From NCBI RefSeq assembly GCF_001696715.1, contig NZ_MBFM01000003.1:248298-309540 (forward strand): DNA of 61,243 bases, given 5' to 3'. The stretch comes from Thauera phenolivorans (GTDB lineage: Bacteria > Pseudomonadota > Gammaproteobacteria > Burkholderiales > Rhodocyclaceae). Made by a program: the position numbers and the translations under genes. The notes under the pieces are model-generated. The model was not told the DNA's origin. It was given only the letters and a program-made list of their open reading frames with translations, and ran no database searches. Positions 1-61,243 of this stretch are shown one piece after another. Position 1 is the stretch's first letter; each line of letters begins with the position of its first letter.

Positions 1-508
1 TCTCGACCACCGTGCTGCCCTTCGCGGCAATGCCGAGCAGGGCGGGCAGCTGGCCGATCGCGATCACCAGCGCGGCGCCGGTGATGAAGCCGTGCAGCAC
101 GGGCGCGCCGAGCAGGGCCGCGAGGGTCTCGAGGCGGAGCAGCGCGGCGACGAGGAAGACCGCCGCCATCTCGAGCGCGAGCACCAGCGCCGCGAGGTGG
201 GGCTCGATCCCGTGCGCCGCGCTCACCGCGCCGATCGCCTGCGCGGTCATCATCGCCAGTACCGCCACCGGGCCCACCGCGAGCGTGGTGCTCGAGCCGA
301 ACAGCGCATAACCGACGATCGGCAGCAGGCTCGCCATCACCCCCACCACCGGTGGCAGGCCCGCGAGCATCGCGTAGGCCAGGCTTTGTGGCACCAGCAA
401 GATGGTGACGATGACGGCGGCGACGAGGTCGTCGGTCAGCGCCGATTGCCGATAGGCGCGCCAGCGCCCGGCAAGCGAGGGCGGGGCGATGGCGGTGTCG
501 GTCTGCAT
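1..508 (-). CDS. SulP-family anion (sulfate) permease, 3' part cut by window edge
   Basis: Reading from the ATG at 508-506, the translation begins MQTDTAIAPPSLAGRW and runs to the window edge without a stop, so only the first ~169 residues are present. They contain the SulP/SLC26 N-terminal signature (a DDLVAAVIVTILLVPQSLAYAMLAGLPP-like helix, shown here only in part) followed by several hydrophobic helices. The family carries sulfate or other oxyanions across the inner membrane, often coupled to protons, Na+ or bicarbonate. The gene starts 9 nt after the stop of the metallo-hydrolase gene and has an AGGGCAAGG purine stretch before the ATG, so the two are probably co-transcribed. Substrate cannot be told from this part; a C-terminal STAS domain, if present, lies outside the window. 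Confidence 0.85.
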   Translation of the reverse strand, partial: MQTDTAIAPPSLAGRWRAYRQSALTDDLVAAVIVTILLVPQSLAYAMLAGLPPVVGVMASLLPIVGYALFGSSTTLAVGPVAVLAMMTAQAIGAVSAAHGIEPHLAALVLALEMAAVFLVAALLRLETLAALLGAPVLHGFITGAALVIAIGQLPALLGIAAKGSTVVE

Positions 509-517
509 GCCTTGCCC

Positions 518-1378
518 TTACAGCAGGTCGAGCGGGATCTTCAGGTAGCTGACGCCGTTGTCCTCCGCCGGCGGCAGGTGGCCGGCGCGCACGTTCACCT
601 GCACCGCGGGCAGGATCAGGGTGGGCATCTCCAGGGTCTTGTCGCGTGCGGTGCGCATGGCGACGAACTCGGTCTCGGTGACGCCGTCGTGCACGTGGAC
701 GTTGCTCTCGCGCTGCGCGGCGACCGTGGTTTCCCACACCGGCTCGCGGTCGTCGGGCGGATAGTCGTGGCACAGATGCATCCGGGTGTCGGGCGGCAGC
801 GCGAGTACCTTGCGGATCGAGCGGTAGAGGGTGGCGGCATCGCCGCCGGGGAAGTCGCAGCGCGCGGTGCCATAATCGGGCATGAACAGGGTGTCGCCGA
901 CGAAGGCGTCCTTGCCCACCAGGTAGGTGAGACAGGCCGGGGTGTGGCCGGGCGTGTGGATGACCTCGACCTCGAGCTCGCCGATCGCGAAGCGCTCGCC
1001 GTCCTCGAACAGGTGGTCGAACTCCCGCCCCTCGGTATTCATGTCCCCGGCGTTGAAGATCTTCTTGAACGTCGCCTGCACCTCGCGGATGTGGGCGCCG
1101 ATGCCGATGCGGCCGCCGAGCTTCGACTGCAGGTAGGGCGCGGCGGAGAGGTGGTCGGCGTGGGCGTGGGTTTCGAGCAGCCACTCGACCGTGAGGCCGG
1201 CTTCGCGCACGTAGTCGATCACCTTGTCGGCGCTGTCGCGCGAGGTCCGTCCGGCCTTGGGGTCGTAGTCGAGCACGCTGTCGATGATCGCCGCGCGCGC
1301 AGTGGCCGGGTCCGACATCACGTGGGTGACGGTGGAGGTTTCAGGGTCGAAGAATGACTTGATGTCGGCGGTCGGCAT
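518..1378 (-). CDS. MBL-fold metallo-hydrolase, ETHE1/Blh-like persulfide dioxygenase candidate
   Basis: 286 residues. The metal-binding motif THAHADH is at residues 70-76, HTPGH at 141-145, GDTLF at 161-165 and HLCHDY at 201-206, the ordered ligand set of metallo-beta-lactamase-fold hydrolases. The TARCDFPGGD stretch (171-180) resembles ETHE1/Blh/CstB-type persulfide dioxygenases, which oxidise glutathione persulfide to sulfite with a mononuclear iron. The assignment to that subfamily, rather than glyoxalase II, rests on these motifs and on the neighbouring SulP and SLAC1 transporters; it is inference. An AGGAG Shine-Dalgarno lies 7 nt before the ATG at 1378. There is no fused rhodanese domain, unlike CstB. 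Likely cytoplasmic. Confidence 0.85.
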   Translation of the reverse strand: MPTADIKSFFDPETSTVTHVMSDPATARAAIIDSVLDYDPKAGRTSRDSADKVIDYVREAGLTVEWLLETHAHADHLSAAPYLQSKLGGRIGIGAHIREVQATFKKIFNAGDMNTEGREFDHLFEDGERFAIGELEVEVIHTPGHTPACLTYLVGKDAFVGDTLFMPDYGTARCDFPGGDAATLYRSIRKVLALPPDTRMHLCHDYPPDDREPVWETTVAAQRESNVHVHDGVTETEFVAMRTARDKTLEMPTLILPAVQVNVRAGHLPPAEDNGVSYLKIPLDLL

Positions 1379-1423
1379 GCGGGGGCTCCTGTCTCTTGGG
1401 GTCGTCTTCTTAGGTGGGGTCGT

Positions 1424-2425
1424 TCACTCGGGCACACAGATCCGTGCACGGGCCGCGGCGGCGAGGGTCGCGAGCGTGAGCAGGGCGACGAGTCCGCTCA
1501 GTAGCGCAAGCATGAGCCAGGCCAGTGCGCCATAGAAGCCCGCGCCGCTGCGGGCGGCCATCTCGAAGGTGGCGATCGTCATCGCCGCGAGCGGGAAGGA
1601 ATACGCCCAGGCGGAGATGAAGAAGGGCAGGCGCACGAAGCGCGGCGCGTTGCTCGCGAGCAGCAGGGTGAGGAACAGCGCGGTGAAGTAGAGCACGCGG
1701 GCAAAGGCGTCGATCTCGCCGGCGAGGGCCACATAGGCGAGAAAGCCCGCCGCGGGGGGCGCGATCAGGATGAACAGGGTCGGCGTCAGCCGCGCCGGCA
1801 GCGCCTCGTGGAAGAACAGCCGATAGAGCACGATGGCAAGCAGCGCCAGCCAGAACACGAGGCCGATGCTGAAGAAGAACCAGCTCACATCGGCGGGGGC
1901 GTAGCGCACGCCGACGATCGGGACCAGGATGTTGCCCACCACCGGGATGAACCACGCCGGGTTTACGTGCTTGATGTCGTAGTGGGTGTGGTGGATCCAG
2001 CTGCTCATCGCGTAGAGGGTGAAGCCCAGGTGTGCGCCGCTGCCGATGCCCCAGACCCAGCGCGCGGTGAAGGGTGCGTCGGCAGCCCAGGCGATCGACA
2101 GCAGGATCATTCCGATCGAGATGGCCGGCAGGAAGTTGAGCCGGACTGGATGCTTGCAGTCGGCGCGTACCGCGTCGGGGTGGACCGCCAGTTTGGCGGC
2201 ATACATCGCGAGCAGGAACAGAAATAATGCACTCGCCGCCCAGCGCAGGACGATGCCGATCTCGAGCGGCGCGCCGCCCACATGGGAGGCCTTGATCCAG
2301 GCGATGGCGAGACCGGCGATCCCCATCACGGTGGAAAACAGGGCGACCGGGAAGTGGGCGAGCCTGTCCGCGGGGATGGCGCTGACGGTAGCGGCGGAGG
2401 CGGAGGCGGGGGCGGGGGCGTTCAT
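1424..2425 (-). CDS. SLAC1/TDT (TehA-like) anion channel family protein
   Basis: 333 residues with about ten hydrophobic segments, and a start region (HFPVALFSTVMGIAGLAIAW, residues ~24-43) typical of the SLAC1/TehA/TDT transporters. Members are anion channels or efflux carriers for nitrate, chloride, malate, tellurite or sulfite. Next to a sulfite-generating candidate dioxygenase and a SulP permease, sulfite or related oxyanion export is a reasonable guess but is not shown by the sequence. It lies 45 nt upstream of the metallo-hydrolase gene on the same strand and 24 nt after the DUF2141 gene, so it may be part of one transcript. Start ATG at 2425 lacks a strong ribosome-binding site. Confidence 0.85.
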   Translation of the reverse strand: MNAPAPASASAATVSAIPADRLAHFPVALFSTVMGIAGLAIAWIKASHVGGAPLEIGIVLRWAASALFLFLLAMYAAKLAVHPDAVRADCKHPVRLNFLPAISIGMILLSIAWAADAPFTARWVWGIGSGAHLGFTLYAMSSWIHHTHYDIKHVNPAWFIPVVGNILVPIVGVRYAPADVSWFFFSIGLVFWLALLAIVLYRLFFHEALPARLTPTLFILIAPPAAGFLAYVALAGEIDAFARVLYFTALFLTLLLASNAPRFVRLPFFISAWAYSFPLAAMTIATFEMAARSGAGFYGALAWLMLALLSGLVALLTLATLAAAARARICVPE

Positions 2426-2449
2426 GGTGGCGCCTGCTTGCGTCGAAGC

Positions 2450-2881
2450 TCAGTAGCGGATGTCGATTCCCAGCGCGGTCGCGCCGCTGCCGGGCGCGAG
2501 CTCGAAGGCGCTGTCGTCGAAGGTCGGGGGGCCGATCACGGTGGGGTTGTTGGAAAGACCGTAGCCTTCGGTGGGGAACATGCCGAGGCGGCGGTTGAGT
2601 TCGCCGTTACCGTCTTCGTCATGGTAGGCCATGATCGCGTAGCGGCCCGGCGGCAGGCCGGTGAAGCTCACCCGGACCTCGCCGGCGGCGGCCGGCACCT
2701 CTTGCACCGCGAGTGCGTGCGCTTCCTTGCGGAAGGTCTTCGAATCGGCGTAGAGGCCGACCCGCACGCTGCCACGGTCGTGCTGCACGCCCGACAGGGT
2801 GAGGTCGAGGCGAAGTTCGTCGGCCATCGCGGCAGTGCTGGCGGTGGCCGACAGCAGGAAGGCGAGGAGGTGGGATTTCAT
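2450..2881 (-). CDS. Secreted DUF2141 family protein
   Basis: 143 residues with an N-terminal signal peptide (MKSHLLAFLLSATASTAAMA, cleavage after AMA at ~20). The mature part has the DUF2141 pattern: a beta-rich domain with GSVRVGLYAD, LPPGRYAIMAYHDEDGNGELN and a GYGLSNNP motif. Function of this family is unknown; it is exported and probably periplasmic. The gene is followed closely by the SLAC1 gene on the same strand. I cannot tell whether it shares a role with the sulfur genes around it. Confidence 0.85.
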   Translation of the reverse strand: MKSHLLAFLLSATASTAAMADELRLDLTLSGVQHDRGSVRVGLYADSKTFRKEAHALAVQEVPAAAGEVRVSFTGLPPGRYAIMAYHDEDGNGELNRRLGMFPTEGYGLSNNPTVIGPPTFDDSAFELAPGSGATALGIDIRY

Positions 2882-3044
2882 CTGCGGGTCCTGAAGCCGC
2901 GGCCGCCGGGTATGGGAGCGCCGCTTGGAGCGTGAGAATAAGCAAAAACTAATGTTTTCGGCAATCGGACCGGTTCGCGCCAGCGCCTGACGCCCCCGGG
3001 GGCGGCCGGCTCAGGGATGCACTCTCCTTGCCGGCCGCGTGCAC

Positions 3045-3461
3045 TCAGAAGCCGATGACCTTGCGCCCCGGTTCGAGGAGCGCACGCCCCATGTCGGCCG
3101 GCTTGGCCGCCGTGATGCCGTCCTTCAGGTCCTCCGGCTTGTGGCCGGCATTGGGCAGGTAGAGGGCGCACACCGAAGCCGTCGCCCCCTTCTTCATCGC
3201 TGCGTCGAGCAGCTGGGCGGGCGTGACGTCGTTGGGCTTCAGGGCGTCGCCGCCGGCGTTCTTCAAGGCGAGATCACCCGCCTCGTCGCACAGCAGGATG
3301 TCGACCTGCGCGCCCTGTTCCTGCATCTGGTTGGCGAGCACCATCGCCATGCCCTGGGTCATCGTGCTGTCGTCGTTGAGCACGACGGTCACCGCTTGCT
3401 TTTCGGCCATGGCGGCGCCGGATGCGAAGGCGAGTGCGAGGATTGCGAGGGTCTTCTTCAT
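3045..3461 (-). CDS. Periplasmic DsrE/DsrF-like family protein
   Basis: 138 residues from the ATG at 3461, chosen because GGAGACACACCC precedes it and it begins a clear signal peptide (MKKTLAILALAFASGAAMA). The longer frame upstream has no signal sequence. The mature domain has the DsrE-like Rossmann-type layout: VTVVLNDDSTMTQGMAMVLA, then VDILLCDEAGDLAL with a Cys at about residue 56, then a second Cys in ATASVCALYLPNAG. DsrE proteins take part in sulfur-carrier relays; an exported version could handle periplasmic sulfur, which is inference. It is followed 163 nt downstream by the DUF2141 gene and preceded by a small conserved gene. Confidence 0.85.
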   Translation of the reverse strand: MKKTLAILALAFASGAAMAEKQAVTVVLNDDSTMTQGMAMVLANQMQEQGAQVDILLCDEAGDLALKNAGGDALKPNDVTPAQLLDAAMKKGATASVCALYLPNAGHKPEDLKDGITAAKPADMGRALLEPGRKVIGF

Positions 3462-3511
3462 GGGTGTGTCTCCTGTGTGATCGAAGTGGATCGGGGGTGG
3501 GTCGGTGCCGT

Positions 3512-3904
3512 TCAGGCGGGTTTGCGCAGGCTCAGCACCCACTCGGTCATCTTGCGGTTGGCCTCGGGCATCGGCGCCTCGAGGAAGCTGATGACGAAGC
3601 GGTCGGGCAGTTCGGCGATCCCGATCGAGCGCGGACGCACGGCGAGCATCGCGGGATCGGGCAGCTTGGTGCCGAAGCAGAAGATCAGGTTCTTTGCCGC
3701 GAGGATGTCGGGGCGAATCTCGCCGCCGATCATCTTGGTGTGGCCATAGTGGTCGAACACCGAGATCAGGCGCACCGCAGGATCGACCTCGGCCTTCGCC
3801 TCGAGCGCGCGCAGCAGCTCGTCGAGGTGTTCATAGGGGGTCTCGCTCTTTTCGATTTCGAGCAGGTGGATCGGGTACTTGTCGGCGAGAAGGCGGTTCT
3901 GCAT
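3512..3904 (-). CDS. Small conserved protein, possibly DUF6858 family
   Basis: 130 residues, soluble, no signal peptide or membrane segment. It starts MQNRLLADKYPIHLLEIEKS and contains VDPAVRLISVFDHYGHTKMIGG and a NLIFCFGTKLPDP stretch. I recall this type as a small conserved family seen beside DsrE and peroxiredoxin genes, but the family number is from memory and uncertain. AAGGAAGCCACC before the ATG at 3904 is a good ribosome-binding site. Function unknown; it lies between the periplasmic DsrE gene and the peroxiredoxin, all on the minus strand. Confidence 0.75.
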   Translation of the reverse strand: MQNRLLADKYPIHLLEIEKSETPYEHLDELLRALEAKAEVDPAVRLISVFDHYGHTKMIGGEIRPDILAAKNLIFCFGTKLPDPAMLAVRPRSIGIAELPDRFVISFLEAPMPEANRKMTEWVLSLRKPA

Positions 3905-4081
3905 GGTGGCTTCCTTTCCAGATGGAGATCGAGGGGGCGTCGGCGGCCTTTCCCTGACAGGTCGGGTGCCGGCACCTTCTGACGCGCGAATCTGCCCTGA
4001 CCCTGCCCAAGCCCTGACGACGGTGCGCCCCGACGACCCGCCGTGCGGGCGGGTGGCCGGGGCGGGCCGTGCTCCGAAAGC

Positions 4082-4726
4082 TCAGAGCGACTTGGTCGAG
4101 TAATACCAGTCGACCGTGTCGTAGCCTTCGGCGGCACGCTTGTCGGCGGCCTCCGCGGTCTTGGGCGGCGGCACGATGACCGGCTGGCCCGGAAGCCAGT
4201 TCTCGGGCGTGGCGACGCCGTTCTCGTCCGAGGTCTGCAGGGCCTGCAACAGGCGCACGAACTCGTCGATGCTGCGGCCGTTGCTCATCGGATAGTAGAC
4301 CATCGCGCGCAGGATGCCGTTGGGGTCGATGAAGAAGGTCGCGCGCACCGCCTGGGTGTCTGCGGCGCCGGGGTGGACCATGCCATAGGCACGGGCGACG
4401 TCCATCTTGATGTCCTCGATGATCGGGAACGGGATGTCGACGCCGAACTTCTCCTGGATGTTGCGCGTCCAGGCGAGGTGCGAGAACAGGCTGTCGATCG
4501 AGAGGCCGAGCAGCTCGCAGTTCATCGCGGCGAAGGTGGGGGCGGCCTTGGCGAAGCCGATGAATTCGGTGGTGCACACCGGGGTGAAGTCGGCCGGGTG
4601 GGAGAACAGGATGAGCCACTTGCCAAGATAGTCGGCGAGCGAGCGGTCACCGTGGGTGGTGCGGGCACTGAAGGCCGGGGCCGGCTCATTGAGACGGGGG
4701 AAGCTGGCTTGCTGGACGTCTTCCAT
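4082..4726 (-). CDS. Peroxiredoxin, Prx6 (1-Cys-like) subfamily
   Basis: 214 residues. The peroxidatic cysteine is C51 in the HPADFTPVCTTE motif, and the C-terminal half has the Prx6-type arm ending in TVDWYYSTKSL. It reduces hydrogen peroxide, organic peroxides and possibly peroxynitrite in the cytoplasm. AGGAG lies 8 nt before the ATG at 4726. It heads the minus-strand series running into the small conserved protein and DsrE genes (177-nt gap), so an oxidative or sulfur-stress regulon is possible. The start also fits a family length of 210-220 residues. Confidence 0.93.
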   Translation of the reverse strand: MEDVQQASFPRLNEPAPAFSARTTHGDRSLADYLGKWLILFSHPADFTPVCTTEFIGFAKAAPTFAAMNCELLGLSIDSLFSHLAWTRNIQEKFGVDIPFPIIEDIKMDVARAYGMVHPGAADTQAVRATFFIDPNGILRAMVYYPMSNGRSIDEFVRLLQALQTSDENGVATPENWLPGQPVIVPPPKTAEAADKRAAEGYDTVDWYYSTKSL

Positions 4727-4919
4727 GGTGCATCTCCTGGGGTGGTGGAGGGCTGTCGGTGCCCGACATCACGCAATCCCCGTGCCACCTCCAGGGCGAG
4801 CGAATGAGAAATACTTGCAAACCGCCAGAGCGACTGGCAGTCCGACCGATCCCGGGCGGATGCAGGCCAACCCGATACCGCGTCGATTCCCTGTCAGCGT
4901 GAGCGTGACCTGCCATCCG

Positions 4920-4933
4920 TGACAGCGTTGTCA
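4920..4933. promoter_or_regulatory. Perfect inverted repeat TGACA-N4-TGTCA
   Basis: TGACA GCGT TGTCA lies in the 247-nt gap between the end of the RlmN-like gene and the start of the peroxiredoxin gene, about 190 bp upstream of the peroxiredoxin ATG. It looks like a small dimeric repressor site. No regulator gene is adjacent and no core promoter is obvious beside it, so its role is open. The rest of the gap shows nothing recognisable. Confidence 0.3.
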
Positions 4934-4973
4934 GTCGCCGCTGATGGCAGAGTTGCGTGCGCCGCCGCCGCGA

Positions 4974-6044
4974 TCAGGGCCTGGGCACTGCTTCGATGCG
5001 GATCGCACCGGCGCTGGGAGTGCGGCGTCCCGCGAGGCGCGCGGCAGCGGCCTCGCCGCGGGCGCGCAGCTGGCCGCAGCCGCCGTCGACGTCCTGGCCC
5101 GCCGACTGGCGCAGCTTGGTCAGCACCCCGCGCCGGTGGAGCTGGCGCGCCATTTCGGCGGCGGCCTCCCAGGAGGGGCGGCGGAAGTCGAGTTCCTCCA
5201 CCGTGTTGTAGGGGATCAGGTTCATCACCGCATACCTGCCCGCGAGCAGGCGGGCGATGCCGTCGATCTCCTCAGGGCCGTCGTTGATTCCCTCGAGCAG
5301 GGTCCATTGGTACTGAATCGGATAGCCGGTGTCGCGCGCATAGCGCTCGCCGAGTTCGACCAGCGCGGCCGGATCGATGCGCGGCGCCTGCGGCAGCAGC
5401 CGTTCGCGCAGCGCGGCGCGGGTGCTGTGCAGCGACAGCGCGAGCGCCGGCTTCACCTCGCCATGCGGCAGGCGCTCGAATACGCGGTGGTCGCCAACCG
5501 TGGAGAACACCAGGTTCTTGTGCCCGATGCCGCCCTCGGTGCCAAGCAGCGCGATCGCCTCGAGCACGTTGTCGAGATTGTGCGCCGGCTCGCCCATGCC
5601 CATGAACACCACCTTCTTCACCGTGCGGCGGCGGCGTGCGAGCGCAACCTGGGCGACGATCTCGGCGCTGCCGAGCTGGCGCAGCAACCCGGCGCGGCCG
5701 GTCATGCAGAACACGCAGCCGACCGCGCAGCCGACCTGGGTCGACACGCACAGGCCGTCGCGCGGCAACAGCACGCTCTCCACCGTCTGGCCGTCCGCGA
5801 GCTCGACCAGCAGGCGCGCGGAGTCGTCCTCGCCCGCATGCTCGGAGCGCACGCGGGCGAGCCGCGCGAGCTCGACGTCGAGCGCGGGCAGGGCATTCTG
5901 CAGGGCGAGCGGGAAGAAGTCCTGCGCCCGGCCGCGCCGCGTGTCGAGCGAGCGCTGCTGGCTCCAGGCGCGCAGAAAGCGGGCCTCGTGGGCGGGCTTG
6001 GCGCCGAGCGCGCGCAGGCGCTGGCGGAGGTGTTCGATCTGCAT
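4974..6044 (-). CDS. RlmN-like radical SAM RNA methyltransferase
   Basis: 356 residues from the ATG at 6044 (MQIEHLRQRLRALG). The radical SAM cluster motif is C106-AVG-C110-VF-C113, the methyl-carrier cysteine equivalent is C99 seven residues before it, and the second catalytic cysteine is C323 in DVDGGCGQL, the same spacing logic as RlmN. Other family marks are VVFMGMGEPAHNLDNV and LALSLHSTRA. RlmN makes 2-methyladenosine in 23S rRNA (A2503) and some tRNAs; Cfr-type proteins modify C8. Most genomes keep rlmN near ndk/ispG/hisS, so this copy beside lon may be a paralogue; that cannot be tested here. It begins 56 nt after the lon stop. Confidence 0.88.
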   Translation of the reverse strand: MQIEHLRQRLRALGAKPAHEARFLRAWSQQRSLDTRRGRAQDFFPLALQNALPALDVELARLARVRSEHAGEDDSARLLVELADGQTVESVLLPRDGLCVSTQVGCAVGCVFCMTGRAGLLRQLGSAEIVAQVALARRRRTVKKVVFMGMGEPAHNLDNVLEAIALLGTEGGIGHKNLVFSTVGDHRVFERLPHGEVKPALALSLHSTRAALRERLLPQAPRIDPAALVELGERYARDTGYPIQYQWTLLEGINDGPEEIDGIARLLAGRYAVMNLIPYNTVEELDFRRPSWEAAAEMARQLHRRGVLTKLRQSAGQDVDGGCGQLRARGEAAAARLAGRRTPSAGAIRIEAVPRP

Positions 6045-6100
6045 CGGGCGGGTGACGGGCGGGGCGGAGGGCGATTGTACTGCCCCGCCCCGCGTGCCGC

Positions 6101-8487
<2,387 letters not shown>

Positions 8488-8491
<4 letters not shown>

Positions 8492-8901
8492 CGCTGCGCC
8501 CCCCTGCTCAGCTCGAGCACCAGACAGCCGTTACTGAAGGACTTGCGCACCGAGGCGAACTCCCCGGGCGGCAGTTCGATGCGGCGCTCGAAGCGGCCAT
8601 GCGGGATCTCGAGCTGGCGGATGGTGCCGCGGCGGCAGGCCACCGGCAAGGTGCGCTGGCCGCGGATCACCAGGGTGTGAGCCTCCACCAGCACCTGTAC
8701 CTGCTCCGGCGCCACGTCGGGCAGGGCGACGAGCACCAGCAGGCCGTCGTCCTGTTCGAACACATCCACCGGCGGCGCCCAGCTCGGACCGGAGCGGGCG
8801 TCGCGCTGAAGGCGGAAGAACTGGCGCTGCATGCGCTCGGCGCGGTCGAGCATTTCCAGCGCTTCGCCCCAGATCGAGGCGGCGGGGTCGCGAATCGGCA
8901 T
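8488..8901 (-). CDS. Hsp20/alpha-crystallin family small heat-shock protein
   Basis: 137 residues when started at the ATG at 8901, which has GGAGG 8 nt upstream; a second in-frame ATG at 8916 contains that ribosome-binding site and is less likely. The alpha-crystallin domain spans ~45-130 (PPVDVFEQDDGLLVLVALPD through the RRIELPPGEF and NGCLVLEL strands). Such proteins hold unfolded clients for refolding or for proteases. It is the first gene of a two-gene unit with lon, with a 4-nt overlap, which points to joint use during heat or aggregation stress. The C-terminal I-x-I motif is not evident. Confidence 0.9.
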
Positions 8902-8954
8902 TCTGCTTACCTCCATCGGCCGGCGTCGACTGCCGGCGTCGTGTCGTCGTCCAC

Positions 8955-8984
8955 ACTATAGGTGGTCACAGGATGCCATGTCGG
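8955..8984 (-). promoter_or_regulatory. Candidate sigma70-type promoter of hsp20-lon
   Basis: On the minus strand, CCGACA and TATAGT are separated by 18 bp, about 55 nt before the hsp20 ATG. The -10 is good and the -35 moderate. A sigma32-like reading (CTTGCA then CCCGACAT) overlaps it but fits the heat-shock consensus less well. No CIRCE element is present. Confidence 0.4.
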
Positions 8985-9112
8985 GACGAGGCGGGCGCGC
9001 TGCAAGCCCCCACGTCGCGCGTGTCGCCGGAGCGGTGCCGCCGTCATCGAGCGCGCTGCGGCGAATGCGGCTAGAGTAATGGTCTTAAACGGTTTTTCGG
9101 CGGGAGACGGGC

Positions 9113-9364
9113 TTGATCGAAGTTGAAACGGATGGGCGGACGGATGCGGCCCGCGGATGCGCGGCGCGAAAGCCGGGTGGCCGTGGCGCGCTGATCGGCG
9201 CGTTGCTGGCCTGCGTTTTCGGCCTGCAGGGCTGTGCGGTGGTGGCGGTGACGGGCGCGGTGGTCACGGTGGCGGCCACTGCGGTTTCCACCACCGCAAA
9301 AGTCGCGGGTGCGGGGATCGACCTGATCATCCCGGACGGCGACGATGACGAGGACGACGACTAG
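9113..9364 (+). CDS. Small lipoprotein, TTG start
   Basis: 83 residues. No ATG or GTG is in frame before the lipobox; the TTG at 9113 has GGGAGACGGGC directly upstream. Residues ~27-41 form a hydrophobic signal ending in a lipobox LQG-C41. The mature part is AVVAVTGAVVTVAATAVSTT-like, a short Val/Ala/Thr segment, then an acidic tail DGDDDEDDD. It is probably an envelope-anchored lipoprotein of unknown role, of a type seen widely in proteobacteria as tiny lipoproteins. It lies 54 nt before the accessory ftsH on the same strand and divergent from hsp20-lon, so it may work with the membrane protease. Confidence 0.7.
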   Translation: MIEVETDGRTDAARGCAARKPGGRGALIGALLACVFGLQGCAVVAVTGAVVTVAATAVSTTAKVAGAGIDLIIPDGDDDEDDD

Positions 9365-9418
9365 GGCCACGACCGGGCGACCGCGAGGGCGGTCGGCGGT
9401 ACGAAGGAGCTGAGCGGC

Positions 9419-11248
<1,830 letters not shown>

Positions 11249-11321
11249 CGCCGTGAAAAAGATGTGTGGAGCGTGCGGAATATCACGGACACAACACTTT
11301 TTTTCCGGCAGAATTATATTT

Positions 11322-11525
11322 ATGAATTTAAAGCGAATTCCCTTCCTGCGAGCCTTCGATCCGAGCGAGCGGCGGCACCCTGCGTTTCTGCTGCCGGAAG
11401 GCGTGCTGGAGGCCTATGCGTGCCTTGATCTCGACGTCCAGACGGCGTGTCGCAGCCTGCTGGACGAGGGCGCCGAACGCGCGCTGCAGTTGCGCCAGGC
11501 ATTTCTTCGCCGCACCGCAAATTAA
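11322..11525 (+). CDS. Small hypothetical protein
   Basis: 67 residues from the ATG at 11322 (MNLKRIPFLRAFDPSERRHP). No recognised domain, no signal peptide, no membrane segment; rich in Arg and Leu, probably helical in the C-terminal half (SLLDEGAERALQLRQAFLRR). The 70 nt before it are AT-rich with a run of seven T at 11298-11304, which could be the end of the ftsH transcript; a weak purine stretch GGCAGAA is the only ribosome-binding candidate. It ends just before the tRNA promoter. Coding status is plausible but not proven. Confidence 0.5.
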   Translation: MNLKRIPFLRAFDPSERRHPAFLLPEGVLEAYACLDLDVQTACRSLLDEGAERALQLRQAFLRRTAN

Positions 11526-11528
11526 TTC

Positions 11529-11557
11529 TTGCAACGCAGCACAGGTTTGGGTATAGT
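11529..11557 (+). promoter_or_regulatory. Sigma70 promoter of tRNA-fMet
   Basis: TTGCAA (11529-11534) and TATAGT (11552-11557) are spaced by exactly 17 bp, and the tRNA starts 13 nt after the -10, so transcription would begin at about 11564. The -35 overlaps the end of the small hypothetical gene by no base. Confidence 0.8.
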
Positions 11558-11570
11558 TTGGTTTCTCCGA

Positions 11571-11647
<77 letters not shown>

Positions 11648-11652
11648 GTTTC

Positions 11653-11694
11653 AAGCAAGACGCCAATCCTTCGGGGTTGGCGTTTTGCTTTCCG
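11653..11694 (+). terminator. Intrinsic terminator after tRNA-fMet
   Basis: A 17-bp stem (11653-11669 with 11674-11690, one or two wobbles) closed by a TTCG tetraloop. The 3' arm contains TTTTGCTTT, so it can end transcription from the tRNA promoter 6 nt downstream of CCA. Confidence 0.85.
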
Positions 11695-11708
11695 GGGTCC
11701 GATCGTCT

Positions 11709-11795
11709 GCGGTTACCTTGGCGTGCAGGGACATTCGGGGACGTAACCGCTCGAATTACCTGTTCAGCGGCTTGCTGCGGCTTCGAGGCAGGTAA
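11709..11795 (+). other. Two consecutive inverted repeats in a 230-nt gap
   Basis: GCGGTTAC (11709-11716) pairs with GTAACCGC (11743-11750), and TTACCTG (11756-11762) pairs with CAGGTAA (11789-11795). An AT-rich stretch with TAAT repeats and a small GAGG/CCTC hairpin follows. This lies between the tRNA terminator and the next gene; it could be a leader or a small RNA, or chance. No convincing -35/-10 pair was seen. Confidence 0.3.
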
Positions 11796-11924
11796 ATAAT
11801 ACGTTAATAACCTGAGGGGTCCTCCTCGGCCCGTTCCAGCTATTGTCGTATTCCCCGGTTGCCGCCGTCGAGCGCCCTCGCCAGGTGCGCTTTCAGCCGC
11901 GACCGGGCCTCTGCCGGAGGTCAG

Positions 11925-12260
11925 ATGAAGCTCACCGATCCTGCACAACTTGCCGCCAAGATGGTTGAGGTCGATGCCGACCTCGACCTGGCGGGGATGC
12001 CCTCCTATTCGCACATGTGGGCGACGAACGCCCGGCTGCGCGCCGAGCTCGCGCGCGCCGAGTCGCACCTGCAGATGATGACCCTGGCCCTGTCGAAGGC
12101 GAAAAGCCACCTCCTGCACGTCGAACTCGTCGCGCGCTCGGCGGCGAGTGTCGAGCAGGTCGGTCGTCAGCTCGCCCGACTCCGGCAGGATCGCGACCTG
12201 CTCGAGGCCGAGTGGCGCGCCCGCTTCGACGCCGGCGCTGCGGACGGCCCGGACGCCTGA
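11925..12260 (+). CDS. Small hypothetical coiled-coil protein
   Basis: 111 residues from ATG 11925, with GGAGG 4 nt upstream of the start. Residues ~35-100 are strongly helical and heptad-like (ARLRAELARAESHLQMMTLALSK, then QVGRQLARLRQDRDLLEAEWR, quoted in part), so a coiled coil is likely. No signal peptide or known domain. It is convergent with the phasin gene 19 nt further on. Function unknown. Confidence 0.7.
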   Translation: MKLTDPAQLAAKMVEVDADLDLAGMPSYSHMWATNARLRAELARAESHLQMMTLALSKAKSHLLHVELVARSAASVEQVGRQLARLRQDRDLLEAEWRARFDAGAADGPDA

Positions 12261-12279
12261 TCGGGCGTGCCGTCGCGGC

Positions 12280-12861
12280 TCAGTTCGGTTCGTCGGCAGC
12301 GGCGGCCGACTTCGATGCGGCGCCGCGGCGCGCCGGCTGCGTCTGCGCTCCCGTGCCAGTGTCGACGATCGCGCCCGAGACGCCTTCGGCAGCTTCGCCG
12401 ACCTGGCGGCCCATGCGCTCGTAGAGGTCGTTGGTGAGCTCGATCGCCGACTGCATTGCCGCGAACATCGATTCCGAACCCGCGGGCGCAGTCTTGCCGG
12501 CATCGCTCAGAAGTCGCTCGAGGGCGTGGTTCACCTCGGTCAGCCAGCGCTTGCCGATGCCGAGGTACTCACGCTGACCTTCGGCGAGGATCTCGCCGAC
12601 CTGGCGCGCGTAGTCGAGTGTGCGATCCAGTTCCGGCTTCACCGCTTCCGGTAGCACGGCGCTTGCGTCGCGCTCGCGCCTCGTGCCAAGCGCTTCTGCG
12701 GCGCGGGCAAGGCTCTTTCCGGTGAAGTCGCGGGCGAAGTCGAGGTTGAGGGCGAGGAGTCGTTCGCTGCGGACGATCGTTTCGGTGCCGAAGGCGTGGA
12801 AGGCTTGGATGCTGGCCTCGTGGGCGGCCGCCAGGTCACGATGGGAAGCTTCGGATTTCAT
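12280..12861 (-). CDS. Phasin family protein
   Basis: 193 residues from ATG 12861, chosen for the GGAG 9 nt upstream; longer in-frame starts lack one. The protein is almost entirely helical with the phasin pattern: FHAFGTETIVRSERLLALNLDFARD near the N-terminus and a long amphipathic middle. It ends in an Ala/Lys-rich tail (RRGAASKSAAAADEPN). Phasins coat polyhydroxyalkanoate granules and influence their size and number. PHA storage fits a Thauera/Azoarcus-like cell. No phaC or phaR gene is nearby. Confidence 0.85.
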   Translation of the reverse strand: MKSEASHRDLAAAHEASIQAFHAFGTETIVRSERLLALNLDFARDFTGKSLARAAEALGTRRERDASAVLPEAVKPELDRTLDYARQVGEILAEGQREYLGIGKRWLTEVNHALERLLSDAGKTAPAGSESMFAAMQSAIELTNDLYERMGRQVGEAAEGVSGAIVDTGTGAQTQPARRGAASKSAAAADEPN

Positions 12862-13051
12862 TGCCGGTGTCTCCATTGCGTGGATCGAGGGATGTCCGTC
12901 CGCTCGCGGCGGGCGGGAACATATTGCGGTGGTGCAATATGGAGCCAAGCGTGAGCGGCGACTGTCTCAAGGGAATGAAGCCTGTGTTGCAGTTTTTGTG
13001 ACAGCCGGCCGCCCGGACGGGGCTGGATCCGTTGAACGAGAGAGGCCGGCA

Positions 13052-14206
13052 ATGCGCATCCGCTCCAAGCTGCCCGAGGTGGGCACGACCATCTTCACCG
13101 TGATGAGCGCGCTCGCCACCGAGCACGGCGCGATCAACCTGTCGCAGGGCTTTCCCGACTATCCCTGCGACCCGGCGCTGCTCGATGCGCTCGCCGAGGC
13201 GGCACGCGCCGGCCACAACCAGTATGCGCCGATGGCCGGGCTGCCTGCGCTGCGCCAAGCGATCGCCGCCAAGCATGGCTTGCAGCACGGCATCACGCTC
13301 GACTCCGAGACGGAAATCACGGTGACCGCGGGTGCCACCCAGGCGCTCTATACCGCGATCGCCACCGTGCTCCACCCGGGCGATGAGGCGATCGTGCTCG
13401 ATCCCTCCTACGACAGCTATGCGCCGGCGATCCTCGCCCAGGGCGCGCGGCCGGTGCATGTCGCGCTCGCGGCCCCCGACTTCGCGGTGGATTGGGCGGC
13501 AGTGGAGGCGGCGGTGAGCCCGCGCACCCGCCTCGTGATCATCAACAACCCGAACAACCCGGCGACCTCGGTGATGACGGCGCCCGACCTCGATGCGCTC
13601 GCGGCGATCGCCGAACGGCATGACCTCCTCGTGCTCGCCGACGAGGTGTATGAGCATCTGGTGTTCGATGGCCTGCGGCACCACAGCGTGCTCGCCCACG
13701 AGCGCTTGCGCGCGCGCAGCTTCGCGGTTTACTCCTTTGGCAAGACCTTCCACGCCACCGGCTGGAAGATCGGCTATTGCGTGGCGCCGCCGGCGCCCAC
13801 CGCGGAGTTCCGCAAGCTGCACCAGTTCCTGGTGTTCTCGGTGAATACGCCGGGCCAGCACGCGCTCGCCGCCCATCTGGGCGAACCGGCGCGCTGGCAG
13901 GGGCTGGCGAACGACTTCCAGCGCCGGCGCGACCTGCTCGCGCCCGGTCTCGCTGCCGCTGGCTTCCATCTTCTGCCCAGCCGTGGAACGTATTTCCAGC
14001 TCGCCGACTATTCCGCGATCCGGCCCGACCTCGACGATCTCGCCTTCGCCCGCTGGCTCACGCTCGAGCATGGCGTGGCGAGCATCCCGGTGTCGGCCTT
14101 CTACCGCAATCCGCCGCCGGGGCAGCGCGTCGTGCGCTTCTGCTTCGCGAAGCAGGACGCCACGCTGCGGCAGGCCATCGACCGGCTGGAGGGAGTGCGG
14201 CGCTGA
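13052..14206 (+). CDS. PLP-dependent methionine-type aminotransferase (YbdL-like)
   Basis: 384 residues, fold-type I aminotransferase. The PLP lysine is K231 in YSFGKTFHATGWKIGY, a motif characteristic of YbdL-type methionine aminotransferases; NNPNNP at 165-170, D197-E198 in LADEVYEH and NLSQGFPDYPC at the N-terminus agree. It transfers the amino group of methionine (or aromatic amino acids) to keto acids and may act in methionine salvage, for which mtaD at 34.4-35.7 kb is a further step. Start ATG 13052 follows AGAGGCCGGCA; the family length of about 385 supports it. It is divergent from the phasin gene. Confidence 0.9.
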   Translation: MRIRSKLPEVGTTIFTVMSALATEHGAINLSQGFPDYPCDPALLDALAEAARAGHNQYAPMAGLPALRQAIAAKHGLQHGITLDSETEITVTAGATQALYTAIATVLHPGDEAIVLDPSYDSYAPAILAQGARPVHVALAAPDFAVDWAAVEAAVSPRTRLVIINNPNNPATSVMTAPDLDALAAIAERHDLLVLADEVYEHLVFDGLRHHSVLAHERLRARSFAVYSFGKTFHATGWKIGYCVAPPAPTAEFRKLHQFLVFSVNTPGQHALAAHLGEPARWQGLANDFQRRRDLLAPGLAAAGFHLLPSRGTYFQLADYSAIRPDLDDLAFARWLTLEHGVASIPVSAFYRNPPPGQRVVRFCFAKQDATLRQAIDRLEGVRR

Positions 14207-14224
14207 GTCGGCCGACGACGACGA

Positions 14225-14746
14225 TCAGCCGGGGCGGCGGCGGAGCTTTTCGGCAGTGTTTTCGAGCGCGGTCCAGGAGCCGCCGAGCGAGAGGTACACG
14301 TCGAGCCATTCGGGCCGCTCGCCGTCGCCGGTCCAGGTCAGATTGCGGTTGGACGGGTGCATGTAGCGGATGCGGGGCGGAGCGGAAACAGGAGGCTCGG
14401 AGGCGGGGTGCTCGGAGACGGGAGGCTCGGGAGCGGGAGGCTCGGGAGCGGGAGGCTCGGGAGCGGGCAGAGGCTCGGCCGGCGCTTCCTGGGTAGCCGC
14501 CTTGCGCCTGCGAGCGGGTGCGGGCGGCGCGTCGCGTCGCGCCTCCGTCAACCCTTCACCTTCCTCCGGCGCGGGGGCTCTGGTTTCGCCTGCGTGCTCC
14601 TGTGGCACAGCGGTTTGCGCGTCAGGCAAAGTCTCGCCAGCGGTCGATCGGGATTCGGCAATTTCAGCGCGTTCGATCGCGGTGCGGATGTCGGCGAGCA
14701 GGCGCTCGAGCTCGAGCGTGGAGTAATCACGCAGGGGACGTTGCAT
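14225..14746 (-). CDS. H-NS histone-family DNA-binding protein with long Pro/Glu/Ala linker
   Basis: 173 residues from ATG 14746. Residues 1-32 form a short N-terminal helix (MQRPLRDYSTLELERLLADI), possibly for oligomerisation. Residues ~33-124 are a low-complexity linker with PAPEP repeats, and residues 126-165 match the H-NS C-terminal DNA-binding region: YMHPSNRNLTWTGDGERPEW. The usual TWTGRGRxPxW core has DGE here in place of RGR, so basic contacts expected for AT-hook-like minor-groove binding are reduced. H-NS proteins silence AT-rich DNA. No strong ribosome-binding site is seen. It is convergent with the aminotransferase gene. Its upstream region was later hit by the insertion sequence at 14911. 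Confidence 0.7.
   Translation of the reverse strand: MQRPLRDYSTLELERLLADIRTAIERAEIAESRSTAGETLPDAQTAVPQEHAGETRAPAPEEGEGLTEARRDAPPAPARRRKAATQEAPAEPLPAPEPPAPEPPAPEPPVSEHPASEPPVSAPPRIRYMHPSNRNLTWTGDGERPEWLDVYLSLGGSWTALENTAEKLRRRPG
14421..14465. repeat. Three perfect 15-bp tandem repeats coding the Pro linker
   Basis: The unit GGAGGCTCGGGAGCG occurs three times without change at 14421-14435, 14436-14450 and 14451-14465, with degenerate copies on both sides. On the coding strand each copy adds five residues of the PAPEP linker of the H-NS-like protein, so copy number can change without a frameshift. Confidence 0.9.
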
Positions 14747-14900
14747 TGGGGAACCGGGCTGGATTTGATTCGGGAGGTGGCGCGAAAGTCTACCCCGCCG
14801 ACCGCCGGGCGCAAGACAAATCGTCCATTGACGCGCGCGTCTCGCACGGTCGGTTCGAATCCTCACCGGTGCGAGCGGCGGCAACGTCGGCGCGCGGCCT

Positions 14901-14910
14901 GCCGATATCC
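14901..14910. repeat. Left target-site duplication of the insertion sequence
   Basis: GCCGATATCC directly abuts the left end of the element; the identical 10 bp abut the right end at 16212-16221. Ten-base duplications are within the 8-10 bp range expected for ISAs1-family insertion. Confidence 0.92.
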
Positions 14911-14927
14911 CAGGGCCTCCGCACTCG
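14911..14927. repeat. Left terminal inverted repeat of the insertion sequence
   Basis: CAGGGCCTCCGCACTCG, identical in inverted form to 16195-16211. Beyond the 17 perfect positions, GCAT matches again after four mismatches. The transposase stop at 14929 is only 2 nt inside this repeat. Confidence 0.93.
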
Positions 14928-14928
14928 C

Positions 14929-16047
14929 CTAGCATATTGATCGAATCCCCAGCATGCGCTCCCGTACTCCGTCATCCCACGCCGCCCCCTTGCGCTTGAG
15001 CCGAAGGCTGCTCTTGCGCGTGTCGGTCTTGTCGGCGCGGATGATGTTGAGCGCGATTTTGCGCAGCATCGACAGGTTCTGCGGCGCATTGTCCTTGGCC
15101 ACCGTGCTGGCGTCCTCGCTGAAGCTGACGTCGAGGATCCAGTGAAGCCGGTTCTCCACGCCCCAATGCGCACGGACTGCGGTGGCCAGTTGCTCGGCGG
15201 TGAGGGCGCGCGAGCTGATGTAGTAGCGCCGCTCCAGATCGGATTCCTTGTCGCCGACCACCCGCATGGAGTCGATGCGCCCGATCGTGACACATTTGGG
15301 CCAGTCGGCCGGATCGACGATGCCCTTGGCCGAGAGCACCGAAGCGATCTGCCCAACGGTGCGTCCGTGGCCGCGTTCGACCAGCGCGCTGCGGTCGACC
15401 GACTCAACACCGTGCTGGTCGATGAAGGCGGTCTCGATCGCTTCGAGCAGCTTGGGCTGGTTGCCCTTGACCATCAGCAGGTAGTCGCCCTTCTTCGCAA
15501 CGATCTGTTTGGCAATGCTTTTCTGGCAGCCCATGGCGTCGATCGTGACCAGCAGGCCCTTGATCGAGAGCGCCTCGAGCAGCTCGGGAATCGCGGTGAT
15601 CTCGTTGCTCTTGGCGGCGACCTTCTCCTGGCCGAGCACCAGTCCGAGCTCGGTGGCGAAGGCGCTGACCATGTGGATCGCGCTCTCGCCGCCGGTGCCC
15701 GAGCCGCGCACGGTCTTGCCGTCGATTGCGATCGTGCCAGCCAGGCCCGCATCGTCGCTGAGCGCACCGACCACGCCGCCCACCCAGCGCCGGAACATGT
15801 TCTCGAACTGCTTCGGATCGAGCGCGCGCAGGATCCGCAGGAAGGTCTCCTCGGACGGGATGCCGTTCTTGAGCACGAGGAAGCGACGCAGCCACGCCTC
15901 CTTGGTGCGCGCCCAGAAGGTGATGTCCTCGACCGTGTCGCAATCCGAGAGCACGGCGGCGATCAGGATCACCAGGATCTCCCGGAAGTCGTGCAAGGTG
16001 CCGTTACTCGGCTTGCGCGGATCATCGATTTCGTCCAGATAGCTCAT
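14929..16047 (-). CDS. ISAs1-family transposase
   Basis: 372 residues from ATG 16047, preceded by AGGGG at about 8 nt; an in-frame upstream ATG at 16122 has no such site. The DDE catalytic triad is D109 (AIDGKTVRGSG), D170 (VTIDAMGCQ) and E298 (HWGVENRLHW), with the family marks LMVKGNQP and SEDAS. N-terminal region carries the DUF4338-like/H-repeat associated stretch (DPRKPSNGTLHDFREILVIL, in part). The frame is undamaged. It fills nearly the whole element and catalyses cut-and-paste-type transposition. Confidence 0.95.
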   Translation of the reverse strand: MSYLDEIDDPRKPSNGTLHDFREILVILIAAVLSDCDTVEDITFWARTKEAWLRRFLVLKNGIPSEETFLRILRALDPKQFENMFRRWVGGVVGALSDDAGLAGTIAIDGKTVRGSGTGGESAIHMVSAFATELGLVLGQEKVAAKSNEITAIPELLEALSIKGLLVTIDAMGCQKSIAKQIVAKKGDYLLMVKGNQPKLLEAIETAFIDQHGVESVDRSALVERGHGRTVGQIASVLSAKGIVDPADWPKCVTIGRIDSMRVVGDKESDLERRYYISSRALTAEQLATAVRAHWGVENRLHWILDVSFSEDASTVAKDNAPQNLSMLRKIALNIIRADKTDTRKSSLRLKRKGAAWDDGVRERMLGIRSIC

Positions 16048-16194
16048 CAGGGAACCCCTTTGCGTCGCACTCACGCTCTTTGCCCAAAAGACGAGAGTAG
16101 ACGTGATTTTCGAAGGGTCCACAAGATGAATGCATAAGATGTTGAATGTGAACGACTATTTCCAGGTGGCTATGCGATCAGGGAAAATGCATTC

Positions 16195-16211
16195 CGAGTG
16201 CGGAGGCCCTG
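16195..16211. repeat. Right terminal inverted repeat of the insertion sequence
   Basis: CGAGTGCGGAGGCCCTG, exact inverted match to 14911-14927, immediately followed by the second copy of the target duplication. Confidence 0.93.
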
Positions 16212-16221
16212 GCCGATATCC
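16212..16221. repeat. Right target-site duplication of the insertion sequence
   Basis: GCCGATATCC, identical to 14901-14910. Joining 14910 directly to 16222 restores the probable pre-insertion sequence between the H-NS-like gene and pepD. Confidence 0.92.
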
Positions 16222-16322
16222 CGTCCCGTCCTGCGTCGCCCGCGACGCTCGGCGTTCTCCGGCTAACGTCACTGACTGCGGCTGCCGTACCATTCGGCAT
16301 CTCGCCGCCTGCCCTCCGGACC

Positions 16323-17852
16323 ATGACGCAAATCCCCGCCGCCTTCGCCGCTCCCATCGCCCACGCTGCGCCGGATGTCGCGGCGGACGACGCCAACCCC
16401 TTCGCCGGGCTCGCGCCGGCCGCCGTGTGGCGCCATTTCGCCACCCTGTGCGCGGTCCCGCGTGCGTCAAAGGCCGAGGCGCCGCTACGCGAGCTGCTCC
16501 TCCGGCGGGCGCGTGAACGGGGGCTGGAGGCGACGGTCGACACGGCCGGCAACCTGCTGGTGCGCAAACCGGCGAGCCCGGGCAGGGAAAGGGCGCCGGG
16601 GGTGATCCTGCAGGCGCATCTCGACATGGTGTGCCAGAAGAACGCGGCCTCTGCTCACGATTTCGCGCACCATGCGATCCGGCTGCGACGTCGCGGCGAC
16701 TGGCTGGTGGCGGAGGACACCACGCTCGGCGCGGACAACGGCATCGGCGTCGCCCTCATCCTCGCCGCGCTCGAGGCCGAGCAGCTCGAGCACGGTCCGC
16801 TCGAAGCGCTCCTGACGGTCGACGAGGAGGCGGGCATGGGCGGCGCCCACGGCCTGCAGCCGGGCGTGCTGCAGGGAAGCTTGATGCTGAACCTGGACAC
16901 CGAGGCCTGGGGCGAGTTCTACATCGGCTGCGCCGGCGGGCTCGACGTCGAGGTTGGGCGCAAGGGCGCGTCGGAGGCTCCGCCGGCGGGCTGGGTGGCG
17001 GGGCGCATCGTGGTGGACGGTCTGCGCGGCGGACACTCGGGTGTCGATATCCACGAGGAGCGCGGCAACGCGATCAAGCTGCTGGTGCGGGTGCTGCGCG
17101 ATCTCGAGCGTCGTTTCGGGCTGCGCCTCGGTGCGCTCGAAGGCGGCTCGGCGCGCAACGCGCTGCCGCGCGAGGCGTGGGCGCGGGTGGCGCTCGCGCC
17201 AGGGCAGGCGGATGAGGCGGCAGCCGCACTCGCTGCCTGGCAGATCCTGCTGCGGCGCGAACTGCAGGGGGGGGACGAGGGGGTGCGCCTGCGCCTCGAG
17301 CCGGCCGAGCCGGGGGCGTTGCTGGCCGCCGCCGAGCAGACGACGTGGCTCGCCTCGCTGCACGCGGCGCCGCACGGTGTGCATCGCGTGAGCCTTGCCG
17401 TGCCGGGCGTGGTGGAGACCTCGAACAACCTCGGCATGGTGGCGATCGGGCCCGCGGGTGGGCGCTGCTGCTTCATGGTGCGCTCGCTGGTCGACAGCGG
17501 CGCGCGCGCCCTCGCCGAGGAGATCGCCAGCCTGTTTTCGCTGTCGGGTTCGCGGGTCGAATTCGCCGGCGCATACCCGGGCTGGACGCCGGATCCGACC
17601 TCGCCGCTGCTGGCGCTGTGTCGCGAAGTGCATGCGCGCGAGTTCGGCGGCGAGTCGAGGGTGCAGGTGATCCATGCCGGTCTCGAGTGCGGCGTCATCG
17701 CGGCGAAGTATCCCGCGCTCGACATCGTTTCCTTCGGCCCCACGATCCGTGGTGCCCATGCGCCGGGCGAGGCGGTGGAGATCGCCTCCGTCGCCCACTG
17801 CTGGCGCCTGCTGAAGGCGATCCTCGCTGCCGCGGCGCGGGAAGCGCGATGA
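16323..17852 (+). CDS. pepD: Aminoacyl-histidine dipeptidase (beta-Ala-His dipeptidase)
   Basis: 509 residues, M20 metallopeptidase of the PepD type. Zinc-binding landmarks: H99-x-D101 (LQAHLDMV), GADNGIG with D138, VDEEAGMGG with E168-E169, LNLDTE with D192, and GLECG near the C-terminus. It hydrolyses Xaa-His and other dipeptides in the cytoplasm. About 35 residues more at the N-terminus than usual (MTQIPAAFAAPIAHAAPD), Ala-rich and not a clear signal peptide, so a start further in is possible. Its stop overlaps the following DUF3820 gene (ATGA). The insertion sequence ends 112 nt upstream and may have altered its promoter. Confidence 0.9.
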   Translation: MTQIPAAFAAPIAHAAPDVAADDANPFAGLAPAAVWRHFATLCAVPRASKAEAPLRELLLRRARERGLEATVDTAGNLLVRKPASPGRERAPGVILQAHLDMVCQKNAASAHDFAHHAIRLRRRGDWLVAEDTTLGADNGIGVALILAALEAEQLEHGPLEALLTVDEEAGMGGAHGLQPGVLQGSLMLNLDTEAWGEFYIGCAGGLDVEVGRKGASEAPPAGWVAGRIVVDGLRGGHSGVDIHEERGNAIKLLVRVLRDLERRFGLRLGALEGGSARNALPREAWARVALAPGQADEAAAALAAWQILLRRELQGGDEGVRLRLEPAEPGALLAAAEQTTWLASLHAAPHGVHRVSLAVPGVVETSNNLGMVAIGPAGGRCCFMVRSLVDSGARALAEEIASLFSLSGSRVEFAGAYPGWTPDPTSPLLALCREVHAREFGGESRVQVIHAGLECGVIAAKYPALDIVSFGPTIRGAHAPGEAVEIASVAHCWRLLKAILAAAAREAR

Positions 17853-18061
17853 CGCCGGAGGCGCTGCAAGCGCTGCTCGACACCCCGATGCCCTTTGGCC
17901 GTTACAAGGGGAGGGTGATCGCGGACCTGCCGGGCAACTATCTCAATTGGTTCGCACGCGAGGGTTTTCCGCCCGGGAAGCTCGGCCGCCTGCTCGCGCT
18001 GATGCAGGAGATCGACCACAACGGCCTGTCCGGCCTGCTCGAGCCCCTGCGTCGGCGCTGA
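17849..18061 (+). CDS. DUF3820 family protein
   Basis: 70 residues. The pattern MPFGRYKGRVIADLPGNYLNWF is the hallmark of DUF3820, a small domain also seen at the C-terminus of some nucleases and often called a quorum-sensing-regulator-like fold in older annotation. Function unknown. The ATG overlaps the pepD stop by 4 nt, so it is translated from the same mRNA. Confidence 0.9.
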   Translation: MTPEALQALLDTPMPFGRYKGRVIADLPGNYLNWFAREGFPPGKLGRLLALMQEIDHNGLSGLLEPLRRR

Positions 18062-18144
18062 GCGGGGGAGGTTTTGCCTGGCGGGCGGGGAGGGGTATAG
18101 TCCGCCCTCTGCCGGCCCTCCCGGCAATTGACGCCAGCTCCTCC

Positions 18145-19245
18145 ATGCCCCTGCCGATCATCGATCCCGCAAATTATTCCGCCCAGCTCGACGAGAAACT
18201 GGCCCGCTTCCGCGCCGACTTCGCCGGCCTCGAGGTGCCCGAGCCCGAGGTGTTCGCCTCGGCGCCGCTGCACTATCGGCTGCGCGCCGAATTCCGCATC
18301 TGGCACCAGGACGGCCGGCTCGATTACGCGATGTTCGACAGCGCGGACCCTAAGACGCCGGTGGCGGTGAGCGATTTTCCGGCCGCGGCCGAGCCGATCT
18401 GCCGGGTGATGAGGCCGCTGCGCGAGCGCCTGCAGGCGAGCGACGCGCTCAGGCGGCGGCTGTTCCAGGTGGAATTCCTGTCCACCCTGAGCGGCGAGCT
18501 GATGGTGAGCCTGATCTACCACCGTCCGCTCGACGCGCAGTGGGAAGCGGCAGCGCGCGAACTCGCGGCCGAATTCGGGCTGCAGCTGATCGGCCGCAGC
18601 CGCAAGCAGAAGATCGTGCTCGAGCGCGACTGGCTGCTCGAGGAGTTCGAGCTCGACCGCCGCGTGCTGCGCTATCGGCAGATCGAGGGCAGCTTCACCC
18701 AGCCCAACGGGGGGGTGAACCGCCAGATGCTCGGCTGGGCGCGCCGCCAGGCGGTGGGGATCGGCGGCGACCTGCTCGAGCTCTACTGCGGAAATGGCAA
18801 CTTCACGATCGCGCTCGCGCCGCTGTTCGGCCGGGTGCTGGCGACCGAGGTCAGCAAGTCGTCGGTGGGGGCCGCGCACTACAACCTCGAGGCCAACGGG
18901 GTGGACAACGTGACGATGGTGCGGATGTCTAGCGACGAGATCAGTGACGCGATCGCCGGCGGCCGCGTCTACCGGCGCATGAAGGACGTCGACCTGGCGA
19001 GCTATCGCTTCTCGACCCTGTTCGTGGATCCGCCGCGCAGCGGCCTCGACGAGGCCACCCTCGCGCTCGCGCGCGGCTTCGACCACATCCTCTACATCTC
19101 GTGCAACCCGCAGACCCTGCGCGACAACGTCGCCGCGCTCGGCGACAGCCACGCGGTGGCGGCTGCGGCGGTGTTCGACCAGTTTCCCTACACTCACCAC
19201 CTCGAGTGCGGGCTGCTTCTCAGGCGGCGGGAAGCTGCCGCCTGA
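18145..19245 (+). CDS. trmA: tRNA (uracil-54 C5)-methyltransferase
   Basis: 366 residues, the same length as E. coli TrmA. S-adenosylmethionine-binding motif LLELYCGNGNFTIAL, DPPRSGLD, and the nucleophile C320 in YISCNPQTL with general base E354 in HHLECG, spaced by 34 residues as in E. coli (C324/E358). It forms ribothymidine at position 54 of the T-loop of tRNAs. Start ATG 18145 gives MPLPIIDPANYSAQLDEK, the expected beginning. The family's FRxRxE region is at YRLRAEFRIWHQDG. Confidence 0.96.
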   Translation: MPLPIIDPANYSAQLDEKLARFRADFAGLEVPEPEVFASAPLHYRLRAEFRIWHQDGRLDYAMFDSADPKTPVAVSDFPAAAEPICRVMRPLRERLQASDALRRRLFQVEFLSTLSGELMVSLIYHRPLDAQWEAAARELAAEFGLQLIGRSRKQKIVLERDWLLEEFELDRRVLRYRQIEGSFTQPNGGVNRQMLGWARRQAVGIGGDLLELYCGNGNFTIALAPLFGRVLATEVSKSSVGAAHYNLEANGVDNVTMVRMSSDEISDAIAGGRVYRRMKDVDLASYRFSTLFVDPPRSGLDEATLALARGFDHILYISCNPQTLRDNVAALGDSHAVAAAAVFDQFPYTHHLECGLLLRRREAAA

Positions 19246-19293
19246 GCACGCGCGGGCAGGTCAGGCCGGGGCCGCGCCGACGGGGCGCCGGCT

Positions 19294-19767
19294 TCAGGCG
19301 GTGGCCGGGCTGGTGAAGGTGTCGGGCATCTGAAGCGCGATGACCTCGCCCTGCGCAGTGGCGACGCCGTCGGCATAGACGGTGGCCTCGACCACGACCT
19401 TGCGGCCCTTGATCTCCTTGACCCGGCCGCGGATCTCGAGCTCGGGGCCGAGCGGAGTGGGCTTGAGGTAGCTCACGTGGAGCGAGCCCGTCACGAAGCG
19501 GAAGGCGGGCTCGCTATCCATCGGCCGGTTCTCGGCGCGATACATCGCCGCGGCGGCGGTACCGGTGCCGTGGCAGTCGATCAGCGAGGCGAGCAGGCCG
19601 CCGTAGACGAAGCCGGGGATCGCGGTGTGTTCCTCCTTGGGCTGAAAGCGGGTGACCGTCTCGTCGCCGTCCCAGTAGGTCTTGATCTGGTGGCCATGCG
19701 TGTTGTTGCGGCCGCAGCCGTAGCAATGGGCGAGGCTCTCAGGGTAATAGTCCTGGAAGGCTTTCAT
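19294..19767 (-). CDS. PaaI-like hotdog-fold thioesterase
   Basis: 157 residues with the single hotdog domain pattern: CYGCGRNNTHGHQIKTYW at the N-terminus, GFVYGGLLASLIDCHGTGTA (central helix with catalytic D) and LHVSYLKPTPLG. It likely hydrolyses an acyl-CoA; substrate unknown. The CxxCGxxNxxG start is typical of a subgroup annotated as PaaI family. GAGGAAACATC precedes the ATG at 19767. It is convergent with trmA and follows the HAD phosphatase gene on the same strand with a 103-nt gap. Confidence 0.88.
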   Translation of the reverse strand: MKAFQDYYPESLAHCYGCGRNNTHGHQIKTYWDGDETVTRFQPKEEHTAIPGFVYGGLLASLIDCHGTGTAAAAMYRAENRPMDSEPAFRFVTGSLHVSYLKPTPLGPELEIRGRVKEIKGRKVVVEATVYADGVATAQGEVIALQMPDTFTSPATA

Positions 19768-19870
19768 GATGTTTCCTCGAAGCGGTCAATGGTGGCTCCA
19801 TGCTAGTCCGAAGACCGCGCGGGCGCGATTGCCCACGCGGACAAGCGGCATGCAAATTCCGCCAGCGAGC

Positions 19871-20527
19871 TCAGTCGTCGAGAATCGCCGCGGCGAGTGC
19901 CTCGGGGCTGGCGACCGCGCGCCAGTGCGGTGCCATCTCGGACGGGCTGAGGCTGCCGTAGCCCCAGGTGGCGGCGATGAAGGGCAGTTCGTTGGCGTCG
20001 GCCGATTCGCCGTCCTCGCTGCGATCGCCGACATAGACCGCCGTCGTGTGAACGATGCCGCGGTCCGCCAGCAGGCGCGCGATCATTGTGGCCTTGTCCG
20101 GCAGGCGCGGCTCGAACATGTCGAGCGCATAGACCGCGTCGAAGTACTCGCTCCAGCCCAGATGGCCGAGGATCAGCCGGGTGGGGTGGAGGCGCTTGTT
20201 GGTGGCGATCGCGAGCGAGCGGCCACTGGCGGCGAGGCGGGCGAGCATCTCGCCGACGCCCTCGTAGGCCGCGGTCTGGCGGTAGCCGCTGATGTCGTAG
20301 CTGGCCTTGAAATGGGTCGCCAGTTCGTCGATCAGCACCGGATCGCGGCTGCCGGCGAGCATCTGCAGGGTCTCGGTCAGCGGGGGACCGACGATCGCGG
20401 CGTCCACCGGGATCGCCGGCGTGCGGCCGGCGCTGGCGAAGGCTTCGCGATAGCTGGCGAGGATGGCGGGGGCGGAGTCGATCAGGGTGCCGTCGAGGTC
20501 GAACAGGACGTGCCGGTAGGGAGACAT
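19871..20527 (-). CDS. HAD-family hydrolase, phosphoglycolate-phosphatase-like
   Basis: 218 residues. HAD motif I is D10-x-D12-GT (VLFDLDGTLIDS), motif II in IATNKR, and motif III/IV in YVGDRSEDGESA. The cap domain between ~16 and 85 is of the helical C1 type, as in Gph and PpaX. It probably dephosphorylates a small phosphoester; 2-phosphoglycolate is one option. No strong ribosome-binding site precedes ATG 20527. The gene lies alone between the thioesterase and EcsC genes. Confidence 0.88.
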   Translation of the reverse strand: MSPYRHVLFDLDGTLIDSAPAILASYREAFASAGRTPAIPVDAAIVGPPLTETLQMLAGSRDPVLIDELATHFKASYDISGYRQTAAYEGVGEMLARLAASGRSLAIATNKRLHPTRLILGHLGWSEYFDAVYALDMFEPRLPDKATMIARLLADRGIVHTTAVYVGDRSEDGESADANELPFIAATWGYGSLSPSEMAPHWRAVASPEALAAAILDD

Positions 20528-20575
20528 GGTAGTCGCGTGTGCGGGTTGGGAGCGGGCATTCTACCGGCGGCGGGA

Positions 20576-21388
20576 TCAGCGCGCGCCGAGATAGGCGCGG
20601 CGCACCGCCTCCTCGCCGTAGCGACGCTCGAGTCGGCGGACGATGAAGTGGCCGCGGCTCACCGCCTGGAAGTGGTTCATGAACATCAGGTTGATCGTCG
20701 CCCCAGCGGCGGCGCCGATGCCCGGCACCAGCATGCCAGCGGCCTTCTGCGTGAGCTGCACCTTGTAGCGGGCGGCGACCATCGCCAGCAGGCGCACCAT
20801 CGCCGGCGCGCCCTCCTGGGCGAGTCCTTTCTGCGCGAGATGGCGGGTCGCCTCGCTGACCGTCTGCGCGAGCAGGGTGCGCACCGCGTAGTAGGCCGAT
20901 TCGGCGGCGTCGTCCGCGCTGCTGTTGCCACCGAGTGCGAACACCTCGAGCGCGGCGAGCCGGGTCTCGGGTTGGCGGATGTCCTCGCCCTCGGCACGTG
21001 CGATGTCGAGGATGGAGCGCATGATCAGCACGGTCGACAACGGCACCTCGACACTCAGTCCGGCAAGGCCGAAGGCGCCGCCGCCGGCGCCGCTGACCGA
21101 GCCGAGTACCTTGTGCAGGCGCGGGCTGGCCGCGCGCGGCGAATCGTCGAGTGTCTTCGCAGCGGTCTCCATCGCACGCTCCAGCGCCACGCGAGCGAGG
21201 ATGCCCAGCTTGTCGCGCAGCATCGCCGGCAGACGCGCGATCCCCTTTTCGATCGGGCTGCCGACGAAGTTGCTGAGCCGGATCGCGAGGCCGCTGCGTT
21301 CGAGCAGCTCGCGCGCTTCGGCGAGCGCTCGCAGGTCGTCCGGCGCGAGTTCGGCTGCTTCCGGATCCGGGTGGGCTTGATCCATCAT
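20576..21388 (-). CDS. EcsC family protein
   Basis: 270 residues from ATG 21388 (MMDQAHPDPEAAELAPDD). Residues ~35-260 show the EcsC pattern: GSPIEKGIARLP, an Ala/Gly-rich amphipathic middle (SGAGGGAFGLAGLSVEVPLS) and GMLVPGIGAAAGATINLMFM near the C-terminus, with hydrophobic segments that may associate with membrane. EcsC was named from a Bacillus operon for ABC-transporter function, but its activity is unknown. AGGAG lies about 12 nt upstream. It is divergent from the cupin gene. Confidence 0.85.
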   Translation of the reverse strand: MMDQAHPDPEAAELAPDDLRALAEARELLERSGLAIRLSNFVGSPIEKGIARLPAMLRDKLGILARVALERAMETAAKTLDDSPRAASPRLHKVLGSVSGAGGGAFGLAGLSVEVPLSTVLIMRSILDIARAEGEDIRQPETRLAALEVFALGGNSSADDAAESAYYAVRTLLAQTVSEATRHLAQKGLAQEGAPAMVRLLAMVAARYKVQLTQKAAGMLVPGIGAAAGATINLMFMNHFQAVSRGHFIVRRLERRYGEEAVRRAYLGAR

Positions 21389-21457
21389 CGGTGTGTTGCG
21401 CTCCTCTGTGAAAGGGAAGGGCCGTATGAATCCATTGTGCAGCGATAGGAGGCCGCG

Positions 21458-21853
21458 ATGTCCGAAAAGTTTTTCGTGGGGAAGCTCCTCGCCGACCTGC
21501 CGCCGCCGGCCGACGAGGAGCACTTCGAGCGTCTGCACGCGGCGGACGGGGTGTCGATCGGGCGCATCATCTCGCACGGCCAGAGCAGCCCGCCCGGTTT
21601 CTGGTACGAACAGGCCGGTGACGAGTGGGTGGCGGTAGTGGCGGGCGAGGCGATCCTCGAGTTCGACGATGGTCGCAGCCTGGAGATGCGCGTTGGCGAC
21701 TGGGTGTTGCTGCCTGCCGGCTGCCGCCACCGGGTGGCGCGCACCGCCTCGCCGACGGTATGGCTGGCCGTCCATCTGCCGAGTGCGGGCTGCGCCGACG
21801 TCCCGCCCTTGCCGCCGGCAACGGGGTCCGGCGGGCTACAATCGCGGTCATGA
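21458..21853 (+). CDS. Cupin-domain protein
   Basis: 131 residues with a single cupin barrel: QAGDEWVAVVAGEAILEFDDG and VGDWVLLPAGCRHRVART, where the second motif has the conserved Pro-Ala-Gly-x-x-His. The first cupin motif lacks the usual His pair, so metal binding may differ. TAGGAGG lies 6 nt before ATG 21458. Its stop overlaps the start of the lytic transglycosylase (ATGA at 21850-21853). Substrate unknown. Confidence 0.88.
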   Translation: MSEKFFVGKLLADLPPPADEEHFERLHAADGVSIGRIISHGQSSPPGFWYEQAGDEWVAVVAGEAILEFDDGRSLEMRVGDWVLLPAGCRHRVARTASPTVWLAVHLPSAGCADVPPLPPATGSGGLQSRS

Positions 21854-23139
21854 AGATACCGACGCCTTCCCGCCTGCTGGCGGCTGCGGCCTGCGCCCAG
21901 CTCGCCCTGTTCGCCACCTCCGGCTGCGCTGCGCAGCCGGAGGTTTCCGCCCAGCCCTCCTCGCCGTCCCCGATCGAGCCTGCCGGCGCCGACGCCGCAC
22001 CTGCCGACTTCAGGGCCTGCCTCGACCGCCTGCGCGCTCAGGCGGCGGCCAAGGGCGTGAGCGCAGCGACCTTCGACGCCCATGTGGGGACGCTGGTGCC
22101 GGACATGTCGATCCTGCCGCTGCTCGATGCCCAACCCGAGTTCGTGACGCCGATCTGGGACTACCTCGCCGCCCTCGTGGATGACGAGCGCGTCACCGAC
22201 GGCCGCGCGATGCTCGCCCAGTGGGCCGACGTGCTCGCCCGCGTCGAGGCCGAGTACGGTGTCGACCCGGCCACCGTGGTCGCGGTGTGGGGGGTGGAGA
22301 GCAACTTCGGGCGCAATTTCGGCAAGCGCCCCCTTTTGACTTCGCTGTCCACCCTGTCGTGCTACGGCCGGCGGCAGGCCTTCTTTCAGGGCGAGTTCTT
22401 CACCACGCTGAAGATCGTGCAGGAGGGGCACGTCGCGCCCGAGCGGCTGAACGGCTCGTGGGCGGGCGCTTTCGGCCACACCCAGTTCATGCCCTCGACC
22501 TTCATGCGCCTGGCGGTGGATTTCGACGGTGACGGCCGGCGCGATCTGGTCGACAGCGTGCCCGACGCGCTCGCGTCGACCGCCAACTTCCTCAAGCGCG
22601 CGGGCTGGCGCGACAGCCGCCCGTGGGGCTTCGAGGTGGCCTTGCCGACAGGCATCGACACTGCCGGCGCCGGACGTCGCAACAAGCGGGCGATGTCGGC
22701 CTGGGCCGCGCGTGGTGTGAAGCGGATCGACGGCGGCGCGCTGCCCGGCGGCGACGCGCCGGCCGGCCTGCTGCTGCCCGCCGGCGCCCAGGGGCCCGCC
22801 TTCCTCGTCACCGCCAACTTCGACGCGCTGTACTCGTACAACGCCGCCGAGAGCTACGCACTGGCGATCGCCCACTTGTCGGACCGGTTGCGCGGCGGCG
22901 CGCCCTTCGTCACGCCCTGGCCGACCGACGATCCGGGCTTGTCGCGCGTTGAGCGTCGCGAGCTGCAGGAGCTGCTGATCGCCCGCGGGCAGGATATCGG
23001 CGAGGCCGACGGCGTCATCGGTAGCCGTACCCGCGATGCGATAGCGCGAGTGCAGGCCGAACTCGGCCTCGAAGCCAACGGCCGCGCCGGCCAGAAGGTA
23101 TTGGCGGCGCTGCGTGCGGCCGCGGTGCTGGGTAAGTAG
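21850..23139 (+). CDS. Lytic murein transglycosylase, MltB type, with peptidoglycan-binding domain
   Basis: 429 residues. N-terminal lipoprotein-type signal with a TSGC26 lipobox, so an outer-membrane lipoprotein is likely. The MltB-type catalytic domain (~52-350) has E150 in VWGVESNFGRNFG and the GAFGHTQFMPSTFM motif. A C-terminal PG_binding_1 domain (~372-425) reads GEADGVIGSRTRDAIARVQ. It cleaves glycan strands to 1,6-anhydromuropeptides during wall turnover. The start overlaps the cupin stop by 4 nt. Confidence 0.93.
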   Translation: MKIPTPSRLLAAAACAQLALFATSGCAAQPEVSAQPSSPSPIEPAGADAAPADFRACLDRLRAQAAAKGVSAATFDAHVGTLVPDMSILPLLDAQPEFVTPIWDYLAALVDDERVTDGRAMLAQWADVLARVEAEYGVDPATVVAVWGVESNFGRNFGKRPLLTSLSTLSCYGRRQAFFQGEFFTTLKIVQEGHVAPERLNGSWAGAFGHTQFMPSTFMRLAVDFDGDGRRDLVDSVPDALASTANFLKRAGWRDSRPWGFEVALPTGIDTAGAGRRNKRAMSAWAARGVKRIDGGALPGGDAPAGLLLPAGAQGPAFLVTANFDALYSYNAAESYALAIAHLSDRLRGGAPFVTPWPTDDPGLSRVERRELQELLIARGQDIGEADGVIGSRTRDAIARVQAELGLEANGRAGQKVLAALRAAAVLGK

Positions 23140-23165
23140 CGCGTCGGCAGGGTGGCGGGGCGAGT

Positions 23166-23221
23166 GACCGCGCCGCCGCCCGCCGCGCTAGGCGACCGCG
23201 CCGCCGCCCGCCGCGCTAGGC
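23166..23221. repeat. Exact 28-bp tandem duplication at the 3' end of the DUF1328 gene
   Basis: The unit starting GACCGCGCCGCCGCCCGCC is present at 23166-23193 and 23194-23221, and GACCGCGCC begins a partial third copy at 23222. The DUF1328 stop codon (CTA on the plus strand, at 23216-23218) lies inside unit 2. On the minus strand the copy downstream of the stop repeats codons resembling the GAVA C-terminus. Confidence 0.85.
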
Positions 23222-23389
23222 GACCGCGCCGATGCCGAGCAGCGCGAGCACGACGAAGACGATGAACAGCAACAGGAAGATGCCGAACAACAGTTTGGCG
23301 ATCTTTGCCGCGCCCGCGGAGATGCCGGTGAAGCCGAGCAGACCGGCGATGATGGCGATGACGGCGAAGATGATGGCCCATTTGAGCAT
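23216..23389 (-). CDS. DUF1328 small membrane protein (YtjA-like)
   Basis: 57 residues from ATG 23389, with GGAGTCAGTC just upstream. It consists almost only of two hydrophobic helices: [20 protein letters not shown] and [20 protein letters not shown], separated by TGISAGAA. This is the pattern of DUF1328/YtjA inner-membrane peptides of unknown function, often stress-induced. It lies between the convergent transglycosylase gene and chrA. The C-terminus falls in the 28-bp tandem duplication. Confidence 0.92.
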
Positions 23390-23575
23390 GACTGACTCCT
23401 CTGGCTGGCGGGAGGCGGGGCGCCCCTGCGGGCGCGACCTGGCGCCATCATGCGCCCCCGCCCGTCGGCAGGGCAATCGGCATTGGCGCGCCCGCGGCGT
23501 CGGCGCATGCCGTCAGAGGACGTAGGAAGAATCCGACGCGTTCGCCGACCCCGGCGAAGGCAGTCGGGTTTTCGC

Positions 23576-24778
23576 TCAGCCGACGGCGGCGATCAGCCAT
23601 CCGCCCCCTGCGCAACCGAGCACGACCAGCCAGGGCGGTAGTCGCCATCGCATCAGTGCCGCCAGCGCCATCAGTGCGAGCCCGAGGTCGGCGAGGCCGT
23701 GGATCGCGCTGCTCCCTACCGGCTGAATCAGCGCCGCCGCGAGTAGCCCGACCACCGCCGCGTTCACTCCGCCGAGCGCGGCGCGGCAGTGGCGGTTGGC
23801 GCGCAGCGCCTCCCAGAACGGCAGGGCGCCGGCCACCAGCAGGAAGGAGGGCAGGAAGATCGCCACCAGTGCGAGCAGCCCGCCGCTCCAGCCGGTCGGC
23901 GCCTGGTTCATCGAGGCGCCAAGGAAGGCGGCGAAGGTGAACAGCGGTCCCGGCACCGCCTGCGCCGCACCGTAGCCGGCGAGGAAGCGCTCCTGGTCGA
24001 CCCAGCCATTGGGAACTACCTCCGCCTGTAGCAGCGGAAGCACCACATGGCCGCCGCCGAACACCAGGGAGCCGGCGCGATAGAAACTGTCGAACAGCGC
24101 CATCGCCTGCGCGGGCCACAGGCGGGCGAGCAGCGGCAGGCCGAAAAGCAGCAGGAAGAACAGACCGAGCAGGGCGGCGGCACTGCCGCGTCCGAGCGGG
24201 ACCGCAAGCGGCTGATGACGCTCGGCGGTCGGGGGCGAGAGCAAGGCCAGGGCGGTCGCGGCCGCGAGCGCGATGACGATGAGCTGCATCCATGCCGCCG
24301 GCCACAGCAGCACCGCAGTCGCCGCCGCGGCCGCAATCGCGATGCGCGGCACGTCCGGGCACAGGCTGCGTCCCATGCCCCACACCGCCTGCGCGACCAC
24401 CGCGACCGCGGCGGTCTTGAGACCCTGCAGCAGCCCGGCCGGCAGTGCCTCACCCCAGTGCGCCAGGCCGAGCGCGAACAGGATCAGTGCGACCGCCGAG
24501 GGCAGGGTGAAACCGCACCAGGCAGCGAGCGCGCCGCCCGCACCGGCGCGCGTCAGGCCGATCGCGATGCCGACCTGGCTGCTCGCCGGGCCGGGCAGGA
24601 ACTGGCACAGCGCGACCAGATCGGTGTAGCTGTGCTCGCTCAACCAGCGTCGACGGACGACGAATTCCTCGCGAAAGTAGCCGAGATGGGCGACCGGGCC
24701 GCCGAAGGCGCTCAGCCCGAGGCGCAGGAAGACGAGCAGGACTTCGAAGGGGTGACCGGACGTGGGCGGGATCTGCAT
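23576..24778 (-). CDS. chrA: Chromate transporter, ChrA (CHR) family, two-domain form
   Basis: 400 residues from ATG 24778. Two homologous halves each begin with the family motif: FLRLGLSAFGGPVAHLGYFR at ~12-31 and FYRAGSLVFGGGHVVLPLLQ at ~221-240; each half also has a PGP motif (FLPGPASSQ, AVPGPLFTFA). About ten membrane helices are expected. The family exports chromate or acts as a chromate/sulfate antiporter. It follows lldR by 53 nt on the same strand, though a functional tie to lactate is unlikely. No chrB regulator is present. Confidence 0.95.
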   Translation of the reverse strand: MQIPPTSGHPFEVLLVFLRLGLSAFGGPVAHLGYFREEFVVRRRWLSEHSYTDLVALCQFLPGPASSQVGIAIGLTRAGAGGALAAWCGFTLPSAVALILFALGLAHWGEALPAGLLQGLKTAAVAVVAQAVWGMGRSLCPDVPRIAIAAAAATAVLLWPAAWMQLIVIALAAATALALLSPPTAERHQPLAVPLGRGSAAALLGLFFLLLFGLPLLARLWPAQAMALFDSFYRAGSLVFGGGHVVLPLLQAEVVPNGWVDQERFLAGYGAAQAVPGPLFTFAAFLGASMNQAPTGWSGGLLALVAIFLPSFLLVAGALPFWEALRANRHCRAALGGVNAAVVGLLAAALIQPVGSSAIHGLADLGLALMALAALMRWRLPPWLVVLGCAGGGWLIAAVG

Positions 24779-24831
24779 GGGGTGTCTGATTCGCTGTTGC
24801 CGATGACGGGACGGTTGCGCGATGCGCGGGA

Positions 24832-25602
24832 TCAGGACGAGGCCTGACGCCGGCGCGCGCGCGCCTCGCGCTGGGCCTCGTCCTGCGCCTCGCCGAGCAC
24901 CTCCTGCACGAACAGCAGGTGGCGGCCGGAGATCTCGCGCGCCGCCTCGGCGCGCCGCTCGATGATCGCCTGGTAGAGCTCGGTGTGCTGGCGCATCAGG
25001 GTGTCGCGCACCTCGGTGCCCTGCGGGTACATGCCGCCGATGTTGGTCACCACGCTGCGCTTGAGCATGGCGAACAGGCTGCGGATCGTGTGCAGCAGCA
25101 CCGCGTTGTGGCTGGCTTCGGCGATCGCGAGATGGAAGTGGGCGTCGGCCTCGCCCTCGCGTACGCGATTGATCCGTCCTTCGCCGGCGTAGCACGCGAT
25201 CAGGGCCTCGTAGGCGGCGCGCAGGCGCTGCTGGTCGAGCTCGGTCGCGCGCAGCGCGGCGTAGTAGGCGCATGCGCCTTCAAGCGTGTGCCGGAACTCG
25301 AGCAGGTCTCGCTGCGCCTCGGGATTGCTCCCGAGCAGCGCGAGCAGGGGGTCGCGGAAGGAGGAGCCGATCTCGGCGCTGACGAAGGTGCCGCCCCCCT
25401 GGCGGCTGACGAGCAGACCGCGCGCGGCGAGCTTCTGCAGGGCCTCTCGCAGCGACGGCCGCGAAACACCGAACTCGGCGGCGAGGGTGCGCTCGGCGGG
25501 CAGCCGTTCGCCGGGCTTCAGCGAGCCCTCGAGGATCAGGGTTTCGAGGCGTTCGACGATCTCGTCCGACAGTCGGCGCTGCTGCAGTGGAACCGCTCTC
25601 AT
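24832..25602 (-). CDS. lldR: GntR/FadR-family transcriptional regulator of lactate genes (LldR-like)
   Basis: 256 residues from ATG 25602. N-terminal winged helix (~8-76) includes LKPGERLPAERTLAAEFGVS and RPSLREALQKLAARGLLVSR; residues ~95-235 form the FCD effector domain with the metal/ligand residues in DAHFHLAIAEASHN and MRQHTELYQAI. It is divergent from lctP-lutABC, the standard arrangement for LldR/LutR. A TGGT-N3-ACCA site lies before lctP. Expected action: repression lifted by lactate. The Glu/Arg-rich tail after ~240 is extra. Confidence 0.88.
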   Translation of the reverse strand: MRAVPLQQRRLSDEIVERLETLILEGSLKPGERLPAERTLAAEFGVSRPSLREALQKLAARGLLVSRQGGGTFVSAEIGSSFRDPLLALLGSNPEAQRDLLEFRHTLEGACAYYAALRATELDQQRLRAAYEALIACYAGEGRINRVREGEADAHFHLAIAEASHNAVLLHTIRSLFAMLKRSVVTNIGGMYPQGTEVRDTLMRQHTELYQAIIERRAEAAREISGRHLLFVQEVLGEAQDEAQREARARRRQASS

Positions 25603-25731
25603 GGGAACTCCGTTCGCTTTCCGGGGCTGCGCGCCGCGCGCGCAGCCGAAACCGACCAAGGGGCGTGCCGCTGGCAAGCACGCGATCGCCGGCGATGATT
25701 ATGTGGGAATGAGTTTTTCTGATTCAGGCAA

Positions 25732-25760
25732 TTGACGGCAGTCTGGGATCCGGTTAGTTT
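25732..25760 (+). promoter_or_regulatory. Candidate sigma70 promoter of lctP
   Basis: TTGACG (25732-25737) and TAGTTT (25755-25760) are spaced by 17 bp; the -35 is strong and the -10 moderate. Transcription would start near 25767. The gap 25603-25908 otherwise holds the operator and an untranslated leader of about 140 nt. Confidence 0.45.
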
Positions 25761-25779
25761 AATCCAGCTTTTGGGCAAG

Positions 25780-25790
25780 TGGTAAGACCA
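25780..25790. promoter_or_regulatory. LldR/FadR-type operator TGGTAAGACCA
   Basis: A perfect palindrome TGGT-AAG-ACCA, matching the TGGT-N3-ACCA half-site arrangement known for LldR/FadR-subfamily regulators. It lies just downstream of the predicted lctP start point, a position suited to repression, and 178 nt from the lldR start codon. Confidence 0.7.
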
Positions 25791-25908
25791 AAACGCGATA
25801 AAATCCATATCCACGCCGTACGAAGGGGCGAGAGATGCAAATCGGAGTTCTTGAAGAAGATCGCGCGTGCCTGCTTGCGCGCAATACGACGCGGCGGGCG
25901 GGCTGAGG

Positions 25909-27606
25909 ATGCAGGCCGGAACCCTCGCCTTTCTCGCCTTTTCTCCCATCCTGCTCGCCGCGATACTGCTGGTCGGGCTGCGCTGGCCGGCCAGGCGGGC
26001 GATGCCCGTCGTCTACATGTTGACCGCAGGCATCGGCCTGTTCGCGTGGGACATGAGCGTCACCCGGGTGCTCGCCTCGACCCTGCAGGGACTGGTGATC
26101 ACGATCGGCGTGCTGTGGATCATCTTCGGCGCGATCCTGCTGCTGAATACCCTCAAGTACTCGGGGGGGATCGCCGAAATCCGGGCCGGCTTCGCCACCC
26201 TCAGCCCCGACCGCCGCATCCAGGCGATCGTCATCGCCTGGCTGTTCGGCTGCTTCATCGAGGGCGCCTCGGGCTTCGGCACCCCGGCGGCGATCGCCGC
26301 CCCGCTGCTGGTGGCGATCGGCTTTCCGGCGATGGCCGCGGTACTGCTCGGCATGCTGGTGCAGAGCACCCCGGTGTCCTTCGGCGCGGTGGGCACGCCG
26401 ATCATCATCGGCGTCAACAGCGGTCTCGACACCGCCGCGCTCGGCGCCCAACTCGCCGAGCGCGGTTCTAGCTGGGACGCCTTCCTGCAGCTGATCACCG
26501 GCAACGTCGCGATCCTGCATGCCCTGGTCGGCACCCTCATGCCCTTCGTCATGGTGCTGCTGCTGACCCGCTTCTTCGGGCGCGAGCGCAGCTGGCGGGC
26601 CGCCTTCGAGGTGCTGCCCTTCGCGCTCTTCGCCGGCCTGGCGTTCACCGTCCCCTACGTCCTCACCGGCGTCTTCCTCGGACCGGAGTTTCCCTCGCTG
26701 CTGGGCGGCCTCGTCGGCCTGGCGATCGTGACCACCGCGCTGCGCTTCGGCTTCCTGGTGCCGAAGACGACCTGGGACTTCGCCGACGCGAAGGACTGGC
26801 CCGCCGAGTGGCTCGGCAGCGTCGAGATGAAGCTCGACCAGATGCCGCACCACCACCGCATCGGCGCGCTGCGCGCCTGGCTGCCCTACGTGCTGGTGGG
26901 CCTGCTGCTGGTGCTGAGCCGGGTGCTCCCCGAACTCGGCGCGGCGCTGAAGTCGGTGGTCGTGGTCTTCCCCGAGATCCTCGGCGAGAAGGGCATCAAG
27001 GCCGACTTCATGCCGCTCTACCTGCCGGGCGGAATCCTGGTGGCGGTGGTGCTGATCACCGTCTTCCTGCACCGCATGCACGCGCGCTCGCTGGCGAAGG
27101 CGGTCGGCGAGTCCTCGCGGGTGCTGCTCGGCGCGGGCTTCGTGCTGCTCTTCACCGTGCCGATGGTGCGCATCCTGATCAACTCCGGCGTCAATGCCGC
27201 CGACCTGCCGAGCATGCCGATCGCGATGGCGCAGTGGGTGGCCGACAGCGTGGGTGACGTGTATCCGCTGCTGGCGCCCTCGGTAGGCGCACTCGGCGCC
27301 TTCATCGCCGGCTCGAACACGGTCAGCAACATGATGCTGAGCCAGTTCCAGTACGGCGTCGCCACTTCGCTCGGGATCTCCGGCGCGCTCGTGGTCGCGG
27401 CGCAGGCGGTCGGTGCGGCCGCCGGCAACATGGTGGCGATCCACAACGTGGTCGCCGCCTCGGCGACGGTCGGCCTGCTCGGGCGCGAGGGCGCGATCCT
27501 GCGCAAGACCTTCTGGCCCACGGTGTACTACGTGCTGATGTGCGGACTTCTGGTGTTCGTCGCGATCCACCTGCTCGGCATCGGCGACCCGCTGGTGGCG
27601 GGTTGA
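25909..27606 (+). CDS. lctP: L-lactate permease
   Basis: 565 residues from ATG 25909; a GTG at 25867 in the same frame is an alternative but adds a hydrophilic segment. About 13 membrane helices with the LctP motifs [45 protein letters not shown] and [17 protein letters not shown]. It imports L-lactate, and often D-lactate or glycolate, with protons. It heads the lactate operon: hairpin, then lutABC. The start codon has GAGG touching it rather than spaced, so translation initiation may be weak or use the GTG. Confidence 0.93.
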
Positions 27607-27642
27607 GCCGACGCGTCGCCGCACACGGTCTCAGCGTAATCG

Positions 27643-27667
27643 GCAGTCGCCGCGCGACGGCGACTGC
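27643..27667 (+). other. Perfect hairpin between lctP and lutA
   Basis: GCAGTCGCCG (27643-27652) pairs with CGGCGACTGC (27658-27667) around a CGCGA loop. There is no T run after it, so it is more likely an mRNA-stabilising or processing hairpin than a terminator. Confidence 0.5.
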
Positions 27668-27703
27668 TGCACAATCAACGAAACCCCAAAGGAGACGAAG
27701 CGC

Positions 27704-28522
27704 ATGAGCCAGTTTTCCTCCGCCCCACCGAACGCGACCCGGGTGGCACCGCCGCCCGCTGCGCCGCGCAGCTACCCGGCCAAGCCGACCGACGTCTATC
27801 TGTTCGGCACCTGCGTGATCGACCTGTTCTTTCCCGAGGCCGGGCTCGACGCGATCCGCCTGCTCGAGCGCGAGGGCATCCGGGTGCATTTCCCGCAGGC
27901 CCAGAGCTGCTGCGGCCAGCCGGCCTACACCTCGGGCTACACCGGCGAGGCGCGCGAAGTGGCGCGCGCCCAGCTCGGCCTGTTCGAGAAGGACTGGCCG
28001 GTCGTGGTGACCTCGGGCTCGTGCGCCGGCATGATGCGCCAACACTATCTCGACCTGTTCCGCGACGAGCCGCAGACGCTGGCGCGGGTTCAAGCGCTGT
28101 CCGAGCGCATCTTCGAGTTCGCCGAGTTCCTGCTCGAGGTCTGCCGGGTGAAGCTGCAGGATCGCGGCGCGCCGGTGAAGATGGCGCTGCACACCTCGTG
28201 CAGCGCGCGGCGCGAGATGGGGACGCTCGAGCACGGCCGCGTGCTGCTCGGCCAGCTCGACAAGGTCGAGCGCGTCGATCACGACCACGAGAGCGAGTGC
28301 TGCGGCTTCGGCGGCACGTTCAGCGTGCGCATGCCCGACATCTCCGGCGCGATGGTGGCGGACAAGACGCGTGCGCTGAAGGATACCGGCGCCGACGCGG
28401 TGGTCAGCGCCGACTGCGGCTGCCTGCTCAACATCAACGGCGCCTTCGCCAAGCAGGGCGAGCGCCTGCAGGGCCAGCACATCGCCAGCTTCCTGTGGAA
28501 GCGCACCGGAGGCGGATCATGA
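27704..28522 (+). CDS. lutA: Lactate utilisation protein LutA/YkgE, cysteine-rich (Fe-S)-binding
   Basis: 272 residues with two CCG-type cysteine-rich domains: QSCCGQPAYTSGY (~66-78) and ECCGFGGTFSVRMPD (~198-212), plus TSGSCAGMM and SADCGCLLN. These bind a non-canonical Fe-S cluster, as in heterodisulfide-reductase-like subunits. With LutB and LutC it oxidises L-lactate to pyruvate. The first 28 residues are a Pro/Ala-rich extension not usual in the family. AAGGAG lies 9-10 nt before ATG 27704; its stop overlaps the lutB start. Confidence 0.94.
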   Translation: MSQFSSAPPNATRVAPPPAAPRSYPAKPTDVYLFGTCVIDLFFPEAGLDAIRLLEREGIRVHFPQAQSCCGQPAYTSGYTGEAREVARAQLGLFEKDWPVVVTSGSCAGMMRQHYLDLFRDEPQTLARVQALSERIFEFAEFLLEVCRVKLQDRGAPVKMALHTSCSARREMGTLEHGRVLLGQLDKVERVDHDHESECCGFGGTFSVRMPDISGAMVADKTRALKDTGADAVVSADCGCLLNINGAFAKQGERLQGQHIASFLWKRTGGGS

Positions 28523-30069
28523 GCGCCGCCAGCCAGGTTCCGGTCGCCGAGCTCAAGGACTTCCGCGGTCGCGCGCGCGAGGCGCTGGCCGATCCCCAGC
28601 TGCGCGGCAACTTCCGCCGCGCGATGGACTCGTTGATGCTCAAGCGCGCGAACGCCTTCAGCGACGCCGACGAGCGCGAGCGCCTGCGCGCGCTCGGCAA
28701 CCTGATCCGCGCGCGTTCGCTGTCGAAGCTGCCCGAGCTGCTCGAGCGGCTCGAGGCGAGCCTGACCCGCAACGGGGTCCGGGTGCACTGGGCGGAGACG
28801 GTGGAGGAGGCCAACGCGATCATGCTGTCGATCGTCGAGGCCCACCAGGCAAAGCAGGTCATCAAGGGCAAGTCGATGGTCAGCGAGGAGATGGAGATGA
28901 ACCATTTCCTCGCCGAGCGTGGCGTCGAGTGCCTCGAGTCCGACATGGGCGAGTTCATCGTCCAGCTGCGCGAGGAGAAGCCGGCCCACATCATCATGCC
29001 GGCGATCCACCTCAACGCGCGCCAGGTCGGCACCCTGTTCCACGACCGCCTCGACCAGGACTACACCGAGGATGTCGACCTGCTGATCCAGACCGGGCGG
29101 CGGGTGCTGCGTCAGAAATTCTTCGAGGCCGACATCGGCGTGTCCGGGGTGAACTTCGCGGTCGCCGAGACCGGCACCCTGCTGCTGGTGGAAAACGAGG
29201 GCAACGGCCGCATGTCGACCACGGTGCCGCCGGTGCACGTGGCGGTGACCGGCATCGAGAAGGTGGTGGAGAACCTGCGCGACGTCGTGCCGCTGCTGTC
29301 GCTGCTGACGCGCTCGGCGCTCGGCCAGCCGATCACGACCTACGTCAACATGATCTCCGGCCCGCGCAAGCCGCACGAGCTCGACGGTCCGCAGGAGATG
29401 CACCTCATCCTGCTCGACAACGGCCGCACCCAGGCCTTCGCCGACGGCGAGCTGCGCCAGACGCTGAACTGCATCCGCTGCGGCGCGTGCATGAACCACT
29501 GCCCGGTCTACACCCGGGTGGGCGGCCATACCTACGGCGAGGTCTATCCGGGGCCGATCGGCAAGATCGTCACCCCGCACATGGTCGGTCTGGACAAGGT
29601 GCCCGACCATCCGAGCGCCTCGTCGCTGTGCGGGGCCTGCGGCGAGGTCTATCCGGGGCCGATCGGCAAGATCGTCACCCCGCACATGGTCGGTCTGGAC
29701 AAGGTGCCCGACCATCCGAGCGCCTCGTCGCTGTGCGGGGCCTGCGGCGAGGTCTGCCCGGTGAAGATCCCGATTCCGGCCCTGCTGCGCCGGCTGCGCG
29801 AGGAGAACATCAAGGCGCCCGATGCCGAACCGAAGGTGATGCGCGGCCAGGGTGCCAAGTACTCGCGGGGCGAACGCGTGATCTGGAAGATGTGGCGGCG
29901 GCTGAACACCAGCCCCGGCCTTTATCGCGCCTTCCAGCTCGCTGCGACCCGCTTCCGGGGGCTGACGCCGGGCAAGCTCGGACCGTGGACCCAGAACCAC
30001 GTGGCGCCGAAGCCGGCAGCCCGCTCGCTGCACGAACTCGCCCGCGACCACCTCGGAGACAAGTCATGA
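28519..30069 (+). CDS. lutB: Lactate utilisation protein LutB/YkgF, Fe-S protein with internal duplication
   Basis: 516 residues. An N-terminal LUD domain (~75-300; KGKSMVSEEMEMNHFL, ETGTLLLVENEGNGRM) is followed by a ferredoxin-like region. The first cluster motif is CIRCGACMNHCPVY; the second complete one is SSLCGACGEVCPVKIPIP. Between them a 35-residue segment (YPGPIGKI through SSLCGACGEV) occurs twice because of an exact 105-bp tandem duplication, and the extra copy has CGACGEVY, lacking the fourth Cys. Without it the protein would be 481 residues, the family length. The frame is kept, so a product is made; activity is uncertain. It overlaps lutA and lutC by 4 nt each. Confidence 0.93.
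   Translation: MSAASQVPVAELKDFRGRAREALADPQLRGNFRRAMDSLMLKRANAFSDADERERLRALGNLIRARSLSKLPELLERLEASLTRNGVRVHWAETVEEANAIMLSIVEAHQAKQVIKGKSMVSEEMEMNHFLAERGVECLESDMGEFIVQLREEKPAHIIMPAIHLNARQVGTLFHDRLDQDYTEDVDLLIQTGRRVLRQKFFEADIGVSGVNFAVAETGTLLLVENEGNGRMSTTVPPVHVAVTGIEKVVENLRDVVPLLSLLTRSALGQPITTYVNMISGPRKPHELDGPQEMHLILLDNGRTQAFADGELRQTLNCIRCGACMNHCPVYTRVGGHTYGEVYPGPIGKIVTPHMVGLDKVPDHPSASSLCGACGEVYPGPIGKIVTPHMVGLDKVPDHPSASSLCGACGEVCPVKIPIPALLRRLREENIKAPDAEPKVMRGQGAKYSRGERVIWKMWRRLNTSPGLYRAFQLAATRFRGLTPGKLGPWTQNHVAPKPAARSLHELARDHLGDKS
29536..29745. repeat. Exact 105-bp direct tandem duplication inside lutB
   Basis: Copies at 29536-29640 and 29641-29745 are identical at every base, each beginning GGCGAGGTCTATCCGG. 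The sequence after the second copy again begins CGGCGAGGTCT but continues GCCCGG. An 11-bp identity (CGGCGAGGTCT) at the two original boundaries is the likely slippage or recombination site. 105 is divisible by three, so the frame is preserved. Confidence 0.97.
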
Positions 30070-30737
30070 GCGCCAGGGACAGGATCCTCGCCAAACTGCG
30101 CGGTAGCCTTGCCGGCACCAACCCGATCGAGGACCGCTTCGACGAGGAGCTGGTCACCGCGCCGTGGCGCTATCCGGCCGAGGGCCGGGTCGCCCGCCTG
30201 TGCGAACTGATGGAGGCGGTGCATACAGAGGTGCACCTCAGCACCGAGGCCGACTGGCCCGCGCTGCTCGAGCGCCTGATGCTCGATCGGGCGTTGCCGG
30301 AGCTGCTGGTCGCCCCCGCCACCCCCCACGGCGAGCGCGTCGTCTCACACTGGGCCGGACGCGAGGGCCTGCCGCGGCTCAAGGCCTACGACCGCCCGGT
30401 GGAGGAATGGAAGCGTGAGCTGTTCGAGGATACCCCGGCGAGCCTGACCGGCACCCTGGGCGCGATCGCCGCCACCGGCAGCCTGATCATGTGGCCGACC
30501 CGCGACGAGCCGCGCCTGATGAGCCTGGTGCCGCCGGTGCATTTCGCCCTGCTCAAGGCGAGCGAGATCTACGACAACTTCTACGAGGTGCTGCAGCAGC
30601 AGGCCTGGGCGAGCGGCATGCCGACCAATGCCTTGCTCGTCTCCGGTCCGTCCAAGACCGCCGACATCGAGCAGGTGCTCGCCTACGGCGCCCACGGCCC
30701 GAAGGACCTGGTGGTGCTGATCCTCGAGGACGCCTGA
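30066..30737 (+). CDS. lutC: Lactate utilisation protein LutC/YkgG
   Basis: 223 residues of the LUD family. It begins MSARDRILAKLRGSLAG, and has ASLTGTLGAIAATGSLIMWPTRDEPRLMSLVPPVH-type core (quoted in parts: TGTLGAIAATGSL; EPRLMSLVPPVHF) and SGPSKTADIEQVLAYGAHGP near the end. It is the third subunit of the LutABC L-lactate oxidation complex. Its ATG overlaps the lutB stop (ATGA at 30066-30069). It ends the operon, 13 nt from the convergent LysR gene. Confidence 0.95.
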   Translation: MSARDRILAKLRGSLAGTNPIEDRFDEELVTAPWRYPAEGRVARLCELMEAVHTEVHLSTEADWPALLERLMLDRALPELLVAPATPHGERVVSHWAGREGLPRLKAYDRPVEEWKRELFEDTPASLTGTLGAIAATGSLIMWPTRDEPRLMSLVPPVHFALLKASEIYDNFYEVLQQQAWASGMPTNALLVSGPSKTADIEQVLAYGAHGPKDLVVLILEDA

Positions 30738-30750
30738 GGCGGGGCGCCGC

Positions 30751-31680
30751 TCAGGCGCGCGCGGCCGCAAGCCGTGCCTGGGCGGCGTCGTTGAGCGCCG
30801 GCGCGCGCTGCTGCAGAAAGTGCAGGAAGGCGCCTGCGAGCGGCGTCAGGTGCTTGCCGCGCGGGTGCACCACCTGCCATTGCGTCTCGATCGGGGTGTC
30901 GTCCACCCTGAGCACCGCGAGGCCCTCGCCGGCGGCGTGTGCGAGCGCGTGCGCCGAGATCACCGACAGGCCGAGACCGCCCGCCACGGCCTGTCGCACC
31001 GCCTCGTTGCTCCCGAGTTCCAGCCGCGGCCGCAGGACCACGCCGTGCGCCGCGAAGAAGGCCTCGGCTGCCTGACGGGTCCCCGAGCCCGGCTCGCGCA
31101 GCACGAACTCTTCCGCGGCGAGCGCCGCCGGCGGAATCGCACGCCGTCCCGCGAGGGGATGGCCCGCACCGGCAATCACCACCAGCGGATTGGAGAGGAA
31201 GGGCGTCGCGCTCACCACGGGTGCGCCAGGCGGCCGGCTCATGATGTAGAGCTCGTCGAGGTTGTCCGCCAGCCGGCGCAGCACGGCGTCGCGGTTCAGC
31301 ACCACCAGCGACACCTCCACCGCCGGCCGCGCGCGCCGGAATTCTCCGAGCAGGCGCGGAATGAAGGTCTCGGCCGTACTCACGACCGCCAGCCGCAGCC
31401 GGCCACCCGCATCGCCACGCAGACCGGCAAGCGTCTCGTCGAGCTGTGCGAACTCCAGTTCCAGCCGCGCCGCGGTGTCGACCACCGCCGCGCCTGCCGC
31501 GGTCAGGTGCAGGCGGCGGCCGATCCGCTCGTAGAGCGGCAGGCCAACCTGCTCGGCGAGCTGGCGCAACTGGGCCGACAGCGTGGGCTGGGTCAGGTGC
31601 AGGCGTTGTGCGGCGCGGGTAACGCTGCCTTCGCGCGACACCGCGAGCAGCAGGCGCAGCTGGTGGAGCGTGAGGCGCAT
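30751..31680 (-). CDS. LysR-family transcriptional regulator, CbbR-like
   Basis: 309 residues. Winged helix-turn-helix at ~1-62 (SVTRAAQRLHLTQPTLSAQL, then GLPLYERIGRRLHLTAAG), followed by the two-lobed effector domain. The N-terminal wording is close to CbbR/CmpR-type regulators of carbon fixation. It is divergent from an SbtA-type bicarbonate transporter across 134 AT-rich nt holding two perfect inverted repeats, so it very probably controls that gene and itself. Effector unknown; CbbR proteins sense NADPH, phosphoenolpyruvate or RuBP according to species. Confidence 0.9.
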   Translation of the reverse strand: MRLTLHQLRLLLAVSREGSVTRAAQRLHLTQPTLSAQLRQLAEQVGLPLYERIGRRLHLTAAGAAVVDTAARLELEFAQLDETLAGLRGDAGGRLRLAVVSTAETFIPRLLGEFRRARPAVEVSLVVLNRDAVLRRLADNLDELYIMSRPPGAPVVSATPFLSNPLVVIAGAGHPLAGRRAIPPAALAAEEFVLREPGSGTRQAAEAFFAAHGVVLRPRLELGSNEAVRQAVAGGLGLSVISAHALAHAAGEGLAVLRVDDTPIETQWQVVHPRGKHLTPLAGAFLHFLQQRAPALNDAAQARLAAARA

Positions 31681-31688
31681 GTTTGCTT

Positions 31689-31704
31689 ATAGAGAAAAAT
31701 CTAT
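31689..31704. promoter_or_regulatory. Inverted repeat ATAGA-N6-TCTAT beside the LysR start
   Basis: Perfect half-sites ATAGA and TCTAT, 9 nt upstream of the LysR start codon, in an AT-rich stretch. The geometry suits a LysR autoregulatory site, which typically has an interrupted dyad with T-N11-A. Confidence 0.45.
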
Positions 31705-31737
31705 TAAAACGCGAATATTATGTGATTTTTATAAATT

Positions 31738-31755
31738 ATTGTGCTGGTGCACAAT
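31738..31755. promoter_or_regulatory. Perfect palindrome ATTGTGC-N4-GCACAAT upstream of sbtA
   Basis: An 18-bp perfect dyad with a TGGT centre lies 60 nt before the sbtA ATG. It is a good candidate operator for the divergent LysR protein or another dimeric regulator. Confidence 0.5.
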
Positions 31756-31814
31756 CGGGTTCGCTCGTGGCCCGCAACCGGGCCGGCTTGGACAACGAAC
31801 CGGAAATTCCCCTC

Positions 31815-32756
31815 ATGATCGATGCCGTTCCCTTCTTCTTCGCTCTCGGCGCCGTCGCGTCCCTCCTGCGCAGCGGTCTGCGCCTGCCCGCTGCGGTATT
31901 CGAGACCTTGTCGATCTACCTGTTGCTGGCGATCGGCCTCAAGGGTGGAGTCGAAATCGCGCGCGCCGACGCCGCCGTGCTGTGGCGAGATTCGCTGCTC
32001 GCGATCGGCCTCGGTGCCTTGATCCCGCTGCTGGTGTTTCCGCTCTTCCGCCTGCGTTTGGGAAGGGCCGACGCCGCCTCGCTGTCGGCGCACTACGGCT
32101 CGGTGAGCATCGTCACCTTCGCCGTCGCCTCGACCCTGTTGGCTTCGAAGGGCATCGCGGTGGAGGGACATCTCGCCCTGCTCGCCGCCCTCATGGAGGC
32201 GCCGGCGCTGGTGGTGGCGACCCTGCTTGCCCGCTTCGGCCGCCCGCTAGCGGGCGGCGCCGCGGGCGGGGCCGCGCTGGTGCATGAAGTGTTCGCGAAC
32301 AAGAGCGTGCTTCTGCTCGGCGGCGGCATCCTGATCGGCTGGATCGCCGGCCCGGAGGGCGCGGCGCCGCTTTCGCCCCTGTTCGTGGATCTGTTCAAGG
32401 GTGCGCTGTGCCTGTTCCTCCTCGAGATGGGCTTGTTCGCCACCGAACGCCTGTCCGAACTGAGGCGGGCGGGTGTCTTCCTCGTCGGCTGCGGCCTGTT
32501 GTTGCCGCCGGTACTCGCGCTGTGCGGCTGGGGAGCGGCGCAGGCGATGGGGCTCGGCCTGGGCGGAACGGTGCTGATGATGACCCTGGCGGGTAGCGCC
32601 TCCTACATCGCCGCGCCGGCGGCGATGCGGGTCGCGATACCGGAGGCGAATCCGGTGCTGGGCGTGGCCGCTGCGCTCGCGCTGACCTTCCCGTTCAACC
32701 TGCTGGCGGGGATCCCGCTCTACCTGTGGTGGGCCGGCCGCATGGCGGCGGCCTGA
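31815..32756 (+). CDS. sbtA: SbtA-family sodium-dependent bicarbonate transporter
   Basis: 313 residues, about ten membrane helices in two inverted halves. Family marks: SIYLLLAIGLKGGVE, LSAHYGSVSIVTFAVA, FVDLFKGALCLFLLEMGLFA and AGSASYIAAPAAMRVAIPEA. SbtA takes up bicarbonate with Na+ at high affinity in cyanobacteria; many proteobacteria encode it beside CbbR-type regulators. No SbtB (PII-like) partner gene follows. Start ATG 31815 has only a weak purine stretch (CGGAAATTCC). It could feed carboxylases or RuBisCO encoded elsewhere. Convergent with ubiG, 7 nt apart. Confidence 0.9.
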   Translation: MIDAVPFFFALGAVASLLRSGLRLPAAVFETLSIYLLLAIGLKGGVEIARADAAVLWRDSLLAIGLGALIPLLVFPLFRLRLGRADAASLSAHYGSVSIVTFAVASTLLASKGIAVEGHLALLAALMEAPALVVATLLARFGRPLAGGAAGGAALVHEVFANKSVLLLGGGILIGWIAGPEGAAPLSPLFVDLFKGALCLFLLEMGLFATERLSELRRAGVFLVGCGLLLPPVLALCGWGAAQAMGLGLGGTVLMMTLAGSASYIAAPAAMRVAIPEANPVLGVAAALALTFPFNLLAGIPLYLWWAGRMAAA

Positions 32757-32763
32757 TCGTGTC

Positions 32764-33471
32764 TCACGCCGGGCGCCGGGTGCGCACCATGTAGTTGACG
32801 TCGGTGTCGCGCCCGAGCGAATAGACCTGGGTCAGGGGGTTGTAGCTCAGGCCGGTGATCTCCGCGGTGTCCAGCCCGGCCTCGCGGCAGAAGCGGGCGA
32901 GTTCGGACGGGCGCAGGAACTTGGCATAGTCGTGGGTGCCGCGCGGCAGCAGCTTGAGCAGGTATTCCGCGCCGATGATCGCGAACAGGTAGGACTTGGG
33001 GTTGCGGTTCAGCGTCGACAGGAAGACGTGACCGCCCGGCTTCACCAGGCGCGCGCAGGCAGCGATCGTGCTCGCGGGGTCGGGCACGTGCTCGAGCATC
33101 TCCATGCAGGTGACGACGTCGAATCGAGCCGGGTGGGCGGCAGCGAATTCCTCGGCGCTGGTCAGCTGATAATCGACTTTCAGTCCGCTCTCGAACAGGT
33201 GCAGGCGGGCAACGCCGAGCGCCTTTTCCGAGAGATCGATGCCGGTCACCTCGGCGCCGCGCGAGGCCATCCCTTCCGACAGGATGCCGCCACCGCAACC
33301 GACGTCGAGCACGTTCTTGCCCGCGAGGCCCGCGGCAGCGTCGATCCAGTCCAGGCGCAGGGGATTGATCTCGTGCAGCGGCTTGAATTCGGAGGCGGGG
33401 TCCCACCAGCGGTGGGCGAGGTCGCTGAATTTCTGCACTTCGGCGGGGTCGGCGTTGATCATCTTGGTCAT
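32764..33471 (-). CDS. ubiG: Ubiquinone biosynthesis O-methyltransferase
   Basis: 235 residues from ATG 33471 ([15 protein letters not shown]). Class I SAM-dependent fold: [16 protein letters not shown] (motif I), [10 protein letters not shown], and [14 protein letters not shown]-terminal [18 protein letters not shown] is specific to UbiG. It performs the two O-methylations of ubiquinone synthesis. The usual gph neighbour is missing; a terminator separates it from the upstream OmpA-type gene, so it probably has its own promoter in the 33472-33542 region, where I see no clear one. Confidence 0.95.
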
Positions 33472-33542
33472 GCTCGGCAGGTTACGGGATGCTGGGTGTG
33501 ACTCGGGCGCTGCGGCAGTGTTCCACGCGCACCGCAGAAACG

Positions 33543-33569
33543 AAAAAGCCCCGCCGAGGCAGGGCTTTT
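33543..33569 (-). terminator. Intrinsic terminator after the OmpA-type gene
   Basis: On the minus strand a GC stem (AAAAGCCCTGCC / GGCGGGGCTTTT, nearly perfect) with a two- to three-base loop ends in TTTTTCG. It starts 19 nt after the OmpA-type stop codon at 33588. Confidence 0.85.
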
Positions 33570-33587
33570 CGACCACCGGGATCCAGC

Positions 33588-34283
33588 TTACTTGGAGCCG
33601 ATGACTTCCACTTCCACGCGGCGATCCGGCTGCAGGCAGTCGATCAGGGCGGTGCGGCCACGGACGTTGTTGCAGGTGTCGCCGGTCACCGGCTGGGTCT
33701 CGCCCTTGCCTTCGGTGTAGACGCGGTTGGCATCGACGCCCTTGGACACCAGATAGCTCTTGACCGCGGCGGCACGGCGCTCGGACAGGCTCTGGTTGTA
33801 GGCCTCGGAGCCCATGCGGTCGGTGTGACCGACGGCGAGGATCACTTCCAGGTTCAGGTCGCTGGCTTGAGCGGCCAGCTGGTCGAGCTTGGACATGCCT
33901 TCATCCTTCAGCACGGCCTTGTCGAAGTCGAACAGGGTGTCGGCCGACAGCTTGATCTTCTCGGCGGTGGGCTTCGGAGCCGGCGCGGGGGCGGCGGCGA
34001 CCGGGGCGACGCACTTGTCCTTGGCGACGATGTCGCTGTCGCATTCGCAGCCCACGGGGAACTCGCCGGCCATGGCGGTCGAAGCGGCGGCCGGGCTCCA
34101 GTAGCCGGTGCGCCAGCACAGGTCGGCACCGCTGCGCGCGACGACGTTGCGGGCATCGATCACGTAGGGGATTTCACCCTTGCCGTCGACCACGACGTCC
34201 TTGGCCTGGACAGCCGGCGCGGTGAAGCCAATCGAGGCGATGGCGGCCAGTACGAGCATCTGAGTCTTGGTTTGTTTGATCAT
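33588..34283 (-). CDS. OmpA-family outer-membrane protein
   Basis: 231 residues from ATG 34283 with GAGGAAACC upstream. Signal peptide [20 protein letters not shown]...AVQA (cleavage ~28). The middle holds an Ala/Pro hinge ([15 protein letters not shown]) after a short cysteine-containing segment ([16 protein letters not shown]). The C-terminal OmpA domain (~125-228) has [20 protein letters not shown] and [20 protein letters not shown], which bind peptidoglycan. There is no 8-strand barrel; the N-terminal part is short, so the protein is an anchor of the type abundant in betaproteobacteria. The extended leader before ATG and its own terminator suggest high, separate expression. Confidence 0.93.
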
Positions 34284-34387
34284 GGTTTCCTCTTTGAAGA
34301 GCGAATCGCCGGAGTTGTCACTGCATGGGAGAAGGAAAACAGCTTCTTCCTGCCGTCTTCGCGTCAAATCGATCCAGTTTATTCAGT

Positions 34388-35707
34388 TCAACTAGCGAAC
34401 CTAGTTTGCCATAGCGCGGAGATTCTGAGCAATTCAGTGTCGCGTATTTGCAACAGCGTAACCCCTTTGGCCACGCGGACTTCACCGTCGATCCACACAT
34501 GGGAAACCTGTTCCCGTCCCGCAACATAGACGAGATGCGAGACCGGGTCAAAACAGGGGCGCGAGAAAAGTTCCCCGAGGTCGACCGCGCACAGGTCGGC
34601 CTGCTTGCCGGGCGTGATCGAGCCGATCTGCGCGTCGAGCTCGAGCGCTTCGGCGCCGGCGAGCGTCGCCATGCGCAGCGCGGCGTGTGCCGGTACGGCG
34701 GTGGCATCGAGCGTGCCCACCTTCGCCAGCAGTGCGGCATGGCGCATCTCCTGGAAGAGGTCGAGGCGGTTGTTGCTCGCCGCGCTGTCGGTACCGAGGC
34801 CGACCCGCACGTCCGCCGCGAGCAGGCCGGGAACCGGCGCGATGCCGCTCGCGAGCTTCATGTTCGAGGTGGGGCAGTGGGCGACGCTGCAGGCGTGGCG
34901 TGCGAGCAGCTCGAGGTCGCTGGCATCGAGGTGCACCGCGTGCACGCCGATGAAGTTGCGACCGAGTACGCCCAGTCGCGCGAGCCGGGCGAGCGGGCGC
35001 ATGCCGTGGGCGGCGATCGCATCGGCGATCTCGCCGGCGGTCTCGTGCACATGCATGTGGAGCGACAGCCCGAGTTCGTCCGCGAGGGCGACCGCGCGCT
35101 CCAGGCCCGCATCCGACACGGTGTAGGGGGCGTGCGGCGCCACCGAGAAGCGGATCCGCGGATGGCGCCGCCAGCGGTCGCGCGCGGCGAGCCCTTTGCG
35201 CACGTAGTCGTCGATGTCGCTCGCGTAGGGCGTGGGGAAGTCGAGCAGGATCGCGCCTACGACGGCGCGCATCCCGACGCGGTCGAAGGCTTCGGCGGCA
35301 GCCTCGGGATGGAAATACATGTCGTTGCAGGTGGTGATGCCGCCTCGCAGCATCTCGGCCGCCGCGAGCAGGCTGCCGTCGCGTACGAAGTCGGCCGACA
35401 CGTGACGGGTCTCGGCCGGCCAGATCGCCTCCTGCAGCCAGCGCATCAGCGGCAGGTCGTCGGCGATGCCGCGCATCAGGTTCATCGCCGCATGAACGTG
35501 CAGGTTGACAAGGCCCGGGATCAGCACGTGATCCGGCAATTCGGTGACGCTTGCCGCCTCGAACTGCGCGCGCGCCGCGGCCTGAGGCAGCACGGCGCGG
35601 ATCCGTCCGCCGTCGACGACCACGGAGTGATTTTCGTATACCGCCCCCGCGGGCGCGACGGGTACCACCCAGCGCGCATGGATCAGCAGGTCGATCGCTT
35701 CGCTCAA
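34388..35707 (-). CDS. mtaD: 5-methylthioadenosine/S-adenosylhomocysteine deaminase, amidohydrolase family
   Basis: 439 residues, TRZ/ATZ branch of the amidohydrolases. Zinc ligands H70-x-H72 in PGLVNLHVHAAM, then HMHVHETAGE, GVHAVHLD and LGTDSAASNN with the catalytic Asp. In many beta- and gammaproteobacteria it lies directly before ubiG; here an OmpA-type gene stands between. It deaminates methylthioadenosine or S-adenosylhomocysteine to the inosine forms, feeding methyl-group recycling. Start ATG 35707 gives the expected MSEAIDLLIHARWVVPV. Confidence 0.88.
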   Translation of the reverse strand: MSEAIDLLIHARWVVPVAPAGAVYENHSVVVDGGRIRAVLPQAAARAQFEAASVTELPDHVLIPGLVNLHVHAAMNLMRGIADDLPLMRWLQEAIWPAETRHVSADFVRDGSLLAAAEMLRGGITTCNDMYFHPEAAAEAFDRVGMRAVVGAILLDFPTPYASDIDDYVRKGLAARDRWRRHPRIRFSVAPHAPYTVSDAGLERAVALADELGLSLHMHVHETAGEIADAIAAHGMRPLARLARLGVLGRNFIGVHAVHLDASDLELLARHACSVAHCPTSNMKLASGIAPVPGLLAADVRVGLGTDSAASNNRLDLFQEMRHAALLAKVGTLDATAVPAHAALRMATLAGAEALELDAQIGSITPGKQADLCAVDLGELFSRPCFDPVSHLVYVAGREQVSHVWIDGEVRVAKGVTLLQIRDTELLRISALWQTRFAS

Positions 35708-35887
35708 ATCGGTGTGCTCCGGGTGGGGCGGCTTGCGCCGCGGGACGGGTGTCCGGCCGATTTAAGCACGCGCGGCCAGCCCCAACAACCGGCGTCGGGG
35801 CGCGGTAGTGCGGGGGTGTGGCTTCGTGCCACAATTCGTCGCCCGGTGCCTCACGGCGGGCAGACCGACGAGCACGAGGTGAGACGT

Positions 35888-37249
35888 TTGAGCATTCCGG
35901 AACAGATCGGCCGATTCAGGATCTTGCGCGAGGTCGGGCGCGGTGCGACCGCGGTGGTCTATCTCGCCGAGGATCCCGAGCGTGCGGAGCCGGTTGCGCT
36001 CAAGCACGTCCGCTTCGGAGATCGCGCGAAGGACGAGGCGAAGTGGAACCGGCGCCTGCTCAAGCTGCTCAAGGCCGAGCAGGCGGTGTCGAGCCGCCTT
36101 CGCCATCCGCACATCATTCGCATCCACGAGGCGGTGATCGAATCCGACCAGGCCCTCGTGGCAATGGAGTATTTCCCCGGCGGGTCGCTCGAGCGCTACT
36201 GCCGCTTCGACCGCCTGCTGCCGGTGTCCCGCGCGATCGGCATCGTCTTCAAGTGCTGCCTCGCGCTCGATCATGCCTTCCGCCAGGGGATCGTCCATCG
36301 CGACATCAAGCCGGCCAACATCCTGGTCGACGACCAGGACAACGTTAAGATCACCGACTTCGGGCTCGCCCTGAACGTCGGCAAGAAGATCGAGACCGAC
36401 TCCACCTTCATCATGGGGGTGGGTTCGCCGGCCTACATGAGCCCCGAGCAGATCAAGGGTTATCCGCTCAACCAGAAGACCGACCTCTATTCGCTCGGCG
36501 TGGTGCTCTTCCATCTGCTCACCGGCCGACTGCCGTTTCGCTCGGTGAACGCGGCGCAGCTCATGTACAAGATCCTCAACGCCGATCCGCCTTCGGTGTC
36601 CCAGCTCAATCCCGACGTCCCGCAACAGATGGATGCGGTGATCCGCAAGGCGCTCGAGAAGGATCTCTACTCACGCTATCGCAACGGCGCGGAGTTCGCC
36701 AAGGACCTCTCCGCGGTGCGCTACCGGATCGTCGACGACAGCCTGGTGCCGTCGGACACCAGCCGCTTCCCGCTGCTGCGCCGGCAGCCGTTCTTCACCG
36801 AGTTCGACGATGTCGAGGTGTGGGAAGTGTTGCGAATCTGCTGCTGGCGCACGGTCGGGGAGGGCGTTCAGCTGGTACGCGAAGGCGATGCGGACCAGCG
36901 CTTCGGACTCCTTCTGGAGGGCAGCGTCGAGCTCTCGATGGGAGGGCGACGCGTGACCGAGCTCGGGCCTGGCGAGGTGTTCGGCGAGCAGGCCTGGCTC
37001 GACCAGCTCGAGCACCGGCAGACGCTCGCCGTGGTGACGCTGACGCCGGTGACCTATCTAGAGATGAATCCGTCGGCGCTCGCACTCGCCAGCGACGAGG
37101 TGCGCGAGCAGTTCCGCAGGCAGATCTCCACCGCGCTGGTGCGGCGCATGAGTGCGCTGTCGCAGGCGATCGCGCGGTCGGGGCCCGCCGCGCGCAGCGG
37201 CGAGTTCCGCCGGGGGGATGCTGTCGAGCTGAAGCTGGCCGACGACTGA
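35888..37249 (+). CDS. Ser/Thr protein kinase fused to a cyclic-nucleotide-binding domain
   Basis: 453 residues with a TTG start at 35888 preceded by GAGGTGAG; a GTG at 35879 in frame is the alternative, and no ATG fits. Kinase domain ~10-275: glycine loop GRGATAVVY (18-25), K39, HRDIKPAN with D139, DFG at 157-159, and SPEQ at 185-188, so all catalytic residues are present. Residues ~305-425 form a Crp-like cNMP-binding domain (LVREGDADQRFGLLLEGSVE; PGEVFGEQAW with R377 nearby). No membrane segment, hence a soluble kinase that may respond to a cyclic nucleotide or act through the domain as an interaction module. Divergent from mtaD. Confidence 0.9.
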   Translation: MSIPEQIGRFRILREVGRGATAVVYLAEDPERAEPVALKHVRFGDRAKDEAKWNRRLLKLLKAEQAVSSRLRHPHIIRIHEAVIESDQALVAMEYFPGGSLERYCRFDRLLPVSRAIGIVFKCCLALDHAFRQGIVHRDIKPANILVDDQDNVKITDFGLALNVGKKIETDSTFIMGVGSPAYMSPEQIKGYPLNQKTDLYSLGVVLFHLLTGRLPFRSVNAAQLMYKILNADPPSVSQLNPDVPQQMDAVIRKALEKDLYSRYRNGAEFAKDLSAVRYRIVDDSLVPSDTSRFPLLRRQPFFTEFDDVEVWEVLRICCWRTVGEGVQLVREGDADQRFGLLLEGSVELSMGGRRVTELGPGEVFGEQAWLDQLEHRQTLAVVTLTPVTYLEMNPSALALASDEVREQFRRQISTALVRRMSALSQAIARSGPAARSGEFRRGDAVELKLADD

Positions 37250-37282
37250 AGGGTGCGACGTCGGCCGCTGCCGATCACGACC

Positions 37283-38380
37283 TCATTGAGGGGCACCCAG
37301 CGCGATTGCGCGCGCGCGGCTGGCTGCGAGCGATGCTGCATCCGGCTGCGGCAGCTCGAGCCAGTGGCCGAGTTGACGCACGACCAGCGCGCTCAGCGCC
37401 TCGATCCAGTCATGGCGCTCGTTGAGACAGGGTATGTAGCGGAATTCCCTGCCGCCGGCGGCGAGGAAGGCCTCCCGGCATTCCATCGCGATCTCCTCGA
37501 GCGTTTCCAGACAGTCGGCGACGAAACCAGGGCAGATCACGTCCACCCGGCCCACGCCCTGTCCGGCGAGCGCCTTCAGCGTCGGCTCGGTGTAGGGCTC
37601 GAGCCACTTGGCGCGACCGAAGCGCGACTGGAAGCTGAGTTGCAGGCGCTCCGGCGGCAGCGAGAGGGCCTCGCCCACGAGGCGGGCGGTCTTGTGGCAC
37701 TCGCAATGGTAGGGATCGCCGAGCTCGAGCGAACGTCGTGGCACGCCGTGAAAACTCATCACCAGCTTGTCCGGTTCGCCGTGGGCGCTCCAATGGTCGC
37801 GCACGCTCTGGGCGAGGGCGCCGATGTAGGCCGGGTCGTCGTGGAAGTTGCGCACGAAGCGCATCTCGGGCTGGTTGCGCCAGTGGGCCATGCAGCGCGT
37901 GACTTCGTCTGCCACGCTCGCCGAGGTGCTCGCCGCGTATTGCGGATACATCGGCACGACCAGGATGCGGGTGCAGTTCTTCGCCCGCATCGCCTCGAGC
38001 GTGTCGCGGATCGACGGGGCGCCGTAGCGCATCGCCCAGTGCACCTCCAACGCGTGGTGACCCTGCTTGCCAAGGTAGCCGGCGAGCAGTTTCGCCTGGC
38101 GCTCGGTGTGCACCTTGAGCGGCGAGCCCTCGTCCATCCACACGCTGGCGTACTTTTCGGCGGACTTGGCCGGACGCGTGTTGAGGATGAGGCCGTTGAG
38201 GATCGGCCACCATGCCAGGCGCGGGATCTCCACCACCCGGGGGTCGGAGAGGAACTCCTTCAGATAGGGCCGCAACGCGGCCGCGGTCGGCGCCTGCGGA
38301 GTACCGAGGTTGACGAGCAGGACGCCGGTGCGTTGCGGCGTGCCGTGGGCGTGTGCGGGTTCGGGCCAGTAGCGGGCCAT
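37283..38380 (-). CDS. hemH: Ferrochelatase
   Basis: 365 residues. Marks: [20 protein letters not shown] at ~18-37, [13 protein letters not shown], the catalytic His in [11 protein letters not shown], and [15 protein letters not shown]-terminal [22 protein letters not shown]. It inserts Fe2+ into protoporphyrin IX as the last step of heme synthesis, at the membrane. It begins 20 nt after hrcA on the same strand, the usual betaproteobacterial pairing, and is convergent with the kinase gene. Confidence 0.96.
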
Positions 38381-38400
38381 GGAAATCCTTGTCGGAGGAG

Positions 38401-39429
38401 TCAGTGGCGCGAGGAGAGCGCGTTGGACAGCAGGCGCGCGGTAACGTCCACGATCGGGATCACCTGGTCGTAGGCCATGCGGGTGGGGCCGATGACCCCG
38501 ACCGCGCCCACCACCTGACCGTCGACCTCGTAGGGCGCGGTGATCACGCTGCAGGCGTCGAGCGGCGCGAGTCCGGATTCGCCGCCGATGAAGATCTGCA
38601 CGCCCTGCGCGCGGTTGGACATGTCGAGCAGCTGCATGAGGCCGGTCTTCTGGTCGAAGAGGCGGAAAAGCTCGCGCAGGCGCGACATGTTGGAGCTGAG
38701 GTCCTCGACCTCGAGCAGGTTGGTTTCGCCCGAAATGACATAGGCGTCGGCGTCGTCCTCCGCCGCCTCGCTGCCGGCCTCGACGGTGGCGGTCATCAGC
38801 TCCGACATGTCGCTGTGCAGCTGCTGCAGCTCGTCCTGCAGCCGGGCGCGGATCTCGGCGATGGTCAGCCCGGCGAAATGCTCGTTGAGGTGGCTCCCGG
38901 CGGCGCCCAGTTCGGCGGTGGTGTATGCGCGTCGCGTCAGCAGGATGCGGTTCTGGACGTCGCCTGCGGTGGTGACGATGATGAGCAGGATGCGGTTCTC
39001 GGACAGGCCGATGAACTCGATCTGGCGGATGCGTACCGTGCCCTTGCGCGGCGCCACGACCACGCCGGCGAACTGGGTCAGCTCGGACAGCAGGTGCGAG
39101 GCGGAGCTGATGACGCGCTGCGGCTGGTTGGGCTGGAGCTGGCCTTCGAGGACGCGGACACGGCTGATGTCGAGCGGCTGGGTCGTCAGCAGCGCATCGA
39201 CGAAAAAGCGGTAGCCGAGCGCGGTCGGTACGCGGCCGGCCGACGTGTGCGGGCTCGTGATGAAGCCCATCTCCTCGAGGTCGCTCATGACGTTGCGCAC
39301 GGTGGCGGGCGACAGTTCGAGTCCGGACAGGCGTGAGAGTGAGCGCGAACCCACCGGCTGGCCATCGGCGATGTAGCGCTCTATGAGAGCTTTCAGCAGG
39401 ATCTGGGCGCGGGCGTCGAGCGGATTCAT
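38401..39429 (-). CDS. hrcA: Heat-inducible transcription repressor HrcA
   Basis: 342 residues from ATG 39429 ([20 protein letters not shown]). N-terminal winged helix with [34 protein letters not shown] (quoted as two parts: [14 protein letters not shown] and [15 protein letters not shown]), then the GAF-like and insert domains, and [17 protein letters not shown] at the C-terminus. HrcA represses groESL and dnaK genes by binding CIRCE. No CIRCE was found before hrcA, hsp20, lon or either ftsH in this window, so its targets lie elsewhere. It is divergent from nadK. Confidence 0.96.
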
Positions 39430-39535
39430 AGGTCGCGAGGAGTTTAGCCCGGATTCTAGGGAACAGGACGAGGCTTTGTCAGCAGGGCCACGGCGCATGT
39501 CAGCGCGCTGAGCGGTTGTGGTTTAATCCTTCGCC

Positions 39536-40420
39536 ATGGACACGCAATTCCGGAAAGTCGCCCTGGTTGGAAAGTACCAGAGCCCCGACGTCGAGGAGTC
39601 GGTGCTCGCGATCGCGCGCTTCCTGCGCGAGCGCGAACTGACGGTATGGATCGAACAAGGCACCGCGAGTTCCATCAGCGGCGTCGCAGACTTCGCGGTC
39701 GCGACGCACGAGCAGATCGGTGGCGAAGCCGACCTCGCGGTGGTGGTGGGCGGCGATGGCAGCATGCTCAACACCGCGCGCCGCCTTGCCGAGTACGGCG
39801 TGCCGCTGGTCGGGGTGAACCTCGGCCGGCTTGGATTCCTCACCGACATCTCGCGCAGCGACGCGCAGCAGCGCCTCGGCGAGATCCTCGACGGCCGCTA
39901 TACCGAGGAGCCGCGCGTGATGCTCGACGCCGAGGTGTTGCGCGGCGGCCGCAGCGTGTTCCACACGCTGGCGCTCAACGACGTGGTGGTGAACAAGGGC
40001 GAGATCGGGCGCATGATCGAATTCGACCTGTCGATCGACGATGAATTCGTCTACACCCAGCGCTCCGACGGCATGATCGTGTCCACTCCGACCGGTTCGA
40101 CCGCCTATGCGCTGTCGGCAAACGGCCCGATCCTGCACCCGAGCGTCGACGGCATCGCGCTGGTGCCGCTGTGCCCGCACGCGCTGACCGCCCGCCCGGT
40201 GACGATCCCCGACAGCAGCCGGATAGACATCGTGCTGCTGCCGCCCAACGACGCTCGGGTGCACTTCGATGGCCAGGCGCGCTTCGACCTGCGCGCCGGC
40301 GACCGCCTGCGGGTGACGCGTTCGCCGCATGCCGTGCGTCTGCTGCATCCCTACGGCTACAGCTACTTCGCGATGCTCCGGCAGAAACTGCACTGGAGCG
40401 CCCCGCCGCGCCACAACTGA
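39536..40420 (+). CDS. nadK: NAD kinase
   Basis: 294 residues. The GGDG motif is at 72-75 with D74, in VVVGGDGSMLNTARR; further marks are LGRLGFLTDI, LNDVVVNKGEIGRMIEF, and TGSTAYALSANGPI. It phosphorylates NAD to NADP in the cytoplasm. It begins MDTQFRKVALVGKYQSPDVE and is transcribed with recN, 64 nt further on. Divergent from hrcA. Confidence 0.96.
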   Translation: MDTQFRKVALVGKYQSPDVEESVLAIARFLRERELTVWIEQGTASSISGVADFAVATHEQIGGEADLAVVVGGDGSMLNTARRLAEYGVPLVGVNLGRLGFLTDISRSDAQQRLGEILDGRYTEEPRVMLDAEVLRGGRSVFHTLALNDVVVNKGEIGRMIEFDLSIDDEFVYTQRSDGMIVSTPTGSTAYALSANGPILHPSVDGIALVPLCPHALTARPVTIPDSSRIDIVLLPPNDARVHFDGQARFDLRAGDRLRVTRSPHAVRLLHPYGYSYFAMLRQKLHWSAPPRHN

Positions 40421-40484
40421 GTGCCCCGGACCCGCCTCGCAACCCCCTCCGCCCGCCGAACCTTTTCTCGACCCATCGCCCATC

Positions 40485-42140
40485 ATGCTGCGTCGCCTGA
40501 CCGTTCGTGATTTCGTCATCGTCGATCGCCTCGAGATCGAATTCGGCACGGGCTTCGGCGCGCTGACCGGAGAGACCGGGGCGGGCAAGTCGATCCTGCT
40601 CGATGCCCTCGGGCTGGCGCTCGGCGGGCGTACCGACGCCGGCGTGGTTCGCACGCGCTGCGAGCGTGCCGACATCGCCGCCGAGTTCGATCTGCCCCCC
40701 GACGGGCCGCTGCGCGACTGGCTCGTCGAGCAGGCGCTCGACGCGGACGAGGAGGCGATCATCCTGCGCCGCACGGTCGATGCCGGCGGTCGCAGCCGGG
40801 CCTGGATCAACGGCACCGCGGTCACCCTGGCCCAGTTGCGCGCGGCCGGCGAGTGGCTGGCCGACATCCACGGCCAGCATGCGCACCATGCCCTGTTGCG
40901 GGCGGAGGCCCAGCGTTCGCTGCTCGACGCCCATGCCGATGCGGGCGAGCTCGCCGCCGAGGTCGCCGCCAGCCATCGCGCCTGGCAGCGCGCGCTCGAG
41001 CTGCGGCGCGAGGCGGAGGCCGATTCCGCCAGCTCGGAGCGCGAGCGCGAACTGCTCGCCTGGCAGCTGCGCGAACTCGACGAATTGCACTTCGACGCGG
41101 CCGAGTGGGCCGAACTCAATGCCGAGCACAGTCGGCTCGCCCATGCCGCCGGCCTCATCGAAGGGGTGGAGGAGACGCTCGAGGCGCTCGGCGAGGGCGA
41201 CTACGCGGTGTGTTCCTCGCTGCGCCATCTGGACGGGCGGATCAGCGGCCTCGCCGACATCGACCCCGGCCTGGGCGACGTCCGCGAGCTGCTTTCTGCG
41301 GCCGCGATCCAGGCCGACGAGGCGCTCCATGCGCTGCGGCGCTATCGCGACCGCCTCGATCTCGATCCGGCCCGCCTCGTCGAGGTCGAGCAGCGCATCG
41401 CCGCAGTGATGGACACCGCGCGCAAGTATCGGGTCCAGCCGGAGGACCTGCCCGAGCTCGCCGACGGCTGGCGCAGCCGCCTCGAGGCGCTCGTGGCCCG
41501 CTCCGATCCGGCCCGGCTGGCGGCCGAGGAAGCCGCGACGCGCGCACGTTTCGAGCAGGCCGCGACGGCGTTGTCGGCGGCACGTCGCCCGGCGGCGCAG
41601 GCGCTGGCGAGGGAGGTGACCGAGGCGATGCAGACGCTGGCGATGGCGGGCGGGCGCTTCGACGTCGCGCTCGAGCCCTGCGCGCCTGCGGCGTTCGGAC
41701 ACGAGATGGTGGAATTTCGCGTCTCCGCCAATCAGGGCCAGCCGCTGCGCAGCCTCGCGAAGGTCGCGTCCGGTGGCGAGCTGTCGCGCATCGGGCTGGC
41801 GATCCAGGTGATGACGAGCAGGGATTCGGCCACGCCGACGCTGATTTTCGACGAGGTCGACGTGGGCATCGGTGGCCGCGTAGCGGAGATCGTGGGCAAG
41901 CTTCTGGCCCGCCTAGGGCGCGAGCGCCAGGTGCTGTGCGTGACCCACCTGCCACAGGTGGCGGCCTGCGCCGACTGGCAATGGCGGATCGCGAAGGCGG
42001 AGCGTGACGGCGAGACCCTGACCGAAGTGACGCCGCTCGACGACGAGGGGCGGATCGAGGAGATCGCGCGCATGCTCGGCGGGGTCAACATCACCGCGAC
42101 GACACGCCAGCATGCAGCGGAGATGCTGTCTGCCAGGTAG
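40485..42140 (+). CDS. recN: DNA repair ATPase RecN (SMC-like)
   Basis: 551 residues from ATG 40485 (MLRRLTVRDFVIVDRLEIEF). Walker A GETGAGKS at ~30-37, a central coiled-coil span (~160-370), and the ABC signature VASGGELSRI with Walker B PTLIFDEVDVGIGG near the C-terminus, then CVTHLPQVAACAD. It helps join broken ends in recombinational double-strand-break repair and is normally SOS-controlled; I found no clear LexA box before it. Convergent with fur. Confidence 0.95.
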   Translation: MLRRLTVRDFVIVDRLEIEFGTGFGALTGETGAGKSILLDALGLALGGRTDAGVVRTRCERADIAAEFDLPPDGPLRDWLVEQALDADEEAIILRRTVDAGGRSRAWINGTAVTLAQLRAAGEWLADIHGQHAHHALLRAEAQRSLLDAHADAGELAAEVAASHRAWQRALELRREAEADSASSERERELLAWQLRELDELHFDAAEWAELNAEHSRLAHAAGLIEGVEETLEALGEGDYAVCSSLRHLDGRISGLADIDPGLGDVRELLSAAAIQADEALHALRRYRDRLDLDPARLVEVEQRIAAVMDTARKYRVQPEDLPELADGWRSRLEALVARSDPARLAAEEAATRARFEQAATALSAARRPAAQALAREVTEAMQTLAMAGGRFDVALEPCAPAAFGHEMVEFRVSANQGQPLRSLAKVASGGELSRIGLAIQVMTSRDSATPTLIFDEVDVGIGGRVAEIVGKLLARLGRERQVLCVTHLPQVAACADWQWRIAKAERDGETLTEVTPLDDEGRIEEIARMLGGVNITATTRQHAAEMLSAR

Positions 42141-42203
42141 GCGGTGCGGGCAGCGGAGCAGCGGAGGCGAGGGCCGGAAGGCGTCCGGCAGCGGGAGGCC
42201 TTA

Positions 42204-42656
42204 CTAGTCTTTTCGACCGTCGTCGTTCGACGGGCGGTCGGGGCAGTTCTCGCGCACGCAGTCGGCGTAGATGTAGAGCGCGTGGTCCTTGATCGCGAAG
42301 CCCCGCTCCGCGGCGATGCGGTTCTGCCGACGCTCGATCTCGGCATCGAAGAATTCCTCCACCTTGCCGCACTGCAGGCAGACGAGGTGGTCGTGATGGC
42401 CACCCTGCTTGAGTTCGAACACCGCCTTGCCCGACTCGAAGAAGTGGCGTTCGAGCAGGCCGGCCTGCTCGAACTGGGTCAACACCCGGTAGACGGTCGC
42501 CAGCCCGATGTCCATGCCTTCGCCGATCAGCAGGCGATACACGTCTTCCGCCGTAAGGTGACGCTCCTCCGTATTCTGGAACAGGTCGAGGATCTTGAGG
42601 CGGGGATAGGTGGCCTTCAGGCCGATGTTCTTCAGGCTCTTGGAGTTGTCGGTCAT
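42204..42656 (-). CDS. fur: Ferric uptake regulator Fur
   Basis: 150 residues from ATG 42656. N-terminal winged helix ([32 protein letters not shown]), metal site [18 protein letters not shown] with the HHDH motif and CxxC, and a C-terminal CVRENCP pair. It represses iron uptake genes with Fe2+ bound. It is divergent from bamE, as in many beta- and gammaproteobacteria; the 141-nt gap contains an AT-rich promoter region (about 42730-42765) but no convincing 19-bp Fur box. Confidence 0.96.
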
Positions 42657-42797
42657 GGGTGCCTGTGGCGTCTGACGGGGAGGGGCGCGCGAGGAAGCGG
42701 CACGAGGAGGGGGGCGTGCGCGAGCCACCCTATGTTATATTTTTTCCCCTTTATTGAGAACAACGCCCCCCACGGGGCGCCCACACCCGGCCCCGCA

Positions 42798-43211
42798 ATG
42801 CGTTCCTTCCTCTTTCCGGCGATTGCCGCGCTCAGCCTCCTCGCTGGCTGTTCCATCGATTCCGTGGTGGAGAAGATCGATCCCTACCGGATCGACGTAC
42901 GTCAGGGCAATTTCGTCGATCAGGAGATGGTGTCCCAGCTCAGGAGAGGCATGACGCGTGACCAGGTTCGCTTCGTGCTCGGCAGCCCGCTCGTGGTCGA
43001 CGTCTTCCGCTCCGACCGCTGGGACTACGTCTATCTGTTCAAGTCGGGCCGGGGCGAGCTCGACCGTCGGCGGATCTCGGTGTTCTTCGATGGGGACCTG
43101 CTCGACCGCATCGAGGGCGACATTCAGGCGGGCGACGGCACGTCGCAGGATGCCGGCAGGCCGGGCGCGCGCAGCCGGGTGGTCGAGATCGGCCCTGCCA
43201 CCGACGACTGA
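42798..43211 (+). CDS. bamE: Outer-membrane assembly lipoprotein BamE (SmpA/OmlA)
   Basis: 137 residues. Lipoprotein signal with lipobox LLAGC18. The SmpA/OmlA domain shows IDVRQGNFVDQEMVSQLRRG, MTRDQVRFVLGSPLVVDVFR and DRWDYVYLFKSG. It is part of the BAM complex, which inserts beta-barrel proteins into the outer membrane. Start ATG 42798 is supported by the signal peptide; residues after ~110 are a variable tail. Followed by dapB after 87 nt. Confidence 0.95.
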   Translation: MRSFLFPAIAALSLLAGCSIDSVVEKIDPYRIDVRQGNFVDQEMVSQLRRGMTRDQVRFVLGSPLVVDVFRSDRWDYVYLFKSGRGELDRRRISVFFDGDLLDRIEGDIQAGDGTSQDAGRPGARSRVVEIGPATDD

Positions 43212-43298
43212 GGCGCTTCTTCCAGCCGGCCCGGTTGCCTCAGTGTGCGCTGGCCGGCGCGACGGCCGTCCCGTCATCACTCTGCAAGGAATCCCCCC

Positions 43299-44105
43299 AT
43301 GTCCTCTATTCGTGTTGCCATCGCCGGCGCCAGCGGCCGCATGGGCCGCATGCTCGTCGAAACCGCCCTCCGGGAAGAGGGTGTGGTGCTTGCCGCCGCG
43401 TTCGATCGCGCGGGCACGCCTTTCATCGGTCGTGACGTCGGCGAGCTGATCGGTGCGCCCTGCGGGGTCGTGCTCGGCGACGATGCCCGCGCGGCGATCG
43501 CGGCCGCCGACTGTGTGATCGACTTCACCCGGCCGGAGGGGACGCTCGGCCATCTGGCGCTGGCGCGCGAACTCGGCAAGGCGATGGTGATCGGCACCAC
43601 GGGTTTCGACGCAGCCGGCAAGGCCGCGATCGCTGCTGCAGCGGAATCGGTGCCGGTGGTGTTCGCGCCGAACATGGCGGTGGGGGTCAACGCGGTGTTC
43701 AGGCTGCTCGAGGTCGCGGCTCGCATCCTCGACCAGGGCTACGACGTCGAGGTGATCGAGGCCCACCATCGATTCAAGGTCGATGCGCCTTCGGGCACCG
43801 CGCTGCGCATGGGCGAAGTCGTGGCGCGCGAACTCGGCCGTGATCTCGACGACTGCGCGGTCTATGGCCGCGAGGGCGTCACCGGCGAGCGCAAGGCCGA
43901 GACGATCGGCTTCTCCACGATCCGCGGCGGTGACATCGTCGGCGATCATACCGTGCTGTTCGCGGGTATCGGCGAGCGCATCGAAATCACCCACAAGTCC
44001 GGCAGCCGCATGCCCTATGCGGCCGGCTCCATGCGCGCGGCAAGGTTCCTTGCCGGGCGCAGCGCAGGCCTGTTCGACATGCAGGACGTGCTCGGCTTGC
44101 GCTGA
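43299..44105 (+). CDS. dapB: 4-hydroxy-tetrahydrodipicolinate reductase
   Basis: 268 residues. Nucleotide-binding GASGRMGR at ~10-17, VIGTTGF and APNMAVGVN, catalytic [15 protein letters not shown] with the His-His and Lys, and the C-terminal [22 protein letters not shown]. Second enzyme of the diaminopimelate/lysine pathway, NAD(P)H-dependent, cytoplasmic. CAAGGAATCC precedes ATG 43299. Lies between bamE and the carA leader. Confidence 0.97.
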
Positions 44106-44139
44106 TCCGCGCCGAACCGGTTTCGCCGCCACTGCGGAT

Positions 44140-44168
44140 TTGCCTCTGTGGCGGCGAAATACTACAAT
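44140..44168 (+). promoter_or_regulatory. Sigma70 promoter of carAB
   Basis: TTGCCT (44140-44145) and TACAAT (44163-44168) with a 17-bp spacer. The start point would be near 44175, giving a leader of about 107 nt before carA. The intrinsic terminator just downstream lies in this leader. Confidence 0.7.
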
Positions 44169-44184
44169 TCGGCGGTTATTGTAG
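44162..44184. promoter_or_regulatory. Perfect inverted repeat over the carA -10 and start point
   Basis: CTACAAT (44162-44168) and ATTGTAG (44178-44184) are separated by 9 bp. The left arm is the -10 hexamer itself, so a protein binding here would block RNA polymerase. Pyrimidine- or arginine-responsive control is a possibility from gene function only. Confidence 0.5.
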
Positions 44185-44217
44185 CGGGATCGGCCCCCAG
44201 GCTCGTCCCGCTTTTTT
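44183..44217 (+). terminator. Intrinsic terminator in the carA leader
   Basis: AGCGGGA (44183-44189) pairs with TCCCGCT (44206-44212) around a 16-nt loop and is followed by a run of T to 44217. It lies 65 nt before carA. It may end dapB transcription, or, being downstream of the predicted carA start point, act as an attenuator. A further hairpin, GGACT..AGTCC with inner GCGC/GCGC at 44227-44250, follows and has no T run. Confidence 0.75.
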
Positions 44218-44281
44218 GCAGATAGCGGACTGGCGCAAGAGCGCAAGTCCTTGACTTTTCGGCTGAATCCAGGAGTTATTC

Positions 44282-45433
44282 GTGACTGCTTACCCGCCCG
44301 CCATGCTCGCCCTCGCCGACGGAACGGTCTTCCACGGCAAGGGTATCGGTGCGGCCGGCAGCACGGTCGGCGAGGTTGTCTTCAATACCTCGATGTCGGG
44401 CTATCAGGAAATCCTGACTGACCCGAGCTATTGCCGCCAGATCGTGACGCTGACCTACCCCCACATCGGCAACACCGGTGTGAACCATGAGGACGTCGAG
44501 TCCTCGCGGGTCAATGCCGCCGGTCTCGTGATCCGCGACCTCCCGCTCCTGGCCTCCAACTTTCGCATGGAGCAAACGCTCGACGCCTACCTGAAGGCCG
44601 AAAACGTGGTTGCGATCGCCGGGCTCGACACCCGCAAGCTCACCCGCATCCTGCGCGAGAAGGGCTCCCAGGGCGGCTGCATCGTCACCGCCGCCGAAGG
44701 CGAGGCGCTCGATGCCGACGCCGCGGTCGCCGCGGCGCGTGCCTTCCCGGGACTCGCGGGCATGGACCTGGCCCAGGTCGTGACCACCGCCGAGCCCTAC
44801 GAATGGACCGAGGGCGAGTGGGTGCTGGGTGAGGGTTTCGCGCATCCGGCCGCCGCCCGTTACCATGTCGTCGCCTACGATTTCGGCGTCAAGCGCAACA
44901 TCCTTCGCTTGCTCGCGGCGCGCGGCTGCCGCGTCACCGTGGTGCCCGCGCGGACCTCGGCGAGCGAGGTGCTGGCGATGAATCCGGACGGCGTCTTCCT
45001 CTCCAACGGTCCCGGCGACCCCGAGCCCTGCGATTACGCGGTCGCGGCGATCCGCGAGATCGTCGCTGCGAAGCTGCCGGTGTTCGGCATCTGCCTCGGT
45101 CATCAGCTGCTGGCGCTCGCCTCCGGTGCGAGCACGATGAAGATGAAGTTCGGCCATCACGGCGCGAACCATCCGGTGAAGGATCTCGATTCCGGCGCGG
45201 TGCTGATCACCAGCCAGAACCACGGCTTCGCCATCGATCCGGCGACGCTGCCGGAGAACGTGCGCATCACCCACAAGTCGCTGTTCGATGGTTCCAACCA
45301 GGGCATCGCCCGCACCGACGCACCTGCGCTCTCGTTCCAGGGGCACCCCGAGGCCGGACCGGGTCCGCACGACGTGAGCTATCTGTTCGATCACTTCGCG
45401 CGAGATATGGAAGCCAACAGGCAGGCCCGCTGA
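44282..45433 (+). CDS. carA: Carbamoyl-phosphate synthase small (glutaminase) subunit
   Basis: 383 residues, GTG start at 44282 with AGGAG 6 nt upstream. N-terminal CPSase small domain ([33 protein letters not shown]) and a class I glutamine amidotransferase domain with catalytic C271 in [13 protein letters not shown] and the His/Glu pair in [14 protein letters not shown]. It releases ammonia from glutamine for CarB to make carbamoyl phosphate for arginine and pyrimidines. carB follows after 70 nt. Expression is probably governed by the promoter, dyad and terminator upstream. Confidence 0.97.
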
Positions 45434-45503
45434 GCGGCGCGCGCCGCACTATCGCATCCGGCGGGCCACGAGCCCGCCGCCCCCGAATTACCGAGGCAAG
45501 ACA

Positions 45504-48727
<3,224 letters not shown>

Positions 48728-48731
<4 letters not shown>

Positions 48732-49204
48732 ACAAGACCCCTCTTACCGTCGCCGGCGCGGAAAAACTCCGTGCCGAACTGCACCGATTGAAGACGGTCG
48801 ACCGTCCCAGCGTGATCGCCGCGATCGCGGAGGCGCGCTCGCACGGCGACCTTTCGGAGAACGCCGAGTACGATGCCGCGAAGGAGCGGCAGGGCTTCAT
48901 CGAGGGACGGATCGCCGAGGTCGAGTCGAAGCTGTCGCATGCGCAGATCATCGACCCCAGACTGCTCGATGCGGATGGCCGCTGCGTGTTCGGCGCGACG
49001 GTCGAACTCGAGGAGGTCGATTCCGGGAAGGTGTTGCTCTATCAGATCGTCGGCGAGGACGAGGCCGACATCAAGGACAACAAGATCTCGATCAGCTCGC
49101 CGATCGCACGGGCGCTGATCGGCAAGTACGCCGGCGACATCGCCGAGGTTCTTGCGCCTGGGGGCGTTCGCGAACTCGAGATTCTCGACGTTCGTTACGT
49201 CTGA
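48728..49204 (+). CDS. greA: Transcription elongation factor GreA
   Basis: 158 residues. N-terminal coiled coil (to ~75) with [20 protein letters not shown], whose acidic tip enters the RNA polymerase secondary channel, and the C-terminal FKBP-like domain with [20 protein letters not shown] and [14 protein letters not shown]. It rescues backtracked RNA polymerase by stimulating transcript cleavage. Translationally coupled to carB by a 4-nt overlap, and convergent with yhbY. Confidence 0.97.
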
Positions 49205-49326
49205 AGCCGGCGTTCCATTCTCGCGCGCGGCCGGCGGTCGTTCGCGCCGGGGCGGGTGGCGGATCACAGGGCTGCCGCGAGGCGGGCTTCACGGCCCGGC
49301 GCGCGGCATCTTTCTTTGGGCGCCGC

Positions 49327-49791
49327 TCAGCGGCCCCGGCCGCCACCACCACCGCTGCTGCGAGCGCGCGGGGAAGGGGAGCGGGCGGGGGACCGGCGGC
49401 TGTCACCGCTCGCCTTGGCGAGTGCGGCACGGCGCGCGGCGGCGGCGAAGGCGGACGCGGACTTTGCCGTGGCGGCGCGCGGCGCGACCTTCGCCGGCGC
49501 GGCCTGCTTCTTCTCTTCCTCGCGCCGCGCGCGCCAGACGACGAGGACGTTGCCGATGTGCTGCACCGGGCTGGCCTCGACCGCCTCGCACAGCTCGGTC
49601 ATCAGCGCCTCGCGCTGCTCGCGCTCCGCGCCTTGGACGCGGACCTTGATCAGTTCGTGAGCCTGCAGCGAGCGCTCGACTTCGGTGAGCACCGCCGGGG
49701 TGAGACCGTTGCCGGCGATGGTGACCACCGGATTGAGGTGGTGGGCTTGCGCGCGCAGGTCGCGGCGTCGTGCGGGAGTGAGCTCGCTCAT
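49327..49791 (-). CDS. yhbY: YhbY/CRM-domain RNA-binding protein with RGG-like tail
   Basis: 154 residues from ATG 49791. The CRS1-YhbY (CRM) domain covers 1-95: [49 protein letters not shown] and [10 protein letters not shown], and resembles proteins that bind pre-50S ribosomal RNA. The family is normally ~97 residues; here a low-complexity tail of ~55 residues follows, Ala/Arg/Lys-rich and ending in GGGGGRGR, which would also bind RNA. Adjacent rlmE (divergent) is an rRNA methylase, the usual neighbour. Confidence 0.93.
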
Positions 49792-49840
49792 TGATTTTTC
49801 TCGACTTTCGAAGGGCAGGGATTCTACTCCCAATACACCG

Positions 49841-50479
49841 ATGAAACGAAACAAGACCAGCAAGGCGTGGATGCACGAGCATCTGAACGACCCCTACGTG
49901 CAGCGCGCTCAGGCCGAAGGCTATCGCGCGCGCGCCGCCTTCAAGCTCAAGGAGATCGACGAGCGCGACCACCTGTTCAAGCCCGGGATGGTGGTCGTGG
50001 ATCTCGGTGCGGCGCCGGGCTCGTGGTGCCAGGTCGCGGTGCAGCGGGTGGGCGCGACCGGCAAGGTGCTCGGCGTGGACCTGCTGCCGGTCGAGCCGAT
50101 CGCGGGGCTCGACTTCCTGCTCGGCGACTTCGGCGAGGACGCGGTGCTGGCCGAACTCGAAGCGCGGCTGGGCGGCGCGGCGGTCGATCTCGTGTTGTCG
50201 GACATGGCGCCGAACCTGTCGGGCGTGGCGACGGTCGACCAGGCGCGCTCGATCATGCTGTGCGAGCTGGCGCTCGATTTCGCCGCGAGGCAACTCGGGC
50301 CGGGCGGACGTTTCGTGGTCAAGGTGTTCCAAGGCGAGGGCTTCATGGCCTTCCGCAAGGCGATGGAGCAGACCTTCACGAGCGTGCAGGTGCGCAAGCC
50401 GAAGGCCTCGCGCGACCGTAGCGCGGAGGTGTACCTTGTGGGCAGCGGCCTGCGCCGGAACCGATGGTCGACACGATAG
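49841..50479 (+). CDS. rlmE: 23S rRNA (uridine-2552 2'-O)-methyltransferase RlmE (FtsJ/RrmJ)
   Basis: 212 residues. SAM-binding [16 protein letters not shown], and the catalytic tetrad K35 (AAFKL), D121 (LSDMAPN), K161 ([10 protein letters not shown]) and E196 (SAEVYLVG), matching K38/D124/K164/E199 of E. coli. It methylates U2552 in the A-loop of 23S rRNA at a late stage of 50S assembly and is heat-shock-induced in E. coli. ftsH follows after 101 nt, the classical pairing. Confidence 0.97.
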
Positions 50480-50580
50480 GCGGCGTTTATCGGCGGCATT
50501 GGTTTGCCGGCGGGAACGTTCGTCACTAGAATGGGTCAATTCTGCACACATCGCCAACCGGGCATTCGGGGTACAGGACG

Positions 50581-52473
50581 TTGAACAATCTCTTCAAGAA
50601 TCTCGCGATCTGGATGGTCATCGGCGTGGTGCTGATGACCGTGTTCAACCAGTTCAACACGCGACAGACCGCGCCCAACACCATGGAGTACTCCCAGTTC
50701 ATGGAGGAGGCCAAGTCCGGGCGCATCGCCAAAGCCACGATCGACGGCCGCATGCTGCGTGCGACCACGCAGGAGGGGCGTTCGATCACGGTTTATACGC
50801 CCGGCGTGCAGGACATCTGGATGGTGTCCGACCTGATGCGCTACGGCGTGTCGATCAATGCGAGCAAGCCCGACGAGGAGCAGTCCTTCCTCGCGAGCAT
50901 CTTCGTCTCCTGGTTCCCGATGCTGTTGCTGATCGGCGTGTGGATCTTCTTCATGCGCCAGATGCAGGGTGGCGGCAAGGGAGGCGCCTTCTCGTTCGGC
51001 AAGAGCAAGGCGCGCATGCTCGACGAGTCGGCCAACTCGGTGACCTTCGCGGATGTCGCCGGCTGTGACGAGGCGAAGGAAGAAGTCGCCGAGCTGGTCG
51101 AATTCTTGCGCGATCCGTCGAAGTTCCAGAAGCTGGGCGGCCACATTCCGAAGGGCGTGCTGATGGTCGGTTCGCCCGGAACGGGCAAGACCCTGCTCGC
51201 GAAGGCGATCGCCGGCGAGGCGAAGGTGCCGTTCTTCTCGATCTCCGGCTCCGACTTCGTCGAGATGTTCGTCGGCGTGGGCGCCGCGCGCGTGCGCGAC
51301 ATGTTCGATCAGGCAAAGAAGCACTCTCCCTGCATCATCTTCATCGACGAGATCGACGCGGTCGGCCGCCAGCGTGGCGCCGGCCTCGGCGGCGGCAACG
51401 ACGAGCGCGAACAGACCCTGAACCAGCTGCTGGTGGAAATGGACGGCTTCGAAGGCCAGACCGGCGTGATCGTCATCGCCGCCACCAACCGGCCCGATGT
51501 GCTCGACCCCGCACTGCTGCGTCCCGGCCGCTTCGACCGGCAGGTGGTGGTCTCGCTGCCCGACATTCGCGGTCGCGAGCAGATTCTCAAGGTCCACATG
51601 CGCAAGGTGCCAATCGCACCGGACGTCGATCCCCAAGTGCTGGCCCGTGGCACGCCCGGCTTCGCCGGTGCCGACCTCGCCAACCTCGTCAACGAGGCCG
51701 CACTGTTCGCTGCGCGCAGCAACAAGCGCGTGGTCGACATGGACGACTTCGAGCGCGCCAAGGACAAGATCATGATGGGCGCAGAGCGCCGCTCGATGGT
51801 CATGCCCGAGGAAGAGCGTCGCAACACCGCCTACCACGAATCCGGCCACGCGGTCGTCGCAAGGCTGCTGGACAAGACCGATCCGGTGCACAAGGTGACG
51901 ATCATTCCGCGCGGTCGCGCGCTCGGCGTGACGATGCAACTTCCGACCGAGGACCGCTACAGTCAGGATCGCGAGCGTCTGCTGCAGACGATCACGGTGC
52001 TGTTCGGTGGCCGCATCGCGGAAGAGATCTTCATGAAGCAGATGACCACCGGCGCGTCGAACGACTTCGCGCGTGCGACCGACCTCGCGCGTCGCATGGT
52101 CACGCAATGGGGCATGTCCGACACGCTCGGCACCATGGTCTATGGCGAGGAAGAAGGCGAGATCTTCCTCGGCCGGCAGGTGACCACCCATCGCAACGTG
52201 TCCGAGTCGACGATGCAAAAGGTCGACGCCGAGATCCGCCGCATCATCGACCAGCAATACGCGCTCGCGCGCCGCCTGCTCGAGGAGAACCGCGACAAGG
52301 TCGAGGCGATGACTGCGGCACTGCTCGAATGGGAGACGATCGACGCCGACCAGATCGACGACATCATGTCGGGCCGCCCGCCGCGTCCGCCAAAGCCGAA
52401 CTCGAGCGCCCCGGCACGGCCGCGCGACGACAGCCCAGGCGCGGCGCCGACCGCACCGGCGCCGGCCGCCTGA
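50581..52473 (+). CDS. ftsH: FtsH ATP-dependent zinc metalloprotease (canonical copy)
   Basis: 630 residues from a TTG start at 50581 with ACAGGACG upstream. TM1 ~5-22, periplasmic domain, TM2 ~100-120, AAA+ module with Walker A GSPGTGKT at 197-204 (Ser in place of the usual first Pro), second-region [20 protein letters not shown], and zinc motif HESGH at 419-423. Pro/Ala-rich C-terminus. It degrades SecY, sigma32, LpxC and other substrates at the inner membrane. Neighbours rlmE, folP and glmM are the usual set, so this is the housekeeping copy; a second FtsH is at 9419. Confidence 0.97.
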
Positions 52474-52495
52474 GCGGCATCTCCCCACCCCCCTC

Positions 52496-52519
52496 GCGGG
52501 CCGGTTTCGACCGGCCCGC
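52496..52519 (+). terminator. Hairpin between ftsH and folP (weak terminator)
   Basis: GCGGGCCGGT (52496-52505) and ACCGGCCCGC (52510-52519) pair perfectly around a TTCG tetraloop. It is followed by TCTGCATTG, a poor T run, so termination may be partial, attenuating folP-glmM. Confidence 0.55.
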
Positions 52520-52539
52520 TCTGCATTGAGGTTCGAGAA

Positions 52540-53361
52540 TTGAGCACGCTTCAGTGTGGCCGCTTCCGGCTCGATCTTTCGCGGCCGCAGCTCATGGCGA
52601 TCGTCAACCTGACTGCCGACTCCTTCACCGGAGACGGCCATGCCGCCGACCTCGACGCCGCCTTGCTGCGTGCCCAGCGTGCGCTGGAGGAGGGGGCGGA
52701 CATGCTCGACATCGGCGCCGAGTCGACCCGTCCCGGCGCCGCCCCGGTGCCGGAGGAGGTCGAACTCGAGCGCATCGTGCGCTTCGTCGAGCGGCTGCAC
52801 GCCTGGAAGGTGCCGCTCTCGGTCGACACCCTGAAGCCGGCGGTGATGCGAGCGGCGCTCGACGCAGGCGCGGACATGATCAACGACATCCTCGGCTTTC
52901 GGGCGCCGGGCGCGGTCGAGGCGGTGGCCGGTGGCGAGGCCGGTCTGTGCGTGATGCACATGCAGGGCGAGCCGCGCACGATGCAGGAAGCGCCGCAGTA
53001 CGTCGACGTGGTCGCCGAGGTGGGCGCCTTTCTCGAGGAACGGGTCGCGGCGCTTGTAGCCGGCGGCGTCGCGCGCGAGCGCATCGTGCTTGATCCGGGG
53101 TTCGGCTTCGGCAAGACGGTGGCGCACAACTGCGCGATGCTGCGCGAGCTGCGTCGCTTCGGTGAGGGAGGCCTGCCGGTGCTGGCAGGCCTGTCGCGCA
53201 AGTCGATGCTGGGCGCGATCACCGGGCGTCCGGTCGATCAGCGCATGCCGGCGAGCGTGGTTGCCGCCCTGATCGCCGTCCAGCGCGGCGCGGGCATCGT
53301 CCGCGTGCACGACGTTGCCGCCACCCGCGACGCACTCGCGGTGTGGCAGGCGGTGTCATAA
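52540..53361 (+). CDS. folP: Dihydropteroate synthase
   Basis: 273 residues with a TTG start at 52540, preceded by TGAGG 8-9 nt upstream; no ATG lies near. Marks: [42 protein letters not shown] and [21 protein letters not shown]. It joins p-aminobenzoate to the pterin pyrophosphate in folate synthesis and is the sulfonamide target. glmM begins 28 nt after it, so they form one unit behind ftsH. Confidence 0.96.
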
Positions 53362-53389
53362 TCGGGGCATCACTTCTAGGACGGAAACG

Positions 53390-54742
53390 ATGTCACGCAA
53401 ATACTTCGGCACCGACGGCGTGCGCGGCCGCGTCGGCGAGGCCCCCATCACGCCCGAGTTCGTCATGCGTCTGGGCTATGCCGCGGGCCTCAGCCTGGTA
53501 CTCCGCGAGAAGCTGCCGGCCGGCGAGCGGCCCGCTGTGCTGATCGGCAAGGACACCCGCGTCTCCGGCTACATGCTGGAAGCTGCGCTACAGGCGGGTT
53601 TCGCCGCCGCCGGCGTCGACGTCGAACTCGCCGGCCCGGTGCCGACGCCTGCGATCGCCTATCTGACCCGCGCTCTGCGGCTGCAGGCAGGGGTGGTGAT
53701 CTCCGCTTCGCACAACCCCTACTACGACAACGGAATAAAATTTTTCTCGGCCGCGGGCACCAAGCTGCCCGACGCGATGGAGGCGGAGATCGAGGCCTTG
53801 ATCGACCAGCCGATGGCCTGCGTCGACTCCGCGCGGCTCGGGCGTGCGCGCCGCATCACCGACGCCGCCGGGCGCTACATCGAATTCTGCAAGAGCACCT
53901 TCCCGACCGAGATGGACCTGCGCGGGCTGCGCATCGCGCTCGACTGCGCGCACGGCGCCGCCTACAGCATCGCGCCGCGCGTGTTTCACGAGCTCGGTGC
54001 CGAGGTCGTTTCCGTGGGCGTGGAGCCCAACGGATTCAACATCAACGACGGCGTCGGTGCGACCCGCCCGGAGAGCCTGCGCCAGGCCACGCTCGCCAAT
54101 CGTGCCGACATCGGCATTGCGCTCGACGGCGACGCCGATCGCCTGGTGATGGCCGATCGCAATGGCGAAATCTACGACGGCGACAAGCTGATCTACGTCA
54201 TCGCCGCCGCCCGCCAGGCTGAAGGCCGGTTGGACGGGGTGGTCGGCACGCTGATGAGCAATCTCGGCTTCGAGCACGCGGTGGGGCGGCTTGGCGTGCC
54301 TTTCGCGCGCGCCAAGGTGGGTGACCGCTACGTCCTCGAGATGCTGCACGAGCGCGGCTGGAAAGTCGGCGGCGAGAACTCCGGCCACATCATCTGTCTC
54401 GATCGCCACAGCACCGGCGACGGCATCATTTCAGCGCTGCAGGTGCTCGCGGCACTGAAGGGGCAGGGCAGGACGCTCGCCGAAGCCTGCGCGGATCTGG
54501 TCTTCTATCCGCAGCGGCTGATCAACGTGCGTATGCCGGAGGGGTTCGCCTGGGCGGCCGACGAAGGCATCGACGCAGCGCGTCGTGATGCGGAAGACGA
54601 ACTCGGTGATCGTGGCCGGGTCCTCCTTCGAGCCTCCGGGACCGAGCCCTTGCTGCGGGTGATGGTGGAGGGGCAGGACGCCGAGCAGGTCGAGCGGCTC
54701 GCGCGCAGTATCGCCGACGCGGTCGAAACGGCCTTTGCCTGA
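53390..54742 (+). CDS. glmM: Phosphoglucosamine mutase
   Basis: 450 residues. Catalytic phosphoserine S107 in [15 protein letters not shown], metal-binding DGDADR loop, GGENSGHII substrate loop and [15 protein letters not shown] phosphate-binding loop, all intact. It converts glucosamine-6-phosphate to glucosamine-1-phosphate for UDP-GlcNAc, thus peptidoglycan and LPS. GGACGGAAACG precedes ATG 53390. The last gene of the ftsH-folP-glmM group. Confidence 0.97.
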
Positions 54743-54815
54743 GCCCCAAGTTCCCCGGTTGTCACGGCCGGCGGGCAGGGCAGGTAATGTTGATGTTCGA
54801 AGACATGAAACGTGG

Positions 54816-54833
54816 CTGTAACAAACGCTTGAT
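54816..54833 (+). promoter_or_regulatory. Possible Pho box upstream of pstS
   Basis: CTGTAAC and, 11 nt later, GCTTGAT form an imperfect direct repeat of the CTGTCAT-N4 type, 38 nt before the pstS start. First half matches 5 of 7, second about 3 of 7, so this is only suggestive of PhoB control expected for pst genes. No phoB lies in the window. Confidence 0.35.
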
Positions 54834-54870
54834 ACCTTACGGATCTGAATTCACCCCACAAGAGGTAGTC

Positions 54871-55914
54871 ATGTTCCGCTTCCCGACCAAGCTCGCCATC
54901 CTTGCTTCGTCCATCGCCGTGTTTGCTACCGGCGCCCAGGCTGCCGACATCACCGGCGCCGGCGCGTCCTTCCCCGCGCCGATCTACGCCAAGTGGGCGG
55001 ATGCCTACATGAAGGAGACCGGCAACCGGGTCAACTACCAGTCGATCGGTTCGAGCGGCGGCATTCGCCAGATCAAGGCCAAGACCGTCGATTTCGGCGC
55101 CTCCGACATGCCGCTGAAGCCGGAAGATCTCGCCAAGGACGGCCTGCTGCAGTTCCCGACCGTGGTCGGCGGCGTGGTGCCGGTGGTCAACCTGCAGGGC
55201 ATCGAGCCGGGCGAGCTCAAGTTTTCGGGTCAGCTGCTCGCCGACATCTACCAGGGCAAGGTCACCAAGTGGAACGACCCGGCGATCGCCGCGCTCAACC
55301 CGGGCGTGACCCTGCCCGAGCAGGACATCGGCGTCGTGCGCCGCGCCGACGGTTCGGGTACCACCTTCGCCTTCACCAACTACCTGTCCAAGGTCTCGGC
55401 CGACTGGAAGGACAAGATCGGCGAAGGCACCGCCGTGCAGTGGCCGGTGGGTCTGGGCGGCAAGGGCAACGAGGGCGTGTCTGCCTTCGTGCAGCGCCTG
55501 CCGGGTTCGATCGGCTACGTCGAGTACGCGTACGCGAAGCAGAACAAGCTGACCCACGTCGCCATGCAGAACAAGGACGGCGATTACGTGCAGCCGAGCG
55601 AAGCTTCCTTCGCTGCCGCTTCCGCCGGCGCGGACTGGAGCAAGTCCGCTTTTTACGAAATCCTGACCAACCAGCCGGGCAAGGATTCGTGGCCGATCAC
55701 GAGCGCCACCTTCATCCTGATGCACCAGCAGCAGGACAAGCCGGCGCAGGCGGTCGAGGCGCTCAAGTTCTTCGAGTGGGCCTACGACAAGGGCGACCAG
55801 ATGGCGAGCGAGATCGACTACGTTCCGCTGCCCGACGCGACCGTCGAGCTGATCCGCAGCTCGTGGAGCGGCATCAAGGACGGTGCCGGCGCTGCGGTCT
55901 ATCCGGCCAAGTAA
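54871..55914 (+). CDS. pstS: Phosphate ABC transporter substrate-binding protein PstS
   Basis: 347 residues from ATG 54871, with AGAGGTAGTC just upstream and a clean signal peptide ([20 protein letters not shown], cleavage after AQA ~25). Phosphate-binding parts: [30 protein letters not shown] and [16 protein letters not shown]. Periplasmic phosphate receptor with high affinity. It heads pstSCAB; a strong hairpin follows its stop codon, commonly used to raise the level of the binding protein above the channel subunits. Confidence 0.97.
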
Positions 55915-55935
55915 GACGAGCCGGAATCCCCCTGC

Positions 55936-56997
55936 GTGGTTGATCCTAACCAGGAGCCAAAGGCCGGGCAGGCCTTTGGCCTTCATCTGTCCACCGGCGG
56001 CGGCAATGCCGCCGCCGCCCTTTCGGGTGCCGCCGTGGCAACGATCGAATCCAAAACATCCGCTGTGCGGACGTTCGGCGACAGGCTGTTCGCCGGCGCT
56101 TCGAGCACCTTCGCCGTCCTGACCCTGTTGCTGCTGGGCGGCATCATGGTGTCCCTCACGATCGCCTCGTGGCCCAGCATCAAGGCTTTCGGCATCGGCT
56201 TCCTGTTTTCCACGGACTGGAACCCGCCGATGGAGAAGTTCGGCGCGCTGATCCCGGTCTACGGGACGCTCGTCACCTCTGCGATCGCCCTGCTGATCGC
56301 GGTCCCGGTGAGCTTCGGCATCGCGCTATTTCTGACCGAGCTCTCGCCCGCATGGCTGCGCCGCCCGCTCGGCACCGCGATCGAGCTCCTGGCGGCGATC
56401 CCCAGTATCGTCTATGGCATGTGGGGCCTGCTCGTGTTCGTGCCGATCTTCGCCGAATACATCCAGCCTTTCCTGCAGGCGACCCTCGGCAAGGTGCCGG
56501 TGATCGGTGCGCTGTTCGCCGGCCCGCCGCTCGGGATCGGCCTGCTCTGCGCAGGCATCATCCTCGCGATCATGATCATTCCCTACATCGCCTCGGTGAT
56601 GCGTGACGTGTTCGAGGTGACGCCGCCGATGCTCAAGGAGTCGGCCTACGGTGTCGGCTGCACCACTTGGGAAGTGATGTGGGGCGTGGTCCTGCCCTAT
56701 ACCAAGACCGGCGTGATCGGCGGTGTGATGCTGGGCCTCGGTCGTGCGCTCGGCGAGACCATGGCGGTCACCTTCGTCATCGGCAACACGAACTTCCTGA
56801 ACTCGCCCTCGCTGTTCGATCCGGGCAACAGCATCACCTCCGCGCTCGCCAACGAGTTCGCCGAAGCCGACCCCGGGCTGCACACATCGTCGCTGATGGA
56901 ACTGGGCCTGATCCTGTTCGTGATCACGATGATCGTGCTCGTGGTGTCCAAACTGCTGTTGCGTCAGCTCGCCAAGGGCGAAGGCGCGAAGAGCTGA
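55936..56997 (+). CDS. pstC: Phosphate ABC transporter permease PstC
   Basis: 353 residues from GTG 55936, although a GTG at 56035 ([17 protein letters not shown]) is likely as good: the extra 33 residues are hydrophilic and would be read through a perfect hairpin. Neither start has a clear ribosome-binding site. About six membrane helices, with the permease EAA-like loop [20 protein letters not shown] and [17 protein letters not shown]. Forms the phosphate channel with PstA. The start call is the least certain in this operon. Confidence 0.92.
55956..55980 (+). other. Perfect hairpin downstream of pstS
   Basis: GCCAAAGGCC (55956-55965) and GGCCTTTGGC (55971-55980) flank a GGGCA loop, 42 nt after the pstS stop. 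Only CTTC follows, so it is not a full terminator; mRNA stabilisation or attenuation of pstCAB is likely. It overlaps the 5' part of the longer pstC reading. Confidence 0.6.
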
Positions 56998-57009
56998 GGA
57001 AGACGGATC

Positions 57010-57852
57010 ATGACCCTTCATTCAAAACGCAAGTTCGTCAATGGGCTCGCCCTCTCGCTCGCGATGGCGGCAATGGCCTTCGGTCTGTTCTGGCTGCTCT
57101 GGATCCTGGTGACGGTGTTCCAGCTCGGCGTGTCGGGCCTGTCGCTGAGCCTGTTCACCGAAATGACACCGCCACCGGGTGCGACCGACGGCGGTCTGCT
57201 CAACGCGATCGTCGGCAGCCTGATCATGGTGAGCCTGGCGACGCTGATCGGCACACCGGTGGGCCTGCTGACGGGCATCTATCTCGCCGAGTACGGCCGC
57301 TACAACGCGCTCGGCAACGCGACCCGCTTCATCAACGACCTGTTGCTGTCCGCCCCTTCGATCGTCATCGGCCTTTTCGTGTACGCGGTAGTGGTGGCGA
57401 CGACCGGCAAGTTCTCGGCCTGGTCGGGCGTGATCGCGCTGGCGCTGATCGTGCTCCCGGTGGTGGTGCGCACCACCGAGAACATGCTGCAGCTGATCCC
57501 GAACACGCTGCGCGAGGCCGCCTTCGCGCTCGGCGCGCCGAAGAGCGTGGTGATCAGCAAGGTCACCCTCCGAGCTGCGCGCGCGGGCGTCATGACCGGG
57601 GTGCTGCTCGCGGTGGCCCGCATCGCCGGCGAGACCGCGCCCCTGTTGTTTACAGCGCTGTCGAACCAGTTCTGGTCGCTGAACATGAACGAGCCGATGG
57701 CCAACCTGCCAGTCATGATCTTCAAGTTCGCGATGAGCCCCTTCTCGAACTGGCAGGAACTCGCCTGGGCCGGCGTCTTCCTCATCACGCTCGGCGTGCT
57801 CGCGCTCAACATCATCGCCCGGGTCTTCCTCCGGGCCGAGAAGATCAACTAA
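57010..57852 (+). CDS. pstA: Phosphate ABC transporter permease PstA
   Basis: 280 residues, six membrane helices (e.g. [39 protein letters not shown]), EAA loop [20 protein letters not shown] and [20 protein letters not shown]. It pairs with PstC. It follows pstC after 12 nt; ACGGATC is the only purine stretch before ATG 57010. Confidence 0.96.
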
Positions 57853-57908
57853 GGATCAACTGACGATCAGGCGGGGCGGCTGCGCGCCGTCCCCGATCGG
57901 GGACCGAC

Positions 57909-58673
57909 ATGGAAATCACCGACGCTCAAATCGAGTTCAAGGACTTCAATTTCTTCTACGGCAAGTTCCACGCCCTGAAGAACATCAACTTCAAGATGGC
58001 GCGCCACAAGGTCACCGCCTTCATCGGCCCGTCGGGCTGCGGCAAGTCGACGCTGCTGCGCACCATCAACCGCATGTACGACCTCTACCCGGACCAGCGC
58101 GCCGAAGGCGAGTTGCTGTTCGACGGGCGCAACCTGCTCGACCCGAAGATCGACGTCAGCGTGTTGCGCGCCAAGATCGGCATGGTGTTCCAGAAGCCGA
58201 CGCCGTTCCCGATGTCGATCTACGACAACATCGCCTTCGGCGTGAAGCTGCACGAGAGGCTGAGCACCGCCCAGCTGAACGAGCGCGTCGAATGGGCGTT
58301 GCGCAAGGCGGCGCTGTGGGAGGAGGTCAAGGACAAGCTCAACCAGAGCGGCATGAGCCTTTCGGGCGGACAGCAGCAGCGCCTGTGCATCGCGCGCGGC
58401 ATCGCGGTCAAGCCCGAAGTGATTCTGCTCGACGAACCGACCTCGGCGCTCGACCCGATCTCGACCTCGCGCATCGAGGAGCTGATCGACGAGCTCAAGA
58501 AAGAGTTCACCATCGTCATCGTGACCCACAACATGCAGCAGGCGGCGCGGATCTCCGACTACACCGCCTACATGTATCTGGGCGAGATGGTGGAGTTCGG
58601 CGTCACCGACGAGCTGTTCGTGAAGCCGAAGAAGAAGGAAACCGAGGACTACATTACCGGCCGTTTCGGCTGA
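57909..58673 (+). CDS. pstB: Phosphate ABC transporter ATPase PstB
   Basis: 254 residues. Walker [10 protein letters not shown] at 39-47, Q-loop [16 protein letters not shown], signature [16 protein letters not shown], Walker [16 protein letters not shown] and the switch His in IVTHNMQQA. It powers the PstSCA2B2 importer on the cytoplasmic side. No phoU follows, as it would in most enterobacteria and many betaproteobacteria; the next gene is on the other strand. Confidence 0.97.
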
Positions 58674-58748
58674 TTCGCGCGAAAGGGCGGTCGCTGGGCA
58701 AGGGCAAATGAGTGCGGCGGCGCGCGGCCGCCGTTCGGGGGCGGCCGC

Positions 58749-58985
58749 TCAGTCCGCGCGCAGGGCCGCGTTGAGCTGATCGACGAGTTCGGCCCAGTCG
58801 GCGTCCTCCCTCAGCTCTTCGCGCAGGAAGCTCGCCTGCCCCTCGGTCCAGAAGGGCGCGTCGGCAAGCAGCACGCCGTCGTGCAGCGGCGCGTGCGCCT
58901 TGATGAAAGCCTCGATCGAGGCCGGGTCGCTCGGCAATCCGAGCTGTTCGAAGAGTTCGTGGAAGGCGTGGACCGATTGTTCCAT
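58749..58985 (-). CDS. DUF2789 family protein
   Basis: 78 residues from ATG 58985, chosen because AGAGGTG lies 7 nt upstream; the GTG three codons earlier would put the site inside the gene. Marks of DUF2789: LFEQLGLPSDPASIEAFI and LADAPFWTEGQASFLREEL, then DADWAELVDQLNAALR. Small, acidic, soluble, function unknown. Convergent with pstB. Confidence 0.88.
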   Translation of the reverse strand: MEQSVHAFHELFEQLGLPSDPASIEAFIKAHAPLHDGVLLADAPFWTEGQASFLREELREDADWAELVDQLNAALRAD

Positions 58986-59142
58986 GGTGTTCACCTCTCT
59001 TGATGGGGATGGCGGGCGGCCGAGTCTGCCCGCTCGGGACCGGGCCTTTAGCTTAACCTGAATCCGCGGCTGTTCCGCCAGCCGGGTCGAGTCGAGGCGC
59101 GCGGATGAGCGCGCCTCGATCGCGCGCGGGCCTGCATCGCAT

Positions 59143-59171
59143 TTGCTGAGCCACTGCGGGACACCTATAAT
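59143..59171 (+). promoter_or_regulatory. Strong sigma70 promoter of tpiA-secG
   Basis: TTGCTG (59143-59148) and a perfect TATAAT (59166-59171) with a 17-bp spacer. The start point falls near 59178, 24 nt before the tpiA GTG. The gap 58986-59142 shows nothing else recognisable. Confidence 0.8.
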
Positions 59172-59201
59172 CCGCGAGTTTAGCCAACTGAGTCATACGA
59201 C

Positions 59202-59954
59202 GTGCGGAAAAAACTCGTTGCGGGCAACTGGAAGATGAACGGCAGCCTTGCAGGCAACCGCAAGCTGTTGGACGCGCTTGCGCCCGTAGACGGGGTCGAC
59301 ATCGCCGTGTGCGTGCCCTACCCCTATCTTGCGCAGGCCGCGGAGAAGCTCGACGGCATTGACCTCGGGGTGCAGGACGTCAGCGAATTCACCGCCGGCG
59401 CATACACCGGCGAGGTCAGTGCCGTGATGGTGGCGGAATTCGGCTGTGCCTATGCGATCGTGGGCCACTCGGAGCGGCGCGCCCTGTTCCGCGAGGGCGA
59501 GGCCGAGATCGGTCGCAAGGCGGCGGCGGCGCTCGCCCAGGGCCTGGTGCCGATCGTGTGCATCGGCGAGACGCTCGCCGAGCGCGAGGCGGAGCGGGTC
59601 GTCGCGGTCATCGAGCGGCAGCTCGCGCCGGTGCTCGAGATCCTGGGCGCCGAAGGACTGGCGACAGCCGTGCTGGCCTACGAGCCGGTGTGGGCGATCG
59701 GAACCGGGCGCTCGGCGACGGTCGCACAGGTCGCCGAGACGCACGCCGCGATTCGCGCCTGGCTGGCGAGCCACGGTGTAGCGTCGGAGCGAGTGAAAAT
59801 CCTCTACGGCGGCAGCGTGAAGGCCGATAATGCGCGGGAGCTGTTCGCGCTCGACGATGTTGACGGCGGGCTGATCGGCGGTGCATCCCTGATCGCCGAA
59901 GAGTTTCTGGCCATTTGCCGCGCCGCGGCGGTGGCTCAATCCTGTATCGAGTGA
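59202..59954 (+). CDS. tpiA: Triosephosphate isomerase
   Basis: 250 residues with a GTG start at 59202 (MRKKLVAGNWKMNGS). Catalytic K12 region GNWKMNG, His in IVGHSERRALF, Glu in AYEPVWAIGTG, and the phosphate loop ILYGGSVKADNA with GGLIGGASL. It interconverts dihydroxyacetone phosphate and glyceraldehyde-3-phosphate. No good Shine-Dalgarno precedes the GTG; the leader is short (~24 nt). secG follows after 16 nt. Confidence 0.96.
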   Translation: MRKKLVAGNWKMNGSLAGNRKLLDALAPVDGVDIAVCVPYPYLAQAAEKLDGIDLGVQDVSEFTAGAYTGEVSAVMVAEFGCAYAIVGHSERRALFREGEAEIGRKAAAALAQGLVPIVCIGETLAEREAERVVAVIERQLAPVLEILGAEGLATAVLAYEPVWAIGTGRSATVAQVAETHAAIRAWLASHGVASERVKILYGGSVKADNARELFALDDVDGGLIGGASLIAEEFLAICRAAAVAQSCIE

Positions 59955-59970
59955 GAATCGAAGGTCTGTG

Positions 59971-60330
59971 ATGAGCAATGTTATTTTTCCGCTGGTGTTG
60001 ACGGTGCACCTTCTGGTCGGGTTCGGCGTGATCGGCCTGGTGTTGATGCAGCACGGCAAGGGAGCCGACATGGGCGCTGCTTTCGGCAGCGGCGCGTCCG
60101 GCAGCCTGTTCGGTTCCTCCGGGTCGGCGAACTTCCTCAGCCGTACCACGGCGGTGCTGGCGACGGTGTTCTTCCTCACCAGCCTGGGTCTGAGCTATCT
60201 CGCCAGCAACCAGCCGGGCGCGCCGGCGAGCGTGATGGAAACCGTGCCCGCGGTGCCCGCCTCCGAAGGTCAGGTCCCGGCGCCGCAGGCCCCGGCCGAG
60301 GACTCGCGCGTGCAGTCGATTCCCAAGTGA
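59971..60330 (+). CDS. secG: Preprotein translocase subunit SecG
   Basis: 119 residues from ATG 59971 (AAGG 6-7 nt upstream; a GTG immediately before it, at 59968, is less favoured). Two helices: IFPLVLTVHLLVGFGVIGLV and TAVLATVFFLTSLGLSYLA, with the SecG loop QHGKGADMGAAFGSGASGSL. The tail after ~85 is Pro/Ala-rich and variable. It is part of SecYEG. Order tpiA-secG-tRNA-Leu-nuoA is typical of betaproteobacteria. Confidence 0.96.
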   Translation: MSNVIFPLVLTVHLLVGFGVIGLVLMQHGKGADMGAAFGSGASGSLFGSSGSANFLSRTTAVLATVFFLTSLGLSYLASNQPGAPASVMETVPAVPASEGQVPAPQAPAEDSRVQSIPK

Positions 60331-60348
60331 GTGCCGGGTGCAGTCTCT

Positions 60349-60376
60349 TTGCGCACCGCGCAAATGGTCGTATAAT
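60349..60376 (+). promoter_or_regulatory. Sigma70 promoter of tRNA-Leu
   Basis: TTGCGC (60349-60354) and a perfect TATAAT (60371-60376) with a 16-bp spacer; the tRNA begins 24 nt after the -10. The start point would be near 60383. Confidence 0.7.
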
Positions 60377-60399
60377 TACTCGGCTGTAACGAATGCCGG

Positions 60400-60484
60400 G
60401 CCGACGTGGTGAAATTGGTAGACACGCTATCTTGAGGGGGTAGTGGCGAAAGCCGTATGAGTTCGAGTCTCATCGTCGGCACCA
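60400..60484 (+). tRNA. tRNA-Leu (GAG)
   Basis: 85 nt with encoded CCA, a type II tRNA. Acceptor GCCGACG pairs with CGTCGGC. The anticodon stem CTATC/GGTAG closes a TTGAGGG loop with anticodon GAG. The variable arm (TGGCGAAAGCC region) and T-arm GAGTTCGAGTCTC are in place. It separates secG from nuoA. Confidence 0.96.
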
Positions 60485-60495
60485 GGAATACGGAG

Positions 60496-60518
60496 AACGC
60501 CCGCTGACGCGGGCGTTT
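60496..60518 (+). terminator. Intrinsic terminator after tRNA-Leu
   Basis: AACGCCCGC (60496-60504) pairs with GCGGGCGTT (60509-60517) around TGAC, then one further T. The T run is short, so some read-through to nuoA is possible. It lies 12 nt after CCA. Confidence 0.6.
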
Positions 60519-60583
60519 CCATGCAATACAGCCAAAACAAGAATGGCGGCGCAGCCGTCGTGCTCAAAAGGGGTGTATGAGCC

Positions 60584-60958
60584 ATGCTGGAAAGCTATTT
60601 TCCCGTTCTGATGTTCATCCTCGTGGGTCTGGGTTTTGGCCTGGTTCCAATCATCATCGGGCGCGTGCTCGGTCCCCATCGCCCCGACGGCGAAAAGCTG
60701 TCTCCCTACGAATGCGGCTTCGAGGCGTTTGAAGACGCCCGCATGAAGTTCGACGTCCGCTTCTATCTGATCGCCATTCTGTTCATCCTGTTCGATCTCG
60801 AGATTGCCTTCCTTTTCCCGTGGGCAACGGTCTTCCAGGAGTTCATCGCCGCGGGTGAGGTCGCCTGGTTCGTGTTCGGTTCGGTGATGGTCTTCCTGGC
60901 CATTCTGGTTATCGGTTACATCGTCGAGTGGAAGAACGGCGCACTCGACTGGGAGTAA
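60584..60958 (+). CDS. nuoA: NADH-quinone oxidoreductase subunit A
   Basis: 124 residues, three membrane helices: [40 protein letters not shown] and [20 protein letters not shown]. The loop motif [12 protein letters not shown] is that of NuoA. Membrane subunit of complex I near the quinone site. It heads the nuo operon; AAAAGGGG is 12 nt before ATG 60584. nuoB starts 3 nt after its stop codon. Confidence 0.97.
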
Positions 60959-60961
60959 TGC

Positions 60962-61243
60962 ATGAGCATTGAGGGCGTCTTTCGCGAGGGGTTCGTCACC
61001 ACCTCGCTCGATGCGGTAATCAACTGGACGCGCACAGGCTCGCTGTGGCCGATGACCTTCGGGCTGGCCTGCTGTGCCGTCGAGATGATCCATGCGGGCT
61101 GCGCGCGCTACGACCTCGATCGTTTCGGGGTGGTGTTCCGCCCGAGTCCGCGTCAGTCCGACCTGATGATCGTCGCCGGCACCCTGTGCAACAAGATGGC
61201 ACCGGCGCTGCGCAAGGTGTACGACCAGATGGCCGAGCCGCGC
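60962..61243 (+). CDS. nuoB: NADH-quinone oxidoreductase subunit B, 5' part
   Basis: 94 codons are present before the window edge. [20 protein letters not shown] starts the protein; C37-C38 in [10 protein letters not shown] are two ligands of cluster N2, and [20 protein letters not shown] follows. It carries the terminal Fe-S cluster of complex I that reduces quinone. The remaining ~65 residues with the other two Cys lie outside. Confidence 0.96.

Follow-up and report, generated by a model that had tools for sequence, protein, structure and literature searches.

An exact in-frame 105-bp tandem duplication between the Fe-S motifs of LutB in Thauera phenolivorans, with boundary repeats pointing to replication slippage

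The lut operon and the tandem tract in lutB

The window, meaning the whole stretch of 61,243 nucleotides of Thauera phenolivorans DNA that was analysed, contains a lutABC operon together with a lactate permease gene and a putative regulator. The permease LctP (25867-27606, plus strand) matches PF02652 and TIGR00795 (345.8 bits against a cut-off of 341.15). It is followed on the same strand by lutA (27704-28522), lutB (28519-30069) and lutC (30066-30737), with lutB overlapping each of its neighbors by four bases. The names of lutA, which has a CCG (cysteine-rich) domain in two stretches, and of lutC, which has a LUD domain and no NCBIfam match, were taken from the operon. On the minus strand, a GntR/FCD-type regulator (24832-25677; PF00392 and PF07729) may have an LldR/LutR-like role, judging from its position. 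LutB/LldF itself is 516 residues long, contains the LUD, Fer4_8 and LutB_C domains in that order, and passes the cut-off of TIGR00273 (498.6 against 444.8 bits), with the match split in two stretches. Both this domain order and the gene order lctP-lutA-lutB-lutC are shared with LutB/LldF of lutABC operons, whereas the window protein differs by 35 extra residues between its Fe-S motifs, which are 97 rather than 61-62 residues apart by the measure given below. The structure search found no LutB structure and returned one weak match, the LUD protein 2g40 (E 0.0025).

The initial annotation described an exact in-frame 105-bp tandem duplication in lutB at 29536-29745, and this is confirmed, with those positions falling inside a slightly longer tract. 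Within lutB, a tract of period 105 without mismatch extends over 29535-29755, and self-identity at a shift of 105 runs for 116 bases, an exact run that in our judgement, as opposed to a shuffle-based estimate, could not arise by chance when the shift is fixed. Tandem Repeats Finder independently reports 29531-29755 with a period of 105 and 2.1 copies. The self-shift comparison places the first copy of the unit at 29535-29639 and the second, identical copy at 29640-29744, both on the plus strand; the sequence does not distinguish the original from the extra copy. The 11-base sequence CGGCGAGGTCT occurs on the plus strand at 29535-29545 (within YGEVY), at 29640-29650 (within CGEVY, a hybrid middle site that forms the new junction) and at 29745-29755 (within CGEVC), and these are its only sites in the window, with none on the opposite strand. 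The arrangement is that of a slippage duplication, in which two head-to-tail copies come with three occurrences of the bounding direct repeat, one more than the number of copies. The duplication adds 35 residues between ferredoxin-type motifs 1 and 2, so that removal of one copy would give a protein of 481 residues. That 481 is the family length, as first suggested, holds in the sense that it lies within the range of the relatives and is also the length of Ralstonia eutropha LldF (PMC10656315); however, among 50 close relatives, 479 residues (18/50) is commoner than 481 (8/50).

Boundary sites in single-copy relatives

To date, the duplication is known from this one gene. In the genus, 26 of the 28 other genomes have a LutB-family match (E 1e-50) and none of these matches continues through the second copy, with the caveats that the stretch is masked in one genome (G012), which cannot be judged, and that two others (G011 and G018) contribute a paralogue only. 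In a family sample of 297 genomes, 136 match at E 1e-100, including the genome under study, and all the others end at or before residue 377. For another family of the class (f161), 60 genomes of a 148-genome sample match at E 1e-50 without spanning the insert; the furthest-reaching match to the first part is a 41% paralogue ending at 382. It should be noted that the sequence itself was read in the fetched loci, which comprise no more than the 30 best of each search. A scan of these loci for exact tandem tracts with periods of 40 and more (371,982 bases) returned only the window's own tract, in locus L004. A degenerate junction pattern, which finds the window and is specific to duplications that share these boundaries and have a CGAC-type motif 2, gave a single match unrelated to LutB among the 84,980 species of genome_contigs, a collection from which the genome studied here is possibly absent. 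That match is in Frankia, and six-frame translation of the 500 surrounding bases gives no LutB-like sequence. Hence, the duplication is absent from every relative read or aligned at the site, contrary to what would be expected of an old family feature, and only the single-copy state is seen in them. No report of this lutB duplication was found in a literature search judged on titles and the openings of abstracts.

The relatives are more informative with respect to the boundary sites. Eighty-nine rows were measured, of which one (L027) is masked and was dropped, leaving 88 single-copy rows that represent 87 different genes (L059 and L080 being the same) and are not independent, since some are close kin or paralogues. 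The two sites are 105 bases apart in 88/88 rows and lie in the same frame, and therefore any slip between them stays in frame. The longest in-register exact run between the sites is 2-7 bases in 83/88 rows and 10-11 bases in 5/88. For example, L072 and L076 carry CGGCGAGGTCT at both sites, 11 bases long and 105 bp apart, without the duplication, and L084, L085 and L087 have a 10-base in-register match in a single-copy gene. L072 and L076 are relatives of the window gene rather than its ancestor. All five of these rows are among the 28 (27 genes) that, like the window, have a Glu codon at the first site. Glu is found at this site in 27/30 rows of family f161, and in a LutB tree of 57 rows the window groups with f161 and not with its own genus (support 100/98). 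Because Glu occurs in single-copy rows and the window falls with f161, the repeat pair is most simply taken to predate the duplication. The proposal of the initial annotation that an 11-bp identity at the junctions explains slippage thus gains support from single-copy relatives with the same 11 bases and the same 105-base spacing (2/88 rows), and slippage at this pair would be the simplest mechanism. The five genes with long matches are predicted places for the same duplication.

In the proposed course of events, lutB of this lineage encodes G-E-V twice, before YPGP and within the second Fe-S motif, 105 bases apart. During replication the growing strand would have re-paired one site upstream through the shared CGGCGAGGTCT, such that 105 bases were copied twice, and with both sites in the same frame, the protein would have gained 35 residues while the reading frame stayed open. 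We regard as reasonably probable a real tandem duplication by replication slippage that leaves LutB working poorly or not at all.

A rather unlikely alternative is that the cell has one copy and that the second was produced during sequencing or assembly. The copies are identical and the relatives read or aligned lack the duplication, as this alternative would predict, and the 14 contigs of the assembly, five of them of only 532-1651 bases, suggest short reads. However, the junction sits on an 11-base repeat that is present in the single-copy gene of two relatives, and an overlap or scaffolding error would have no reason to break there. Graph assemblers usually collapse tandem copies rather than invent them, and a short-read assembly may also under-count copies. 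Exact tandem tracts, scored as a run of at least 30 bases plus a full period, are also rare in this genome, with only one other besides that of lutB in 362,831 bases (the window and 20 further stretches, about a tenth of the genome), and this tenth gives no sign of widespread assembly trouble. The window is located far from either end of a 649-kb contig. A real event is favored by the repeat at the junction, its presence in single-copy relatives, the position deep in the contig and the rarity of such tracts.

Fe-S motif spacing and the likely effect on LutB

Ferredoxin-type motif 1, CIRCGACMNHCP (29470-29505, plus strand), is intact with Cys 318, 321, 324 and 328, and the real motif 2, SLCGACGEVCP (29728-29760, plus strand), is intact with Cys 406, 409 and 413. 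Motif 2 of this LutB clade is naturally a three-Cys motif (SxxCxxCxxxCP), and hence both motifs keep every cysteine of the clade. The duplication has created a decoy motif, SLCGACGEVYPGP (29623-29661, plus strand), in which Tyr replaces the Pro-adjacent Cys, the third of the real motif 2. The extra copy had been credited with two or three Cys, which is too loose, as it offers exactly two (371 and 374).

What sets the window protein apart is the span that starts at the first motif 1 Cys and ends at the Pro following motif 2, an empirical measure as opposed to a curated criterion. This span is 97 residues in the window LutB and 62 in 88/88 single-copy rows. In a phylum-wide search it is 61-62 in 28/28 rows (62 in 23 and 61 in 5), these being 28 of 30 fetched loci with two weak other matches omitted, and including some genes already counted among the 88. 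The value holds even in paralogues at about 35-40% identity. This near-invariance, down to about 35% identity, suggests that the linker length is probably needed. As all measured rows have a span of 61-62 against 97 in the window, an impaired LutB appears likelier than an unaffected one. When a ferredoxin fold contains two clusters, each motif supplies its Pro-adjacent Cys to the other cluster; with a longer linker and a decoy CxxC placed between the motifs, disturbed cluster assembly is therefore likely. The motif cysteines are retained, but the Fe-S domain, with a linker 35 residues longer and the decoy CxxC, would most likely fold or assemble badly, and LutB would then work poorly or not at all. 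A loss of LutB function is likely but unproven, and L-lactate oxidation may be altered, a point argued here from the near-invariant motif spacing only.

Against impairment, an insertion in a linker could be looped out and tolerated. A real but functionally neutral duplication of this kind, with a working LutB, would agree with the preserved frame, the presence of the cysteines of both motifs and a TIGR00273 score above the cut-off. Nevertheless, the span of 61-62 in every measured row, paralogues of about 35-40% identity included, and the placement of two extra Cys beside the cluster ligands make neutrality a fairly doubtful outcome.

A natural change in lutB has been described in Propionibacterium freudenreichii, where replacement of Arg by Cys in LutB is associated with the inability to use L-lactate, and the change is undone when selection is applied (PMC12285252). 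That work predicts bonds from the altered residue to Cys 393 and Pro 390 in an adjacent loop. In the parts of that report cited here, the link consists of correlation and reversion, only lutB was sequenced in the revertants, and the authors call for knock-outs. The two cases are alike in being natural changes of lutB, but differ in that the P. freudenreichii variant is a single-base substitution for which the phenotype was measured (PMC12285252), whereas the T. phenolivorans allele is a duplication described from sequence.

Apart from lutB, the operon genes appear intact. A second lut-type operon is present in the genome (contig C11, L111 6801-9700), where LutA-, LutB- and LutC-like genes adjoin pntAB. 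Motif 2 of its LutB has Asn in place of the first Cys of the main LutB and Cys in place of its Ser. The genome also encodes a relative of FMN-dependent dehydrogenases (PF01070, 387.6 bits), with two further weak matches (34.3 and 28.5 bits). As putative L-lactate users, this second operon and the dehydrogenase relative may allow a loss of LutB to be borne. We would like to emphasize that L-lactate use does not necessarily follow from the annotation of a full lutABC operon.

Age, copy loss and ancestry of the operon

The absence of any base difference between the copies was first read as implying a very recent event, if not an artefact. This does not follow, because zero differences in 105 bases only set an upper limit of about 2.9% (at 95%) on how far the copies have diverged, and because repeated slippage would keep them similar. 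The closest LutB found shares 82% identity, and therefore the event can be dated no more precisely than to the time since the two lineages separated.

A 105-base repeat would be an easy substrate for copy loss, and frequent return to a single copy could be expected under selection for L-lactate use. The further step of regarding the repeat as a contingency switch of L-lactate use, with the duplicated gene as a selected reversible off-state, overlaps with the explanation favored above, so that the probabilities given to the readings do not sum to one. It draws on the 105-bp spacing in 88/88 rows, always in frame, and on the fact that all five long matches fall in rows whose first site encodes Glu. 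There is also a known parallel in Salmonella mutL, where 6-bp tandem repeats change in copy number in frame by slipped-strand mispairing, giving functional and defective alleles (PMC2955026). The mutL repeats are short and their interconversion has been observed, in a mutator strain and, in the parts of that article cited here, not in two non-mutator strains (PMC2955026), whereas the lutB unit is 105 bp long and only one of its states has been seen. The constant spacing is explained by constraint on the protein, and no second duplicated case was found in the relatives nor, for these boundaries, in the species collection. A selected switch is accordingly quite improbable. We would give equally little credence to the broader idea that lutB genes of the clade coding Glu ahead of YPGP contain, in their two G-E-V sites, an always-in-frame slippage hot spot that switches L-lactate oxidation off and on in subpopulations through one 105-bp copy.

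The lutB duplication is a single natural allele, most likely an ordinary slippage event, in which both the type of mutation and the enzyme are already known. The allele offers a clean test of whether LutB requires its near-invariant Fe-S linker length, as well as a simple system in which to measure 105-bp tandem copy loss under L-lactate selection.

That gene conversion during the event produced the 11-base match, rather than the match causing the event, was considered because the orthologues within the genus have a Thr codon at this site, and an initial set of 48 rows showed only T (43) or G (5) there, but this idea is refuted and was dropped, given the 28 rows (27 genes) with GAG/Glu and no duplication, the grouping of the window LutB with family f161, and a class-wide pattern matched by 11/274 genomes (including the genome under study), one other of which has Glu.

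The ancestry of the neighboring genes is mixed. LutC is closer to family f161 than to the genus (mean identity of 75% vs 64%), and LutA is not (75% vs 76%). The window operon (27704-30737) may thus have been partly transferred or may represent a deep lineage. A viral scan returned no relative, and a plasmid search returned six partial records at 74-77% identity. A second exact tandem repeat in the window, 28 bp x 2.4 at 23166-23231, has a unit that is not a multiple of three and lies next to the end of a small gene that was read by eye on the minus strand.
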